From positions 1 to 54,571 of the forward strand of contig JAIBAP010000041.1 of the NCBI GenBank assembly GCA_019695115.1: a stretch of 54,571 nucleotides of DNA. The letters run 5' to 3'. The position numbers and the translations under genes are program-made. This document shows, in pieces, positions 1-54,571 of this stretch. The notes under the pieces are model-generated. The model was given only the letters and a program-made list of their open reading frames with translations, made no database searches and was not told the origin of the DNA. The DNA is from Caldilineales bacterium. Its GTDB lineage: Bacteria > Chloroflexota > Anaerolineae > J102. The first letter of the stretch is position 1. The number at the start of each line of letters is the position of its first letter.

Positions 1-45
1 GATGTTTCCCTTCAGCCATAAGGGCTGATTGGGATAGTTCTCCAT
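1..45 (-). CDS. Possible 5' end of an ORF running off the left edge
   Basis: An ATG at 43-45 on the minus strand opens a frame that stays open to the window edge (15 codons, beginning MENYPNQPLWLKG). No clear Shine-Dalgarno is visible. It lies 41 bases past the stop of the ATPase gene. It is too short to identify and may be chance. Confidence 0.2.
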   Translation of the reverse strand, partial: MENYPNQPLWLKGNI

Positions 46-85
46 TGCCCACAGCCAGGTTTAAGACCGCTTTTCATTTCAATTG

Positions 86-802
86 TTAACGTTCACACTT
101 CTCTTTTTTCTCACTGCCAAAGTCGAGCAGTAAATGCTCGATCTGCGCCGGCCGGAAGTCTTCCAGGCTGAGCGAAGTAGCTTTGATGTTGAAGACGCTG
201 TTTCCGCTGGGGAAGGCCTGTCCGCTGCCCAGATGAATGCCATAATCGCGTATGTCATGCACACCGCAAAGGATGATTGATTGTGGAAAGTGCGTCGGCC
301 GCTGCGGATAATTCGAGCGCAACTGGCGGAGGAGAGAAAAAAGCGTATCACGCGCTAGCGTATGCAGATCATCGAGTAGCAGCACAATGGGTTGGCGAAC
401 TGCCCTGGACCAAAGCGTCAAAAACTCGCCGAGCATCGAGATCCCAGGCGATGTCGCAAGCACTTGGGAAGCAATCGTCAGGGCGTCAACATCGCCAATC
501 TGCGCCTGTGCTGCGATAGAAATCTGCTCGGCGAGATTCTTCAAATCGTCCCCGAAGTCGCTGCCAGCTGAATTCGTCAGGTGACTGCTGGTGTAGACCG
601 CGTGATAGCGCCCCTCCTGGTTCAGATACGCGGCAAGCGCCAGCAGATAGGTTGTCTTTCCTGATCGCGGCGGGGCATGGATCGCAAAGTACTTCTGCTG
701 GCCAATCAGCATTCGCACATCCGCCATATCCAGTCGCGCCAACGGCGGCAGACAGTAGTGGCGGGCGCAATCCACCGGCCCCTCGGTGTTGAAGAAGCGC
801 AT
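86..802 (-). CDS. AAA/P-loop ATPase, probably C-terminally short
   Basis: Predicted ATP-binding protein of 238 residues. The P-loop APPRSGKTT is at residues 43-51 and a Walker B-like stretch LLLDD at 141-145. I chose the ATG at 800-802 rather than the one 18 bases upstream. The N-terminus MRFFNTEGPV is typical of a large family of bacterial AAA-like proteins, and a strong AGGAGG (808-813) lies 5 bases upstream of it. Relatives I recall are roughly twice as long, with further domains after the ATPase core; this one stops just past the core in a Lys/Glu-rich tail. It could be a degraded copy or a genuine short form. Substrate and pathway are unknown. Confidence 0.75.
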   Translation of the reverse strand: MRFFNTEGPVDCARHYCLPPLARLDMADVRMLIGQQKYFAIHAPPRSGKTTYLLALAAYLNQEGRYHAVYTSSHLTNSAGSDFGDDLKNLAEQISIAAQAQIGDVDALTIASQVLATSPGISMLGEFLTLWSRAVRQPIVLLLDDLHTLARDTLFSLLRQLRSNYPQRPTHFPQSIILCGVHDIRDYGIHLGSGQAFPSGNSVFNIKATSLSLEDFRPAQIEHLLLDFGSEKKEKCER

Positions 803-841
803 GGTTGCCTCCTGGTGCAAACGATGGTTCAGTCCGCCCCG

Positions 842-850
842 ATTATATCA
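842..850 (-). promoter_or_regulatory. Extended -10 promoter of the ATPase gene
   Basis: The minus strand reads TGATATAAT, an extended -10 (TGnTATAAT), about 40 bases upstream of the ATPase start. No good -35 is visible, as is usual for extended -10 promoters. Confidence 0.5.
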
Positions 851-932
851 CAGCCAGATCATGCGGGCGGGCCATCGCACAATCTTCACAATTCCTGAAC
901 CCTCTCCCTGGCTGCTTTGCTTATACTCCTTT

Positions 933-972
933 TTCAGGTGCGACGCACTTCTCGAAGTGCGTCGCACCTGAA
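933..972. repeat. 40-nt perfect palindrome, family A copy 1
   Basis: Two 19-base arms around a central TC form a perfect hairpin. The inner 32 nt (GGTGCGACGCACTTC, TC, and the reverse complement) recur exactly at 8109-8140. It sits between two divergently transcribed genes, 28 bases upstream of the lipoprotein start. That position argues against a simple terminator and favours a REP-like dispersed repeat or a binding site. The rest of the gap from 803 to 999 shows only the ATPase promoter and a weak TATACT (922-927). Confidence 0.85.
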
Positions 973-999
973 CATACCCAAACACCACTCCACACAACC

Positions 1000-1569
1000 A
1001 TGAACCGCAAAAATCTCTCCCTTCTGATCCTGATCCTGACTTCGACGGCGCTGCTGGCAGCCTGTGGCGGCGCTACGACCTCGTCCAACACCGCCGCGCC
1101 GGCAACCGCCGCACCGGCTGCAACTGCTGCACCGACTGCGACCGCCAGCGAAACCAACACATCGGGGCAAGTCACTGCCAACGAAAGCAGCACCCCGGCC
1201 AAACTCAACCTCAACCAGGTGACGGCCTCGGAACTGTTGGCGGCCATCCCCGGCTTCAGCAACCGCATGGTGCGCGAATTCCAGGAGTACCGGCCCTACA
1301 CCAGCATCCAGCAATATCGCCGCGAGATCGGCAAGTACGTGAGCGACGCCCAGGTGAGCGAATGGGAGCAGTATGTCTATGTGCCGGTGGCCGTCGATGA
1401 GGCCGATGCCGAGACGCTGAAGCAACTGCCCGGCGTCGATGACACGATCGCCCAGGCGCTCATCGCTGGCCGGCCCTATGGCTCGAACGAAGCCTTCCTG
1501 ACGGCGCTGGCGAGCCAGGTAGGCGCAGAACAGGCCGCCGCCGCTGCCGCCTATCTGGCTGCAAACTGA
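1000..1569 (+). CDS. Lipoprotein with helix-hairpin-helix (ComEA-like) region
   Basis: 189-residue predicted lipoprotein. A hydrophobic signal segment ends in the lipobox LLAAC (Cys22), followed by an Ala/Thr/Pro-rich spacer to about residue 65. Two HhH-like segments follow: LNLNQVTASELLAAIPGF, then VDEADAETLKQLPGVDDTIAQ. The pattern of Asn/Asp-Ala-(x)-Glu-Leu followed by Leu/Ile-Pro-Gly is that of ComEA and competence-type HhH domains. The DNA-binding role is inferred from the fold, and no DNA-uptake genes are nearby. The ATG at 1000 was chosen because it opens directly onto the signal peptide; the upstream in-frame extension crosses the palindrome. It may head the export locus that follows. 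Confidence 0.7.
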   Translation: MNRKNLSLLILILTSTALLAACGGATTSSNTAAPATAAPAATAAPTATASETNTSGQVTANESSTPAKLNLNQVTASELLAAIPGFSNRMVREFQEYRPYTSIQQYRREIGKYVSDAQVSEWEQYVYVPVAVDEADAETLKQLPGVDDTIAQALIAGRPYGSNEAFLTALASQVGAEQAAAAAAYLAAN

Positions 1570-1643
1570 AGCACCGCCGTCCCCGCCGCCCTGGCCTGTT
1601 GGAGCAGACCGCTCCAGCAGGCCATTCTTTTGAGGCTACGCCG

Positions 1644-2096
1644 ATGAGTTCGGATCGCACACTCCAACGCTTGCGCACCTTCCTCCTCGCTCTCTCCGGT
1701 TTGATCTGTCTGACGACGCCGATCGAATTGGCGGCAAGCGAGCATTATCAAGAGCCGGTGCAGGTCATCCCCTTCCTACTCTGCATCTTCGGTTTCACCG
1801 CTGTCCTCTTCGCCCTGCTGCGCCCGCAAAGGCGGTCTTTGCTGTGGCTGCGCGGGGTCATGGCGGCGCTGGTGGCGGGCAGCCTGGTCGGCGTCGTCCT
1901 GCACATCAGCGGCAATCTGGACTTTGCCAAAGAGGTGGACGCCGGCGCGACCACGGCCCAGATCTGGCTGGCGACGTTTCAGGGGGCCGCCCCCATGCTG
2001 GCGCCGGGCATCCTGGCCCTGGCGGGCATCCTGGCCGGGGCCGCCACCTATCATCATCCCGTCCTTCTGGCCGCCAGACAAGAGCCGGGGAGCTGA
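1644..2096 (+). CDS. Small polytopic membrane protein, unknown function
   Basis: 150-residue protein with about four hydrophobic segments: after the start ([10 protein letters not shown]), then [33 protein letters not shown] and [15 protein letters not shown]. The ATG at 1644 has a GAGG 8 bases upstream; a longer in-frame start at 1599 adds 15 polar residues and looks less natural. It lies between the lipoprotein and the ABC ATPase on the same strand and may belong to the same transcript. I recognise no family. Confidence 0.6.
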
Positions 2097-2167
2097 ACTC
2101 GGCCGGGGGTCGAATTCTTAACAATTTCTCAACCAAGCCCGAGCCTGCGAGCCCTACACTAAGAAGC

Positions 2168-2959
<792 letters not shown>

Positions 2960-2963
2960 GCCC

Positions 2964-3470
2964 ATGAACAGAACTCTCACGATCGTTCTTCTCGTCGCTC
3001 TGGTAGTCCTGGTCGCCGCCGGCAGTTTCTATGGCGGCATGGTCTATGGCAAACGGCAGGCGGCATCGACTTTTACCGCCGGCTTTCCGCCAGGCGGTGG
3101 GGCGCTGCCCATTGCCGGGCAAAATGGAGACTTTCAGGCTCTACGGGGCCAGGGGCAGGGCAATCGCTTCCAGGGCGGGGCCGTGCCGGCGGGGATGACT
3201 TTCGGCCAGATCGAGGGCATCGAAGGCAACCTGCTGACGATCACGGATCGCGACGGCAACTCGGTGAAGGTGCAGGTAGCCGACACGACCCTGATCGAGA
3301 AGAATGCCTCCGTTTCCGTGTCTGATCTCGCTGTCGGCGATGCCGTCATCATTTCCGGCAACCCCAACGACGACGGCAGCATTGCCGCTCGCTCGGTGCA
3401 GGTGGCGCCGGCCGGGCGCTTTTTGGGCGGCCCCGCGCCCGACGATGCCCAAGGCCAACAGGGTCAATGA
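2964..3470 (+). CDS. Membrane-anchored DUF5666-like protein
   Basis: 168 residues. There is an N-terminal membrane segment (residues 4-25), a Gly/Gln-rich linker and a small beta-rich domain (about 80-150) whose pattern FGQIEGIEGNLLTITDRDG...VQVADTTLIEKN...DLAVGDAVIISG resembles DUF5666. Such domains are extracytoplasmic and often sit beside efflux adaptors, but their function is not established. It lies 4 bases after the ATPase gene and 15 before the first adaptor, so it is probably an accessory of this exporter. Confidence 0.7.
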   Translation: MNRTLTIVLLVALVVLVAAGSFYGGMVYGKRQAASTFTAGFPPGGGALPIAGQNGDFQALRGQGQGNRFQGGAVPAGMTFGQIEGIEGNLLTITDRDGNSVKVQVADTTLIEKNASVSVSDLAVGDAVIISGNPNDDGSIAARSVQVAPAGRFLGGPAPDDAQGQQGQ

Positions 3471-3485
3471 GATCGGAGCAAGCTG

Positions 3486-5150
3486 ATGAAGACGATCACG
3501 CGCGTCCTCGCGGTTATCCTGGTTCTGGCGGTCGTGGCGGTGGTGGGTTACCGGCTGTGGCAGCAGCGATCTGGCTCGACCACCACCGCCCAAACCGAGA
3601 CCTTCACCCAGGTTGTGCCGGTGCAGGAAGGCGATCTCCAGGCATCGATCGACGTCGTCGGTGAGTTGTACGCGCCACAGAACCAGGAGATGCGCTTCGA
3701 GCGGCTGGCCGGGGCCGCCTATCTGACCGCGGTGGAAACGGAGGCCGGGCACGTCGTCCGGGCCGGGCAGCCATTGGCGACCATCGACGCCACCTCCTAT
3801 CAACAGGCGCTGGATCAGGCGCGTAGCGAATTGCAGGAGGCGGAGCAAAAACTGAGCGACCTGCAAACGCCGGCCACCGATCTGGAGAAGGCGCAGGCCG
3901 ACCTCAAGATCGCCCAGGCTGAGGTCGCCCTGCAACAAGCCCGGCAGAACCTTGACGACTTGCGCAACCCCGACCTGGCCGATCTGCGCGCTACGGTCGG
4001 CGATGCCCAACTCAAGCTGGCCCAGGCGCAGGAGAGCCTGACTGCCGCCCAACCCGACCAGAGCGCCCAAGACCGGCTGGCCACCCTACAAGACAAAGAG
4101 GCGGAACAATACGCCGTCTACAAGCGCCTGGCCGCCGAAACCTATTCGGATACTTTCTATCAGGATCGCCTGCGGCTGGCCCACAATGCCTTTTTGACGG
4201 CGCAGGATAGCCGCATCACCTCCGAGTTGCAGCAGCAAGTCAGCCTCCTGCGCGCCCAAATGCAGGTTCGCCAGGCCGAGGCGACGCTGGCGTCGGCCCA
4301 GGAAGCGTTGGCCGACGCCCTGGCCGGCGCCAGCGCCCTTGATCTGGCGCTGGCCGAACACGCCGTCGCCCAGGCGCAGGCCGATCTGACCGCTGCCCAG
4401 GAGGCGCGGGCGGAGTTGGAGACAGGGGCCGACGCGGTCAAACTGGCCGCCGCCCAGGCCGACCTGGACAAGAAACGCCTCGCCGTCAGCGAGGCCGAGG
4501 CCGACCTGACCGCCGCCACCCTCCTCGCCCCCTTCGACGGCACCGTGCTCGAAGTCAACGCCGAAGCCGGCGACCGCATCATCGCCGCCTCCACCATCCT
4601 CACCCTCGCCAACCTCGACCAACTCCAGGTGGTCGCCTCGGTCGATGAGACTACCATCCGCCAGGTGCAGCAAGGCCAGCAGGCCATCGTCAGCTTCGAC
4701 GCCTTCCCCGGCCGCTCGTTTCACGGCCAGGTGCTCTCGGTGCCGTTGCAGGGCAGTCTGCAAGGGGGCGTCATGGTCTACGAGGTTCCGCTCTCGCTCG
4801 ACGATGCCGGCGACCTGCCGCTGCTGGTGGGGATGACGGCCAATGTCAGCATCGAGACGGGGCGGGTGGAGAACGCCCTGCTGGTTCCCACCCTGGCGTT
4901 GCAGACGGTGAACGGGATGTATCAGGTGCTGGTCGCCAATCCTGCCGACCCGGACGGTCAGCCAGTGGCGACGCCGGTGGAGGTGGGTCTCAGCAACGGC
5001 ACGTACACCCAGATCGTCAAGGGCCTCGTCGCTGGCGATCAGATCGTTTATCAACTCGCCAACAGCCAGTCGAATCAGCCTGGCTTCGGCGCCATCCGGG
5101 CTTTCGAGGGCGGTGGCCCGCCGCCCGGTGGCGCTCGACCGCCTGACTGA
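3486..5150 (+). CDS. HlyD/MacA-family efflux adaptor, copy 1
   Basis: 554 residues. N-terminal membrane anchor (about 6-22), a split biotinyl-lipoyl-like domain (about 40-95 and again near 345-375, with LLAPFDGTVLEVNAEAGD), a long Ala/Gln/Glu-rich coiled-coil hairpin (about 95-335), then beta-barrel and membrane-proximal domains to the end. The family links an inner-membrane ABC permease to extracytoplasmic export. The C-terminal 40% is identical in protein sequence to the next gene (DNA 4398-5071), whereas the N-terminal and hairpin parts are only moderately similar. The coiled coil is longer than in E. coli MacA (371 residues in all). Confidence 0.88.
   Translation: MKTITRVLAVILVLAVVAVVGYRLWQQRSGSTTTAQTETFTQVVPVQEGDLQASIDVVGELYAPQNQEMRFERLAGAAYLTAVETEAGHVVRAGQPLATIDATSYQQALDQARSELQEAEQKLSDLQTPATDLEKAQADLKIAQAEVALQQARQNLDDLRNPDLADLRATVGDAQLKLAQAQESLTAAQPDQSAQDRLATLQDKEAEQYAVYKRLAAETYSDTFYQDRLRLAHNAFLTAQDSRITSELQQQVSLLRAQMQVRQAEATLASAQEALADALAGASALDLALAEHAVAQAQADLTAAQEARAELETGADAVKLAAAQADLDKKRLAVSEAEADLTAATLLAPFDGTVLEVNAEAGDRIIAASTILTLANLDQLQVVASVDETTIRQVQQGQQAIVSFDAFPGRSFHGQVLSVPLQGSLQGGVMVYEVPLSLDDAGDLPLLVGMTANVSIETGRVENALLVPTLALQTVNGMYQVLVANPADPDGQPVATPVEVGLSNGTYTQIVKGLVAGDQIVYQLANSQSNQPGFGAIRAFEGGGPPPGGARPPD
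4398..5071 (+). repeat. Direct repeat, copy 1 (adaptor C-terminal half)
   Basis: A 674-bp segment matching 6099-6772. By eye I count four differences, all at synonymous third positions. The match ends abruptly on both sides within coding sequence. Confidence 0.93.
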
Positions 5151-5168
5151 GACGCGGGAAACACTGCG

Positions 5169-6836
5169 ATGAAATCACATTCCGTTCGCTATCTCATGGC
5201 CGGCGTCGTGGTTCTTGCCGTCGCTGCCGGAGCTTTCTGGCTCTATCGCACACGGACGACCGCCGCCACCGCTGCCGCCGCCACCAGCACCACTTTCACC
5301 CAAACGGTGGCTGTGCAGCAGGGCAACCTCGACGCCAGCCTCGACGTGGTAGGACAGCTCGAGGCCGTGCAACAGCAGGATCTGTCTTTCGACCGTCTGA
5401 AGAGCGCGGCCACGCTGCTGAGCCTGGCGGTGCAGGCCGGGAACACCGTGCGCGCCGGGCAGGCGTTGGCTGCCATCGATGCCTCATCCTATGAACAGGC
5501 GCTGGATCAGGCAAAAAGCGCCTTGCAGGAGGCTGAAGACACACTGACCGACCTGCAAGCTGCGGCGACAGCCTCGGAAATTGCTCAGGCTGATCTGGCA
5601 GTCGCCCGGGCCGGGCTGGATGTGCAAGAGGCCGAGTCCAATCTGGCGGAATTGGAGGCAGGCAAAGACCTGACCGACCTGCAACAGGCCGTGCAAACCG
5701 CGCAGGACAACCTGGATGTGGCGAAATTGCAGCAAGCTCTGGCCGAACACGACAGCCTGGCCGCCAGCGAACGCGATCTGCAATACGCGGTCGATTATCA
5801 TCAGCGCCTGATTGCCGAATTGCAGGCGCTGGCAGCAGCAGGCAAGGCCAACGCTGAGCAGACGGCCAAGATCGATAGCGAGCAAGAGACGCTGGTCGAA
5901 GCCCAGGCGCAACTGGCGCAGGTGCGCGCCGAACGACAGCTGGCCCTGCAAGCTGCCGCGGCGCAAGTGAAGACCGCCGAGGCCGGGTTGACCGAGGCGC
6001 AACAGGCATTGGCCGAAGGCCGGGCAGGCGCCACCGATCTCGATCTGGCCAAGGCCAGGCTGGCCGTGCAGCAGGCAAAGGTCTCGTTACAGTCGGCTCA
6101 GGAGGCGCGGGCGGAGTTGGAGACAGGGGCCGACGCGGTCAAGCTGGCCGCCGCCCAGGCCGACCTGGACAAGAAACGCCTCGCCGTCAGCGAGGCCGAG
6201 GCCGACCTGACCGCCGCCACCCTCCTCGCCCCCTTCGACGGCACCGTGCTCGAAGTCAACGCCGAAGCCGGCGACCGCATCATCGCCGCCTCCACCATCC
6301 TCACCCTCGCCAACCTCGACCAACTCCAGGTGGTCGCCTCGGTCGATGAGACTACCATCCGCCAGGTGCAGCAAGGCCAGCAGGCCATCGTCAGCTTCGA
6401 CGCCTTCCCCGGCCGCTCGTTTCACGGCCAGGTGCTCTCGGTGCCGTTGCAGGGCAGTCTGCAAGGGGGCGTCATGGTCTACGAGGTTCCGCTCTCGCTC
6501 GACGATGCCGGCGACCTGCCGCTGCTGGTGGGGATGACGGCCAATGTCAGCATCGAGACGGGGCGGGTGGAGAACGCCCTGCTGGTTCCCACCCTGGCGT
6601 TGCAGACGGTGAACGGGATGTATCAGGTGCTGGTCGCCAATCCTGCCGACCCGGACGGCCAGCCGGTGGCGACGCCGGTGGAGGTGGGCCTCAGCAACGG
6701 CACGTACACCCAGATCGTCAAGGGCCTCGTCGCTGGCGATCAGATCGTTTATCAACTCGCCAACAGCCAGTCCGGTTCCTTCTTCCGCAACTTCGGTGGC
6801 GCCGGCGCGGTCAGGTTCCTGGCCGGGCCGCGCTAG
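5169..6836 (+). CDS. HlyD/MacA-family efflux adaptor, copy 2
   Basis: 555 residues with the same plan as the upstream adaptor: membrane anchor (about 9-26), lipoyl-like half-motif, long coiled-coil hairpin, second lipoyl half, beta-barrel and membrane-proximal domains. The first 310 residues are diverged from copy 1 (for example FTQTVAVQQGNLDASLDVVG against FTQVVPVQEGDLQASIDVVG). From EARAELETG to LANSQS the two proteins are identical. Only the final dozen residues differ again. It is 18 bases after copy 1 and 24 before the permease. Two adaptors with one permease could form a mixed hexamer or alternate; this is inference. Confidence 0.88.
   Translation: MKSHSVRYLMAGVVVLAVAAGAFWLYRTRTTAATAAAATSTTFTQTVAVQQGNLDASLDVVGQLEAVQQQDLSFDRLKSAATLLSLAVQAGNTVRAGQALAAIDASSYEQALDQAKSALQEAEDTLTDLQAAATASEIAQADLAVARAGLDVQEAESNLAELEAGKDLTDLQQAVQTAQDNLDVAKLQQALAEHDSLAASERDLQYAVDYHQRLIAELQALAAAGKANAEQTAKIDSEQETLVEAQAQLAQVRAERQLALQAAAAQVKTAEAGLTEAQQALAEGRAGATDLDLAKARLAVQQAKVSLQSAQEARAELETGADAVKLAAAQADLDKKRLAVSEAEADLTAATLLAPFDGTVLEVNAEAGDRIIAASTILTLANLDQLQVVASVDETTIRQVQQGQQAIVSFDAFPGRSFHGQVLSVPLQGSLQGGVMVYEVPLSLDDAGDLPLLVGMTANVSIETGRVENALLVPTLALQTVNGMYQVLVANPADPDGQPVATPVEVGLSNGTYTQIVKGLVAGDQIVYQLANSQSGSFFRNFGGAGAVRFLAGPR
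6099..6772 (+). repeat. Direct repeat, copy 2 (adaptor C-terminal half)
   Basis: Partner of 4398-5071, offset by 1701 bp. Near-identity with only synonymous changes points to recent gene conversion or partial duplication. Confidence 0.93.
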
Positions 6837-6860
6837 AGCCGCAGGAGGCAACGAAAAGCG

Positions 6861-8093
6861 ATGCGCAAATTGCTCATGGTCTTGCGGGTGGCGCTGCGTG
6901 CGGTTGCCGCTCACAAAATGCGGTCGTTTCTGACCATGTTGGGCGTGGTCATCGGCGTCGCCGCCGTGATTGCCCTTGTGGCCGTCGGCAAAGGGGCGCA
7001 GGCCCAGGTGGTCAGCCAGTTCGAATCCCTCGGCTCGAACCTGCTGGTGGTCACGACTGGCGCCAACTTTGGCTTTGGCCCCGGCGGTCTGCGCGAGACG
7101 ACGAAGAGCCTGACGAATGCAGAAGTGGACGCTATCCACGCCCTGGCGACGGCCGTCAAGCTGATGGCCCCCCAATACAATGCCAATGCCACGGCCACGC
7201 ACGGCGGCAAGACGACCAACCTGAATGTGAACGGCGTCACCGCCGACTATGCCGAGGTGCGCAACTACCGGGTAGCCAACGGCCGCTTCATCAGCCAGCA
7301 GGACGATGCCACGCTGGCGTCGGTGGTCATCCTGGGACAGACGGTGGTCGAAGACCTCTTCGGCAGCACGTTGGTCAATCCCGTGGGGCAGACGGTGCGA
7401 ATCAACCGCCAGAATTATGAGGTCATCGGCGTCCTGGAGAGCAAGGGACAGAGCGGCTTCAACAATCAGGACAATGTCATCCTGATGCCATTGCGCACGG
7501 CGCAACTGAAATTGGGCGGGGCCGGCAACCAGGACATCAGCCAGATCAATTTGCAGGTGCGTTCGGCTGAAGAGATGGACCTGGCGCAGGCGCAGGTGAC
7601 GGCCATCGTGCGCACCCTACACGGGCTGAGCGGCAGCCAAGAGGACGATTTCACGGTGCAAAACCAGGCCGACATCCTCAGTACAGTCGCAGAGACGACC
7701 GGCACCTTCACCACGCTGCTCGGCAGCATTGCCGCCATCTCGCTGCTGGTGGGTGGGATCGGGATCATGAATATCATGTTGGTGAGCGTCACCGAACGCA
7801 CGCGCGAGATCGGTCTGCGCAAGGCCGTGGGCGCCAAACAGCGCGACATCCTCATCCAATTCCTGACTGAGGCCGTGCTGCTGAGCGTGGTCGGCGGGGC
7901 GCTGGGCGTGGCCCTGGGCATCGGCGGCGCCCAGGTGATCACCCCCCTGCTGGGCAGCAGCCAGGCGCTGGTGACCGCCGACAGTGTGATGCTGGCGCTG
8001 GTGGTGTCGCTGGGCATCGGCATCTTCTTCGGCCTCTACCCTGCCAACCGCGCCGCCGGCTTGAACCCAATCGACGCGCTGCGCTACGAATGA
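6861..8093 (+). CDS. FtsX/MacB-type ABC permease
   Basis: 410 residues. First transmembrane helix at about 22-45 (MRSFLTMLGVVIGVAAVIALVAVG), a large extracytoplasmic MacB_PCD-like domain (about 50-280), then three C-terminal helices with the conserved FtsX wording SLLVGGIGIMNIMLVSVTER followed by TREIGLRKAVGA. It is the membrane partner of the ATPase at 2168 and the adaptors just upstream. Substrate is unknown: the family exports macrolides, peptides or lipoproteins. An AGGAGG (6843-6848) lies 12 bases upstream of the ATG. The protein lacks a fused ATPase, unlike E. coli MacB. Confidence 0.9.
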   Translation: MRKLLMVLRVALRAVAAHKMRSFLTMLGVVIGVAAVIALVAVGKGAQAQVVSQFESLGSNLLVVTTGANFGFGPGGLRETTKSLTNAEVDAIHALATAVKLMAPQYNANATATHGGKTTNLNVNGVTADYAEVRNYRVANGRFISQQDDATLASVVILGQTVVEDLFGSTLVNPVGQTVRINRQNYEVIGVLESKGQSGFNNQDNVILMPLRTAQLKLGGAGNQDISQINLQVRSAEEMDLAQAQVTAIVRTLHGLSGSQEDDFTVQNQADILSTVAETTGTFTTLLGSIAAISLLVGGIGIMNIMLVSVTERTREIGLRKAVGAKQRDILIQFLTEAVLLSVVGGALGVALGIGGAQVITPLLGSSQALVTADSVMLALVVSLGIGIFFGLYPANRAAGLNPIDALRYE

Positions 8094-8108
8094 AGTCAGG
8101 TGAAATCC

Positions 8109-8140
8109 GGTGCGACGCACTTCTCGAAGTGCGTCGCACC
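8109..8140. repeat. 32-nt perfect palindrome, family A copy 2
   Basis: GGTGCGACGCACTTC, TC, and the reverse complement, identical to the core of 933-972. It lies 16 bases after the permease stop and before the dtxR-like promoter. Confidence 0.9.
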
Positions 8141-8170
8141 TGCGCGCGCCCCCCCCAAGTTGGCGGCTAT

Positions 8171-8200
8171 TTGACGGGCTTCCAGGGCAGAGCCTACAAT
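8171..8200 (+). promoter_or_regulatory. Promoter of the DtxR-like regulator
   Basis: TTGACG (8171-8176), an 18-base spacer, then TACAAT (8195-8200). Predicted transcription starts near 8207, giving a leader of about 70 nt that contains the 8-bp repeats. Confidence 0.55.
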
Positions 8201-8232
8201 TCGCGCCCTGATCCCCTTCTGTCATTTGCCCT

Positions 8233-8272
8233 TGCCTACTTGTCTACTTGTCTACTTGCCTACCTGTCTACC
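8233..8272 (+). repeat. 8-bp tandem repeat upstream of the regulator
   Basis: Five units of TGYCTACY end 3 bases before the ATG. They occupy the position where a Shine-Dalgarno would be, and none is visible. Confidence 0.8.
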
Positions 8273-8275
8273 TCC

Positions 8276-8923
8276 ATGCACTCCCCCGCCGTCGAAGACT
8301 ACCTGAAAACCATATTCGAGATCGAACGCGAGCAGGGCAAGGTCGCGACCACGGTCTTGTCCGAGCGGTTGGGCGTGGCCCCGGCCTCTGTCACCGGCAT
8401 GGTCAAGAAGCTGGCCGAGATGAACCTGGTCGAGCATGAACGCTACCAGGGCGTGACCCTCACCCCGGCCGGTCGCAAGATCGCCCTCGAGGTCATCCGC
8501 CATCACCGGCTGGTCGAACTGTATCTGGCCGAGGCCCTGGGGGTGCCGTGGGACAGGGTGCACGACGAGGCCGAAAAGTGGGAGCACATCCTCTCCGAAG
8601 ACCTGGAAGACCGCATCGACGCTCTGTTGGGCCACCCCACCACCGACCCGCACGGCGCCCCCATCCCCACCCGCGACGGCCAGATGGCCCGCACCTCTCC
8701 CGACCGGCTGCTGGATCTGCTCCCCGGCCAGGCGGCCATCATCGACGAAGTCAGCGACCACGACCCCGACCTGCTGCGACGGCTGGGCGATCTGGGTCTG
8801 TTCCCGGCCACAGCCGTCACCATCACCGGCCGCGACGCTGCCGGCCTGACTTTACTCGCTGGAGAAACAGAACGCCTCGTGAGCAACGAGATGGCCGGGT
8901 ACATCTTCGTGCGCCGGCGATAG
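8276..8923 (+). CDS. DtxR/MntR-family metal-dependent repressor
   Basis: 215 residues: winged-helix DNA-binding domain (1-65, SVTGMVKKLAEMNLVEHERY), metal-binding dimerisation domain (about 66-140) and a C-terminal FeoA/SH3-like domain (about 145-215). The metal-site helix reads VHDEAEKWEH (95-104). Iron-sensing DtxR and IdeR have Cys where this protein has E100, whereas MntR has Glu. With E103, H104 and D8 this suggests a manganese-type sensor, as inference. The ATG at 8276 opens directly onto MHSPAVEDYLKTIFE, the family start. No metal transporter is in the window. Confidence 0.88.
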   Translation: MHSPAVEDYLKTIFEIEREQGKVATTVLSERLGVAPASVTGMVKKLAEMNLVEHERYQGVTLTPAGRKIALEVIRHHRLVELYLAEALGVPWDRVHDEAEKWEHILSEDLEDRIDALLGHPTTDPHGAPIPTRDGQMARTSPDRLLDLLPGQAAIIDEVSDHDPDLLRRLGDLGLFPATAVTITGRDAAGLTLLAGETERLVSNEMAGYIFVRRR

Positions 8924-9120
8924 GGGCGCTGAAGGCGGACAAAGCCTGCAAATCGCATAGCTTTTGGGTCCAAAAAGGCAAAAAACCACGTCCAAAACAG
9001 ATGTTGCGCCCAAGCCACACCTGGGGGTGCTGACTCCGCTATCGATTCTCACGCTCACGGTGCAGGAAGCCGACCACGCCAGAAAAAAATCCGTGTCAAT
9101 CCGCCTTGATCTGTGTCCCC

Positions 9121-9152
9121 AAAAAAAGCGGCCAGAGGGGTGCTCTGGCCGC
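9121..9152 (-). terminator. Intrinsic terminator of the aldolase gene
   Basis: A 10-bp GC-rich stem (9128-9137 with 9143-9152, 5-base loop) is followed on the minus strand by seven T. It lies 26 bases past the aldolase stop. The rest of 8924-9120 shows nothing I can assign. Confidence 0.9.
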
Positions 9153-9178
9153 TTGCAGGTTGAAAGGAAAGCCGGGGT

Positions 9179-10231
9179 TCAGGCAATGGTGATGCTGGCA
9201 TCCAGATAGACATCCTGGATGGTATTCAGCAGCGCCGCGCCCTCGGCCATCGGCCGCTGGAAAGCCTTGCGGCCGGAGATCAGCCCCATGCCCCCGGCCC
9301 GCTTGTTGATCACGGCCGTGCGCACGGCTTCGCCAAAATCGTTCTGGCCCGAAGCGCCGCCGGAGTTGATTAAACCGATACGGCCCATGTAGCAGTTGGC
9401 CACCTGATAGCGCACCAGATCGATGGGATGGTCGGTGGTGAGTTCCTCATAGACCTTCTTGTTGGTGTGGCCGAAACCGACTTTGCGATAGCCGTCATTG
9501 TTCTCGGCCATCTTCTGCTTGATGATGTCGGCCCCGATGGTCACGCCCAGATGGTTGGCCTGACCCGTCAGGTCGGCGGAGAGGTGGTAATCGACGCCGT
9601 CCTTCTTGAAGGCCGAGTTGCGCAGATAGGCCCACAGGATCGTCACCAGTCCCAATTCGTGGGCGCGGGCAAAGGCTTCGCTGATCTCCTGGATCTGGCG
9701 CCGCGATTCGGGCGAGCCATAGTAGATCGTCGCCCCCACGGCCACCGCACCCAGATCGAAGGCCTGATCGACGCTGGCAAACAGATTCTGGTCGTATTGC
9801 AGGGGATAGCTCAGGGTCTCGTTGTGGTTGAGTTTGACGATGAAGGGGATCTTGTGCGCATACAGCCGCGAGACCGAGGCCAGCACCCCCAGGGTCGAGG
9901 CCACGGCATTGCAGCCGCCTTCGAGCGCCAGCTTGACAATGTTCGCCGGGTCGAAGTAGGCCGGGTTGGGTGAGAACGACGCCCCGGCCGAGTGCTCGAT
10001 GCCCTGGTCGACCGGCAGAATCGAAAGATAGCCGGTTCCCGCCAGGCGGCCGTGGTCGAACATCATCTGCAGGTTGCGCATCACCACCGGCGAGCGGTCG
10101 GTGAGCGAGAACACCCTGCTGACATAATCAGGGCCGGGCAGGTGGAGGGTGGACTGCGGGATGCCGGTGCAGGTATAGCTCAGCAAGCCCTCGGCCTCGG
10201 CGCCGAGAAACTCAGTGATCGAAGTTGACAT
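9179..10231 (-). CDS. fbaB: Class I fructose-bisphosphate aldolase (FbaB/DhnA type)
   Basis: 350 residues. Cleaves fructose 1,6-bisphosphate to glyceraldehyde 3-phosphate and dihydroxyacetone phosphate through a Schiff base. The sequence is very close to E. coli FbaB, especially [20 protein letters not shown](V/L)ANCYMGR and [10 protein letters not shown]. By that alignment the Schiff-base lysine is K238. The start at 10231 ([10 protein letters not shown]) has a GAGGAG a few bases upstream; the longer frame to 10309 crosses the promoter. It stands alone between its own promoter and terminator. Confidence 0.95.
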
Positions 10232-10280
10232 TGGAATCTCCTCGGAAAAGGGATGAATTTTTGTGGTATGACCGGGCGGC

Positions 10281-10309
10281 ATTGTAACACTTTGCACGAT
10301 GTCTGGCAA
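10281..10309 (-). promoter_or_regulatory. Aldolase promoter
   Basis: On the minus strand TTGCCA (10304-10309), 17-base spacer, TACAAT (10281-10286). A start near 10274 would give a leader of about 43 nt. Confidence 0.6.
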
Positions 10310-10432
10310 TGACGAACATCATATCCTCGCCGGCCCGACCGCTCTCCTTCATTGCGCCCCAACTCCCGGCTGTGGTACGATGCTTCCCAACTCCGACCCC
10401 GCGTCGTCACCCTGTCTCCACCCGCCTCCCTC

Positions 10433-13225
10433 ATGCTTCGCCGTCACAGCCTGATCCTCGGGCTGCTCCTCCTCCTTGCCCTGGTCGCTGCCTGGCCGCT
10501 GTTCAACCCGCTGCACCCTTCGGCCAGCGCCGCCTTCGTCCCCGGCTCCGACACCTGGGCCTACGACGAATACACTTTCATCTGGTCGCAGTGGTGGCTC
10601 AAACACAGCCTGCTCGATGGCCGCGGCTCGGTCTTCTTCAGCCCCGACATCTTCTATCCCCTGGGGATGGAGATGATCCTCTACACCTACAACCTGATGG
10701 CGGCCATCTTGGCCCTGCCGGTGGGGCTGGCCGCCACCTGGGCGCTGGCCTCGAACCTGGGCCTGGCCTTCAGCATCGTCATTTCCGGCTTCGGGGCCTA
10801 TTTGCTGGCCTTGTGGACACTGAAAACGGGCGGGATGGCGGCTGGCAGGCGGGGCCGGGCAGCCGCACTCGTGGCTGCGGTCCTCTTTGCCTTCAGCAGC
10901 AACCGCGCCATCTACTTGGCGCTCGGCCACTACAACATCCACAGCGCCCACTGGCTGCCCTTCTTCGTCCTCTATCTGCTGCGCACGCTCAAGCAGCCCA
11001 GCCGCCACAACGCCCTCCTGTTGGGGCTGTTTGGCGCCTTCAACCTGCTGGTGGATATGCAGTACGGCGTCTTCATGGCCTTCCTGGCCGCCTGTCTGCT
11101 GCTGACCCGGCCACTGCGCGGGCTGCTGTTCGGACGCACGACGGGATGGCCGCGACGCTGGCTGGCCCTGGTTGGCGGCCTGGCCCTGGCCGTGGTCTTC
11201 ATCCTCCCCTATTTCTGGCAGACGGTGAAAGCCCTGGCCCACGCCGACTTCCTGCTGGCAGGCTGGGGCGACGCGCTCAAACTCTCGGCCGACCTGGTGG
11301 GCTGGTTCACGCCCACCGGCCTGCACCCGCTGTGGGGCAGCGACTGGCCGGCCTATCTGCGGGCGGTGCAAGAGGGGACGGGGCCGTTCAACGATGTCAA
11401 CACCGTCTTCCTGGGCTATGCCACCCTTGCCATCGCCCTGGTGGGCGCAGCAGCGGCCTGGCGTCGCGCCCGTGGCTGGGTGATCGCCGCCCTCGTCTCA
11501 GCCATCTTCACCCTGGGGCCGTTGCTGCAAATCCGCGGAACCTATCTCTTCGATTTCGACGGCCTCCAGACTTCGGTCCCTCTGCCGTTTCTGCTGCTGC
11601 ACTATGTCCCCTTCGTCCAGGGCAACCGCACCGCCAACCGCTGGAGCATCGTGCTGATGCTGTCGTTGGCCGTGTTGGCGGCGTGGGGTGTGGCCTGGGT
11701 GGGGGATAGGGCGAGACGCAGAGAGGGAGGGACGCAGGAACGCAGGGAAGTGGAGGGGGAGGGAGGGAGGGACGCAGGGACGCAGGGACGCAGAGAGGGG
11801 GGGAGGAGGGTTGGCATCATTGCCGTGGTCTGTATGGGCCTGATTCTGTTCGAGCACGCAGCTATGCCTCTGCCCACCACCGACGCCCGCATCCCCGCGG
11901 CTGTCCGCGGTCTGGCCGGGCTGCCCGAAGGGGCGGTGCTGCAAATCCCCATGGGTTGGCGCAACAGTTTCGGCGTGCTGGGAGCCGAAGACACCCGCGC
12001 CCAATACTACATGACCGCTCATGGCAAGCCCATCCTCTCTGGCAATACCTCGCGCAACCCGCCGATCAAGTTCGACTACTTCGCCCGACTGCCGCTGGTG
12101 CAGGCCCTGACCCAGCAAGAAGCCGGCCAGACGCCCGACCCCGAGACCCTGACCGCGGCTCAGGCCCAGGTGGACGACCTGCTGGCCTTGTGGGGCGTGC
12201 GCTACCTGCTACTGCTTCCGCCCGTGCCCGGCCGCCTGCCCTATGCCGATACCTGGCAGCCCAGCCAACAACTGGCCCTGGATCTGATCCCTCACACCGC
12301 CGCCCCGCTGCTCGATGACGGCAGTGTGCGCGTCTACGGCGTCGAACCAGGCCCGCCCCTGCCGCTGGCCCTGGATTTCGGCGGCCAGACGACCGACGCC
12401 TGGCGAGGCGAGGGCTGGAGCCGGGACGAGGCCGATGTGGGCGGGGCGTCGGGCATCTGGGCCAGCGAGCGCCGCAGCCACCTCCTGTTCCGCAGCGAAG
12501 ACGCCGGCCGGCGGCGGCTGTCGCTCCGGGCCGCCCCCTTCGTCTGGCCCGCCGCCTCGCCCCAGCGCCTGACCGTGACCCTGAACGGCCGCGCAGTGGG
12601 CCAGGCCGAACTGGCCGAGGGCTGGAGCGAGTACAGCTTCGACCTGGCCCCCCAGCCCGGCATCAACCACCTTTGGCTGGAATTCAGCCGCGCCGATAGC
12701 CCACGCACCGTCCTGAACCAGGCCATGATCGGCGCCACCGGCATCCAGGCCCCAGTCAATATCGAAGTCCACAGCTTCGACCAGGCCTACATCACCCTGA
12801 CCAACGCCACCAACAACCAGACGCCTGCTTCAGCCGGCCGGCGGGGCTACAACGTCACCGTCCTCGATCCAGACAGCGGTCGGGTTCTAGATCAACAGGG
12901 CTTCGACACCGTCGCCAATGGCTACGAGGTGGAGCGTTTGGTCACCTATCTATCTGGGCTGCGCCCCGGCCGCATCGTCATCCTGGCCACGCGCGAAGGC
13001 GCCGGCGGCTTTCTCACCGCCGAGGCCATCGCCGCCTTTCGCCGCCTGGGTTCCAGCGCCTCTGCTCCGGCTGATCTGGCCGGGCGAGCGCACGCCCTGG
13101 TCGGCGTCGCTGGGGCCGCGCCAGGGACTGCCGCCGAGGTCATCGACCCTGCCGACGCTTTCCTGCGTATCGACGGCGACTTTCGCACCCTGGCCGCAGC
13201 CTTCGATTGGCTGAACATCGACTGA
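10433..13225 (+). CDS. Polytopic membrane protein with C-terminal ILEI-like domain
   Basis: 930 residues. A GT-C-like N-terminal half has about 10-12 hydrophobic helices (residues 5 to about 490) and begins with a lumenal-loop sequence typical of membrane glycosyltransferases (PGSDTWAYDEYTFIWSQWWLKH). Extracytoplasmic domains follow. The last 150 residues resemble the ILEI/FAM3 domain: VNIEVHSFDQAYITLTN, GFDTVANGYEVERLVTYLSG, GRIVILATREGAGGFLTAEA, HALVGVAGAAPGTAAE. ATG 10433 (MLRRHSLILGLLLLL) is preferred over 10352, which lacks a signal-like start. A purine-rich word repeat lies in frame at 11713-11811. A possible promoter is TTGCGC/TACGAT (10352-10381). Glycosyl transfer is inferred, not shown. 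Confidence 0.75.
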   Translation: MLRRHSLILGLLLLLALVAAWPLFNPLHPSASAAFVPGSDTWAYDEYTFIWSQWWLKHSLLDGRGSVFFSPDIFYPLGMEMILYTYNLMAAILALPVGLAATWALASNLGLAFSIVISGFGAYLLALWTLKTGGMAAGRRGRAAALVAAVLFAFSSNRAIYLALGHYNIHSAHWLPFFVLYLLRTLKQPSRHNALLLGLFGAFNLLVDMQYGVFMAFLAACLLLTRPLRGLLFGRTTGWPRRWLALVGGLALAVVFILPYFWQTVKALAHADFLLAGWGDALKLSADLVGWFTPTGLHPLWGSDWPAYLRAVQEGTGPFNDVNTVFLGYATLAIALVGAAAAWRRARGWVIAALVSAIFTLGPLLQIRGTYLFDFDGLQTSVPLPFLLLHYVPFVQGNRTANRWSIVLMLSLAVLAAWGVAWVGDRARRREGGTQERREVEGEGGRDAGTQGRREGGRRVGIIAVVCMGLILFEHAAMPLPTTDARIPAAVRGLAGLPEGAVLQIPMGWRNSFGVLGAEDTRAQYYMTAHGKPILSGNTSRNPPIKFDYFARLPLVQALTQQEAGQTPDPETLTAAQAQVDDLLALWGVRYLLLLPPVPGRLPYADTWQPSQQLALDLIPHTAAPLLDDGSVRVYGVEPGPPLPLALDFGGQTTDAWRGEGWSRDEADVGGASGIWASERRSHLLFRSEDAGRRRLSLRAAPFVWPAASPQRLTVTLNGRAVGQAELAEGWSEYSFDLAPQPGINHLWLEFSRADSPRTVLNQAMIGATGIQAPVNIEVHSFDQAYITLTNATNNQTPASAGRRGYNVTVLDPDSGRVLDQQGFDTVANGYEVERLVTYLSGLRPGRIVILATREGAGGFLTAEAIAAFRRLGSSASAPADLAGRAHALVGVAGAAPGTAAEVIDPADAFLRIDGDFRTLAAAFDWLNID
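11713..11811 (+). repeat. Purine-rich word repeat inside a coding region
   Basis: Blocks of GGGAGGGACGCAGG and GACGCAGG occupy about 100 bases and are translated as an Arg/Gly/Glu-rich stretch between two membrane helices. Composition and repetitiveness differ sharply from the flanking gene. Confidence 0.8.
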
Positions 13226-13237
13226 GCAACCCCTTTC

Positions 13238-15163
13238 ATGCGCCCGCGCTCTTTGCTCCCCGCCCTCATCCTCGGTCTGGCCGCCTTCCTCGCCTACCGG
13301 CTGACGGCCGCGCCAGCCGTGCTGCCCGGCGACGCCGGCGAATTCCAGTTCACCATGCCCCTGGCGGGTCTTTCGCACCCCACCGGCTACCCACTCTACC
13401 ATCTGCTGGGCTGGGTCTGGACCCGGCTTTATCAGGCCAACCCGGCCCAGGGCGCCAACCATTTCAGCGCCTTGTGGGGCGGCGTGGCCGTGGGGCTGTT
13501 CTACCTGTTGGCTTACGAGGCTCTGAAACAATTGACCACCCATCTGCGCTGGCAGCGCGGGGCCGGGTGGCTGGCCGCTCTGGCCGCGGTCGTCTTCGCC
13601 GCCAACCCGACGCTGTGGGCGCAGGCCACGCAGGCCGAGGTCTATACCCTGCAGGCGGCGTTCACGGCGGCGCTGTTGGGTGCAACCCTGGCGGTGGGGG
13701 GCAGCCGGCTGCGCCAGGGGCGCGGGCCGTCGGCCCGGTTGATCGGCCTCACCCTGGCCGTGATCCTGGGCCTGGCTCTGACCCATCACCTGACGGTCGT
13801 CCTCCTCCTCCCCGGCATCGTCCTCTACCTCCTCCTCGTGCGTCCGGATGTGTTCGGCTTCCGCCGCTTGCTCAGGCTGGCGCCCTGGCTGCTGATCCCA
13901 CTGCTCCTCTATCTTTATGTGCCGTTGCGGGCCTCATCCAGCCCCTGGCTGCACCAGCCTCTGGCGCCCGGCCTGACGCTGGATCTCTTCGACGAGAGTG
14001 CGGCCGGGGTGCTGCGCTTCATCCTCGGCCTGGGCTTTGCCCCCAGTTTCCACGGCCCAGCGGCGGCGCTGGCGCAGGTTCCGATGGCGGCGCAGGCATT
14101 TCTGGCCCATTTCGGCTGGGTTGGGCTGGCGCTCATCGTCCTCGGCCTCGTCGCCCTGGCGTTGGAAGACCAGTTGCCGGCGCTGATTCTCACCAGCGTC
14201 AGCTTCCTTTGCGGCGTGGTCTTCAACCTCTTCTATGGCATCAAGGACATCGCCGCCTTCTACATCCCCGCCTATCTCATCGCCACCCTCTGGCTGGGGC
14301 TGGGCCTGGCCTATGTGATCGAGTTGGCGACGCGGGCGATCAGCACCCGTCTGCGGACTTTCCTGCTGCCATTCGCCGCCTTGATCCTCATCCTACCCTA
14401 CCTGCTGTTCGTGGCCTACCGCCCGCAATTCGACCGGGCGCGGGCCTATGAGACGGCCCTGCGCTGGCTCGACATCCTGGCCCTGCCCCTGCCCGCCGAT
14501 GCCATCCTCGTCAGCAACGACCGCGACGAGATGACGCCGATGCTCTATTTCCAGCAGGTCGAAGGCCGGGCGCCGGCGATGTCGGCCATCTTCCCGCTCA
14601 TCAGCCCTGACCCCGCCTGGGCCGACCTCAACACCACTCTCGCCACCGCCCTCTCGACCGGTCGACCCGTCTACACGATCAAGCCCATGCCCGGCGTCGA
14701 GGCGCTTTTCCAGGTGGATGCCAGCATGGATGCGGCAAGCGCCGGCGTCATAGCTATCGACGGCCCCCATCCCACACCCGACCCCAGCTTCGAAAGCCCC
14801 TACGGCCCCTACCTGCGCTGGCTGAACATCGACTGGTCGGGCAACACCGCCCCCGGCGGCGAGATGGACGTGACCCTGATCTGGCGAGTGACGCAGACCC
14901 CGCCCACAGCCTGGCACAGTTTCCTCCACCTCCTGGACGCCAGCGGCAACAAAGTCGCCCAGGCCGATGACCATCGCCCCGGCGGCTTCTACCTCCCGGC
15001 CCCGCTCTGGCGTCCGGGCGATGTCGTCCACGATGCCTTCCGGCTGCCCATCCCGGCCGACCTGCCCCCCGGCGACTACACCCTGGTGACCGGATTCTAC
15101 GACCCCGCCACCGGCGAGCGCATGGCCGACCCTCTGACCGTGGCCTCGGTCCGCTCGCCGTAA
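13238..15163 (+). CDS. DUF2723 (TMEM260-like) membrane protein
   Basis: 641 residues. The N-terminal part matches DUF2723: VLPGDAGEFQFTMPLAGLSH followed by PTGYPLYHLLGW, with conserved Asp-(x)-Gly-Glu and His-Pro-x-Gly-Tyr motifs of GT-C glycosyltransferases. About ten helices run to residue 390, followed by an extracytoplasmic region with a small beta domain (about 520-640, ending in VASVRSP). Eukaryotic TMEM260 is an O-mannosyltransferase; activity here is inferred. It starts 12 bases after the ILEI-domain protein, so the two are probably one transcription unit. Confidence 0.82.
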   Translation: MRPRSLLPALILGLAAFLAYRLTAAPAVLPGDAGEFQFTMPLAGLSHPTGYPLYHLLGWVWTRLYQANPAQGANHFSALWGGVAVGLFYLLAYEALKQLTTHLRWQRGAGWLAALAAVVFAANPTLWAQATQAEVYTLQAAFTAALLGATLAVGGSRLRQGRGPSARLIGLTLAVILGLALTHHLTVVLLLPGIVLYLLLVRPDVFGFRRLLRLAPWLLIPLLLYLYVPLRASSSPWLHQPLAPGLTLDLFDESAAGVLRFILGLGFAPSFHGPAAALAQVPMAAQAFLAHFGWVGLALIVLGLVALALEDQLPALILTSVSFLCGVVFNLFYGIKDIAAFYIPAYLIATLWLGLGLAYVIELATRAISTRLRTFLLPFAALILILPYLLFVAYRPQFDRARAYETALRWLDILALPLPADAILVSNDRDEMTPMLYFQQVEGRAPAMSAIFPLISPDPAWADLNTTLATALSTGRPVYTIKPMPGVEALFQVDASMDAASAGVIAIDGPHPTPDPSFESPYGPYLRWLNIDWSGNTAPGGEMDVTLIWRVTQTPPTAWHSFLHLLDASGNKVAQADDHRPGGFYLPAPLWRPGDVVHDAFRLPIPADLPPGDYTLVTGFYDPATGERMADPLTVASVRSP

Positions 15164-15236
15164 GATGCGCCCCCTTGGCTCACACTAAAGTTGTCCGAAC
15201 CATCCCTGAAGCGCACCGCAAACCCACCCCGAATCC

Positions 15237-15286
15237 CACGTACCCCCACGTACCACCCCCCACGCACCACGCACCACGCAACACGC
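15237..15286 (+). repeat. CACG/CACGCAC word repeat
   Basis: A pyrimidine/CA-rich block of CACGTACC and CACGCAC words fills the gap before the hydrolase gene. No promoter or Shine-Dalgarno is recognisable in 15164-15303. Confidence 0.6.
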
Positions 15287-15303
15287 CCCCCCATTCCCCC
15301 ACC

Positions 15304-16851
15304 ATGAAGCCCCTCCTCCCCCTCCTCATCTCACTCCTGCTCCTGCTTTTCCCGGCCCTGGCCCTGGCCGAAGGGACGCCCCCCGACCCCTTGCGCCAGC
15401 CGGAATCGCAGTCGCCCTATGGCATGGACATCATGGGGCCGGCCTGGCAATGGACCTTCCCCCGCGAGGATGCCTGGCCGCGCATGAGCGGCGAGATTCG
15501 CATCGACCAACTCGACGAGATCATGCGCAAGAGCGCCGCCGCCGGGGTGCGCGCCGCCCGCATCTCCACCTGGTGGTGCATGATCGAGCCGCAACGCGAC
15601 CAGTATTTCTGGACCGACATGGACTACGCCTTTCAGTTGGCCCGCAACTACGGCATCATCCCCGTCCCCGAGGTCTTCTTCACCCCCGCCTGGGCCACGC
15701 TGGCCGGCCCGAACGACGCCGAGTGCATCAACAGCACGGTCAAGAACTACCCCCCCACCGATATGACCGAATGGTCGCAGTTCATGTCCGACCTGGTGGC
15801 CCGTTACGGACGGCAGGGCAAGGACCAGGTTCACGACTGGGAGATCTGGAACGAGCCTGACCTGTGGGAATTCCTCTACGTGCCGCATGACCCCGACAAC
15901 GGCAGCGTCCCAGTCTACGCCGACCTGGTCAAACGGGCGCGGCAAGAGATCGACGCCCACGACCCCGGCGGGCGGCTGCTCTTGGGCGGGCTATCCGATA
16001 TTTACGGCCCGGCCTTCCTGGAGAAATTGCTGAACCTGCGCGGACCGCTCGACATCCGCGACGACGTGGATGTGGTCACGTTCCACGCCTTCAGCGCCCA
16101 CGAGGAGAAGATCAGCAAGCTCAAGGCTCCCCTGGCTGGGACGAACTACGAACTCTGGATCACGGAACTGAATCACTGGGGATGGGGCGAAGACACGTCG
16201 AGCGCGGCCCTGGCCGAACTTTATCAACGGCTCCAAAATCACGGCATCACCCGTTCGTTCTGGTTCAAGTCGTGGACGACCGACTGGGGGCCTGGCATTT
16301 TCGTCAATCGCGACCCCCTGTGGGTGCCGGGACCGTTCGAGCCGAGCGCCTTCTACACCACCTTCGAGCAGCAGGCCTTCGGCCACACCCTGCCCGGCGC
16401 CCCCATCCCCGAATGGCCGCCTTCGCACTCACTTGTGGGCGCGCAACCGTTCCTTGCCTGGCACGCCCCCCAGGCCGGCGACTTCCCCATCAGCGGCTAC
16501 AAGCTCCAGATCGACGACAGCCTGTTCCGCGGCCAGCCCTACTTCCACACGCCGGAGGTGGACGCCTGGATCCCGGCCACTCTCATCCACTTCTTCCCCC
16601 TGCAACGCGCCGGCGGCCAACCCGTCGCCGGAACCCGGCTTGCCGCCAGCCCTGCTTCTCCGCTGGTAGTGCCTGCGCTCGAACGCAGCAACTTCAGCCC
16701 CGACCGGGAACTCCCGCCCGGCCGCTACTTCTGGCGCCTCGCTGCCGTCGATAGCGAAGGCAACGTCGGCCCCTACAGTCCCGTCCAGACCATCCTTGTC
16801 GAAGCCGGCAGCCAGCGCACCTTTCTGCCCCTGCTCAAAGTCGCACCCTGA
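15304..16851 (+). CDS. Secreted GH39-like glycoside hydrolase
   Basis: 515 residues. Signal peptide (1-22, ends ALALA), then a (beta/alpha)8 clan-A hydrolase core. IWNEPD at 181-186 gives the acid/base E184, and LWITELNHWGW gives a likely nucleophile E288. TW-WCMIEP near 89-96 and PVPEVFFTPAWA fit the fold. A fibronectin-like C-terminal region follows (about 405-500). The protein ends with RTFLPLLKVAP, a tail shared in pattern with two other secreted proteins of this window. ATG 15304 opens onto the signal peptide. Family 39 is my best guess; families 5, 42 or 51 are possible. Substrate is unknown. Confidence 0.78.
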   Translation: MKPLLPLLISLLLLLFPALALAEGTPPDPLRQPESQSPYGMDIMGPAWQWTFPREDAWPRMSGEIRIDQLDEIMRKSAAAGVRAARISTWWCMIEPQRDQYFWTDMDYAFQLARNYGIIPVPEVFFTPAWATLAGPNDAECINSTVKNYPPTDMTEWSQFMSDLVARYGRQGKDQVHDWEIWNEPDLWEFLYVPHDPDNGSVPVYADLVKRARQEIDAHDPGGRLLLGGLSDIYGPAFLEKLLNLRGPLDIRDDVDVVTFHAFSAHEEKISKLKAPLAGTNYELWITELNHWGWGEDTSSAALAELYQRLQNHGITRSFWFKSWTTDWGPGIFVNRDPLWVPGPFEPSAFYTTFEQQAFGHTLPGAPIPEWPPSHSLVGAQPFLAWHAPQAGDFPISGYKLQIDDSLFRGQPYFHTPEVDAWIPATLIHFFPLQRAGGQPVAGTRLAASPASPLVVPALERSNFSPDRELPPGRYFWRLAAVDSEGNVGPYSPVQTILVEAGSQRTFLPLLKVAP

Positions 16852-16876
16852 AATTCGCCCACACCCCTCCCGACCC

Positions 16877-18112
16877 ATGTTAGCCACACCCACCCTCTCT
16901 GCTCCACCCGTCGCGCCCTTTGCTCCTGCCGCCCCTGCTTCGTCCACCGCTTCGCTGGCCGATCTCATGGCCAAAGTCGAGGCCGGGCAGCGCCTCGGTT
17001 TCGATGACGGCGTGCGCCTCTTTCGTAGCCACGACCTGCTGACCATCGGTCAGATGGCCGACCTGGTGAACCAGCGGCGCAACAGCGGCCAGTACGTCTA
17101 CTTCAACCAGAACCGCCACATCAACCCCACCAACGTCTGCGCTTTCCACTGCAACTTCTGCTCGTTTGCGCGCCCGCGCGAGGACAGCCCCGGCGCCTAC
17201 ACCTGGACGCCGGCCGAGATCGTCGAGCATATCCGGCCGGATGTGCACCCGCGCATCGCCGAATTCCACATCGTCGGCGGTTTGCACACACGGCTCGGCT
17301 TCGACTACTACGAAGACATCCTGCGCGCCCTCAAGCAGGCCTATCCCTGGGTGCATCTCAAGGCCTTCACTGCCGTCGAGATCGATTTCTTCGCCCAGCT
17401 GACCGGTCTCGACCACGAAACGGTGCTGCGCCGGCTGATGGCGGCCGGGCTGGATTCGATGCCCGGCGGCGGGGCCGAGATCTTCCACCCTGACATCCGC
17501 CGGCAAATCTGCCCCGAGAAGGCCGATGCCGACACCTGGCTTGCCATCCATCGCACTGCTCATCACCTGGGGCTGCACACCAACGCCACCATGCTCTATG
17601 GGCACATCGAGCAGTACGAGCACCGGGTCGATCACCTGCTGCGGCTGCGGGAATTGCAGGATGACACCGGCGGCTTCCAGACTTTCATCCCCCTGCGCTA
17701 CCACCCCGACAACAACAACCTGGGCCGGCGGCTGGACTGGACGACCGCCCACGACACCCTCAAGACGATGGCCGTCAGCCGCATCCTGCTCGACAACTTC
17801 CCGCACATCAAAGCCTATTGGATCATGCTGACCCCGCCCATCGCTCAACTGGCCCTGCATTTCGGCGCCGACGACATCGACGGCACCGTGGTCGAGGAGA
17901 AGATCTATCACGACGCCGGCGCCACCACCGAAGAGCATCTGGACAAGTTCGACCTCTTGCGCTACATCAAAGCCGTGGGCAAGACGCCGGTCGAGCGCGA
18001 CACCCTCTACAACATCATCGAAATCTACGACCAACCGATCGAGCACTACGCTCCCGACAGCCGCAAGACCCGCCGCGGCGATGTCAGGATCACACACATC
18101 GAGTTGAATTGA
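16877..18112 (+). CDS. mqnE: Aminofutalosine synthase MqnE (radical SAM)
   Basis: 411 residues. In the futalosine menaquinone pathway this enzyme joins 3-[(1-carboxyvinyl)oxy]benzoate and SAM to give aminofutalosine. The cluster motif CX3CX2C is C88-C92-C95 (NVCAFHCNFCSFAR), followed by family wording: FHIVGGLHTRLGFDYY, KAFTAVEIDFFA, MPGGGAEIF, ATMLYGHIE, LDNFPHIKAYWIML and DGTVVEEKIYHDAG. These separate MqnE from MqnC. It precedes mqnA, which makes its substrate, with a toxin-antitoxin pair between. It begins 25 bases after the hydrolase gene. Confidence 0.94.
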   Translation: MLATPTLSAPPVAPFAPAAPASSTASLADLMAKVEAGQRLGFDDGVRLFRSHDLLTIGQMADLVNQRRNSGQYVYFNQNRHINPTNVCAFHCNFCSFARPREDSPGAYTWTPAEIVEHIRPDVHPRIAEFHIVGGLHTRLGFDYYEDILRALKQAYPWVHLKAFTAVEIDFFAQLTGLDHETVLRRLMAAGLDSMPGGGAEIFHPDIRRQICPEKADADTWLAIHRTAHHLGLHTNATMLYGHIEQYEHRVDHLLRLRELQDDTGGFQTFIPLRYHPDNNNLGRRLDWTTAHDTLKTMAVSRILLDNFPHIKAYWIMLTPPIAQLALHFGADDIDGTVVEEKIYHDAGATTEEHLDKFDLLRYIKAVGKTPVERDTLYNIIEIYDQPIEHYAPDSRKTRRGDVRITHIELN

Positions 18113-18122
18113 CGCCCCCACC

Positions 18123-18455
18123 TCACCGACTGGCCTGCTCCATCGCCTCGATAGCCCAGGCATTTAGGCTTTTGCCCTCGGCCGCTGCCTGATAGGTGTA
18201 GCGCCGGTGCTGTTCGGGCGTCATGCGGATGTTGAAGCGACCGGAGAAAGGCTTTTCGGGTTGCAAGTTGCGCTCTCTGCAAACTTCGAGATAGGTCTGG
18301 ATCGATTTCACGAACTCGCGCTTCAATTCTTCGGTAGATCTGCCATAGAAAGTCAGCGGACTGCTGAGATTGATCACGTTGCCAAAGAACAGATCGATGT
18401 CAGGATCGTACTCGACGGCGGCGACGTACTCACCTTGACGCATGATAGTTGCCAT
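18123..18455 (-). CDS. hicB: HicB-family antitoxin
   Basis: 110 residues. N-terminal partial RNase H-like HicB fold (VAAVEYDPDIDLFFGNVINL...ITFYG-type strand pattern, then ELKREFVKSIQTYLEVCRE) and a C-terminal ribbon-helix-helix-like motif (FNIRMTPEQHRRYTYQAAAE, GKSLNAWAIEAME). The class neutralises HicA and represses its own promoter. It lies 9 bases downstream of the toxin gene, the usual toxin-first order. Confidence 0.9.
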   Translation of the reverse strand: MATIMRQGEYVAAVEYDPDIDLFFGNVINLSSPLTFYGRSTEELKREFVKSIQTYLEVCRERNLQPEKPFSGRFNIRMTPEQHRRYTYQAAAEGKSLNAWAIEAMEQASR

Positions 18456-18464
18456 AATGTTCTC

Positions 18465-18722
18465 TCAGGGCTTGTAGCCAAGGAATTCCAACCATCTTCG
18501 CATCACTGCTACCGCGCCTTTGTCTGTCATCGGCGATGGATGCGGGCGATGGAAGATGGCTGGTGGGTGGTCAGGAAAAATGATCGCCACTCGGGAACCT
18601 TCGCGTTCTTCGATGTCTGCGCCCAGGGCAAGCAAAAGGGATTCGATATCGTCCCACCGGATATTGCCGCTGGTCGGACGAGCGAAGATCGCTTCCAAAG
18701 TTCTGAGGTGACTTCTTTTCAC
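18465..18722 (-). CDS. hicA: HicA-family mRNA interferase toxin
   Basis: 85 residues from a GTG at 18720-18722. Wording LRTLEAIFARPTSGNIRWDDIESLLLALGA, GSRVAIIF, AIFHRPHPSP and KGAVAVMRRWLEFLGYKP is typical of the longer HicA group with a dsRBD-like fold. In place of the GS(x)H of E. coli HicA the motif is GSRV, so the catalytic His may be one in FHRPHP. A longer frame from a TTG at 18758 would place the promoter and operator inside the gene, so I prefer the GTG. Confidence 0.85.
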   Translation of the reverse strand: MKRSHLRTLEAIFARPTSGNIRWDDIESLLLALGADIEEREGSRVAIIFPDHPPAIFHRPHPSPMTDKGAVAVMRRWLEFLGYKP

Positions 18723-18729
18723 GACTCGA

Positions 18730-18758
18730 ATGGTGCCACATCGTGGCATCACTGTCAA
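18730..18758 (-). promoter_or_regulatory. hicAB promoter with palindromic operator
   Basis: On the minus strand a consensus TTGACA (18753-18758) is followed 17 bases on by a weak CACCAT. Between them lies the palindrome TGCCAC-GAT-GTGGCA (18734-18748). An inverted repeat overlapping the promoter is what a HicB autorepressor would need. The transcript could start at or next to the GTG. Confidence 0.55.
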
Positions 18759-18786
18759 GCCCCCCCTCTCGCACTACCGTCATTCC

Positions 18787-19683
18787 ATGGCTCAAGAAGT
18801 TGACCTCACCCTCGGCATTATCGACTATCTCAATGTCGAGCCGCTTTATTACCGCCTGCAGGAGCGATTGGCCGGGCGGGGCGTCGAGTTCCGCCGCGGG
18901 GTGCCCACCGAACTGAACCGGGCTTTGGCCGCCGGCGAGATCGACCTGGCCCCCATCAGCGCCATCGCCGCCGCCCAAATGGCCGACCGCGTCGCCATCC
19001 TGCCCGACCTCTCCATCGCCACCCTGGGCGCGGTCAAGACCGTCCTGCTCTTTAGTTGGATGGCCGACCCGCGCGAGCTGGACGACTGCCGCATCGCCCT
19101 CTCGAACGAATCGGCCACCTCGGTCGAGCTGGTGCGCATCCTGGCCGAGCGGTTCTGGCGGGTGCAGCCGCGCTACGGCGCCGAGGCCCAGGACCTGGCC
19201 CAGATGCTGCGCCGGTCCTCTGCCGCCCTGCTCATCGGCGATGGCGCCCTGGTCGAATCCGCTCACCGCCGCGAGATCCCCGGCCGGGGCCAGCCCTATG
19301 TCTTCGACCTGGGCGACGAATGGCTGAAGTGGACGGGGCTGCCGTTCGTTTTTGCCTTGTGGGCGGCCCGGCGCGAGGCTCTGCCGCTCATCCGTCAGCG
19401 AGGCGTGGTGGAGGCGCTGTACGAGAGCAAGGCCGAGGGCCTGGCCCACATCCCCGAGATCGCCCGCGCCTATGCCCCGCGCCTGGGGCTGCCCACCGGC
19501 GTGCTGACGAAATACCTGCACGACCTGCGCTACGACCTCACCCCCGCCGACCGGGCGGGCCTGCTGACGTACTTCTCCCTGGCCCTGCCAGATCTCCAAC
19601 CCGACCACTTGCAGACCTGGCTTCCCGACGCCGGTCTGCGTCCGCTCTTCGACGGCGTCGAACCCGCCGCCGTCACCTCGTAG
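18787..19683 (+). CDS. mqnA: Chorismate dehydratase MqnA
   Basis: 298 residues. First enzyme of the futalosine route, dehydrating chorismate to 3-[(1-carboxyvinyl)oxy]benzoate, the substrate of MqnE. Two-lobed periplasmic-binding-like fold. Family wording: LGIIDYLNVEPLYY, PTELNRALAAGEIDLAPISA, ALSNESATSVEL, LIGDGAL, DLGDEWLKWTGLPFVFALW. The ATG at 18787 gives the normal MqnA N-terminus. The TAG stop (19681-19683) lies inside the first unit of a palindromic repeat array, so the last residues may have been altered by its arrival. Confidence 0.93.
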   Translation: MAQEVDLTLGIIDYLNVEPLYYRLQERLAGRGVEFRRGVPTELNRALAAGEIDLAPISAIAAAQMADRVAILPDLSIATLGAVKTVLLFSWMADPRELDDCRIALSNESATSVELVRILAERFWRVQPRYGAEAQDLAQMLRRSSAALLIGDGALVESAHRREIPGRGQPYVFDLGDEWLKWTGLPFVFALWAARREALPLIRQRGVVEALYESKAEGLAHIPEIARAYAPRLGLPTGVLTKYLHDLRYDLTPADRAGLLTYFSLALPDLQPDHLQTWLPDAGLRPLFDGVEPAAVTS

Positions 19684-19794
19684 TAACGACTTCAGTCGTT
19701 CTCATTCGTCCTCTTCGTAGTAACGACTTTAGTCGTTCTCTTCGTAGTAACGACCTTAGTCGTTCTCTTCGTAGTAACGACTTTAGTCGTTCCG
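19679..19794. repeat. Array of four palindromes, family B
   Basis: Four 25-nt units (starts 19679, 19716, 19743, 19770), each CGTAGTAACGACTTTAGTCG plus TTCTC with minor changes. The core is AACGACT-TT-AGTCGTT. Units 2-4 are exactly 27 nt apart. The first contains the mqnA stop. It could act as a transcript end for mqnA, but no T tract follows. Confidence 0.9.
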
Positions 19795-19927
19795 TCGTTC
19801 CTCACCCGCCAAAAGCTATCACCACCGCTACCTGGCAGTCATTGGCAGTCTGAATCGTGGACACTTTGGGGTAAGCCCGGTTCATTCAGGGTCATCGATC
19901 ACCTTTTCCCAATGGAGGTCTCGCGAA

Positions 19928-20164
19928 ATGAAGCACAAGTGGTTCAAACCCTGGGGTTGGATCTATCTGCCTGTCTCGTGGCAAGGCGCCCTTGTCACCC
20001 TCCTCGGCCTCGCCTTTTCCGTGCAGGTCTTCCTTTTCATCGATTCGCACTCTCACTCTGTATCCGACACGCTCTACGGCATCTTCCCTTACGTCATCCC
20101 TTGCTGGATCCTGGTCAATTGGGTCGCCTCCAAGACAGCCCCCCTTGATCGCACCACCTCTTGA
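19928..20164 (+). CDS. Small two-helix membrane protein
   Basis: 78 residues. MKHKWFKPWGWIYLPVSWQG leads into one hydrophobic segment (about 21-39) and a second (about 50-66), with HSHSVSDTLYG between. GGAGG (19914-19918) lies 9 bases before the ATG. The wording is of a widespread uncharacterised small-protein family, as I recall it. No function can be given. The gap 19795-19927 before it holds no other recognisable element. Confidence 0.7.
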   Translation: MKHKWFKPWGWIYLPVSWQGALVTLLGLAFSVQVFLFIDSHSHSVSDTLYGIFPYVIPCWILVNWVASKTAPLDRTTS

Positions 20165-20267
20165 TTTGACGATAGACGAGGGGCGACTGCGAACCCTTCA
20201 TCGCACGCTACTATCGTTCAGAACGATCCCAGAAACGCCTGCGAACTGTTGACAAGGAGAAACCGCC

Positions 20268-21854
20268 ATGTCGTATCTTGCCTCCATCCGCGAGTTGAGC
20301 GCCGACGCCGAGCCGCTCGAACGCCTGTATCAGTGGGCCGTCCAGGCGGGCGAGGCCGGCGCCTTTGCCGAGGCCGTGAACACCCTTCAGGCCGAGACGC
20401 CGGACAACCTCTTGTTTGCCGCCTGGCGCTATCGCCTGGCCTATGCCGCCGGGCAGGTCAAAGAGCGGGCGATTGCCTGGGCCTGGGTCATCCCTCTGGC
20501 CGTGCTCAACGGCCTGCTGCTCTGGCTGTTGTCCCAAGACCGCTTTTCGGTGCAGGTGAACGACGCCAATGTCATGCCAGGCGTCTTTCTGGCGGCAGGG
20601 CCGGTCAGCGCCGTCTTCATCATCCTCTATTTGGCGCTGGCCGGGGCGGGGCGCTGGCGGCGGCTGGCCGTACTGGCGGCAGGCATCGTCGCCCTGACCC
20701 TCTATGCCTACCTGCTCTATCCGGGCATGATCCCCTTTGCCTTCCAGACGCAATACGTCACCCTGGCCTCCATCCACCTCCCCCTGGCTGCGATCACGGC
20801 CATCGGTCTCTACCTGCTCTGGCGCCAACGCACGGCCGATGACCGCTTCGCCTTCCTGATCAAATGCCTGGAAGTGATCATCCTCGGCGGACTGTTCGGC
20901 ATCGCCCTGGGCATCTTCACCGCCATCACCTTTGCCCTCTTCGAGGCCCTGCGCATCTCCCCGCCCGACCTGGTGGTGCGGCTGTTCGTGGCCGGCGGCG
21001 GCGGCCTCATCCCGGTGCTCGCCGTCGCCATCCTCTACGACCCGCGACAACCGCCCGGCCAACAGTCCTTTGGCGAAGGATTGAGCAAGCTCATCGCCAT
21101 GCTGATGCGCATCCTCCTGGCCCCCACCGTCCTGGTGCTGCTCATCTACCTGGCCTTCATCCCCTTCAACTTCCGCCAGCCGTTCCAGAACCGCGACGTG
21201 CTGATCACCTACAACATCATGCTGTTTGCGGTCATGGCCCTGCTGGCCGGGGCGACGCCGGTGCGCGAGGCCGAGCCGGGCGGGCGCGTGCAACGCTGGT
21301 TGCGATGGGGCGTCATCGCTGCCGCCATCCTGGCCCTGGTCGTCGGCATCTACGCTTTCGCCGCCATTGCCTACCGCACGGCCATTGACAAATGGACGCC
21401 CAACCGCATCGCTTTCATGGGCTGGAACCTGATCAACATCGGCATTCTCACCCTGCTCTTGCTCAGGCAGGCGCGGGGAGCGAGAGACGGTTGGATGGAA
21501 CGCCTGCGCGCGACCTTTGCCACGGCCATGATCCCCTATGCCGTGTGGTCGATCGCCGTTCTCATCCTCCTCCCCTGGCTGTCCCGCCCCAATCCCCAGA
21601 CCATCCAATCCCTGCCGCCTTCGATCCGAGAAATCGCCTACGAACAGGCCCCGCCCATCCTCCTCAAATGCGCGGGCAGCCCCCACATCTACCTGCTGGA
21701 AGATGGCAAGAAACGCTGGGTGAAGGACATCCCCACCTTCCAGGCGCAAGGCTACACCTGGGACGATGTGGAACTGACCTCCTGCGCCGACCTGCGCACC
21801 CTGACCGACGGTCGGCCCATCCCGCCCGACGCCGGCGCACCGCCACAACCCTGA
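20268..21854 (+). CDS. Polytopic membrane protein with C-terminal soluble module
   Basis: 528 residues, with about 11 hydrophobic helices between residues 65 and 455 and an N-terminal soluble stretch. The last 70 residues form a soluble module (ILLKCAGSPHIYLLEDGKKR, then WVKDIPTFQAQGYTWDDVEL) like modules seen on extracellular proteins of filamentous Chloroflexota. AAGGAG lies before the ATG. A 15-nt palindrome ATCGTTC-A-GAACGAT (20213-20227) sits 40 bases upstream and could be an operator. No enzymatic motif is visible; function is unknown. Confidence 0.72.
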   Translation: MSYLASIRELSADAEPLERLYQWAVQAGEAGAFAEAVNTLQAETPDNLLFAAWRYRLAYAAGQVKERAIAWAWVIPLAVLNGLLLWLLSQDRFSVQVNDANVMPGVFLAAGPVSAVFIILYLALAGAGRWRRLAVLAAGIVALTLYAYLLYPGMIPFAFQTQYVTLASIHLPLAAITAIGLYLLWRQRTADDRFAFLIKCLEVIILGGLFGIALGIFTAITFALFEALRISPPDLVVRLFVAGGGGLIPVLAVAILYDPRQPPGQQSFGEGLSKLIAMLMRILLAPTVLVLLIYLAFIPFNFRQPFQNRDVLITYNIMLFAVMALLAGATPVREAEPGGRVQRWLRWGVIAAAILALVVGIYAFAAIAYRTAIDKWTPNRIAFMGWNLINIGILTLLLLRQARGARDGWMERLRATFATAMIPYAVWSIAVLILLPWLSRPNPQTIQSLPPSIREIAYEQAPPILLKCAGSPHIYLLEDGKKRWVKDIPTFQAQGYTWDDVELTSCADLRTLTDGRPIPPDAGAPPQP

Positions 21855-21925
21855 GCAAAAACGGGAACCCATCGCCCTCCTTCGGCGTCAAAAGCCTATC
21901 CCAACCACCGACACGGAGGACGACC

Positions 21926-21991
21926 ATGACCCTGCTCTTCATCGCTGCCCTGCTGCTCACCGCCATCGAACTCGCTGGCCGCATCCGCTGA
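21926..21991 (+). CDS. Candidate 21-residue membrane peptide
   Basis: An ORF of 22 codons with a GGAGG (21915-21919) 6 bases before its ATG. The product begins MTLLFIAALLL, is a single hydrophobic helix and ends AGRIR, so it would be a one-pass inner-membrane peptide with a basic cytoplasmic end. It lies 71 bases after the polytopic membrane protein gene and may share its transcript. Nothing shows expression. Confidence 0.45.
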   Translation: MTLLFIAALLLTAIELAGRIR

Positions 21992-22098
21992 CGCCAAAAA
22001 ACGCATCCCCCCTCGCCTTCCTTCGCGTTCCTTCGCGTCCTTCGCGGATCAACCCGCCCACCGATCCCACGCCAGGCAGGGCAGGGCCGCGCCGAGAC

Positions 22099-22127
22099 TA
22101 GACAAGCCCCCGCCCTTCGCCTATAAT
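22099..22127 (+). promoter_or_regulatory. Promoter upstream of gltB
   Basis: TAGACA (22099-22104), 17-base spacer, perfect TATAAT (22122-22127). Start expected near 22134, about 154 nt before the gltB ATG. A CCTTCGCG word repeat lies just upstream (22017-22048). Confidence 0.65.
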
Positions 22128-22170
22128 CCTCCTCCATATCCGGCGCCGGCGCCGACGATCTGGCGACGAA

Positions 22171-22212
22171 GCCCCTCTGCCGCATACACTCCTGCGGCGC
22201 AGGGGCTTTTTT
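22171..22212 (+). terminator. Intrinsic terminator inside the gltB leader
   Basis: Thirteen pairs with one mismatch (22171-22184 with 22193-22206, 8-base loop) followed by TTTTTT (22207-22212). Because it lies downstream of the promoter at 22099 it would end an RNA of about 79 nt or attenuate gltB, rather than close the upstream operon. Confidence 0.85.
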
Positions 22213-22226
22213 GTTCCCCATCGCTC

Positions 22227-22259
22227 AGACCTTTGCGGTTTCCAAAACCTCAAAGGTCT
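22227..22259 (+). promoter_or_regulatory. Second strong hairpin in the gltB leader
   Basis: AGACCTTTG pairs with CAAAGGTCT, and inside it GGTTT pairs with AAACC around a 3-base loop: 14 pairs with one internal mismatch. It ends 28 bases before the gltB ATG, where no Shine-Dalgarno is seen. It may govern translation or message stability. Confidence 0.6.
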
Positions 22260-22287
22260 TCTCTCCCGCACCCTCCTCGATCCTACC

Positions 22288-25200
22288 ATGACCTTCATCC
22301 CTTCGCCGGACTCGCTCCGGGGCACCCTCTACCACCCCCGCACCGAACACGATGCCTGCGGCACGGGCCTGGTGGCTGACATCAACGGTCGCCGCAGCCA
22401 CGAGATCGTGGCCATGGCCATCGAGGCGCTGGCAAATCTGGAACACCGCGCCGGCGTTGCCGCCGACGCCGGCACCGGCGATGGCGCCGGCCTCCTGGCC
22501 CAGATCCCGGTTGGTTTCTTCGGCCGGCTGCTGGGGCTGGATCAGATCAAACACGGCGACCTGGCCGTGGGCATGTTCTTCGCCGACCGCCAGCTTGCGC
22601 CCGCCGACTGGCAGGGGCTGGTCGAACTCGAGCTGCGGGTGGTGGGGCTGGAGGCGTTAGCCTGGCGTCAGGTCCCCATCCAGCTGCCGGCCCTGGGCCG
22701 GGTGGCCGCCGAGACGCGGCCCGCGATCTGGCAGGTCTTCATCGACCGCCCGGAATTCCTCGACCGCGGCGACGCCTTCGAGAAAGTCCTCTATCTGGCC
22801 CGCCGCGGGATCGAATCGGGCGCAGCGGGCGAGCAGATCAGCCTCTACTCGCCCTCCCTCTCCAGCCGAACCATCGTCTACAAGGGCCTGATGCTCGGCT
22901 CGCAGCTGGCCGCCTTCTACCCCGACCTGGCCGACCCCGAATTCCGCAGCGCCATCGCCGTCTACCACCAGCGCTACGCCACCAACACCTTCCCCAACTG
23001 GAAGCGCGCCCAACCCTTCCGCCTGCTGGCCCACAACGGCGAGATCAACACCCTCGACGGCAATGTGAACTGGATGAAGGCGCGCGAGATGGCCATGCGC
23101 GACAGCGCCTGGGGCGCCGCCCTCAGCCCCATCATCGATGCCGACGGCTCGGATAGCGCCATGCTCGATAACGCCGTCGAAGCCCTGGTGCGCAGCGGCC
23201 GCGAGCTACGGCACGTCTTGATGATGCTGGCCCCCGAAGCCTGGGAGCGCATCCCCGGCCTGCCCGAAGAACGCCGGGCCTTTTACCGCTACCATGCCTG
23301 CCTCTCCGAGCCGTGGGATGGCCCCGCCGCCCTGGTTTTCAGCGATGGCCGCGTGGCCGGCGCCACCCTCGACCGCAATGGCCTGCGCCCCTCGCGCTAT
23401 CTGCGCAGCAAAGACGGCCTGGTCATCGCCGGCTCCGAGACAGGCGTGATCGACATCCCCGCCAACCAGGTCGTGCGCCGCGGCAAACTCGGCCCCGGCC
23501 AGATGCTGCTCGTCGATACCCGCCGCGGGCGTCTGCTGCTCAACGACGAAGTCAAAGCCGAAGTCTGCGCCACCAAACCCTACCAGCAGTGGGTGCACAC
23601 CCATCTCCACCGCCTCGACCGCGTCGCCGCCGCCTTCCGCCGCGCCAACGGCAACCGGGCGACCGCCGCTGAGGACGAAGAACCGGTCTACGAAGAAGGC
23701 GCCCTGGTCGAACCGCCCAAGCCAGACGAAATCCCGGCCGGCCTGCTGCCCCTGCAACAACTTTTCGGCTACACCGCCGAATCGGTGGCCATTGTCCTCA
23801 AACCGATGGCCACCACCGGCAAAGAGCCAGTGGGGTCGATGGGCGACGACACACCCCAGGCCGTGCTCTCGCGCTTGCCGCGGCCATTGTTCCACTACTT
23901 CCGCCAGCGTTTCGCCGAAGTCACCAACCCACCCATCGACCCCCTGCGCGAGCAGATGGTCATGTCGTTGACGACCCTGGTCGGCCGCCGGCGCAGCATC
24001 CTGGACGAAACGCCCGAACACGCCCGTCTGTTGGAACTGGACAGCCCGATCCTCGACCGCAAGGCCTTCGCCACCCTGCGCCGCCTGCGCCGCCCCGCCA
24101 CCGTCCCCTTCGACCCCCACCACGACGGCCTGCCCTTCTCGCTGGTCGAACTGGACACGACCTACCCGGTGCAGAACGATGTCATGGGCCTGGAGGCGGC
24201 GCTGGATCGGCTTTGCCAACAGGCAGCCGAGGCCCTGGCCAACGGCCACAACCTGATCCTGCTCAGCGACCGCGCCGCCGGCCCCGACCGGCTGCCCGTG
24301 CCCAGCCTGCTGGCCGTGGGCGCCGTCCACCACTACCTCATCCGGCGCGGGCTGCGGATGCAGGGCAGCCTCCTCGTCGAGGCCGGCGACGCCACCGATG
24401 TCCACCGGGTGACGGCGCTGATCGGCTTTGGGGCCAACGCCGTCCATCCCTGGCTGGCCATCGACACCGTGCGCGACCTGGCCGCCGAAGGCCGGCTGAA
24501 GGGGCCAAACGACGCCGACCTGGTGGAGAAGAACTATATCAAGGCCCTCGAAGCCGGCCTGCTCAAGATCATGTCCAAGATGGGCATCGCCACCGTCGAT
24601 AGCTACTGCGGCGCCCAGATCTTCGAGATCATCGGGCTGCATGACGATGTGGTGGAGCGGTGTTTTACGGGCGCGCCCAGCCGCCTGGGTGGGGTGGGGT
24701 TCGTCAAGCTGGCCAACGACCTTTTGTACCGCTACGACCAGGCCTACAACACCCCCGCCGATAAGCTGGAACACTGGGGCTTTTTCAAATATCGCAAAGC
24801 GGGCGAGCATCACGCCCTCAACCCGGCCGTGATCGATGTCCTGCACGAGGCAGTGCGGCATCCGGGCGCCTTGGACGGCGGGTTCGAGGCCGCCTACGCC
24901 ATCTACAAGCGTTACAGCACCCTGATCAGCGGCCAACCGCCGACCGACCTGCGCGACCTGCTGGCCTTCAAGCCCGGCCGCACCCCCATCCCCCTGGCCG
25001 AGGTGGAGCCCGTGGCAGCCATCCTGCGACGCTTCAGCACGGCAGCGATGTCGATGGGGGCGCTAAGCGAAGAGGCCCATGAGGTGCTGGCGGCGGCCAT
25101 GAACCGCATCGGCGGCAGATCGAACAGCGGCGAGGGCGGCGAAGACCCGGCCCGGCTGGGCGGCGAACGCAACAGCGCCATCAAACAGGTGGCCTCTGGG

Positions 25201-26907
25201 CGGTTCGGCGTCACCCCGGCCTATCTGGTCTCGGCTGCTGAGTTGCAGATCAAGATGGCGCAAGGCTCGAAACCGGGCGAGGGCGGCCATCTCCCCGGCC
25301 AAAAGGTGAGCGAGAAGATCGCCTACATCCGCCTGACCACCCCCGGCGTGGCCCTGATCTCGCCCCCACCCCACCACGACATCTACTCGATCGAAGACCT
25401 GGCGCAACTGATCTACGACCTGCGCCAGATTAATCCCGCCGCCGATATTTCGGTCAAGCTGGTGGCCGAGAGCGGGGTGGGGACGGTGGCGGCGGGGGTG
25501 GCCAAAGGCCGGGCCAACAGCGTCCTCATCTCCGGGCACGCCGGCGGCACGGGCGCATCGCCTCTTTCCTCGATCAAACACGCCGGCATCCCCTGGGAGA
25601 TCGGCCTGGCCGAAACGCAGCAGGTGCTGCGCGCCAACAACCTGCGCGACCGCATCATCGTGCGCGCCGATGGCGGGCTGCGCAATGGTCGCGATGTGTT
25701 GCTGGCCGCCATCCTCGGCGCCGATGAATACTCGTTTGGCACCCTGGCCATGATCGCCGAAGGCTGCATCCTGGCGCGGGTCTGCCACAGCAATACCTGC
25801 CCGGTGGGTGTGGCCACGCAAGACCCCAAACTGCGGGCCAAGTTCGCCGGCCGGGTGGAGCATGTGATCGCCCTGTTCACATTCATCGCCCAGGAGGTGC
25901 GCGAGGCGCTGGCGCAGCTCGGTTTCCGGCGGCTGGACGATGCCATCGGCCACACCGAGTTGCTCGAACAGCGGCTGACGGGCGATCAGGCCCTGGATTC
26001 GCTCGACCTCAGCCCCCTCCTGGCCCAACCCGATGTCCCCACCCCCTACCATCACCTGGGCCGCCGCGACTACGACGATGCCGACGCCCTCGGCAACCGC
26101 CTGGCCGAGACGGTGATGGCGGCGCTGCGGGCGGGCGAGCGCAAGGTGCGGCTGGAGCTGCCCATCCGCAACACCGACCGCACCGTGGGCGCCCGGCTGA
26201 GCGGCCGTCTGACCCAGGCCGGGCTGACGGCGTTGCCGCCGAGCGCCATCGAGGTCACATTCCGGGGCAGCGCCGGGCAGTCGTTTGGGGCCTTTCTGCC
26301 GGCGGGCGTGCGCTTCCGGCTATTTGGCGACGCCAACGATTATGTGGGCAAGGGCCTGGCCGGGGGCGAGTTGGTGGCGCGGCCGCCCGATGACGCCGGT
26401 TTCGTCTGGGCCGAGAACTATCTGGTGGGCAACACGGTGCTGTATGGGGCCACCGGCGGGGTGTTGTATGCGGCCGGGCGCGCCGGCGAGCGTTTTGCCG
26501 TGCGCAACAGCCGCGCCCAGGCCGTGGTGGAGGGCGTGGGCGACCACGGCTGCGAGTATATGACCGGCGGTGTGGTGGTGGTGTTGGGCCGCACGGGCAA
26601 CAACTTTGCCGCCGGCATGACGGGCGGCCAGGCCTTCGTGCTGGATACGGGCAGCGTGACGGCGCCCGAATTCCCCGATCGTGTCAATCACGAACTGGTC
26701 TATCTGGAGCGGGTGGATGAAGCCGAGGCGCGGGCCACGCTGTACCGTCTGGTCAGCGAGCACCTGGCCGCCACCGACAGCCCTCTGGCCGCCGAGCTGC
26801 TGGCGCACTGGGACGAGGCCCTGCCCCGTTTCTGGCATGTGCGCCCGCGCTGGATGATCGAAGCCGCCAGGCCGGTGGGTGAGGAGGTGGGGGTCATGGA
26901 GAGGTAG
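22288..26907 (+). CDS. gltB: Glutamate synthase large subunit
   Basis: 1539 residues, full length. Makes two glutamates from glutamine and 2-oxoglutarate. A 23-residue propeptide precedes the catalytic C24 (EHDACGTG), which begins the class II amidotransferase domain (24 to about 420). A central domain follows. The FMN/synthase domain (about 800-1200) carries the 3Fe-4S ligands C1160, C1166 and C1171 (CX5CX4C). The C-terminal GXGXG beta-helix domain ends near 1490. No gltD lies beside it, so the electron donor may be ferredoxin or a distant GltD; the sequence alone did not let me decide. The next gene converges 9 bases away. Confidence 0.96.
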   Translation: MTFIPSPDSLRGTLYHPRTEHDACGTGLVADINGRRSHEIVAMAIEALANLEHRAGVAADAGTGDGAGLLAQIPVGFFGRLLGLDQIKHGDLAVGMFFADRQLAPADWQGLVELELRVVGLEALAWRQVPIQLPALGRVAAETRPAIWQVFIDRPEFLDRGDAFEKVLYLARRGIESGAAGEQISLYSPSLSSRTIVYKGLMLGSQLAAFYPDLADPEFRSAIAVYHQRYATNTFPNWKRAQPFRLLAHNGEINTLDGNVNWMKAREMAMRDSAWGAALSPIIDADGSDSAMLDNAVEALVRSGRELRHVLMMLAPEAWERIPGLPEERRAFYRYHACLSEPWDGPAALVFSDGRVAGATLDRNGLRPSRYLRSKDGLVIAGSETGVIDIPANQVVRRGKLGPGQMLLVDTRRGRLLLNDEVKAEVCATKPYQQWVHTHLHRLDRVAAAFRRANGNRATAAEDEEPVYEEGALVEPPKPDEIPAGLLPLQQLFGYTAESVAIVLKPMATTGKEPVGSMGDDTPQAVLSRLPRPLFHYFRQRFAEVTNPPIDPLREQMVMSLTTLVGRRRSILDETPEHARLLELDSPILDRKAFATLRRLRRPATVPFDPHHDGLPFSLVELDTTYPVQNDVMGLEAALDRLCQQAAEALANGHNLILLSDRAAGPDRLPVPSLLAVGAVHHYLIRRGLRMQGSLLVEAGDATDVHRVTALIGFGANAVHPWLAIDTVRDLAAEGRLKGPNDADLVEKNYIKALEAGLLKIMSKMGIATVDSYCGAQIFEIIGLHDDVVERCFTGAPSRLGGVGFVKLANDLLYRYDQAYNTPADKLEHWGFFKYRKAGEHHALNPAVIDVLHEAVRHPGALDGGFEAAYAIYKRYSTLISGQPPTDLRDLLAFKPGRTPIPLAEVEPVAAILRRFSTAAMSMGALSEEAHEVLAAAMNRIGGRSNSGEGGEDPARLGGERNSAIKQVASGRFGVTPAYLVSAAELQIKMAQGSKPGEGGHLPGQKVSEKIAYIRLTTPGVALISPPPHHDIYSIEDLAQLIYDLRQINPAADISVKLVAESGVGTVAAGVAKGRANSVLISGHAGGTGASPLSSIKHAGIPWEIGLAETQQVLRANNLRDRIIVRADGGLRNGRDVLLAAILGADEYSFGTLAMIAEGCILARVCHSNTCPVGVATQDPKLRAKFAGRVEHVIALFTFIAQEVREALAQLGFRRLDDAIGHTELLEQRLTGDQALDSLDLSPLLAQPDVPTPYHHLGRRDYDDADALGNRLAETVMAALRAGERKVRLELPIRNTDRTVGARLSGRLTQAGLTALPPSAIEVTFRGSAGQSFGAFLPAGVRFRLFGDANDYVGKGLAGGELVARPPDDAGFVWAENYLVGNTVLYGATGGVLYAAGRAGERFAVRNSRAQAVVEGVGDHGCEYMTGGVVVVLGRTGNNFAAGMTGGQAFVLDTGSVTAPEFPDRVNHELVYLERVDEAEARATLYRLVSEHLAATDSPLAAELLAHWDEALPRFWHVRPRWMIEAARPVGEEVGVMER

Positions 26908-26916
26908 GCATTTGGC

Positions 26917-28251
26917 TCAGTCTCGCACTTTCGCCAGCAACCCCACCGCCGCGGCCATGAAGAGGGCGGCGCTGACCCACATCACGGCGTAATTCTGGCC
27001 GGTGGCATCCAGCAGCGCCCCCACGGCCTGCGGCCCGGCGATGGCCGAGACCGAGGTGACGGTGTAATACAGCCCCGTGAACAGCCCGGCGCTGCCATCG
27101 CCGCCGATGGCATACAGCATGGGGAAAAGGTTGATGATGACCAAGGCCCAGGCAACGCCCGCCGGCGCCAGCATGATCATCACGGCCAGCGGCGTCTTGA
27201 CGAATAGCCCGACCGTGAAGGCCACGGTCAGCACCACCATGCCCATCGCCATCGCCCGTTTGTGCCCCAGCCGCGCCCCCACGAAGCCGCTGGGGATGGC
27301 GCCGATCAGCAGGGCGCCGGCAAAGATGGCCAGGATGAGCGGCACCCGGCCTTCGTCCAGCCCCAGAACGAAAGCGCCATATGAGCTGACCCATGTTTCC
27401 AGGATGCTGTAGGAGGTGAAGGCGCAGAGGGTGGAGAGCAGCAGCAGGGCCACAGGTCGGTCGCCATCGCCTTTGACAGCGCCTCTTGCAATCGCTCTCA
27501 GTCGTTTCCATACCGTGATGGCGCCGTCGCCTGCCCGCGACACCCACTCGCGGCGTTCGCGCACGGCCAAAAGAAAGACCAGCGAGCCGCCCAACATCAG
27601 CAGCCCGCCCAGCCAGAACGGCATCTGCCGCCCCAGGCTGTAGGCCCAGCCGCTGCCCGCCAGCGCCGCCACCGCGCCCAACCCGCCCACCAGGTTGATG
27701 ATCCCGCTGGCCTTGCTGCGGTCGGCGGGCGCGAACAGATCGGCCAACAGGGCCAGGCCGGGGGCGCGGATCACCGTCACGGCGATGTCATGGATCAGGA
27801 TCACCACCATCAGACCCGGCAGCGTGACCATGATCGGGATAAGGAAGAAGGTGACGATGCCGGCCGGCGCTCCGGCCAGCAGCCAGGGCTTGCGCCGGCC
27901 CAGACGGTTCCAGGTGCGGTCTGAGGCCGCGCCCGCCCAGGCCGGCACGAATATCTGCAAATAATTGTCCAGCGTCATCACCAGCCCCACCGCCGTTGCG
28001 CTCAGACCAAAATCATGCAGCAGCAGGGGCACATAGGTGTTGAAGATCGGCCCCAACACGGTGATGCCGAAATAGCCCAGGCCGAGAACGATGCCGTAGG
28101 TCCAGGGATAGCGTCGAAGTTGGGCGCCCAAGGGTGGTCTCTCCAGCGATGTTCCGGGTTCTGGGTTCCGGGTTCCGTGGTGCGGGTTCCGTGGTGCGTG
28201 TTCCGTGGTGCGTGTTCCGTGGTGCGTGAAGGGAGTGATCTCACGTTTCAC
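26917..28251 (-). CDS. MFS transporter
   Basis: 444 residues with about 12 helices, resembling the GPH/SLC45-like MFS group: GYFGITVLGPIFNTYVPLLL, SDRTWNRLGRRKPWLLAG (a motif-A-like loop) and ADLFAPADRSKASGI. Substrate is unknown; sugars are plausible for this group. The start is uncertain. The ATG at 28251 gives a 40-residue head (TTEHAPRNPHHGTRNPEPGT) that is translated word repeat. A TTG at 28131 preceded by GGAGAG would start directly before the first helix and is probably the original start. Confidence 0.85.
   Translation of the reverse strand: MKREITPFTHHGTRTTEHAPRNPHHGTRNPEPGTSLERPPLGAQLRRYPWTYGIVLGLGYFGITVLGPIFNTYVPLLLHDFGLSATAVGLVMTLDNYLQIFVPAWAGAASDRTWNRLGRRKPWLLAGAPAGIVTFFLIPIMVTLPGLMVVILIHDIAVTVIRAPGLALLADLFAPADRSKASGIINLVGGLGAVAALAGSGWAYSLGRQMPFWLGGLLMLGGSLVFLLAVRERREWVSRAGDGAITVWKRLRAIARGAVKGDGDRPVALLLLSTLCAFTSYSILETWVSSYGAFVLGLDEGRVPLILAIFAGALLIGAIPSGFVGARLGHKRAMAMGMVVLTVAFTVGLFVKTPLAVMIMLAPAGVAWALVIINLFPMLYAIGGDGSAGLFTGLYYTVTSVSAIAGPQAVGALLDATGQNYAVMWVSAALFMAAAVGLLAKVRD
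28171..28226. repeat. 14-bp tandem repeat, TTCCGTGGTGCG type
   Basis: Four 14-bp units of KGTTCCGTGGTGCG within or just upstream of the MFS gene head. Confidence 0.9.
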
Positions 28252-28293
28252 GCCTCACGTTTCACGCCTCACGTTTCACGCCTCACGTTTCAC
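28241..28293. repeat. 14-bp tandem repeat, TCACGTTTCACGCC type
   Basis: Three full 14-bp units and a partial fourth, next to the previous repeat but with an unrelated unit. Confidence 0.9.
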
Positions 28294-28329
28294 GGAACCC
28301 CGAACTCGGCGCTCGGAACAAGGTTTGCC

Positions 28330-29322
28330 TCAGCGATGATCCGGTTCCGATTCCGGTTTGTTGGCCAGGATGACCTCGATGCGCGCCATCACGTCCGGCG
28401 TCAGTTTGGGGACGACCGCCAGCGCCGCCATGTTCTCGACCACCTGCCCTGGCCGGCTGGCCCCGGTGATGACCGAACTGACGTGCGGATTCTTCAGACA
28501 CCAGGCGATGGCCATCTGCGCCAGGGTGCAGCCCAGTTCGGCGGCGATGGGCGCCAACTCGCGCACTTTTTGTAGCTGCGTCTGTGTCTCCGCGCTCTCC
28601 AAATTTCGGCGCAGCCACTCGTAGCCGGGCAGCGTCACCCGCGTGCCTTCGGGGATGCCCTGGTTGTACTTGCCCGTCAGCTTGCCACTGGCCAGGGGAC
28701 TCCAGATGGTCGTCCCCAGCCCGATCTCCCGGTACAGCCGGGCGTATTCCTCCTCCACCCGCGCGCGCACGAACATGTTGTACTGCGGCTGCTCCATCGT
28801 CGGCGGGATCAGGTGCTCGCGGCGGGCGATCTGGTAGGCTTCGATGATGCGGGCGGCGCTCCATTCGCTGGTGCCCCAATAAAGGGCCTTGCCCTGGTCG
28901 ATGAGGAAGTTCATCGCCCGCACGGTTTCCTCGACCGGGGTGCGCCGGTCGGGGCGGTGGCAGAAGATCAAATCGACATAATCGAGCTGGAGCCGGGCCA
29001 GAGCGGCGTTGGCGCCTTCGATGATATGTTTGCGCGAGAGGCCAGTGTTGTTCGGCCCCTTGCCGCCCCAGAAAATCTTGGTGGAGATGACCAGGTCGGA
29101 GCGTTTCCAGCCCGCCCGTTTGATGACATTGCCCATGACGACCTCGGCCTGGCCATCGGCGTAGCCTTCGGCGTTGTCGAAGAAGTTCACGCCGGCGTCG
29201 TAGGCGGCCTGCATGATGTCAAGAGCGGCGTCCTCGCCGATTTGCTGGCCGAATGTGACCCAGGCACCGAACGAAAGCGCCGAAACCTGCAAACCGGAGG
29301 AGCCAAGATGACGGTATTCCAT
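28330..29322 (-). CDS. Aldo/keto reductase, Kv-beta-like group
   Basis: 330 residues, NADPH-dependent (beta/alpha)8 oxidoreductase. The catalytic tetrad is visible: D49 and Y54 ([11 protein letters not shown]), K82 (ISTKIFWGG) and H122 (LIFCHRPD). Wording [35 protein letters not shown] and [16 protein letters not shown] places it with the Shaker channel beta-subunit and YghZ-like group, which reduce aldehydes such as methylglyoxal. A CGAGG lies 10 bases before the ATG. The physiological substrate is unknown. Confidence 0.92.
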
Positions 29323-29389
29323 GAAAAAAAGACCTCGATGAGAACAAGATTGCCCGGCGGAGGGGCCGGTGTGTGAAGTTTACCATGCC

Positions 29390-29420
29390 AAGTTGCCAAC
29401 TTTCTAAAAGTTGGCAACTT
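29390..29420. repeat. Perfect 31-nt palindrome, family D
   Basis: AAGTTGCCAACTTT, CTA, and the reverse complement: 14-bp arms. It lies 67 bases upstream of the reductase start and 115 bases beyond the adhesin stop. Same design as the other palindromes, with unrelated sequence. Confidence 0.85.
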
Positions 29421-29434
29421 TCTCTGACGAAAAG

Positions 29435-29466
29435 AACAGCCCCCGGTGGTTGCACCGGGGGCTGTT
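29435..29466 (-). terminator. Terminator-like hairpin after the adhesin gene
   Basis: Perfect 14-bp stem, AACAGCCCCCGGTG with its complement, 4-base loop, followed on the minus strand by CTTTTCG. It starts 69 bases past the adhesin stop. The T run is short. Confidence 0.6.
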
Positions 29467-29534
29467 GGGTGGGGGATTGCTTACTTCGCTGCACTCAGCA
29501 CCCTGCGGCCTGGCAATGACAAGGAAGCGAGCGG

Positions 29535-32500
29535 TCAATGCGCCCGCAGCAGTGTGGGCAGGAAGACCCTGATCGGCGGTGGGGCGAAGGGGAAGCTGAC
29601 CGTCGCCCGCTCGCCGTTTGCCAGCAGGCTCACCTGGCGGGTGCGTGGGCCGAGCGGTTCGTACGCGGCCGGCCAGCTTTCGACCGTGACTTGGTAGACA
29701 TCCGGCGGCAGGTCCTGCATCACATACTGGCCCGGCAGGAACATGTCCGGGCCGGTGGTGACAAGGCCGACGCGCTCGCCCTGGCTGTTGGTCAGGCTGA
29801 GGACGATGTCGTTCAGGGCCGGCTCCTCGGCGTAGACGCCATCGGCGTCGTTGTCCAGCCAGGCCAGGCCGTCGACGACGACGCTGGGGCAGGGTTCTTC
29901 GCCTGCGGCCAGGGCGCCGGCGGCGGCGCGGCAGGAGCCGACGTTGATGATCGTCAGCCAGTGGTCTTCCACCTCGCCGCTGCTGGCCGGGCCGGCCGGG
30001 GCGGCCACTTCGGCGGCGTCGTTGGCAAGCCGGCAGCGCAGATAGCTGACTCCGGGCGTGGGTACGGCGAAGCCGCTGAAGGTGAGATTGAGCGACTGGC
30101 GGCTGGCCGAACTGTTGACCACCGCCGCCGCGCGCTCGCCTCCGTCCAGGAAGTCGCCGTCGCGGTTGAAGTCGATCCAGCAGGCCAGGCTGGCGGTTTG
30201 GCCGGTGTCGTTCAGGGCCGTCATCATCACGTTCACCGCGCCCGAGGCCGTGGTGATCACCGGCAGGACGACGACGCCATCTTCGTCATCCAGACCGGCG
30301 GCGTCGTCGGCGCTGGCGCTGGCGTTCTGCAGGCCGCCGTTGTCGCTTTCGGGGGCTTGGCGGCCCAGGTAGAGGTTGGGGATGATGACGTGGCTGGGGC
30401 CGTTGTCGGCGGCTGTGGTCTGGTAATTGCCGGGGGCAGCGCCGGGACCGGGGTCGGGGGCGTCGCCGTAGTCCCGCGGCAGGGTCGGCACCACATCCAC
30501 ACACACTTGCGCCGAGGCGGCCTGCACCGTGGCCTGGAGCGAGCCGCCGACCGGGGTCGTGGCCTGGGCCGCGACATAGCCGGTGTTACAGGTGCGCTGG
30601 TACAACGTCGTGGTGCGCGTGCACCAGGCTTTCTGCCCCGGCCCCAGCGGGCCGACGGTGCAGATGTCGCCCAGCACGCTGTCGGTGACGGTTACGTTGC
30701 TCAGCCAGGCGTCGCCGGTGTTGGTCACCTCATAGGTGTAGGTGACGGGGCCGCCCGGCAACACCTGCGGCGCGCCGGCCCGTTTGAGGATCGAGACCCT
30801 GGCCCGGGCATAGCCGAAGTCGGCGAAGAGGAAGCTCTGGCCGGCGCCGAGGTTGACCGGGTAGGGGTTGGGGCCGTAGGCGGCGCTGGTGAAGACGAAG
30901 CCGTGCAGCGGGCGACCGGCATCGAAGTTGGCGGCGGACACGCGGGCCTGGTAGCTGCCCGCAGGCAGGCCGTCGAACAGATACAGCCCGCCGCCGCTGG
31001 TGACATCGGTGGCGATGATGTTGTTGCCGGCATCCAGCAACTCGACCAGCACGCCGTCGATGCCCGGCTCGCCCGCGTCCTGGATGCCGTCCAGGTCGAG
31101 GTCGCGCCAGACGGTGTCGCCGATGGAGGAGTTGGCCGTGATCGTCTCGTAGTTGGCGTCATCGGCGTCCTGCACCAGGGTGTTGCCGTAATAGCCGCCG
31201 GTGGTGGCGCGGTTGAAGTGCTGGCCGGCCTGGGCGGGCAAGGGGCCGATGGTGCAGGTGTAGCTGGCGCCGGTGGCCAGGGGGTTCGGGATCGGGCTGC
31301 ACGAGCCGAGCGGGTAGCGGCTGTCGGTCAGGCTCACGTTTTGCAGCGGCACGTTGCCCACGTTGACGATGATGAAGCGGAAGTAGACATCGCCGCCCGG
31401 CATGGCCTGCGGCCCCGGCGCGGCGTCGGCATCCTGCCAAGTGGCCGCCCCATCCACCGACACCAATTTCTCGATGTCGATGGCCGGGCGAGCAGGGGCG
31501 TAGTAGTTGGCGTCGTCGGTGTCGCGCACGGGGATGCCCTCGTATTCGCCGGTGGCGATGGCCGTGTTGGTGTGCACGCAGCCTTCGACCTCGGTGGCGA
31601 CGGTCGCGATGATGCACTGGTAGCTGGCGCCCGGAGCGAGGGGGTTGGGGATGGGGTCGCAGCTATTGAGCGGGTAGACCGTATCCGTCAGGGCCACGTT
31701 GTAGAGCGGCACCCCGCCCGTGTTCGTCACCACGAAGCGGTAGAAGACCCTGTCACCCACCCGGCTCTGTGGCCCTGGCGAGATGTCGGCATCCTGCCAG
31801 GTGGCCTGTTCGTCGACCGAGACGTATTTCTCGACATCGATGGCCGGTCGCGTCGGAGCGTTGTAGTTGGCGTCGTCGCTGTCGCCCACGGGGATGTCAT
31901 CGTAGACGCCGGTGGTGCGGGCGGTGTTGGTGTGCTGGCCGAGTTGGGCGGTGGTGGGGCCAAAGGTGCAGGTGTAGACGGCAGCCGGGGCCAGGGGGTT
32001 GGGGATGGCCGGGCAGCCGCTGACATCGTAGACCGAATCGCTAAGGGTGACGTTCGAGAGTGGGACGTTGCCGATGTTGGTGATGACGAAGCGGAAGTAG
32101 ACGGCCTGGCCGGCTGTGGTCAGGGGGCCGGGCAGGACATCGGCATCCTGCCAGGTTTGCTGACTATCGACCGAGACCAGTTTTTCCAGGTCGATGACCG
32201 GGCGAGGCGGGGCGTAGTAGTTGGCGTCGTCGGCGTCGGTGAGGGTGTCGTTCTGATAGACGCCGGTGGTGACGGCGGTGTTGGTGTGTTGGCCCACCTC
32301 GGCCAGCAATGGCCCAATCACACAGCTGTAGCTGGCGCCCGGAAGCAGCGGGTTGGGGAGGGCGGGGCACGAACTGAGGTCGTAGCGATTGTCGCTGAGG
32401 GTGAGGTTGTAGACCGGGACATTGCCCACGTTCGTGATCGCGAAGCGGAAGTAGACATCGCCCCCAGCAGCGACGGATGGCCCCGGCGGCAGGTCGGCAT

Positions 32501-35500
32501 CCTGCCAGTTGCCCGCTTTGTCCACCGAGACGTATTTCTCCAGGTCGATGGCGGGGCGCGTGGGCGCGAAGTAGTTGGCGTCGTCGCGGTCGCTGACCAC
32601 ATCATTGCCATAGGCGCCAGTGGCGGTGGCCGTGTTCAGGTGCTGGCCGACCTGGGCCGACACCGGGCCGTGGAAGCAGGAGAAGCTCTGGCCGGGGGCC
32701 AACAGGGCAGGCGGCGTGCAGCCGACGAGGGTGTAGAGGCTGTCGGTCAGGGTCAGGTTGCTCAGGGTCACATTGCCGGTGTTGGTGACGATGAAGCGGT
32801 AGTAGACGTTGCCCCCGGCCACTGCCTGCGGCCCCGGCGGGGCGTCGGCATCCTGCCAGGTGGACTGGTTATCGACCGAGACCAGCTTTTCCACGTCGAT
32901 GGCGGGCGAGGCGGGGATGGGCGTCGGCGTCCAGGTGGGCGTATTCGTCGGCGTCCAGGTGGGGGTGGGGGTGCGGGTGGGAGTGGAGGTGGGCGTCCAG
33001 GTGGGGGTAGGAGAAGGCGTCCAAGTGGGTGTGGGTGTGGGTGTGGCGGTGCGAGTGGGGGCCGGGGTGTTGGTGGGGGTGGGCGTCGGCGCGAGGTAGT
33101 TGGCGTCATCGCTGTCGCCCACGGTGGTCTGCTCGTAGCGCCCTGTTACTCTGGCCGTGTCGGTGTGTTGGCCCGCCTGGGCCGGCACAGGGCCGTGGAT
33201 GCAGGTGTGGCTCTGGCCGGGCAGCAGGGGGTTGGGGATGTTGCAGCCAACCACGGCATAGACGCTGTCGGTCAACGTCACATCGCTCAGGGGCACGTTG
33301 CCCACGTTGGTGATGACGAAGCGGAAGTAGACGGGGTCCCCGACCATCGCCTGCGGCCCCGGCGGTGCGTCGGCATCGTGCCAGGTCGTCTGCCCATCCA
33401 CCGAGACGTATTTCTCGATGTCGATGGCAGGCTCGGAGGGGACGTAGTAGTGGGCGTCGTCGCTGTCGGTGACGGTGGTTTGCTCGTAGCGGCCGCTGGT
33501 GCGGGCCGTGTCGCGGTGCATGCCCAGCTGGGCGGCCTCCGGCCCGATGGTGCAGGTGTAGCTGGTGGCCGGCGCCAGGGGGTTGGGGATGGCCGGGCAG
33601 CCGCTGGTGGGGTAGACATCGTCGCTCAGGGTGACATCGCTGAGCGGGACATTGCCGGTGTTGGTGATGACGAAGCGGAAGTAGATGGCCCCGCCCTCGC
33701 TGGCTTGCGGGCCGGGCGGGTTGTCGGCGTCGTCCCAGGTTTGCTGGTTGTCGACCGAGACGTATTTCTCGATGTCGATGGCCGGCTGTGGCGGCGCGTA
33801 GTAGTTGGCGTCGTCGGCGTCGGTCAGGGTGGCGCCGTCGTAGACGCCGCTGGCCGTGGCTGTATCCGTGTGTTGGCCGGCCTGGGCGGGCACGGGGCCG
33901 TGCCAGCAGGTGTAGGTCTGGCCGGGGAGTAAGAGGCCGGGCGGGTTGCAGCGGTCGAGGAGGTAGGCATTGTCGGTCAGGGTCAGGTTGGTCAGGGGCA
34001 CGTTGCCAGTGTTCTTCAGCTCGAAGCGGAAGTAGACGGCCGCACCGGCCACCGTTTGCGGGCCGGGCGGGAGGTCGGCATCGTGCCAGGTGGCCTGGTT
34101 ATCGACCGAGACGAACTTCTCCAGGTCGAGGCCCGGCTCCGGCGGGATGGAGGTGGGCGTCCAGGTGGGGGTGGAGGTGGGCGTCCAGGTGGGGGTGTGG
34201 GTAGGAGTCCAGGTCGGCGTCGGCGTCCAGGTGGGGGTGGAGGTGGGCGTCCAGGTGGGGGTGGGGGTGTTGGTGGGGACGGGGGTGTTGGTGAGGGTGG
34301 GCGTGGGGGTGGGCGTGGGGGCGATGTAGTTGGCATCGTCGGCGTCGCTCACGGTCACATCGCCATAGCGCCCCGTCACCCTGGCCGTGTTGGTGTGCTG
34401 GCCCGCCACCGCCGTCACCGGCCCATGCCAGCAGGTGTGGCTCTGGCCGGGCTGCAAAGGATCGGGGATGGTGCAACCAACCAGGGTGTACATGCTGTCG
34501 GTCAGGGTGACGTTGCTGAGCGGGACATTGCCGGTGTTCGTCACCACGAAGCGGAAGTAGACGGGCGTCCCGGCCTGGGTTTGCGGGCCGGGGGGTGTGT
34601 CGGCGTCGTACCAGGTGGCCTGCCCATCCACCGAGACGTATTTCTCCACGTCGATGGCCGGTTCGGAAGGCGCGTAGTAGTTGGCGTCGTCGGTATCGCG
34701 CACGGTCGTCGCCTCGTAGCGGCCCGTGGCTGTGGCCGTATCGGTGTGCTGGCCGACCTGCGCCGCCACCGGCCCGTAGTAACAGGTGAAGCTCTGCCCC
34801 GGCGCCAGCGGGAAGGGGACGATGCAGGTGGGGCCGAGCGGATACACACTGTCGCTGAGGACGACGTCGGTCAGGGTCACATTGCCGGTGTTGGTGATCA
34901 CGAAGCGGAAGAAGACCGGCCCGCCCAGCGGCGCCTGGGGGCCTGGCGGGTTGTCGGCGTCGTGCCAGGTCTCCCGACCATCGACCGAGACGTACTTCTC
35001 GACATCGATGGCTGGCTGCGCCGGCGCGTAGTAGTTGGCGTCGTCGGCGTCGCTGACGGTGAGATCCGTCCATTGCCCGCTGGTGGCGGCCCGGTTGGTG
35101 TGCTGTCCCACCACCGCCGTGATCGGCCCGATGATGCAGGTGTAGCTGGCGCCAACGGCCAGGGGGTCGGGGATGGGGCTACACCCGGCCAGATTGTAGA
35201 TCGTGTCGGTCAGGGTGACGTTGCTGAGCGGGACATTGCCCGTGTTGGTAACGACAAAGCGGAAGTAGACATCGCTGCCGGCGGTGGTAGATGGCCCCGG
35301 CGGTGTGTCGGCATCCTGCCAGCTTTGCTGGTCATCGACCGAGACGTATTTCTCCACGTCGATGGCGGGCGGCTGGTAGAGACCGGCGTCCCACTGCAAC
35401 TGGTTGTCGCCTGCCAGGATGGTAATGACGGCGGTGTTGCCGGTGGCCGTGTTGGCGTCGCTGTCTTTCGTGTCATCGCCACCCTGGTCGCGCAGGGTGA

Positions 35501-37712
35501 AGAGGTAGTTGGCTGGCAGGTAGAAATGGACATAGTACGAGCCGGGGAGCAGGTCGCAGAAGAGATAACGTTCGTTATCGTCGGTCGCCCGCCCGCCCTG
35601 CGAGGCCCAATTGCCATCCACCAGTTTGAACAGCTCCACCCGAACGCCGCTCACACCCGTCTCGGCGCCCTCCTGGATGCCGTTGCGGTTGGTGTCCAGC
35701 CAGACGTAATCACCCAGGCAGGCCAGCCGGGTATTGCCGAAGTCGAAATCGCCCAAAGATTGATCGACCAACGTCACCTGGTGGCTGCCGACGGCGGGAT
35801 AGGTCTGCGCCCAACCGTTCTGCGGCTGCTCGGTTACGGTGTAGGTCCCCGGTTCCAGGTTGGCGAAGGTGTAGCGGCCGGCGCCATCACTGACGGCGGT
35901 GCGGTCGATGTTGTGCGGGCCGCCGCTGAGCCGGATCGTCCAACCGGGCAGGGCAGGCTCGCCGGCGTCCCAGACGCCGTCGCCGTCCAGGTCGCTCCAT
36001 TTGCGCCCGGTCAGGCCCAGTTTGCCGCGGTTGCCAAAGCGCACCTGTTGTTGCTGCGGATAGCCGAGCACCAGTTCTTGTTCCAACGGCGTCGTGTTGA
36101 CGTAGCCGGGATGGTTGTCGGCCTGCTCGACGACCTTGTAACGTCCGCCGATCAGGTCGGTGAAGGTCAGCCGGCCATTAGCGCCGGTGGTGCCACCGCG
36201 GTGCTGCGCCCAATCGTTGTTCTGCCAGATATAGAGCGCAAACTGCCAGCCGGGCAGCAGCGGCTCGGTTCCCTCGTCCCAGACGCCGTCGCCATCCTCG
36301 TCCAGGAACTTGAGGATCTCGAGCACAGAATACTGGCCGTTACCGAAATCCGCCCGCCATTGCGTCCAGGGGTCGGCCAGGGCGCGGGGCCGGGTCTGGC
36401 TAAGGGGGGTGCTGTTGACCCAGCCATTCTTCAAGGTCTCGGTCAGGCGGTAATCGCCAAAGCCGCTGACCTTGTCATGGAAGAAGGCATTGCCGTTGGC
36501 GTCGGTGACGGCGTTGAACTGGCCCTGGGGGGTATCGAGGGTGAAGGACCAGTTGGCCAGGTTGGGTTCGTCTTCCTGCTGCACGCCATCGAAGTTCCGG
36601 TCCTCGAACTTGTGGGCGATGATGAGATTGGTCGCGATCACCCAATCCTTTGTGGCTCGCGCCTGCACCGTCACCCGCGTCATCTGCCCCAACACCAACC
36701 GCTGCCAGGTGTCGGGGCTGAATTGCTCCACGAAGCGCGAGCCGGCCGGCAGATCCACCACCGCCGAAGCGGTGAGGACGGCCGAGCCGGGGGTGGCGCT
36801 GCTGACGGTGAACACGGCCTCGCCGTTGGCGTCGGTGACGGCGCTGGTGCGATCCAGGGTTCCGTATGTGGTGTTGACGTTGACGGTGTATCCCGCCAGC
36901 GGATAGACCCCCTTGCTCAGACGGACGGTGAAGCTGTGGCTCTGCTGGTAGGGCAGGAAGTTGGTGGCGCTGTTGGGCGTGATCGCCATCTGCACATTGC
37001 CCGGCTGATATTCGGGCGGCGGCGCCGCCGGCACCGAGGCCAGGATGGCGTTATAGGCATTGCGCACATTGGTATCGTAAGCGGTGTTGTAGATGGTGGC
37101 GTCGCTCTGATCCAGCAGCCAGCCATCGGTGAAGCGCCACACGGCCGCCTGCCGGGCCGCCTGCTGTACGGCGTCGTTGAGCGTGGGCGGGTAGTGCGTC
37201 ACCAGCCAGGCCACGCGCCAATCCGAGAAGAAGCCGCCATCCAGACAGTAGCTGCGGGCATTGGTCTTGTCGCGGCTGTGGTGGAGGTCGGTGCAGAAGG
37301 CGTAGGCGATGTTGCCGCCGCCAAAATCCAACTTGCCCAGGGGTGTGTCCAGGATCTTCTTGACCCCGCCCTTCCACAGGTTGACGGAGATGGCGATGCT
37401 GGGGTTGGGGGCGTTGGTGGGGACGACCCAGGTGGCGTCGCCGCAAACAGCCGCATCCGAGTCGGAGGGCGCCAATCGCCACAATTCGGGCAGGATGGGC
37501 GAGATGACGGGGTCGGGCGCCGGTGTGGCTGCGGGCGCCGGGTCGCCGGGCGCCACCGGCGCCGGGTCAGGGCCGGCCGCCAGGGCCGCGCCCGGCGCGA
37601 GCATGAGCAGGGCGATCAGGAACAAAACCTGGTAGAGACGGCGACGCCACAAGCGCGGCGCGCCGGCCCGATTCGCCTCAGCGGAAAGCGGTTGCCAAGT
37701 CAGTGCAGACAT
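29535..37712 (-). CDS. Giant thioester-domain adhesin with tandem repeats
   Basis: 2725 residues, secreted. Signal peptide about 15-46 ([20 protein letters not shown]). A Cys-Gln thioester (TQXA-like) domain spans about 85-235, with C140 ([10 protein letters not shown]) and Q188 (ARQAAVW) as the likely bond. Then a Big-like domain (about 240-345), five or so SdrD-B/prealbumin-like modules (to about 770), and 11 repeats of about 118 residues starting (I/L)D(V/I/L)EK-VSVD (781 to about 2190). Two Thr/Pro/Trp linkers interrupt these (after repeats 3 and 6). There follow another SdrD-B module, a DUF11-like domain, a GEVED domain ([10 protein letters not shown]) and a last beta module. The end is [11 protein letters not shown]; there is no LPXTG. 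An AAGGAG precedes the ATG. In known relatives the thioester binds host or surface amines covalently; the target here is unknown. Confidence 0.85.
32914..33093 (-). repeat. Thr/Pro/Trp linker microsatellite 1
   Basis: Six- and twelve-base units encoding [10 protein letters not shown]. The plus strand is a long series of GGTGGG runs. Confidence 0.85.
34141..34323 (-). repeat. Thr/Pro/Trp linker microsatellite 2
   Basis: As the previous linker, between repeats 3 and 4 of the adhesin. GGCGTCCAGGTGGG words recur on the plus strand. Confidence 0.85.
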
Positions 37713-37965
37713 GTCTTAGTCTCCTTAAAATCAGCAGGACAAAACAAAACGGCTGCCATTGTCCTTGTGCACGGGCAAGAGGGGGGGCGAGTGGTGTCAG
37801 TAGCGCCTGACATGCCTTGAACAAGGACAGAACCGCCATCGCCGGCCTTGGCGATGGTGTGTGCGAAAACCCCAAAAAGTGTTTCGATCAACGACAGAGG
37901 CACCGGCTCCCGGCGTTGTAGCCAGCGCCAGAGGCGCCAACCTCCACCTGAGCAAGCTCTCTTCA
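37713..37965 (-). promoter_or_regulatory. Long structured leader of the adhesin mRNA
   Basis: About 250 nt between the predicted start site and the ATG, without a convincing gene. Inverted repeats include GCGCC-AGA-GGCGC (37925-37937), CAACG...CGTTG (37889-37918) and CCATCGCC...GGCGATGG (37836-37857). I could not match it to a known riboswitch class. Confidence 0.45.
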
Positions 37966-37971
37966 TCCGTC

Positions 37972-37999
37972 ATTATACGACCCAACTGCGTCCTGTCAA
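37972..37999 (-). promoter_or_regulatory. Consensus promoter of the adhesin
   Basis: On the minus strand a perfect TTGACA (37994-37999), 16-base spacer and perfect TATAAT (37972-37977). It is the strongest promoter match in the window. Confidence 0.8.
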
Positions 38000-38029
38000 G
38001 CGGGGGTCGATTCGGGCGAGTACAAACTA

Positions 38030-38051
38030 ATTGTCGATATATTGTCGATAT
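38030..38051. repeat. 11-bp tandem direct repeat between divergent promoters
   Basis: ATTGTCGATAT occurs twice head to tail, immediately upstream of the plus-strand -35 and 31 bases upstream of the adhesin -35. Possible activator or repressor site. Confidence 0.5.
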
Positions 38052-38056
38052 TTATC

Positions 38057-38086
38057 TTGACAAGGGTGGCTTCCTGGTGCTATGAT
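38057..38086 (+). promoter_or_regulatory. Promoter of the FAD oxidoreductase
   Basis: TTGACA (38057-38062), 18-base spacer, TATGAT (38081-38086). The start near 38093 leaves a leader of about 40 nt. Confidence 0.65.
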
Positions 38087-38133
38087 CGAGGCCGCCCCAC
38101 CCTCGAACGCCATCTCACCCCCCATTTTCTGCC

Positions 38134-39696
38134 ATGTCCAGCCGCAGCCCCGCCCGTATCGTCGTCATCGGCGCCGGCGTGGGTGGCCTCAGCGCCGCCG
38201 CCGCCCTGGCCCGCGCCGGCCTGGATGTCACCGTCCTCGAAGCCCATGTCTACCCCGGCGGTTGCGCCGGGACCTTCTACCACCAGGGCTATCGCTTCGA
38301 GGCCGGGGCCACCCTTGCCGGCGGCTTCTACCCCGGCGGCCCCATGGATCTGGTCGCCGGCGCCGCCGGCCTGGCCTCCTGGCCCGCCCATCCCGCCGAC
38401 CCGGCCCTGATCGTCCACCTGCCCGACGGTCAACGAATTATCCGCTGGGGCGATGAACGCCGCCAGACCGAACACGAGCGCGCCTTCGGGCCAGAGTCCA
38501 ACGCCTTCTGGCGCTGGCAGGAGCGCACGGCCGATGCCCTGTGGGATTTCGCCCTGCGGCTGCCGCCCTGGCCGCCACAAGCGCCCGCCCACCTGCTCGA
38601 TCTGGCGCGGCAGGGCCTGGACTGGCTGGCCGCCGCGCCCACCGCCCGCCTTCATCCCGCGCTGCTGGCCGGCGCCTTCCTGCCGCTGTCGGCCTATCTG
38701 GGTCGAGCCTCCGAGGCCATGCGGCTGTTCATCGATGGCCAGCTTCTCATCGCCGCCCAAACCACCGCCGCCCACGCCAACGCCCTCTATGCCGCCGCCG
38801 CCCTGGACTTGCCCCGCCGCGGGGTCGTCCACCTGCAAGGTGGCATGGGCGCCATCGCCGCCAGCCTGGTCACGGCCATCCGCAACCACGGCGGCCGGGT
38901 CGAGTTCCGGCAAGAGGCGCAGCAGATCCGCCTGGAGCAGGGCCGGCCGGTCGGCGTCAAAACCAGGCGGGGCGATTTCCCCGCCGACCTGGTCATCGCC
39001 AACCTGCCGCCGTGGAACATCGGCCCCCTGCTCGGCGACGCCGCCCCCGCCCGCCTGCGCCGCTCGCCCTCGCTGCCGCAAGACGCCTGGGGCGCCTTCA
39101 TGGTCTATGTTGGCTTCGACGACGCCCTGGCGCCCGCCGATCTGCCCCTGCACCACCAGGTCATCGTCCGCCGGCCGCTGGCCGAGGGCAACACCGCCTT
39201 CCTCTCCCTCAGCCCGGCCTGGGATGCAAGCCGCGCTCCAGCCGGGCGCCGCGCCCTCACCATCAGCACCCACACCGCCTTGCAGCCCTGGTGGGAGCTG
39301 CACCAACACGACCCCGCCGCCTACGCCGCCCACCGCCAGGCCTACACCGACCGCCTGCTGAGCGCTGCCGAGCGCGTCCTGCCCGGTCTGCGCCAGGTTG
39401 CCGACCTTATCCTGCCCGGCACCCCCGTCACCTTCCAGCGTTTCACCCGCCGGCGGCAGGGCTGGGTGGGCGGCTTCCCCCAGACCAACCTGTTCCGCAC
39501 CTGGCCGCCGCAGCTGGCGCCCGGCCTGTGGATGGTTGGCGACAGCATCTTCCCCGGCCAATCCACCGCTGCCGTGGCCCTGGGCGGGCTGCGCGTGGCG
39601 AGGGCGGCGGCCCGGTCGTTGGGCGTCGAGATCGACCTGCGCGCCCCTGCCGGCGCCATCGTCCCGGCGCCGCTCATCGCCCCCGCCCTGTCATGA
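38134..39696 (+). CDS. CrtI/CrtISO-like FAD-dependent oxidoreductase
   Basis: 520 residues. FAD-binding Rossmann motif [25 protein letters not shown] (12-36) followed by the PGGCAGTF loop, both typical of phytoene desaturase, carotenoid isomerase and related enzymes. The C-terminal FAD motif is [25 protein letters not shown]. The middle ([21 protein letters not shown]) fits the same family. Substrate is unknown: a carotenoid or other polyprenoid is likely. It has its own promoter and is followed after 34 bases by a histidine kinase gene. Confidence 0.85.
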
Positions 39697-39730
39697 CGGC
39701 CGCAGCGCCAAACTGTGGTACAAATGCGCC

Positions 39731-41173
39731 ATGTCGCTCCGGCTTCGCCTCACCCTTTGGTATAGCACGCTCCTCGCCGTGCTCCTGGCGCTGATCGCCG
39801 TCATCTCGCTGGCGCTGGTGCGCGCCAGCGTCTTGGCTGATGTGAACAATGAAATCCAACGCAAGGGCGACCAGATCGCCAGCGTGCTGGAAATGGGTGC
39901 GCCTAGCGCCCCCATGTCCAGCCTCTTGGAGTCAGCCATCAGCGATTCGTTTGCCCCCGAGATGTATGTGCTGGTGCGGAAACTCGACCGGCGCGTGGTC
40001 TACCGTTCGACCAACCTGGCCAACCGGCTGATTCCACTGCCTGACCCGCAGTTCGAACAGGCCACGCAAGGGCGCAATGGCTTCTACTCGCTTTCATTCC
40101 AGCGGCCCAACGACCTGCGTGTCTATTTCCGGCCCGTCCACTTTGGCGGCGACATCATTGGCATCGTCCAGATCGGTCGCACCCTGGCCACCGAGCAAGC
40201 CATCCTCCGGCGGCTGACCATCAGCCTGTTCTGGATCTGCGCCGCGGCCCTGGCCCTGGCTGCGGGTGTGGGCTACTGGCTGGCGGGCGTGGCTTTGCGC
40301 CCCATCCAGCAGGCCACCGCCACTGCCCTCGAGATCACCCGCACCGGGCGGCTGGACCGCCGCGTTCCCGTCAGCCGCGCCCGCCAGGATGAGATCGGCG
40401 CCCTCATCAGCACCTTCAACGAAATGCTGGTGCGGCTGCAAGAGCTGTTCGAGCGCCAACGGCGCTTTTCCGGCGACATCAGCCACGAACTCCGCACCCC
40501 CCTCACCGCCATCCTCGGCAACACCACCCTCCTCAAGCGCGGGGCCGCGCTCCCGCCCGAAGAGCAGGCAGACATGCTGGACGAGATCGAAGCCGAAGCC
40601 CAGCACATGCGCCGCTTGATCACCGACCTCCTCCTCCTGGCCCAGGCCGACGCCGGTCTCGCCATCCAGCACGAGCGGGTGGAGTTGAACGCCCTCTTGC
40701 AGGATGTCTATCGCCAGGCCCAACGCCGCGCCGGCGACCGCAACCTGAGCATCGTCCACCAAGAACCGGCCCCCAACCTACCGGTTGTCGTCCTCGGCGA
40801 CGCCGACCGTCTGCGCCAGGCCCTGGTCAATCTGGTCGAGAACGCCATCCGCTACACGCCGCCCACAGGCCGGATCGACCTCAGCCTGCGAATCATCGGC
40901 GGGCAGGCCGAGATCGCCGTCAGCGACAGCGGCCAGGGCATCGCCCCCGAAGACCTGCCGCACATTTTCGACCGTTTCTACCGCGCCGACAAAGCCCGCA
41001 CCCGCGCCGATGGTGGGGCCGGGCTGGGGCTTTCGATTGTGCATTGGGTGGTGGAGGCGCACTGGGGCGAGATCGCCGTCGAATCCACGCCGGGCGAAGG
41101 CTCCACCTTCCGTATCCGGCTGCCGCTGGCCGAGCGCGCCCCCGCCGCCGGCCCCGTCGCACCCCCGGCATGA
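39731..41173 (+). CDS. Sensor histidine kinase without adjacent regulator
   Basis: 480 residues. Transmembrane helices at about 9-29 and 165-187 flank an extracytoplasmic sensor of about 135 residues. A HAMP domain follows (to about 240), then HisKA with phospho-acceptor H252 (SHELRTPL) and HATPase_c with N box LVNLVENAIRYTPP, G1 DSGQGIAPED and G2 GGAGLGLSIV. The length and order match OmpR-partner kinases, but no response regulator is in the window. The ATG at 39731 gives the usual short cytoplasmic start. Its stop overlaps the next start (ATGA), so the two are probably translated in coupling. Confidence 0.9.
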   Translation: MSLRLRLTLWYSTLLAVLLALIAVISLALVRASVLADVNNEIQRKGDQIASVLEMGAPSAPMSSLLESAISDSFAPEMYVLVRKLDRRVVYRSTNLANRLIPLPDPQFEQATQGRNGFYSLSFQRPNDLRVYFRPVHFGGDIIGIVQIGRTLATEQAILRRLTISLFWICAAALALAAGVGYWLAGVALRPIQQATATALEITRTGRLDRRVPVSRARQDEIGALISTFNEMLVRLQELFERQRRFSGDISHELRTPLTAILGNTTLLKRGAALPPEEQADMLDEIEAEAQHMRRLITDLLLLAQADAGLAIQHERVELNALLQDVYRQAQRRAGDRNLSIVHQEPAPNLPVVVLGDADRLRQALVNLVENAIRYTPPTGRIDLSLRIIGGQAEIAVSDSGQGIAPEDLPHIFDRFYRADKARTRADGGAGLGLSIVHWVVEAHWGEIAVESTPGEGSTFRIRLPLAERAPAAGPVAPPA

Positions 41174-42363
41174 CCCTCACCCCGGCCCTGGTGCGCTGGC
41201 TGCAAGGCGACGAAGCCGCCCCCTGGCTGGCCGAACTCAGCGCCCGCCCCCCTGCCGACGCCGAGCTTCTGCCCACCCTCGACCGGCTGCGCCGCCATCT
41301 CCCGTCCGACCGCGCCGCCGCCCTGGTCGAGACCGCCCGCCTGCGCCAGCGCGCCGCCGCCAAATTCCCGCCGACGGCCAGGCGCATGTTCTTCAGCCGC
41401 CCCGCCCTGGAACAGGCCAGCCCCGCCGCCGTCGCCGCCCACACCGCCCGGCGCTTCGCCAGCATGGACTGGGTAGCCGATCTGGGCTGCGGCTTGGGCG
41501 GCGATAGCCTGGCCCTGGCCGCCGCCGGCCCGAACGTCCTGGCGGTGGACTCGGACCTGCTGGCCCTGGCCCTGGCGCAGGCCAACGCCCGCGCCCTGGC
41601 CCCGCCCGGCCGCCTGCACCTTGTCCTCGGCGATGTCACCCGCCCGGCCTGGCGCGCCCCCGCCGCCTGGGCCGACCCCGGCCGTCGCACTGACGCCGGC
41701 CGCATCTTCGACCCCGACCGCCTGCAGCCGCCCCTGGCCGCCCTGCTCGCCCTGCATGAGGCGACCCCCCACCTGGGGATCAAGCTCATGCCCGGCCTGC
41801 CTCATGCCGCCATCCCGCCCGGCGCCGAAGCCGAGTGGATCAGCCTGGACGGCGAACTGAAAGAAGCGGTGTTGTGGTTCGGCGACCTGGCCGGCGCGCC
41901 CGTCCGCCGGGCCACGCTCCTCCCGGCCGGCGTCGAGATCACGGCCGGCGGGGCGCAGGCGGCGGTGCGACCTCCGGGCGGCTGGCTGTACGAACCCGAC
42001 CCGGCTGTGATCCGGGCAGGGGCGGTGGGCGACCTGGCCGTGCAGATCGGCCTCTGGCAGGTCGACCCCGACATCGCCTATCTCTCTGGCGATGACCTGC
42101 ACCCCACCCCCTTCGCCCGCGCCTGGGCCATCCTCGAACACCTCCCCTTCGATCTCAAGGCCCTCAACCGGCGCCTGCGCGCCCTGGGCGGCCAGGTGGT
42201 GGCCGTGAAGAAGCGCGGCTCACCCCTCGACCCCGAATCCTTCCGCCGCCGCCTGTTCCATCAGCCCGGCGGGAGGCCGTTGGTGGTGGTGGTCACGCGG
42301 GTGGGGGGCAGGCCGTGGGTGTTGATCGGCGAAGAAAGGCAGGGGGTGGTAGTTGAACGGTGA
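41170..42363 (+). CDS. SAM-dependent methyltransferase, THUMP-like
   Basis: 397 residues. Class I methyltransferase core with motif I VADLGCGLGGDSLALAAAG (about 101-119), then AVDSD and a motif with GDVTRP. The C-terminal part (DLKALNRRLRALGGQVVAVKKRG) resembles the THUMP-like domain of a bacterial family usually annotated only as class I SAM methyltransferase. An RNA or protein substrate is possible; none is shown. The ATG overlaps the kinase stop by 4 bases. Confidence 0.8.
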   Translation: MTLTPALVRWLQGDEAAPWLAELSARPPADAELLPTLDRLRRHLPSDRAAALVETARLRQRAAAKFPPTARRMFFSRPALEQASPAAVAAHTARRFASMDWVADLGCGLGGDSLALAAAGPNVLAVDSDLLALALAQANARALAPPGRLHLVLGDVTRPAWRAPAAWADPGRRTDAGRIFDPDRLQPPLAALLALHEATPHLGIKLMPGLPHAAIPPGAEAEWISLDGELKEAVLWFGDLAGAPVRRATLLPAGVEITAGGAQAAVRPPGGWLYEPDPAVIRAGAVGDLAVQIGLWQVDPDIAYLSGDDLHPTPFARAWAILEHLPFDLKALNRRLRALGGQVVAVKKRGSPLDPESFRRRLFHQPGGRPLVVVVTRVGGRPWVLIGEERQGVVVER

Positions 42364-42386
42364 GGGTAGGCGATGACCTTTTTCGC

Positions 42387-42415
42387 TTGCAGTCTATCAG
42401 CCAGTGGCGTATAAT
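42387..42415 (+). promoter_or_regulatory. Promoter of the HigBA-like pair
   Basis: TTGCAG (42387-42392), 17-base spacer, perfect TATAAT (42410-42415). The ATG at 42422 is only 7 bases downstream, so the transcript is expected to be leaderless. Confidence 0.65.
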
Positions 42416-42421
42416 GAGGTT

Positions 42422-42739
42422 ATGGTTTTCATCGAAACGCCGCTATTCACCAAGTTGGTGTCCGATTATTTGAGCGATGAGGAATACGCCGAATTGCAGC
42501 AAGTGATATTGCTGCGTCCAGAAGCCGGAACAGTCATCCCGGGTAGTGGCGGTCTTCGCAAACTCCGGTGGGCAGTCGGACAACAAGGCAAGAGAGGTGG
42601 GTTGCGCGTGATTTATTACTGGGTGACAGCCGACTCGATCATCTACCTCTTGTTTCTCTATCGAAAGAATGAACAAGAGGACTTGACACCCGATCAACTT
42701 AGCGTTTTGCGCCGTTTGATCAAGGAGTACCTGACATGA
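42422..42739 (+). CDS. RelE/HigB-type toxin
   Basis: 105 residues resembling HigB2/RelE-family toxins (PF06296-like): FIETPLFTKLVSDYLSDEEYAELQ, RPEAGTVIPGSGGLRKLRW, GKRGGLRVIYYW and FLYRKNEQEDLTPDQ. The family cleaves mRNA on the ribosome. I chose the ATG at 42422 because an upstream GTG at 42404 would put the -10 box inside the gene. Its stop overlaps the antitoxin start (ATGA). Confidence 0.88.
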   Translation: MVFIETPLFTKLVSDYLSDEEYAELQQVILLRPEAGTVIPGSGGLRKLRWAVGQQGKRGGLRVIYYWVTADSIIYLLFLYRKNEQEDLTPDQLSVLRRLIKEYLT

Positions 42740-43041
42740 ATGAACAAGATTTCGCAATGCTCGTCGAAAGTGTCAAACAAGCAGGCGCCATCCGCCGTGG
42801 CGCGCTTGCGCCTGGACGCACCTTCGAGTTTTCGCCGCTCGATGTCAAAGCAATCCGTACCCGCCTGCAGAAGTCGCAGACTGAGTTTGCACAGATGATT
42901 GGCGTGAGCGTCGCCACCCTCCAAAACTGGGAGCAAGGGCGACGCAAACCGGAAGGCCCGGCCCGTGCGTTGCTGCAAGTGGCGCTTCGGAATCCGGAAG
43001 CGGTCGCCGAAGCACTGTCCGGCGAAGCGACGGTTGCCTGA
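42736..43041 (+). CDS. XRE-family antitoxin (HigA2/NadS-like)
   Basis: 101 residues. Helix-turn-helix SQTEFAQMIGVSVATLQNWEQGRRKPEGPA at about 48-76, with an N-terminal arm that presumably wraps the toxin. The class represses its own promoter; the site at 42387-42415 has no obvious palindrome. It overlaps the toxin gene by 4 bases. Confidence 0.88.
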   Translation: MNEQDFAMLVESVKQAGAIRRGALAPGRTFEFSPLDVKAIRTRLQKSQTEFAQMIGVSVATLQNWEQGRRKPEGPARALLQVALRNPEAVAEALSGEATVA

Positions 43042-43124
43042 CCTGGCACCGGCATTGGAGGCATCCAGAATGACAGGCAAAGACTATTTGATGATCAGCG
43101 AAGGCGCCCTGTTCCCAACTTGAC

Positions 43125-43153
43125 TTGAAAACAGGTGATGTGCACGCTATAAT
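43125..43153 (+). promoter_or_regulatory. Promoter of the TumAE-like pair
   Basis: TTGAAA (43125-43130), 17-base spacer, perfect TATAAT (43148-43153), 59 bases upstream of the first gene. Confidence 0.65.
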
Positions 43154-43211
43154 GACATCGAATGCACGGAGATTTCTGTGTTGAATTTCTGCTCAAGGTG
43201 ATCGACCAACC

Positions 43212-43517
43212 ATGATTACAGCCACCATTACTGAAATCATCGACGACTTACGAGCTGCAGATGAGATTACTCGTCGCTTCGAACGCGTTTACTGGTTAAG
43301 CTCCTCCGATTTCTACGATCTCTACCACCAGGGCTTGTTGGATGATGGGGAACACCTGGAGGATTTCACGATGTGGGCAGGCTTTTATGAAATCGCTCTG
43401 GAACGCGAACGGGCCTTGCAGCAGATCTCGCAACGACGTGCGCAACATCTTCGTCGGCAAGCTGGTCAGGGCCTGATCAAGATCGAGCCGCCCGAACCGA
43501 TGCTTGCGATGGCATAA
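43212..43517 (+). CDS. Probable antitoxin of a TumA/TumE-type module
   Basis: 101 residues, mainly helical, charged, no membrane segment (EIIDDLRAADEITRRFERVY, LYHQGLLDDGEHLEDFTMWA). I identify it by its position 12 bases upstream of a TumE-like gene; the sequence alone would be hypothetical. Confidence 0.6.
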   Translation: MITATITEIIDDLRAADEITRRFERVYWLSSSDFYDLYHQGLLDDGEHLEDFTMWAGFYEIALERERALQQISQRRAQHLRRQAGQGLIKIEPPEPMLAMA

Positions 43518-43529
43518 GGTGCCACCCTG

Positions 43530-43982
43530 ATGTCGTTTCCCTCGCGCCCTGAGTATGAAAAACTTCTTTACGGGTTGGTAGACGCCTATCCTAATGAAAT
43601 TGCCGTCTCGACGCTTCGCTTGTTTAGTGTCAGCGCGTTGACCGCAACCGTCCAGGGTGAGGTTCAGTTTTATAATGGCCTGAGCTTGCGCGTCTTTGAG
43701 GTCGTAGATTTTGGGTTGGGGCGAGTTGTGCAGTACAGCTATACCATTTTTGCCGAAACACAACGCGTGCGCTGGTACGATCCGCAGCCGCATGCTGAAA
43801 TTCCTGCACTGGCGCATACCTTCCCACATCATTTGCACGATCATCCCGATATCAAACACAACCGACAACCAGCGCCGCGAATCAGTTTCGTCCAACCCAA
43901 TATCGAGGTTCTCGTCGATGACTGCCGTGAACTTGGGAAACGGTTGCCTGAAATCCTCGAAATGATGGGAGATGTAGACTGA
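43530..43982 (+). CDS. TumE-like (DUF6516) toxin
   Basis: 150 residues. The wording [35 protein letters not shown] matches the DUF6516/TumE pattern, with an aromatic-Arg-Trp strand, PH motifs and a His-rich loop. Family members act as toxins in two-gene modules; the biochemical activity is not settled to my knowledge. Its stop overlaps the cinA start by one base, so cinA is probably on the same transcript. Confidence 0.72.
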
Positions 43983-44770
43983 TGGCCTCGCTCTCAGCAG
44001 TATCGCTGTTTGAAGTAAGCGTCCACATCGGCCGCCTCCTGCTCACCCGCGGCCTCACCATCGCCCTGGCCGAATCCTGCACCGGCGGGTTGCTGGCCAG
44101 CGCCCTGACCGATGTGGCCGGCAGCTCGGCCTATGTGTTGGGCGGCGTCGTCTCCTACAGCAACGAGGCCAAGATGCGGCTGCTGGGCGTGCACGAGAGC
44201 ACACTGCTGGCCCACGGCGCCGTCAGCCCGCAGGCGGCAGCAGAGATGGCGCAGGGGGCGCGGCGGCTGTTCGGCAGCGACCTGGCCGTGGCCGTGACGG
44301 GCATCGCCGGGCCGGGCGGGGGGACGGTGGAGAAGCCGGTGGGGCTGGTCTATCTCCACCTGGCCGGCCAGGACGCCGGCTGGGGCGAGCGCCATGTCTG
44401 GCCTTACGACCGCCTGGGCAATAAACTGGCGTCGGCGGCGGCGGGGTTGGGGATGGTGGGGCGGTTTTTGGGGGAGAGGGTGGAGAGTGGGGATTGGAGA
44501 TTGGCGGGTGGAGATTGGAGATTGGAGATTGGGGGCCAGCCGGTGGTGGTGGAGGCGAGTTGGCGCCAGGGGAGGTGGCGGGTGGGGGCGGTGTGGCTGG
44601 CGGGGCAGCGGCGGGAAGTGGTGGGGCAGGGGCGGCAGGGGCCGGAGGCGGACGGGATGACCAGCGTCATGGTCGAGTTGGCCAGCGGGGCGCGCCTCGA
44701 GTTGTGGGTGGATGTAGGGCGGGGGGAGTGGCGGGTGGGGAGGGTGTGGGAGGTGGAGAGGGCGGTGTAG
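43982..44770 (+). CDS. cinA: CinA C-terminal domain protein (NMN amidohydrolase) with odd tail
   Basis: 262 residues. The first 165 form the CinA C-terminal domain, which deamidates nicotinamide mononucleotide: [64 protein letters not shown]. Stand-alone versions are usually about 160-170 residues. Here an extra 95 residues follow, starting with translated GGAGATT word repeat ([16 protein letters not shown]) and continuing in a Trp/Arg/Gly-rich sequence without known fold. The tail probably arose by repeat insertion through the old stop. Confidence 0.85.
44491..44533. repeat. GGAGATT word repeat inside cinA
   Basis: Several GGAGATT/GGATTGG words in a row, of the same family as the blocks at 46961 and 49266. 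Confidence 0.8.
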
Positions 44771-44775
44771 GTGGA

Positions 44776-44878
44776 GTTCGCACGCCCACGTGCGAATGGC
44801 AATGCCGATTGCGGAGTTCGCACGCCCACGTGCGAACGGGCAAGGCCGATCGCGGAGTTCGCACGCCCACGTGCGAAC
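44776..44878. repeat. Array of three palindromes, family C
   Basis: Units at 44776, 44816 and 44857: (G)TTCGCACG-CCCA-CGTGCGAA(C). The spacers between them are also similar to each other (GCAATGCCGATTGCGGA type). It lies between the convergent cinA and subtilase genes and could end both transcripts. Confidence 0.9.
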
Positions 44879-44908
44879 AGGAAAACAGAACGACGCCCGC
44901 GTCCGACC

Positions 44909-46954
44909 TCACGGCCGCAAAATCATCGGCATCACCACCCGATAACGGACGGTCGGCGTCGCCGTTGCCGTTGGCGTGACGGTTAGCTCCTCGGTCGCCG
45001 TCGGTGTGCTGGTCGGCTCCTCGGTCGGCGTCGGCGTGCTCGTCGCCTCGTCCGTTGGCGTCGCGGTCGGCGTACTTGTCGCTTCTTCCGTCGGCGTCGG
45101 TGTGCCGGTCGGCTCCTCCGTCGGCGTGCTCGTCGCCTCTGTGGTCGGCGTCGGGCTGCCCTCGGCCGGCCCCAGCTTGATACGCTGCGACGTCGTCTGC
45201 CCGCCCACCACGAAGAGCGGCGTCACCGTCGCCGTCTGATAGCCCGTCTGCTCGGCCCGGAGCTGATACTGGCCCCAGGGCAGCAGCAAGCTGAACCCAC
45301 CAGCCTCATCCGTCGTGACGCTGCCCACCGGCTGCCCGTTCCGCGTCAGGGCCGTGACCGCGGCGCCGGCGAGCGGCGTCCCGCCCAGGTCGGTCACATT
45401 CCCCGATAGATAACCCTGCTGGCTTAGCGATTCGATGGCGCGGCGGATGTTGACGATCCCCCAGCCAAAGAGATTGTTGGGCGAACCATCGACATCGGCC
45501 CCGCCGCAGGCGAAGCTGACGACCGGATCGGCGGTCATCTGCACGATGGCCTTGACCATGTCCGTCTGCCCGATCAGGCCGGGTGCGGCGTCCAATAGCA
45601 GGGCCACCACGCCCGCCACGTGCGGCCCGGCCATGCTGGTGCCCGAAAGCGGCAGATAGTCGTCGCCCGGCACACTGGAGATGACGCTGACGCCGGGCGC
45701 ACTCACATTCGGTTTGATATACGTTTGCCCGTTGTAGGTGACGGGGCCGCGGCTGCTGAAACTGGCCAGGGCATCGCTGGCATTGGTCGCGCCCACCGAG
45801 AACGAGCGCGGATAGATGGGGGCGGGGTTGGTGACCGAACTGCACGAATTGCCGGAGTTGCCGGCCGAAACCACCACCACGATGCCGGAGGCGTCGGCGG
45901 CGTTCACGGCCGGCTCGATGGCGCCAAGCTGGCTGGTGGTGCAGCCCTCATCCGGTGGGCAGCCCCACGAATTGTTCATCACATCCGGCGCTTTGCTGGG
46001 GTCGCCGTCGGTCATGGGGTCGCCGCCCAGCGGGTAGGGCGCCGTCAACCACTCGAAACACTCGATGTAGGTGGAAGGCCGGCCCCAGCCGTTGTCCATG
46101 TTGCGGCACGAGATCCACTTCGCTCCCGGCGCCACCCCCACCGCATAGCTGGCCCCGGCCGGCCAGTTGGGGGCAGTCGAAGCCAGGTCGTTGCCCACCA
46201 TCGTCCCCATGGTGTGGGTGCCGTGGCCGTCGTCATCACACGGCGCCAGGCTGTCGTAACCGCACGCGTTGCCGGGGTCGGCGGGCGGCACATCCTCGTG
46301 GATGCTATCGTGCCAGTTGTAGTTGTGATCGGCGGTCTGCGTCCCTGCATCCCACCCCCGGTACTTATCCTTGATCGCCTCGTGCTTCCAATCGTAGCCC
46401 GTATCCTGACCAGAGACGATGATCCCGGCCCCGGTGTAGCCCTGCGACCAGGCCCACGGTGCCTGCACCCGCTGCACGCCCCAGGTGATGCTAGTCGCCT
46501 CGCCCGCGGCCTGGTCGGAGACAGGCAGCGGCTCAGCCGAGCGATAGGCGGCGTCGGAGACTAGCTTTTTCACGCCGGGCAAGGCCAGCACGCGGTCGAT
46601 CTGCGCTTGCGTCAGCTCGGTCTGGATGGCGTTCACGATCCAGAAACGGCGATAACTTGCGCCCATGCGATCCAGCTCAGCCAGCACGGGCGCCTGTGTG
46701 CGTAGCGCCTGCCGGCGCAGGGCATCGTAGACCCAACGCCCGCGCGCCTCCTTGTCCGGCAGCCGATAGGCCGGGCTGAGGTCGGTCGCCTCGCCCAAGA
46801 CGATGAGCACAGCGGCGCGGTCGCTCTGGCGTAGCTCTTGCACAATCCGGCTATCGAGACGGGGGTCGGGCCGGGCGGCCAGCGGCGAGCCAATGACCAC
46901 CAGGCTGGCGGCGATGACAAACACGATGGCTATTGCAAAAATGTATGTGCGCAT
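44909..46954 (-). CDS. Secreted subtilisin-like serine protease
   Basis: 681 residues. N-terminal signal/anchor helix (4-21), an I9-like propeptide (about 35-135), then a peptidase S8 domain with triad D184 (GQDTGYD), H244 (DDGHGTH) and S440 (SGTSMAGP), and oxyanion N366 (SAGNSG). A carboxypeptidase-regulatory-like beta domain follows (about 515-605), then a Thr/Pro/Glu linker, and the protein ends YRVVMPMILRP. ATG 46954 opens onto the signal helix; the longer frame to 47044 translates the GGAGATT repeat. The endpoint tail resembles those of the GH39-like and adhesin proteins. Confidence 0.92.
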   Translation of the reverse strand: MRTYIFAIAIVFVIAASLVVIGSPLAARPDPRLDSRIVQELRQSDRAAVLIVLGEATDLSPAYRLPDKEARGRWVYDALRRQALRTQAPVLAELDRMGASYRRFWIVNAIQTELTQAQIDRVLALPGVKKLVSDAAYRSAEPLPVSDQAAGEATSITWGVQRVQAPWAWSQGYTGAGIIVSGQDTGYDWKHEAIKDKYRGWDAGTQTADHNYNWHDSIHEDVPPADPGNACGYDSLAPCDDDGHGTHTMGTMVGNDLASTAPNWPAGASYAVGVAPGAKWISCRNMDNGWGRPSTYIECFEWLTAPYPLGGDPMTDGDPSKAPDVMNNSWGCPPDEGCTTSQLGAIEPAVNAADASGIVVVVSAGNSGNSCSSVTNPAPIYPRSFSVGATNASDALASFSSRGPVTYNGQTYIKPNVSAPGVSVISSVPGDDYLPLSGTSMAGPHVAGVVALLLDAAPGLIGQTDMVKAIVQMTADPVVSFACGGADVDGSPNNLFGWGIVNIRRAIESLSQQGYLSGNVTDLGGTPLAGAAVTALTRNGQPVGSVTTDEAGGFSLLLPWGQYQLRAEQTGYQTATVTPLFVVGGQTTSQRIKLGPAEGSPTPTTEATSTPTEEPTGTPTPTEEATSTPTATPTDEATSTPTPTEEPTSTPTATEELTVTPTATATPTVRYRVVMPMILRP

Positions 46955-46960
46955 AGTGGT

Positions 46961-47011
46961 TTGGAAATTGGAGATTGGAGATTGGAAATTGGAGATTGGA
47001 GATTGGAGATT
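46961..47011. repeat. GGARATT word repeat upstream of the subtilase
   Basis: Seven or so GGAGATT/GGAAATT heptamers just before the subtilase start, followed by CCACCTGCC/CACTTGC words. They fill the gap to the helicase stop. Confidence 0.85.
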
Positions 47012-47047
47012 GCCACCTGCCACTTGCGACCTGACACCTGCCACCCC

Positions 47048-49258
47048 CTACTTCACCACCTTCAAATTCGCCAGCGACGCCAGCAGACGCTTGATCCCGG
47101 CGTTGGGGAAGGCGATGGAGACCTCTTCATCGTCGCCGGTGAGCCGCGAGGTGATGACCGTGCCCTCGCCGAACTTGGGGTGACTGACGCGCTGGCCGGG
47201 GCTGTAGCGAAGCTGGCCGCTGGGAGCCAAAGTCGCTCCCGGCCGGCGGTCGTTGCCCCAGGTCGTCATCTGGCGGTGGGCGGTGCGCAGGTCGGCGTTG
47301 CCGCCGATAAGACTGCGGGGCACATCGCCCAAGAAACGCGAGGGTTGGGCGACATCGCTGCGCCCCCAGGTGCCGCGGCGGAAGGTATGGAGCAGGTAGA
47401 GGCGGTTCTCGGCCCGGGTGATGCCCACATAGGCCAGCCGGCGTTCTTCTTCCAGGGCATCGGGGTCCTCGAACGAATTGCTGTGCGGCAGCAGACCTTC
47501 TTCGACGCCGGTCATGAAGACGATGCCGAATTCCAGGCCCTTGGCCGCGTGCAGGGTCAGCAACACGGGCGCTTCGGCCCCTGCTTCCAGGTTATCGACA
47601 TCGCTAACCAGGGCGACCTCTTCCAGGAAGGCATCCAGGGCCAGGTCCACCGGCATCTCCTCGTAGACACTGGCCACCGTGCGCAATTCCTGGACGTTCT
47701 GCCAGCGATCTTCGCCCTCAGAGGTGCCATCTTGCAGCCACTCGCGGTAGCCGGAACTTTCGAGCACACGGTCGAGCAGTTGGCCGGGCGAGATGGCGGC
47801 GCGCAGGTCGATCCAATCGCGCAGCATGGCATAGAATTCGAGCAACGGGGCAATGGTGGCTTTGGTGAGCGGGTGATTGCCGGCCCGCTCGATCAAGGCG
47901 GGGTCAGCATCGCGGCCCAGAATCTGCATGGCCTGATAAACGCTGATATCGAGCGAAGTTGCCCATCTGCTAAGACGTTCGACCGTGGTCTCGCCGATAC
48001 GCCGGGGCGGGACATTGATGATCCGGCGCAGGCTGATATCGTCGTTGGGGTTGTGGATCAGCCGCACATAGGCCATCACATCCTTCACCTCTTTGCGGCC
48101 ATAGAAACGCGTGGCCCCTACCAGCCGGTAGGGCATCCCCCGCCGCACAAAGGCTTCTTCCAGCGCCCGCGATTGGGCGTTCGTCCGGTACATGATGGCG
48201 CACTCGCCGGGCTTGGCCTGGCGCGCCGTCTTCAGCCGGCTGATCTCGTCGATGATGAAGTTGCCCTCGTCGTGCTCGTCGTAGGCCTGATGCACGGTGA
48301 TGGCCGCACCCGTCCCGCGGTCGGTGAACAACTGCTTGGGGGTGCGATGCCGGTTGCGCTGGATGACGGCGTTGGCGGCGTCGAGGATGGTCTGGGTGGA
48401 GCGGTAGTTTTGCTCCAGCAGGATGACGGTCGCATCGCCGTAGTCCTTGCGGAAACGCTCGACATTGCGGAAGTCCGCCCCCCGCCAGCGGTAGATCGAC
48501 TGGTCTTCATCCCCGACTACGAAGACATTGCGGTGATGGCCCGACAGCAGCTGCACCATCTCGTACTGGGCCGAGTTGGTGTCCTGGAACTCGTCCACCA
48601 ACACATACTCGAAGCGCCGTTGATAGTGCTGGCAAATGTCGGCGTGGTCGCGCAGCATGAAGACCGTCTTCATCAGCAGGTCGTCGAAATCGACGGCGCT
48701 GCTGACCCCCAGCAAATGCTGATAACGTTCGTAGACGCGGGCGACGATTTCCTCGCGGTAGGTGGGGGTCGGATAATCGGCGGGGGTGATCAGTTCGTTC
48801 TTGGCGCGGGAGATGGCGGCATGAAGGGCGCGAGGGCTGTTCCGTTTCTCATCGATATTCAAGTCCCGCAGCGCCTGTTTGACCACCTCCAACTGGTCAT
48901 CGCTATCGAAGATGACATAGCGCGGGTTGAGACCGATGCGCTCGGCCTGGATGCGCAGCAGGCGGGCGCAGATGCGATGGAAGGTGCCCAGCATCATCCC
49001 GCTCAGGCTCCCGCCCAGGTTTCCACCCCCGGCCAGCAGTTCTTCCGTGCGTTCGCGCATCACCTCGGCGGCCTTGTTGGTGAAGGTGACGGCCAGGATG
49101 CGGTACGGCTCGACCCGTAGTTCCTGCACCAGCCAGGCGATGCGGTGGGTGAGGACGCGCGTCTTGCCCGACCCCGGCCCGGCCAGCACCAGCACCGGCC
49201 CGGCGGTGGTGGTGACGGCCTGTTTTTGTGGTTCGTTGAGTTTGTCGATGAGGGACAT
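47048..49258 (-). CDS. pcrA: UvrD/PcrA superfamily 1 DNA helicase
   Basis: 736 residues, 3'-5' helicase for repair and replication. Motifs in order: Q motif LNEPQKQAV (7-15), Walker A AGPGSGKTR (26-34), motif II VDEFQDTN, motif III GDEDQSIYRWRGA, motif IV QNYRSTQ, motif V LTLHAAKGLEF and motif VI VGITRAENRLYL. The C-terminal HPKFGEGTV module is the Tudor-like RNA-polymerase-binding domain of PcrA. Length matches PcrA. Confidence 0.95.
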   Translation of the reverse strand: MSLIDKLNEPQKQAVTTTAGPVLVLAGPGSGKTRVLTHRIAWLVQELRVEPYRILAVTFTNKAAEVMRERTEELLAGGGNLGGSLSGMMLGTFHRICARLLRIQAERIGLNPRYVIFDSDDQLEVVKQALRDLNIDEKRNSPRALHAAISRAKNELITPADYPTPTYREEIVARVYERYQHLLGVSSAVDFDDLLMKTVFMLRDHADICQHYQRRFEYVLVDEFQDTNSAQYEMVQLLSGHHRNVFVVGDEDQSIYRWRGADFRNVERFRKDYGDATVILLEQNYRSTQTILDAANAVIQRNRHRTPKQLFTDRGTGAAITVHQAYDEHDEGNFIIDEISRLKTARQAKPGECAIMYRTNAQSRALEEAFVRRGMPYRLVGATRFYGRKEVKDVMAYVRLIHNPNDDISLRRIINVPPRRIGETTVERLSRWATSLDISVYQAMQILGRDADPALIERAGNHPLTKATIAPLLEFYAMLRDWIDLRAAISPGQLLDRVLESSGYREWLQDGTSEGEDRWQNVQELRTVASVYEEMPVDLALDAFLEEVALVSDVDNLEAGAEAPVLLTLHAAKGLEFGIVFMTGVEEGLLPHSNSFEDPDALEEERRLAYVGITRAENRLYLLHTFRRGTWGRSDVAQPSRFLGDVPRSLIGGNADLRTAHRQMTTWGNDRRPGATLAPSGQLRYSPGQRVSHPKFGEGTVITSRLTGDDEEVSIAFPNAGIKRLLASLANLKVVK

Positions 49259-49265
49259 GCGGTTG

Positions 49266-49314
49266 GTTGTTGGAGATTGGTTATTGGAGATTGGTTATTG
49301 GAGATTGGAGATGG
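49266..49314. repeat. GGAGATT/GGTTATT word repeat upstream of pcrA
   Basis: TTGGAGATTGGTTATTGGAG words, followed by ACACGCA repeats at 49350-49371. The gap of 118 bases to rsgA holds little else. Confidence 0.8.
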
Positions 49315-49376
49315 CGCATGATGCGGACATGTCACTATGGCAGATCACGGAACACGCAACACGCAACACGCACCCC

Positions 49377-50285
49377 CTACCCCTCATCTTCGCCGCGGAA
49401 GAGGCGGCGGTAGCTGTCCCAGCGGGCGGGGGAGATGTCGCCCTGCTCGACGGCGGCGCGGACGGCGCAATCGGGTTCGTGCAGGTGGGTGCAGAAGCTG
49501 AAGCGGCAGGCGGAGGCGTGGCGATGGATCTCCGGGAAGTAGTCCGAAAGCTCTTCCGGCCGCACGTCCCACAGGCCCAACTCGCGCAGGCCGGGCGTAT
49601 CGGCAATATAGCCGCCGGCAGAGAGCGGATGAAGTTGGGCGGCGCGGGTGGTGTGGCGGCCCTTGCCGATGTGCATCACCTCGCCCACGCGCAGGTTCAG
49701 GCCCGGCTCGATGGCGTTGATCAACGACGATTTGCCCACGCCCGACGGCCCGGCCACAACGGTGATGCGGTCGGCCAGATGGTTGCGCAGCTCTGCGATG
49801 CCCAGGCCGGTCTCGGCGCTGGTGTAGAAGACGGGATAGAGGTTCTCGTACAGCCCGAACAGGTCGCGGGCCGCCGCCGCTCCCACTAGATCGACCTTGT
49901 TGATGGCGATGAAGATAGCTTCGAGTTCGGAAGCCTCGGCCGCGACCAGAAAGCGGTCGAGCAGACGCAGGTGGGGTTCAGGCTGGGCGGCGGCGAAGAC
50001 GATCATCAGTTCGTCGGGGTTGGCCAGGATGACATCCTCGTAGGGATGGCTGCTGTCGGGACGCAGCCGCGAGAGCACGCGCTCCCTCGGTTCGATCTGC
50101 TCGATGACGCCCGTCCTGGTGGCTTCGCCGTGCGGCTGGAAGGCCACGCGGTCGCCCGCGGCCAGGAGCGTGCTGCGGCGCTCGGCCCGCTTCAACCGCC
50201 CGGCCACCTTGCACTGCCAGAGCGAGCCGTCCTCGGCCTGGAGATCAAAGAAATCCGAATAAACGCGCAGTACGATGCCTTGCAT
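49377..50285 (-). CDS. rsgA: Ribosome small-subunit GTPase RsgA
   Basis: 302 residues. Late 30S assembly GTPase. N-terminal OB fold (about 1-65), circularly permuted G domain in the order G4 NKVD, G1 GPSGVGKSS, G2-like GRHTTRAAQL, G3 DTPG. A zinc-binding motif CRFSFCTHLHEPDC lies near the C-terminus. ATG 50285 (MQGIVLRVYSDF) is favoured over 50297 because the OB fold starts there. It lies 34 bases downstream of maf. Confidence 0.95.
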   Translation of the reverse strand: MQGIVLRVYSDFFDLQAEDGSLWQCKVAGRLKRAERRSTLLAAGDRVAFQPHGEATRTGVIEQIEPRERVLSRLRPDSSHPYEDVILANPDELMIVFAAAQPEPHLRLLDRFLVAAEASELEAIFIAINKVDLVGAAAARDLFGLYENLYPVFYTSAETGLGIAELRNHLADRITVVAGPSGVGKSSLINAIEPGLNLRVGEVMHIGKGRHTTRAAQLHPLSAGGYIADTPGLRELGLWDVRPEELSDYFPEIHRHASACRFSFCTHLHEPDCAVRAAVEQGDISPARWDSYRRLFRGEDEG

Positions 50286-50319
50286 GAAATGACACAAATG
50301 GGGGAAACACAGATAAGCT

Positions 50320-50940
50320 CTATGCTTGCCGGCAGCAGCGCCCGCAGATGGTCTGGCAGGCCACGGGCCAGCCTGGCGTCACACCAACGCCGGCCGCTTG
50401 CAGCAGCGTGGCCGTGACTGGCAGCGGCAGGCCCATGATCGAGGCGGCGCAGCCATCGAAGCTGGCCACCGGGCTGAAGCCGGCGTGCTGGATGGCGTAG
50501 GCCCCGGCTTTGTCGAAGGGGTCGCCGCTGGCGATGTAGGCGTCGATCTCGGCGTCCGTGTAATCGCGCATCGTCACCTGGCTGGTGTGCAGGGCCGAGT
50601 TCAGGCGGCCGGGCTGGGCCACGGCCACGGCGCTGATCACCTGGTGCGGGGCCAGGCGCAAGGCCGACAACATGCGCCGGGCGTCGGCGGCGCCGGCCGG
50701 TTTGCCCAGGATCTGCCCAGCGAGGACGACGATGGTATCGGCAGCCAATACGATCTCACCGGGATGCCGCCCGGCCACGACCCGGGCTTTGGTCTCGGCA
50801 AGGCGGCGGGCGTGATCGGCGGGCGCTTCGGCGGGCAGGGCGCTTTCATCGATGTCAGCGGCGGCGATGACGAAGTCCGGGGTCAGACAAGCCAGCAACT
50901 GCCGCCGCCTGGGTGAAGCAGAGGCAAGGATAAGAGGCAT
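50320..50940 (-). CDS. maf: Maf-family nucleotide pyrophosphatase
   Basis: 206 residues. House-cleaning enzyme that hydrolyses non-canonical or dTTP/UTP-type nucleotides. Family motifs: LILASASPRRRQLL (3-16), ETKARVV, VLAADTIVVLAGQILGKP, and FDKAGAYAIQHAG with the Lys-Ala-Gly-Ala-Tyr signature. The tail ends in an unusual Cys-rich TICGRCCRQA. It precedes rsgA in a minus-strand run. Confidence 0.92.
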   Translation of the reverse strand: MPLILASASPRRRQLLACLTPDFVIAAADIDESALPAEAPADHARRLAETKARVVAGRHPGEIVLAADTIVVLAGQILGKPAGAADARRMLSALRLAPHQVISAVAVAQPGRLNSALHTSQVTMRDYTDAEIDAYIASGDPFDKAGAYAIQHAGFSPVASFDGCAASIMGLPLPVTATLLQAAGVGVTPGWPVACQTICGRCCRQA

Positions 50941-50961
50941 TGCGAATTTCCGATTGCGAAT

Positions 50962-51019
50962 TCCTACTCCCTACTTCCTACTTCCTACTTCCTACTCCCT
51001 ACTTCCTACTCCCTACTCC
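50962..51019. repeat. 7-bp tandem repeat YCCTACT
   Basis: Eight units of TCCTACT/CCCTACT. On the minus strand they read AGTAGG(A/G). The unit provides the TAG stop of the homocysteine methyltransferase gene (51006-51008). Confidence 0.9.
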
Positions 51020-52856
51020 TTGCTCCCCCCAACACCGCCGCCACCAGCTGATGACGGCCGAAGGGCGGCATGAAGTAGGCGCCGTTGGCCCAGGTGCGCA
51101 GGTGGGCCAGCAGGTCGCGGGCAATGGCGATGCCTTCGGCTTCGGGATCGGCGGCCTTAGCCATCAGGTCGCGCAGGCGTTGAGGGATGGAGAGGCCGGG
51201 GATCTCGTGGTGGAGGTATTCGGCGTGGCGGCTGCTGGTCAGGGGGAGCAGGCCGGCGATGACGGGCACAGGCAAGGGGCCGCCCCAGGCAGCCCGGAAA
51301 CGGTCACTGGCGGTGGGGTCGAAGACCGGTTGGGTGAGGAGAAAGTCAGCGCCTCCGTCCAGCTTGCGGCGCAAGACCTTGATCTCCTGCTCTGGGTTTT
51401 CGGCGTCCAGGTTGAGGGCGGCGCCGACGAAGAAGTGGGTGGGCAGGCCGATCGGTTGCCCGGCCTGATCGACGCCGCGGTTGAGGTTGTGTTTGACCAG
51501 CTCGACCAGACCGGAGGGTGTGACATCGTAGTTGTCGGCTGCGTCGGGAAAATCGCCGATGCGGGTGGGGTCGCCCATAACGACGAAGAGATTGCGGATG
51601 TTGAGGGCATGGGCGGCCAACAAGTCGCCCTGCACCCGCAGCAAATTGCGCCCGCGGGTGGGAAAGTGAAGGATGGTCTCCATCCCCAGCCGCGATTGGA
51701 CAAGAAAAGACGCCGCCCAGGGACTCATGCGCATACGGGCGCGAGGACTGTCGGCCATGTCGATGGCAGTCACACCGGCGTCGCGCAGCATCTGCGCCTG
51801 CTCGACCAGGCGGTTGGGGTCGTAACCGCGCGGGGGACTCATCTCGACCGTGATCACGAAACGCTCGGCCAGCGCCTGGGCCAAAGCAGTGGGCGGGGGG
51901 GCGACCTCGGCCCGGATTTCGGGTAGGTCGGGCGTCTCGGCCCACAGGCTGGGGGCAGGCCGGCGGCCGGCGATGCCATCCAGGGCGGCGCGCAGGGCGG
52001 CGATGTGGGCGGCGGTGGTGCCGCAGCAGCCGCCGATGAGCCGGACGCCCATTGACTGGAAGGCAGGCAGATGGCCGGCGAAATAGTCGGGCGAGGAGGG
52101 ATAGGCCATTCGTCCACCCACCCGGCGGGGAAAACCGGCATTGGGCAGAGCCGAAAGCGCCAGCGACGGCGCCGCCCGGTGCATGCGCTCGACCATAGCC
52201 GCCACCACAGCCGGGCCAACCGAGCAGTTCGCCCCGGCCACATCCACCCCCGCCGCGGCCAGGGCCAGGGCGACGTCTTCGGGCAGGTGGCCGAGGGCGG
52301 TGCGCCCCTCCTCGTCGAAAGTCATGTGGGCGACGATGGGCAGGTCGGCGATGGCGCGGGCGACCTGAACGGCCAGCAACAGTTCGTTCAGGTCGCTGAA
52401 GGTCTCGAAGATGAGGACATCGGCCCCGGCCTCAGCCAGGGCGACGATGGTCTCATGGTAGGCGGCGCGGGCGGTCTCAGCCGCAAGCGGGCCATAGGGG
52501 GCCAGATATTTACCCAGCGGCCCGATCGAAGCGCCGACGAGCGTTTGCGGCCGATTCGACTGGGCGCGGGCCTCGATGGCCAGGGCCACACCGGCCGTCG
52601 CCAGGGCCGCGGCCTGGTCGGCCAGCCCGAATTCCTCCTGGCGGATGCGGTTGGCGCCAAAGGTGTTGGCTTCGATCAGATCGGCCCCGGCCTCGAGATA
52701 AGCGCGATGGATGGCGCGAACGATGTCGGGGTGGGTGAGGTTGAGGGATTCGAGCGACTGGTCGATGGCAAAGCCGCGGGCGAAGAGTTCGGTGCCCATG
52801 GCGCCATCGCACAACAGCAGCCCGGCCTCGATGCGGGTGCGGAAATCAGTTCTCAT
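51006..52856 (-). CDS. Bifunctional homocysteine S-methyltransferase / methylenetetrahydrofolate reductase
   Basis: 616 residues, like B. subtilis YitJ. Domain 1 (about 1-290): homocysteine methyltransferase with zinc ligands C211 (GANCSVG) and C277/C278 (GGCCGT). Domain 2 (about 325-612): MTHFR barrel, with ITVEMSPPRGYDPNRL, AIDMADSPRARMRMS, HFPTRGRNLLRVQGDLLAAH, MGDPTRIGDFP and DFLLTQPVFD. It couples methyl-THF formation to methionine synthesis. ATG 52856 was chosen over the longer frame to 53063, which overlaps the cyclase. The last few residues and the stop are translated 7-bp repeat. Confidence 0.93.
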   Translation of the reverse strand: MRTDFRTRIEAGLLLCDGAMGTELFARGFAIDQSLESLNLTHPDIVRAIHRAYLEAGADLIEANTFGANRIRQEEFGLADQAAALATAGVALAIEARAQSNRPQTLVGASIGPLGKYLAPYGPLAAETARAAYHETIVALAEAGADVLIFETFSDLNELLLAVQVARAIADLPIVAHMTFDEEGRTALGHLPEDVALALAAAGVDVAGANCSVGPAVVAAMVERMHRAAPSLALSALPNAGFPRRVGGRMAYPSSPDYFAGHLPAFQSMGVRLIGGCCGTTAAHIAALRAALDGIAGRRPAPSLWAETPDLPEIRAEVAPPPTALAQALAERFVITVEMSPPRGYDPNRLVEQAQMLRDAGVTAIDMADSPRARMRMSPWAASFLVQSRLGMETILHFPTRGRNLLRVQGDLLAAHALNIRNLFVVMGDPTRIGDFPDAADNYDVTPSGLVELVKHNLNRGVDQAGQPIGLPTHFFVGAALNLDAENPEQEIKVLRRKLDGGADFLLTQPVFDPTASDRFRAAWGGPLPVPVIAGLLPLTSSRHAEYLHHEIPGLSIPQRLRDLMAKAADPEAEGIAIARDLLAHLRTWANGAYFMPPFGRHQLVAAVLGGARSRE

Positions 52857-52910
52857 GGTGGGATGGGTGCGGTCGCTAACCTGAGTGGCTCTCACCGCTT
52901 TCCCAGCGCC

Positions 52911-52916
52911 ATTATA
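52911..52916 (-). promoter_or_regulatory. -10 box before the methyltransferase/MTHFR gene
   Basis: Perfect TATAAT on the minus strand, 55 bases upstream of the ATG; no good -35 at 16-18 bases. A short TGAG-AGCCA-CTCA stem lies in the leader, too little to call a riboswitch. Confidence 0.35.
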
Positions 52917-52938
52917 CCCCACCGGGCGGCTGTCGGGG

Positions 52939-54571
52939 CTACGCCGCCGCCAACTTCTGGGCGCGGGCCAGCGCCTGCAAAGGCAACGAGAGCGCGTAAT
53001 ACGAGTTGGAGTACCACATCGAGGTGGAATAGAAGCCGATGGGCGCCTGCCGCCAGGTTGCATCCGCCCGTTGATGCTCGATCAGCCAGGCGATGCCCCG
53101 TCCGGCCGCTTGCTGAGCCTCGTCCTCGCCCACTCGCAGCAGGGCCAGCGCCGCCCAGGCGGTCTCTTCGGCGGTGCTGGCCTGGCCGCGCGCCCCGGCC
53201 CAGCCGCCATCCTGGTTCTGGTTGCGGCAGAGCGCCAGCCGGGCGCCGGAGGCCAGATCGGTGTGCAGCAGGCCGCAATCGGCCAGCGCCTCCAACGCCG
53301 AGGCCGTCCCGGTCGTGTGCTCGCGGAACCAGATCGAGGCGAACGAACCGTCGGGGCGCTGCGCGGTGGCCAGGTAGCGGAGGGCGCGGTCGAGCAGGGC
53401 AGGCTTCTCGGCCAGACGACCACAGGCTTGCAGGGCGCTAAGGACATGCCCGGTGATGTAGGGGCAGTCGCGGTCGAAGCCGAGCAAGGAGTTGGGAACC
53501 AGGGTCGGCCAGGAGCCGGTCTGGTTTTGCATCATTTCCAGCCAGCCCAGGCCGCGGCGGATGGCCGGCGAAGCGGCCGGCTCACCGAGCGCTAACAGAG
53601 CCAGAAGCGTGTAGGCCGTGTCGTCGGCGTCGGGCCAGCCCGACGGCATGGCCCAGGCCCAGCCGCCCGGCCCTGTCCCGGTGGCAAAGCACGGCCCCGT
53701 GAACTGCCGCGCCAATAACCACTCGCGCACGGCCTCAGGCCGGGGGATGGTCGCGCCCGCCTCGGCCAGGGCGAACACGGCCATGTCGGTATCGAAGGTC
53801 TCCAAATCGCGGACGATGGGCCAACTGCCATCGTTGCGCTGGGTTGCCAGCAAGAAACCGACGGCGTCGGGCAGCCAGGCGACGTTGCCATGCCCGGCGC
53901 TGACCAGGCTGATGACCAGATTGGCGGTGGTGTAGATTGCCTCCTGGCTGGAGCCGTCCGGCCCGCACGCCTGCCCCAACCAGTCGATCGCTCTCTGGCA
54001 GGCCAGGCGATAGGTGGGGAGCCGGTTGGCCAGGCCGGGCGCCCTGTGCGATTGCACCAACGCCAGGCTGAGATAGCCCGGAAACGAGAACGAGACTTTG
54101 CGCCGCCAGCGCTGGGGCAACAGGATCAACTCCGGGCGCAGGGGCCGGATGCCCTCCCAGTTTGCCAGCCCCGCCAGCGCGGCAATGGTGTAGGAGGTCT
54201 TGCCCAGTTTGCTGGAATCGGGGTCGCGCACATCGCCAAAGCCGCCCGCTGCCGCCAGAAAGCGCTCCGCCCCGGCCATGACCACTCGCGAAGCGGGCGA
54301 ATCATCATCGGTGAGACGAAAGGCGGCCAGGGCCAGGGTGGTGGCGCGCAGGTTGGTCGCGTCAAAGTCGGCGTCGCCCCAGCCGCCATCGGCCTGTTGA
54401 TTCTCTCGCAACCAGCCCCGCCCGCGTTCGATTTGTTCCTCGTGTTGGCCGCGACCGGCCAGGTGGTATTGGCCGCGACCGGCCAGGTGGTATTGGCCGC
54501 GACCGGCCAGGTGGTATTGGCCGCGACCGGCCAGGTGGTATTGGCCGCGACCGGCCAGGTGGTATTGGCCG
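52939..54571 (-). CDS. Squalene-hopene-cyclase-like class II terpene cyclase, partial
   Basis: Open to the right edge (544 codons seen), so the N-terminus is missing. About six QW-type repeats are visible, among them WLRENQQADGGWGD, LLATQRNDGSWPI, WLEMMQNQTGSWPT and RNQNQDGGWAG. The acid motif DxDD is present as PDADDTAY, required for protonation of squalene-type substrates. The C-terminal YYALSLPLQALAR matches the usual cyclase end. Hopanoid synthesis is likely, other triterpene or diterpene cyclisation possible. The only start codon in frame is an internal TTG at 54411, within a QW repeat. The upstream part is an octapeptide repeat, QYHLAGRG. Confidence 0.82.
   Translation of the reverse strand, partial: GQYHLAGRGQYHLAGRGQYHLAGRGQYHLAGRGQYHLAGRGQHEEQIERGRGWLRENQQADGGWGDADFDATNLRATTLALAAFRLTDDDSPASRVVMAGAERFLAAAGGFGDVRDPDSSKLGKTSYTIAALAGLANWEGIRPLRPELILLPQRWRRKVSFSFPGYLSLALVQSHRAPGLANRLPTYRLACQRAIDWLGQACGPDGSSQEAIYTTANLVISLVSAGHGNVAWLPDAVGFLLATQRNDGSWPIVRDLETFDTDMAVFALAEAGATIPRPEAVREWLLARQFTGPCFATGTGPGGWAWAMPSGWPDADDTAYTLLALLALGEPAASPAIRRGLGWLEMMQNQTGSWPTLVPNSLLGFDRDCPYITGHVLSALQACGRLAEKPALLDRALRYLATAQRPDGSFASIWFREHTTGTASALEALADCGLLHTDLASGARLALCRNQNQDGGWAGARGQASTAEETAWAALALLRVGEDEAQQAAGRGIAWLIEHQRADATWRQAPIGFYSTSMWYSNSYYALSLPLQALARAQKLAAA
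54445..54571. repeat. 24-bp perfect tandem repeat at the right edge
   Basis: Five exact units of 24 bp (starts 54445, 54469, 54493, 54517, 54541) plus 7 bases. It is in frame with the cyclase and encodes eight residues per unit. Confidence 0.95.

Follow-up and report, generated by a model that had tools for sequence, protein, structure and literature searches.

The window, by which we mean the whole 54,571-nt stretch of DNA analysed, lies on contig 41 of a 5.99-Mb genome assembled in 135 contigs. There is an operon on the forward strand in the order ATPase, DUF5666 protein, adaptor A, adaptor B and MacB-type permease. The ABC ATPase (2174–2959; PF00005, 126 bits) is MacB/LolD-like and has its own gene apart from the permease, and this gene is conserved beside the adaptors in the relatives. 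The DUF5666 protein (2964–3470; PF18914, 35 bits with a cut-off of 27) has a hydrophobic N-terminal segment and its gene is kept between the ATPase and the adaptors in most relatives. The genes for adaptor A (3486–5150, 554 aa) and adaptor B (5169–6836, 555 aa) are separated by 18 bp, and the permease downstream of them (6861–8093) lacks an ATPase domain. After the permease there is an MntR/DtxR-type regulator with a FeoA domain (8279–8923). There is a near-perfect 32-nt palindrome to the left of the operon (937–968) and a second copy of it to the right (8109–8140), neither of them assigned to a strand.

Both adaptors are HlyD/RND-type adaptors (membrane fusion proteins), with scores over the curated TIGR01730 cut-off of 94.9 bits (A, 143.4 bits; B, 141.6 bits) and with the adaptor domains PF16576 and PF13437 over cut-off in a profile search. 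The membrane anchor, helical hairpin, lipoyl and beta-barrel parts are in the expected order; the model has helices at residues 2–28 and 103–343 and is weak elsewhere. The adaptors are not MacA proper, as they reach only 83.9 and 88.9 bits with NF008606, for which the equivalog cut-off is 342 bits. A structure search with the weak adaptor model gave EmrA and MacA as the best matches (TM 0.16–0.20 over the query), and these model-based matches simply agree with the adaptor family. Its other coiled-coil matches were disregarded. The permease has both the MacB core (PF12704, 171.8 bits) and the FtsX domain (PF02687, 74.5 bits) of a MacB-type permease. Wherever the contig extends far enough, one such gene adjoins the adaptor pair, and two unlike adaptors beside one transporter, as with TriA/TriB, are found at 15 of the 16 tandem loci described below. 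The PF02321 outer-membrane channel that a tripartite efflux pump would have in its genome was found in 0 of the 19 genomes searched; the control was positive in 7 of 14 named genomes. Read from its genes, the locus encodes a MacAB-like exporter with a separate ATPase, a DUF5666 protein, two adaptors and one permease.

The two adaptor genes share a homogenised tract of 674 bp, located at 4398–5071 in adaptor A and at 6099–6772 in adaptor B (both on the forward strand), which covers the base of the descending helix, the lipoyl half, the beta-barrel and the membrane-proximal part. At an offset of 1701 the copies differ at four positions (4442, 4958, 4964 and 4988), all of them synonymous third-codon positions, exactly as the earlier note had described. 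There is an exact stretch of 515 bp, 4443–4957, which is identical to 6144–6658. At the same offset there are 39 mismatches in the 100 bp upstream of the tract and 56 in the 79 bp downstream, so the edges are sharp, as had also been claimed, and random similarity was set aside in view of the contrast with 4 mismatches in 674 bp. Of the four mismatches, three are clustered within 31 bp (P ~0.02 for random placement), and this cluster may be the edge of an older event. The absence of non-synonymous changes among all four fits recency and purifying selection, and is little informative alone. At conserved residues in the window, the two genes use the same codon at 188 of 191 positions in the C part; the counts are 23 of 45 for the hairpin and 36 of 57 for the N part. 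This codon-identity signature of a converted region is present in the window and has decayed to background in the oldest pairs (G005, 65/131; G040, 62/127).

Relatives of the pair were sought in 61 genomes (the window's own and its relatives) and then in 396 genomes of the class, of which 27 had a match at E up to 1e-60. There are 16 tandem adaptor loci in 14 genomes of the class: the window, contig 2 of the same genome, G005, G044, G160, G071, G113, G132, G106, G203 (two loci), G127, G098, G140, G070 and G040. Of 400 genomes searched across the phylum, only the window's own had the family (1/400). The gene order is A–B in 12 loci, B–A in G140, G070 and G040, and A–A in G106. Three tandem pairs (G047 C258, G026 C286 and G021 C190; weak matches only, ~1e-30 to 1e-47) belong to more distant adaptors and were left out of the trees and rates; in a first table of identities there was no clear hairpin dip in G047 and G026, and in G021 there was a dip without near-identity. 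The single-copy loci of G047 C9, G042, G103, G061, G076 and G153 were listed and left out of the trees. Fragments from G036 and G177 entered some of the region trees only, and the A copy of G203b is cut by a contig end. G106 was excluded from the likelihood tests, the arm profile and the Mantel comparison, and G203b also from the arm profile. In G036 the missing B copy was sought and nothing was found beyond the A copy. Single adaptors are intact in G079 and G121 (B-type) and in G035 (A-type), and are broken by stops in G049 (A-type) and G145 (B-type). In some lineages, then, one type of either kind would seem to be enough.

Identity between A and B follows one pattern along the genes. Near the hairpin tip (bins from aa 181 and 211) it is 3–26% in 15 of the 16 loci, and in every bin from aa 331 to 480 it is 43–100% in all 16. 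The C part is near-identical in the window, G160, G070, G140, G098 and G044, and in the last three of these the N part is near-identical too, so that an unlike hairpin lies between two homogenised blocks. The one departure is G106, which has two A-type copies that are identical nearly throughout, with 1515 bp exact. None of the 16 loci shows the equal divergence along the whole genes that would have spoken against the earlier note, in which a comparison with related genomes had been proposed.

The trees of the separate regions differ accordingly in how they group the genes. In the C-part tree (38 rows) each of the 16 loci has its two genes as sister branches, the lowest bootstrap value being 76 (G005), and forcing the A-types into one clade costs 1040.6 log-likelihood units. 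In the hairpin tree (39 rows) there are two types across all genomes; 15 of the 16 loci carry one of each and G106 carries two A-types. Judged from this tree, the two hairpin types are ancient. Joining both genes of one locus was rejected for the hairpin in all six loci tested, support that is after the fact because the types were named from the hairpin tree itself; for the C-part test the names came from a different region. In the N-part tree, grouping by locus is seen for many pairs, whereas the genes of the window, G005, G160 and G113 are placed by type, if weakly supported (36–67). The window's identity profile also suggests that its N part groups by type. Paralogues therefore group by genome in one region and by type in another, which is the pattern of domain-limited concerted evolution.

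Substitution rates give the same picture. The A/B dS of the C part is 0.02 (window), 0.02, 0.03, 0.07, 0.13 and 0.15 in six loci, is 0 in G106, and ranges from 0 to 1.46 over all loci, suggesting conversions of many ages. For the hairpin, the A/B dS is ~1 or more and dN is 0.65–1.09 in 15 of 16 loci. Between species, same-type hairpins have dN of 0.08–0.38 (10 comparisons) and C parts 0.10–0.30 (measurable in nine), and in the cross-type comparison of G106 with G079 dN is 0.77 for the hairpin and 0.09 for the C part. A hypervariable hairpin was thus considered and rejected, since same-type hairpins evolve at ~1x to ~3x the C-part rate, far below the gap between the types. As the hairpins are not fast-evolving, the pattern is one of conversion that recurs within single loci, acts on the membrane-side part and spares the hairpin. 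Distances between loci agree for hairpin A, hairpin B and the C part (Mantel r 0.94–0.97 for 15 loci; 0.73–0.81 for the 11 closer loci), so the three parts were inherited together and the C parts were overwritten in place. Conversion between the two loci of one genome was also considered. The C parts of the window and contig C2 do not group together, so these loci are not homogenising each other and conversion is within the tandem. The earlier note proposed that the permease-facing ends of the two genes are kept the same by recent gene conversion, and these data support it; the process recurs in relatives and is larger than was claimed. Taken together, the comparisons demonstrate, at the level of sequence, that the two hairpin types are ancient and that the remainder of the genes has repeatedly been homogenised within the locus.

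We used AlphaFold2 models to place these regions on the structure. The coiled-coil hairpin is predicted at aa 103–343 in adaptor A (3792–4514; tip loop aa 218–222; pLDDT ~80–93) and at aa 106–348 in adaptor B (5484–6212; tip loop aa 224–228), the models being weak outside the hairpin (mean pLDDT 58.9 for A and 60.3 for B). The distal part of hairpin A that is not homogenised lies at 3897–4397. On heights taken from the model of A, mean A/B identity over 14 pairs falls from ~0.8 at the hairpin base to ~0.1 at the tip, and the drop on one helical arm is matched by that on the other (r 0.91 over 12 bins), despite the long distance between the arms in the sequence. The window tract starts at ~aa 305, at a height similar to that at which the N-side homogenised blocks end on the opposite arm (G044, 136; G203a, 139; G070, 150; G140, 152; G098, 154). 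Type-specific conservation peaks on opposite sides of the tip in A and B: there is an A-type patch just after the tip (aa 221–241; 4146–4208) and a B-type patch just before it (aa 195–214; 5751–5810), all of these features being on the forward strand. The hairpins of A and B are 0–4 residues apart in length in 15 of 15 complete pairs, including shorter pairs of 229–232 residues, a match that reflects few independent length changes. Of the MacA ring residues, two, E231 and T293, which are named in the available text of PMC8277102, correspond to E388 and T451 inside the tract in an alignment read by eye, and a third, Y276, aligns one residue off, to E433, the neighbour of Y432.

The reading that we prefer, with a probability of roughly 0.6, is that the adaptors are duplicates with two old tip types, that the rest of the genes has been repeatedly homogenised within the locus, and that both proteins sit in one mixed ring in which the tips have different jobs. 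An adaptor gene would have been duplicated long ago and the distal hairpins would have become two types. Recombination within the locus would then have repeatedly overwritten the membrane-side part of one gene with that of its neighbour, and the tips would have stayed unlike; the copied part would always include the lipoyl half, the beta-barrel and the C-terminal domain, and in many lineages also the N-terminal part. A and B would share a mixed six-subunit ring on the permease dimer, and such a ring would require that the surfaces facing the ring and the permease stay interchangeable and co-evolve with one permease. The two tips would do different jobs within the same tube, for example by pairing around its mouth. 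Conversions that erase a tip would mostly be removed by selection, and those that equalise the base would be tolerated or favoured. It counts against a strict need for both types that G079, G121 and G035 (intact), G049 and G145 (with stops) and G106 have only one.

The earlier note had suggested that both adaptors dock on one permease and that the unlike hairpins serve two outer partners or two lengths. The single MacB-type permease gene beside the pair agrees with the first suggestion, and we consider it more likely that both adaptors form one mixed ring on this permease; the docking itself we infer. Two outer partners are not supported, given the absence of PF02321 channels from all 19 genomes searched. 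Additionally, Chloroflexota have been described as being without an outer membrane (PMC6013643; PMC10608941, in the available text), and together these observations make two outer channels an unlikely reason for two tips. Two lengths are contradicted by the closely matched hairpins. A more specific arrangement, offered tentatively, is an alternating A–B ring in which the A patch after the tip faces the B patch before the tip. The types would interlock to form, and perhaps gate, the mouth of a tube ending in the wall of a cell that has no outer membrane; conversion would keep the six base positions equivalent and selection would keep the two kinds of tip distinct.

A less probable account keeps the same recurrent conversion and has A-only or B-only homo-hexamers competing for one permease, their tips being suited to different substrates or contacts with the wall. 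The single-type loci of the relatives, and G106 with one type only, would be expected if this were so. However, mixing would be favoured by ring-forming surfaces that are identical, as they are in the window, the hairpin lengths of A and B track each other, both genes are in one operon a few base pairs apart and there is no outer channel to choose between. It is rather unlikely that the difference has no function, the tips having drifted apart first and lost recombination while the similar ends still convert by chance. Conversion does need sequence similarity and the tracts stop where similarity drops, but both hairpin types are constrained (within-type dN is well under dS), there are type-specific patches, and the two types persist in 15 of 16 loci. 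Whole-hairpin tracts are also possible, as in G106, yet rare. Very improbable is a scenario in which one adaptor gene was duplicated recently, time and again, and on each occasion took in a second hairpin cassette from elsewhere. This would likewise yield near-identical ends around unlike middles; it would require ~15 independent imports of the same cassette, and is at odds with the agreeing distances of the three regions between loci and with the N parts of the window, G005, G113 and G160, which still group by type, if with weak support (36–67).

An assembly artefact, in which one collapsed C part was written into both places, is the least credible explanation: the assembly is fragmented, 515 bp exact exceeds a short read and contigs of relatives break in the tract region, but four separate SNPs resolve the copies, many independent genomes show the pattern, and moderately similar C parts also group by locus, which is impossible by collapse. 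Exact stretches common to A and B are where such breaks would be expected, and in G036 the contig ends overlap by exactly 77 bp (~aa 311–335) and in G044 by exactly 82 bp, a sequence present twice in one contig. Relatives show graded identities, and these exclude misassembly as the sole cause; a few SNPs in the 515-bp stretch of the window could have been lost by collapse.

Parts of this picture have precedents, described here from the available text of the papers cited. Mammalian TLR1 and TLR6 are tandem paralogues in which one region is converted independently in each species and the other keeps its orthologous identity (PMC2077338). As here, part of a gene is converted, a shared partner has been proposed as the reason and the codon-identity signature is the same. 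The difference is that these are mammalian receptors with one spared end, whereas the adaptors belong to a bacterial pump in which the spared segment is flanked by converted ones in several lineages. In methanogens, mtrA-1 and mtrA-2 are operon duplicates with one domain long homogenised and another distinct (PMC4632066); they too are prokaryotic and part of a complex with shared partners, but their unlike part came from gene fusion, whereas the two adaptor hairpins share a homologous position and seem to have diverged in situ. The TriA and TriB adaptors of TriABC-OpmH in Pseudomonas aeruginosa are presumed to form a mixed hexamer and both are needed (PMC4338810; PMC13328181). They are likewise two unlike adaptors in one operon with one transporter; in contrast with our locus, the transporter is of the RND type, there is an outer-membrane channel and identity is 36% overall, whereas here the pump is of the ABC/MacB type with no channel gene. 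No conversion is mentioned in the available text of those two papers. The closest pumps in cells without an outer membrane are MacAB-like and have a hexameric adaptor tube: Spr0693-0694-0695 of Streptococcus pneumoniae, in which one adaptor forms a tube ending near the peptidoglycan (PMC5768738), and YknWXYZ of Bacillus (PMC8277102). These differ, as far as that text describes them, in having a single adaptor gene and no second hairpin type. Among the matches listed in a literature search on conversion and duplication, both of adaptors and of paralogues in bacteria, none dealt with gene conversion of adaptor genes. There are thus precedents both for domain-limited conversion (TLR1/TLR6, mtrA) and for pumps with two adaptors (TriA/TriB), and their combination in the adaptor pair of an ABC exporter was not found in the literature searched.

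The loci show, in bacteria and in many replicates, conversion that is limited to one part of a gene. They also carry a warning, as such loci break or collapse in assemblies. Finally, for pumps of this kind it is a standing question whether adaptor rings are built from equal or from paired subunits. That two tip types are kept while the rest is equalised in many lineages suggests that the tip is the part with two roles and the base is the part that has to be interchangeable between the copies.

The gene for the DUF5666 protein (window 2964-3470) lies between the ATPase gene and the adaptor genes, in the order ATPase, DUF5666, adaptors, in most of the related loci. A 32-nt near-perfect palindrome brackets the operon in two copies, at 937-968 and 8109-8140 of the window. 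Searching the genome gave approximately eight sites for this palindrome at two or fewer mismatches and none for its reversed control at the same threshold. The element may be a small repeat of a mobile or terminator-like kind. Directly upstream of the MntR/DtxR-FeoA regulator gene there is a tandem array of an 8-nt, CTTGTCTA-like unit (window 8231-8271).

Elsewhere in the window, very long open frames occupy opposite strands of one stretch: 29535-37712 on the reverse strand versus 29538-33932 and 34056-37820 on the forward strand. This overlap is probably an effect of high G+C content.

At two of the related loci (L042, 5641-7335; L067, 5702-7411) a lone adaptor gene is interrupted by stop codons and the adjoining permease appears intact. 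The stop codons could reflect either decay or assembly error. The hairpin types are in the reversed order, B-A, in three related genomes, G140, G070 and G040 (loci L070, L071 and L039). Finally, the genomes G106 and G079 belong to the same genus. G106 has two identical adaptors, both A-type (L062, 5336-8689), whereas G079 has a single adaptor, which is B-type (L066, 4112-5797). The pattern is as if the two genomes had each lost a different hairpin type.

Follow-up and report, generated by a model that had tools for sequence, protein, structure and literature searches.

The question raised by this locus is why three secreted proteins with different domains should end in the same short peptide. 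The window, by which we mean the whole stretch of 54,571 nucleotides analysed here from a Caldilineales bacterium (Chloroflexota), encodes a GH39-like glycoside hydrolase, a giant surface adhesin and a subtilase. An initial annotation, made from the letters alone, had proposed that their common C-terminal tail is a sorting, anchoring or secretion signal. The features concerned are as follows.

15304–16851, plus strand: GH39-like glycoside hydrolase whose C-terminal part is Fn3-like, a tail carrier (Pfam PF01229, E 7e-11; orthologues)
15304–15375, plus strand: signal peptide of the GH39-like hydrolase, MKPLLPLLISLLLLLFPALALAEG, from the translation; the start is an internal ATG of the open frame
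16813–16851, plus strand: tail of the GH39-like hydrolase, Q-RTFLPLLKVAP, and stop; FLP, YLP or YIP is kept in six orthologues
29535–37712, minus strand: giant surface adhesin, a tail carrier (translation and domain matches)
37575–37712, minus strand: signal sequence of the adhesin (translation)
29535–29570, minus strand: C-terminal tail of the adhesin and stop (codons 29570–29538, stop to 29535)
44909–46954, minus strand: secreted subtilase with a CarboxypepD_reg domain, a tail carrier (Pfam PF00082, Peptidase_S8, E 1e-44); the start is an internal ATG (MRTYIF)
44948–45148, minus strand: linker rich in Thr, Pro and Glu, of about 65 residues, from the last folded domain of the subtilase to its tail (sequence)
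44909–44944, minus strand: tail of the subtilase, YRVVMPMILRP, and stop (codons 44944–44912, stop to 44909; homologues)

All three ends read as first reported, except that the subtilase tail had been placed at 44942, two bases short of 44944. The GH39-like protein terminates in QRTFLPLLKVAP (codons 16813–16848, stop 16849–16851, plus strand, by translation). The signal sequences claimed for all three proteins, among them MKPLLPLLISLLLLLFPALALA, can be seen by eye in each N-terminus. The architectures of the carriers differ: GH39 with an Fn3-like region in the first, TED, SdrD_B and GEVED modules in the adhesin, and Peptidase_S8 with CarboxypepD_reg in the subtilase. The adhesin is 2725 residues long and combines a TED thioester domain, for which the match is weak (PF08341, E 2e-4), with SdrD_B/SpaA-like modules, DUF7507/DUF11 repeats, GEVED and TP-rich linkers of Thr, Pro and Trp. 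Thioester domains are typical of surface-anchored proteins, and the protein (29535–37712, minus strand) has, by its domain matches, the predicted architecture of a covalent adhesin without LPXTG. The part of the open frame that precedes the subtilase start contains a short tandem repeat, NLQSPISNFQSPISNFQ, at about 46950–47044, which is probably an intergenic repeat and not protein. In none of the three proteins do the final residues fall within a Pfam model (E up to 1) or an NCBIfam model (E up to 10).

The tail lies at the C-terminus and is restricted to exported proteins. In a sample of 0.85 Mb of the window's genome, window included and partly non-random (a few stretches were picked around subtilase genes), codon-usage gene calling gave 588 genes with 83% coding, and simple rules of hydropathy divided the proteins into exported, multi-membrane and cytoplasmic classes. 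A strict motif, [FYWLV][LMV]P[LIMVT][LVIMA]x0-2[RK], sought in the last 16 residues, occurs in 10 of 109 exported proteins (about 9%), 1 of 110 multi-membrane proteins and 2 of 342 'cytoplasmic' proteins, with a Fisher p of 2.05e-5 for the exported versus the cytoplasmic class. The same motif is found in only 1 of 3043 internal 16-mers of exported proteins, and the count expected after shuffling the exported C-termini is 0.2. A matrix trained only on the tails of other genomes reaches a score of 10 in 7.8% of exported C-termini versus 0.06% of their internal windows, and, at the same threshold, in 1.3% of the 'cytoplasmic' C-termini of the window's genome. Of these 'cytoplasmic' high scorers, most are of extracellular type in sequence, with a start that was miscalled or unseen, and the two with the strict motif are probably misclassified exported proteins; the sole multi-membrane match is the window's own adhesin. 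The true contrast between exported and non-exported proteins is therefore sharper than these counts. Enrichment at exported C-termini over controls, with few cytoplasmic cases, is the test that the initial annotation had set for itself in advance, and the tail passed it.

When relaxed forms are counted (such as LFAPMILRSR, VFVPLWLRQRR and IYLPMHLFAH), roughly one quarter of the sample's large exported proteins have the tail; scaled up by eye, this count suggests tail proteins of the order of a hundred per genome. Exported proteins and tails were both scarce in random samples of 100–200 kb from 11 other genomes, so that rates per genome beyond that of the window are poorly estimated.

As far as our scan sees, the tail is confined to one phylum. 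A DNA pattern for V-[YF]-L-P-L-[VIM]-x-R-stop, scanned across 84,980 species genomes, returned six matches, and all six are in Chloroflexota (Anaerolineae, Chloroflexales and others). Each is the end of a long open frame, and the proteins are unrelated and of secreted type; a signal peptide is clear near the start in five, and the sixth has an extracellular-type N-terminus in which none is visible. A looser pattern, applied to 301 genomes across the phylum, yielded 84 matches versus 20 for a reversed-pattern control. Half of these (42 of 84) lie in 19 genomes of a Chloroflexaceae-like family, f20, and there are further clusters in families f57 and f5. Among the matches inspected, the real ones end large extracellular proteins and the chance ones are short frames or non-exported proteins; those inspected in family f25 were all of the second kind and were rejected as true tails. 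The single match on a viral contig is an uninformative frame of 41 residues. Besides being common in this Chloroflexaceae-like family, the tail is common in part of the window's class, where f1, f4, f5/g15, f8 and f67 bear it. Within the limits of the patterns it was not detected in most other families of the phylum or in f2, a family of the window's class in which the few subtilase ends seen lack it too. Family f20 presumably includes Chloroflexus, f57 Roseiflexus and f30 Herpetosiphon. In a genome that is presumably Chloroflexus aggregans, three tandem RCC1-like secreted paralogues (L262:7700–15447) have near-identical tails, WGVYLPMIVR. The statement in the initial annotation that other secreted proteins of Chloroflexota end similarly is thus borne out across the phylum.

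An artefact of chance or composition might be suspected, given that the motif is short and that chance alone would give about 20 of the 84 matches in the phylum. We regard this explanation as having a negligible likelihood; it is refuted already by the controls, and the enrichment, the six-of-six phylum matches, the conservation in orthologues and the test with a matrix trained on other genomes all speak against it. Synonymous codons vary freely among copies of the tail, so that it is the peptide that is under selection, rather than an element of the DNA or RNA. The tail is real and phylum-specific and, as far as the open-access literature goes, undescribed: no description of it was found there among C-terminal sorting signals in Chloroflexi or Chloroflexota.

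The anatomy of the tail was established from examples chosen without requiring a terminal Arg; the Pro is present by construction. Position -2 relative to the Pro is aromatic in 48 of 54 tails, position -1 is Leu, Phe, Met or Ile, and positions +1 and +2 are mostly hydrophobic. R or K is found at +4 in 30 of 52 tails and is common at -4 in the matrix, and R, K or H follows the Pro in 43 of 54, with an acidic residue within three residues in only 1. The pattern first proposed needs correction: the steady core is aromatic-[L/F/I/M]-Pro-hydrophobic-hydrophobic, and the basic residues on its flanks are frequent but not obligatory; the stop codon, which had been placed within 5–6 residues of the Pro, usually falls 4–7 residues past it (44 of 54). 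The consensus is [R/K]-[V/L]-[Y/F/W]-L-P-[L/M/I]-[V/I/L]-x-[R/K], and its representative R-V-Y-L-P-L-V-L-R is near-symmetrical around the Pro and much too short to cross a membrane.

The sequence is also degenerate, with both YYYYFPFITHH and RVYLPLVLR among the tails, and the stop lies at a variable distance; both features could also be those of a non-specific hydrophobic anchor or self-association tag. Such an aromatic and aliphatic peptide with a basic end would stick to the membrane surface or to an outer envelope layer, or glue proteins together, and would need no dedicated receptor. The aromatic-rich core, the mostly basic residues past the Pro and the exchange of tail and membrane anchor among homologues (see below) are likewise in its favour. 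However, the strong Y/F-L-P-L order has a specificity that hydrophobicity would not require, a membrane span takes more than about eight residues, and the restriction to one phylum suggests a partner. We give this explanation a modest chance of being correct.

The carriers are unrelated to one another, and include subtilase, GH39, CBM96/SBBP, GSDH, BNR, CARDB/PPC and SdrD_B proteins as well as proteins with RCC1-like repeats recognised by eye. Orthologues conserve the tail. Six GH39 orthologues, with 45–62% identity over the protein, keep the core at their ends (QVFLPTILR, KLYLPYQTH, RVFLPTVIVP, SSFLPLTTLNGP, SVYIPLP and SSYLPLL), with lengths and flanks that vary. We counted by eye 44 complete ends of homologues of the window's subtilase, and about 25, from many families, have a recognisable tail; about 4 have a degenerate tail, 5 have a transmembrane segment with arginines, and about 10 have neither. 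Homologous subtilases thus end in the tail or in a membrane anchor, and both fill the same place within one protein family.

Two other kinds of subtilase end were observed. At L219, L221, L229, L241 and L245 the 3' end encodes a transmembrane segment and an arginine cluster, some with ALP motifs, and no YLP tail; these proteins could be part of an exosortase-like or sortase-like system. A second type of tail, with a Gly-Cys and an amphipathic stretch, is present at L059, L074 and L001 (GMGCIPGLIKYLLK, MGCLESLRLTPLLQLIGRAGQK and GGCLLSILRVFMLW, respectively).

A lipobox is present in 0 of 11 tail proteins versus 24 of 98 other exported proteins, a statistically weak difference (about 0.05), and a C-terminal membrane segment is present in 0 of the 11 tail proteins scored. 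Both results would follow if the tail were another means of attachment, although the numbers are small. The tail often stands at the end of a disordered Thr/Pro linker, and so is neither a domain strand nor part of a fold. This bears on a possible role in folding, stability or protease protection, in which the tail would dock on the last domain of its carrier or serve as a quality-control handle. In some carriers, such as GH39, the tail does lie only about 10 residues past a beta-rich domain; however, the same peptide also ends long disordered linkers and follows unrelated domains, and it cannot complete so many different folds. A role of this kind seems highly improbable.

The initial annotation had suggested a test for co-occurrence with a candidate processing or anchoring protein. 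We found no receptor or enzyme partner, and the prevalence of sortase, exosortase and secretin does not track the tail. Sortase was rejected on the evidence of genome G165 (97% complete), where four tail proteins were checked and nothing matches sortase; the window's own genome has a sortase, and many other sortase-bearing genomes lack the tail. Exosortase (PF09721) was rejected because it occurs in only 3 of 18 Chloroflexota genomes, G000 and its two family-mates G181 and G338, all from the window's family. The 15 others have none, and it is absent from the tail-bearing genomes G165, G163, G232 and G058. The exosortase gene of G000 (G000:C3:7082–7819, minus strand, E 6.7e-58) adjoins L001, a divergent subtilase that ends in a poly-proline linker and GGCLLSILRVFMLW. 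A secretin route was rejected with PF00263 in 0 of 18 Chloroflexota genomes versus 6 of 14 control genomes. Among the neighbours of tail genes in the sample, no candidate partner recurs by size or class, and only adjoining tail genes were seen. AlphaFold, run on two C-terminal pieces as single sequences without alignments, gave mean pLDDT values of 35 and 52, too low for the models to be interpreted.

These distributions also weigh on the proposal that the tail is a cleaved sorting signal, a minimal counterpart of LPXTG or PEP-CTERM, at which a lineage-specific transpeptidase or protease would cut at or near Leu-Pro and join the protein to the envelope. The LP core, the terminal basic residues and the C-terminal position recall tripartite signals, and one carrier in the window has the architecture of a surface adhesin. 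Against this stand the absence of a substrate-holding membrane span (0 of 11), the tail proteins of G165 in a genome without sortase, and the confinement of exosortase to the window's family among the 18 genomes. Cleavage of this sort is, in our judgement, unlikely.

A targeting or anchoring signal is most likely, to judge from the sequences. Specifically, we consider it somewhat probable that some of the Sec-exported proteins of Chloroflexota are destined for a place in the cell envelope by this short linear motif at their C-termini. The position, the conservation and the exchange with membrane anchors uphold the initial suggestion of a signal to this extent, and the function itself is what we infer from them. 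The carrier would cross the membrane by means of its N-terminal signal peptide, and a dedicated component of the envelope, acting as receptor, would then bind the tail, often on a flexible linker, in trans outside the cytoplasm. This component would retain or position proteases, glycosidases and adhesins at the surface, possibly with cleavage of the tail. More tentatively, the tail could be a phylum-specific sorting code without a transmembrane segment, read by a dedicated receptor or transpeptidase, which populates the unusual, multilayered envelope that Anaerolineae and Chloroflexia have in the absence of Bam, secretins and LPS.

How Chloroflexota build their envelope is a recognised puzzle, for which a tag on surface proteins gives a direct handle. 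Cryo-tomography shows outer-membrane-like and S-layer-like layers in the phylum despite the lack of the usual outer-membrane genes (PMC7332563, PMC13319060). The envelope of Litorilinea is made up of inner and outer layers and a protein layer resembling an S-layer (PMC13319060). Chloroflexus aggregans and 'Ca. Viridilinea' have a diderm-like envelope and no LPS or bamA genes, and Roseiflexus castenholzii appears to be without the outer layer seen in those two (PMC7332563). If family f57 is Roseiflexus, the tail does not require an outer-membrane-like layer. With the tail, part of the surface proteome can be listed from the sequence by itself, and it would improve the annotation of many 'hypothetical' secreted proteins. 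It also offers bait for a receptor, and its roughly 12 residues could be moved onto a reporter as a test of targeting.

Several known systems resemble the tail in part. The outer-membrane beta-signal recognised by Bam and the signals of type II secretion are also short C-terminal hydrophobic or aromatic patterns; however, the tail carriers are soluble proteins and not barrels, Chloroflexota lack bamA (PMC7332563), and no secretin is present in the 18 Chloroflexota genomes. Type IX secretion likewise relies on signals at the C-terminus of Sec-exported proteases and adhesins within a single phylum. Its C-terminal domains are folded and Ig-like (PMC11285876), whereas the tail has about 8–12 residues (about 11 in the subtilase), often past a disordered linker, and no such domain. 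The LPXTG signals of sortase share with the tail a Leu-Pro core near the C-terminus and surface adhesins among their carriers. After LP-x, however, the tail is hydrophobic and then basic with no T-G, no membrane-spanning stretch follows the motif, and one tail-bearing genome has no sortase match at all. PEP-CTERM, GlyGly-CTERM and MYXO-CTERM are tripartite and depend on a transmembrane helix and a membrane enzyme (exosortase or rhombosortase); the YLP tail has no helix, none of the tails combines a PEP motif, a transmembrane helix and an Arg cluster, and, unlike in PEP-CTERM systems, most of the tail-bearing genomes tested have no exosortase. The absence of TG and of a transmembrane helix from the window's tails agrees with the initial view that they are neither LPXTG nor PEP-CTERM. 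In common with PEP-CTERM, GlyGly-CTERM and MYXO-CTERM, the tail is a short C-terminal homology region with terminal basic residues, restricted to one taxon and carried by unrelated exported proteases, adhesins and hydrolases, and in Chloroflexota it would play the role taken elsewhere by LPXTG, PEP-CTERM or a membrane anchor at the C-terminus.
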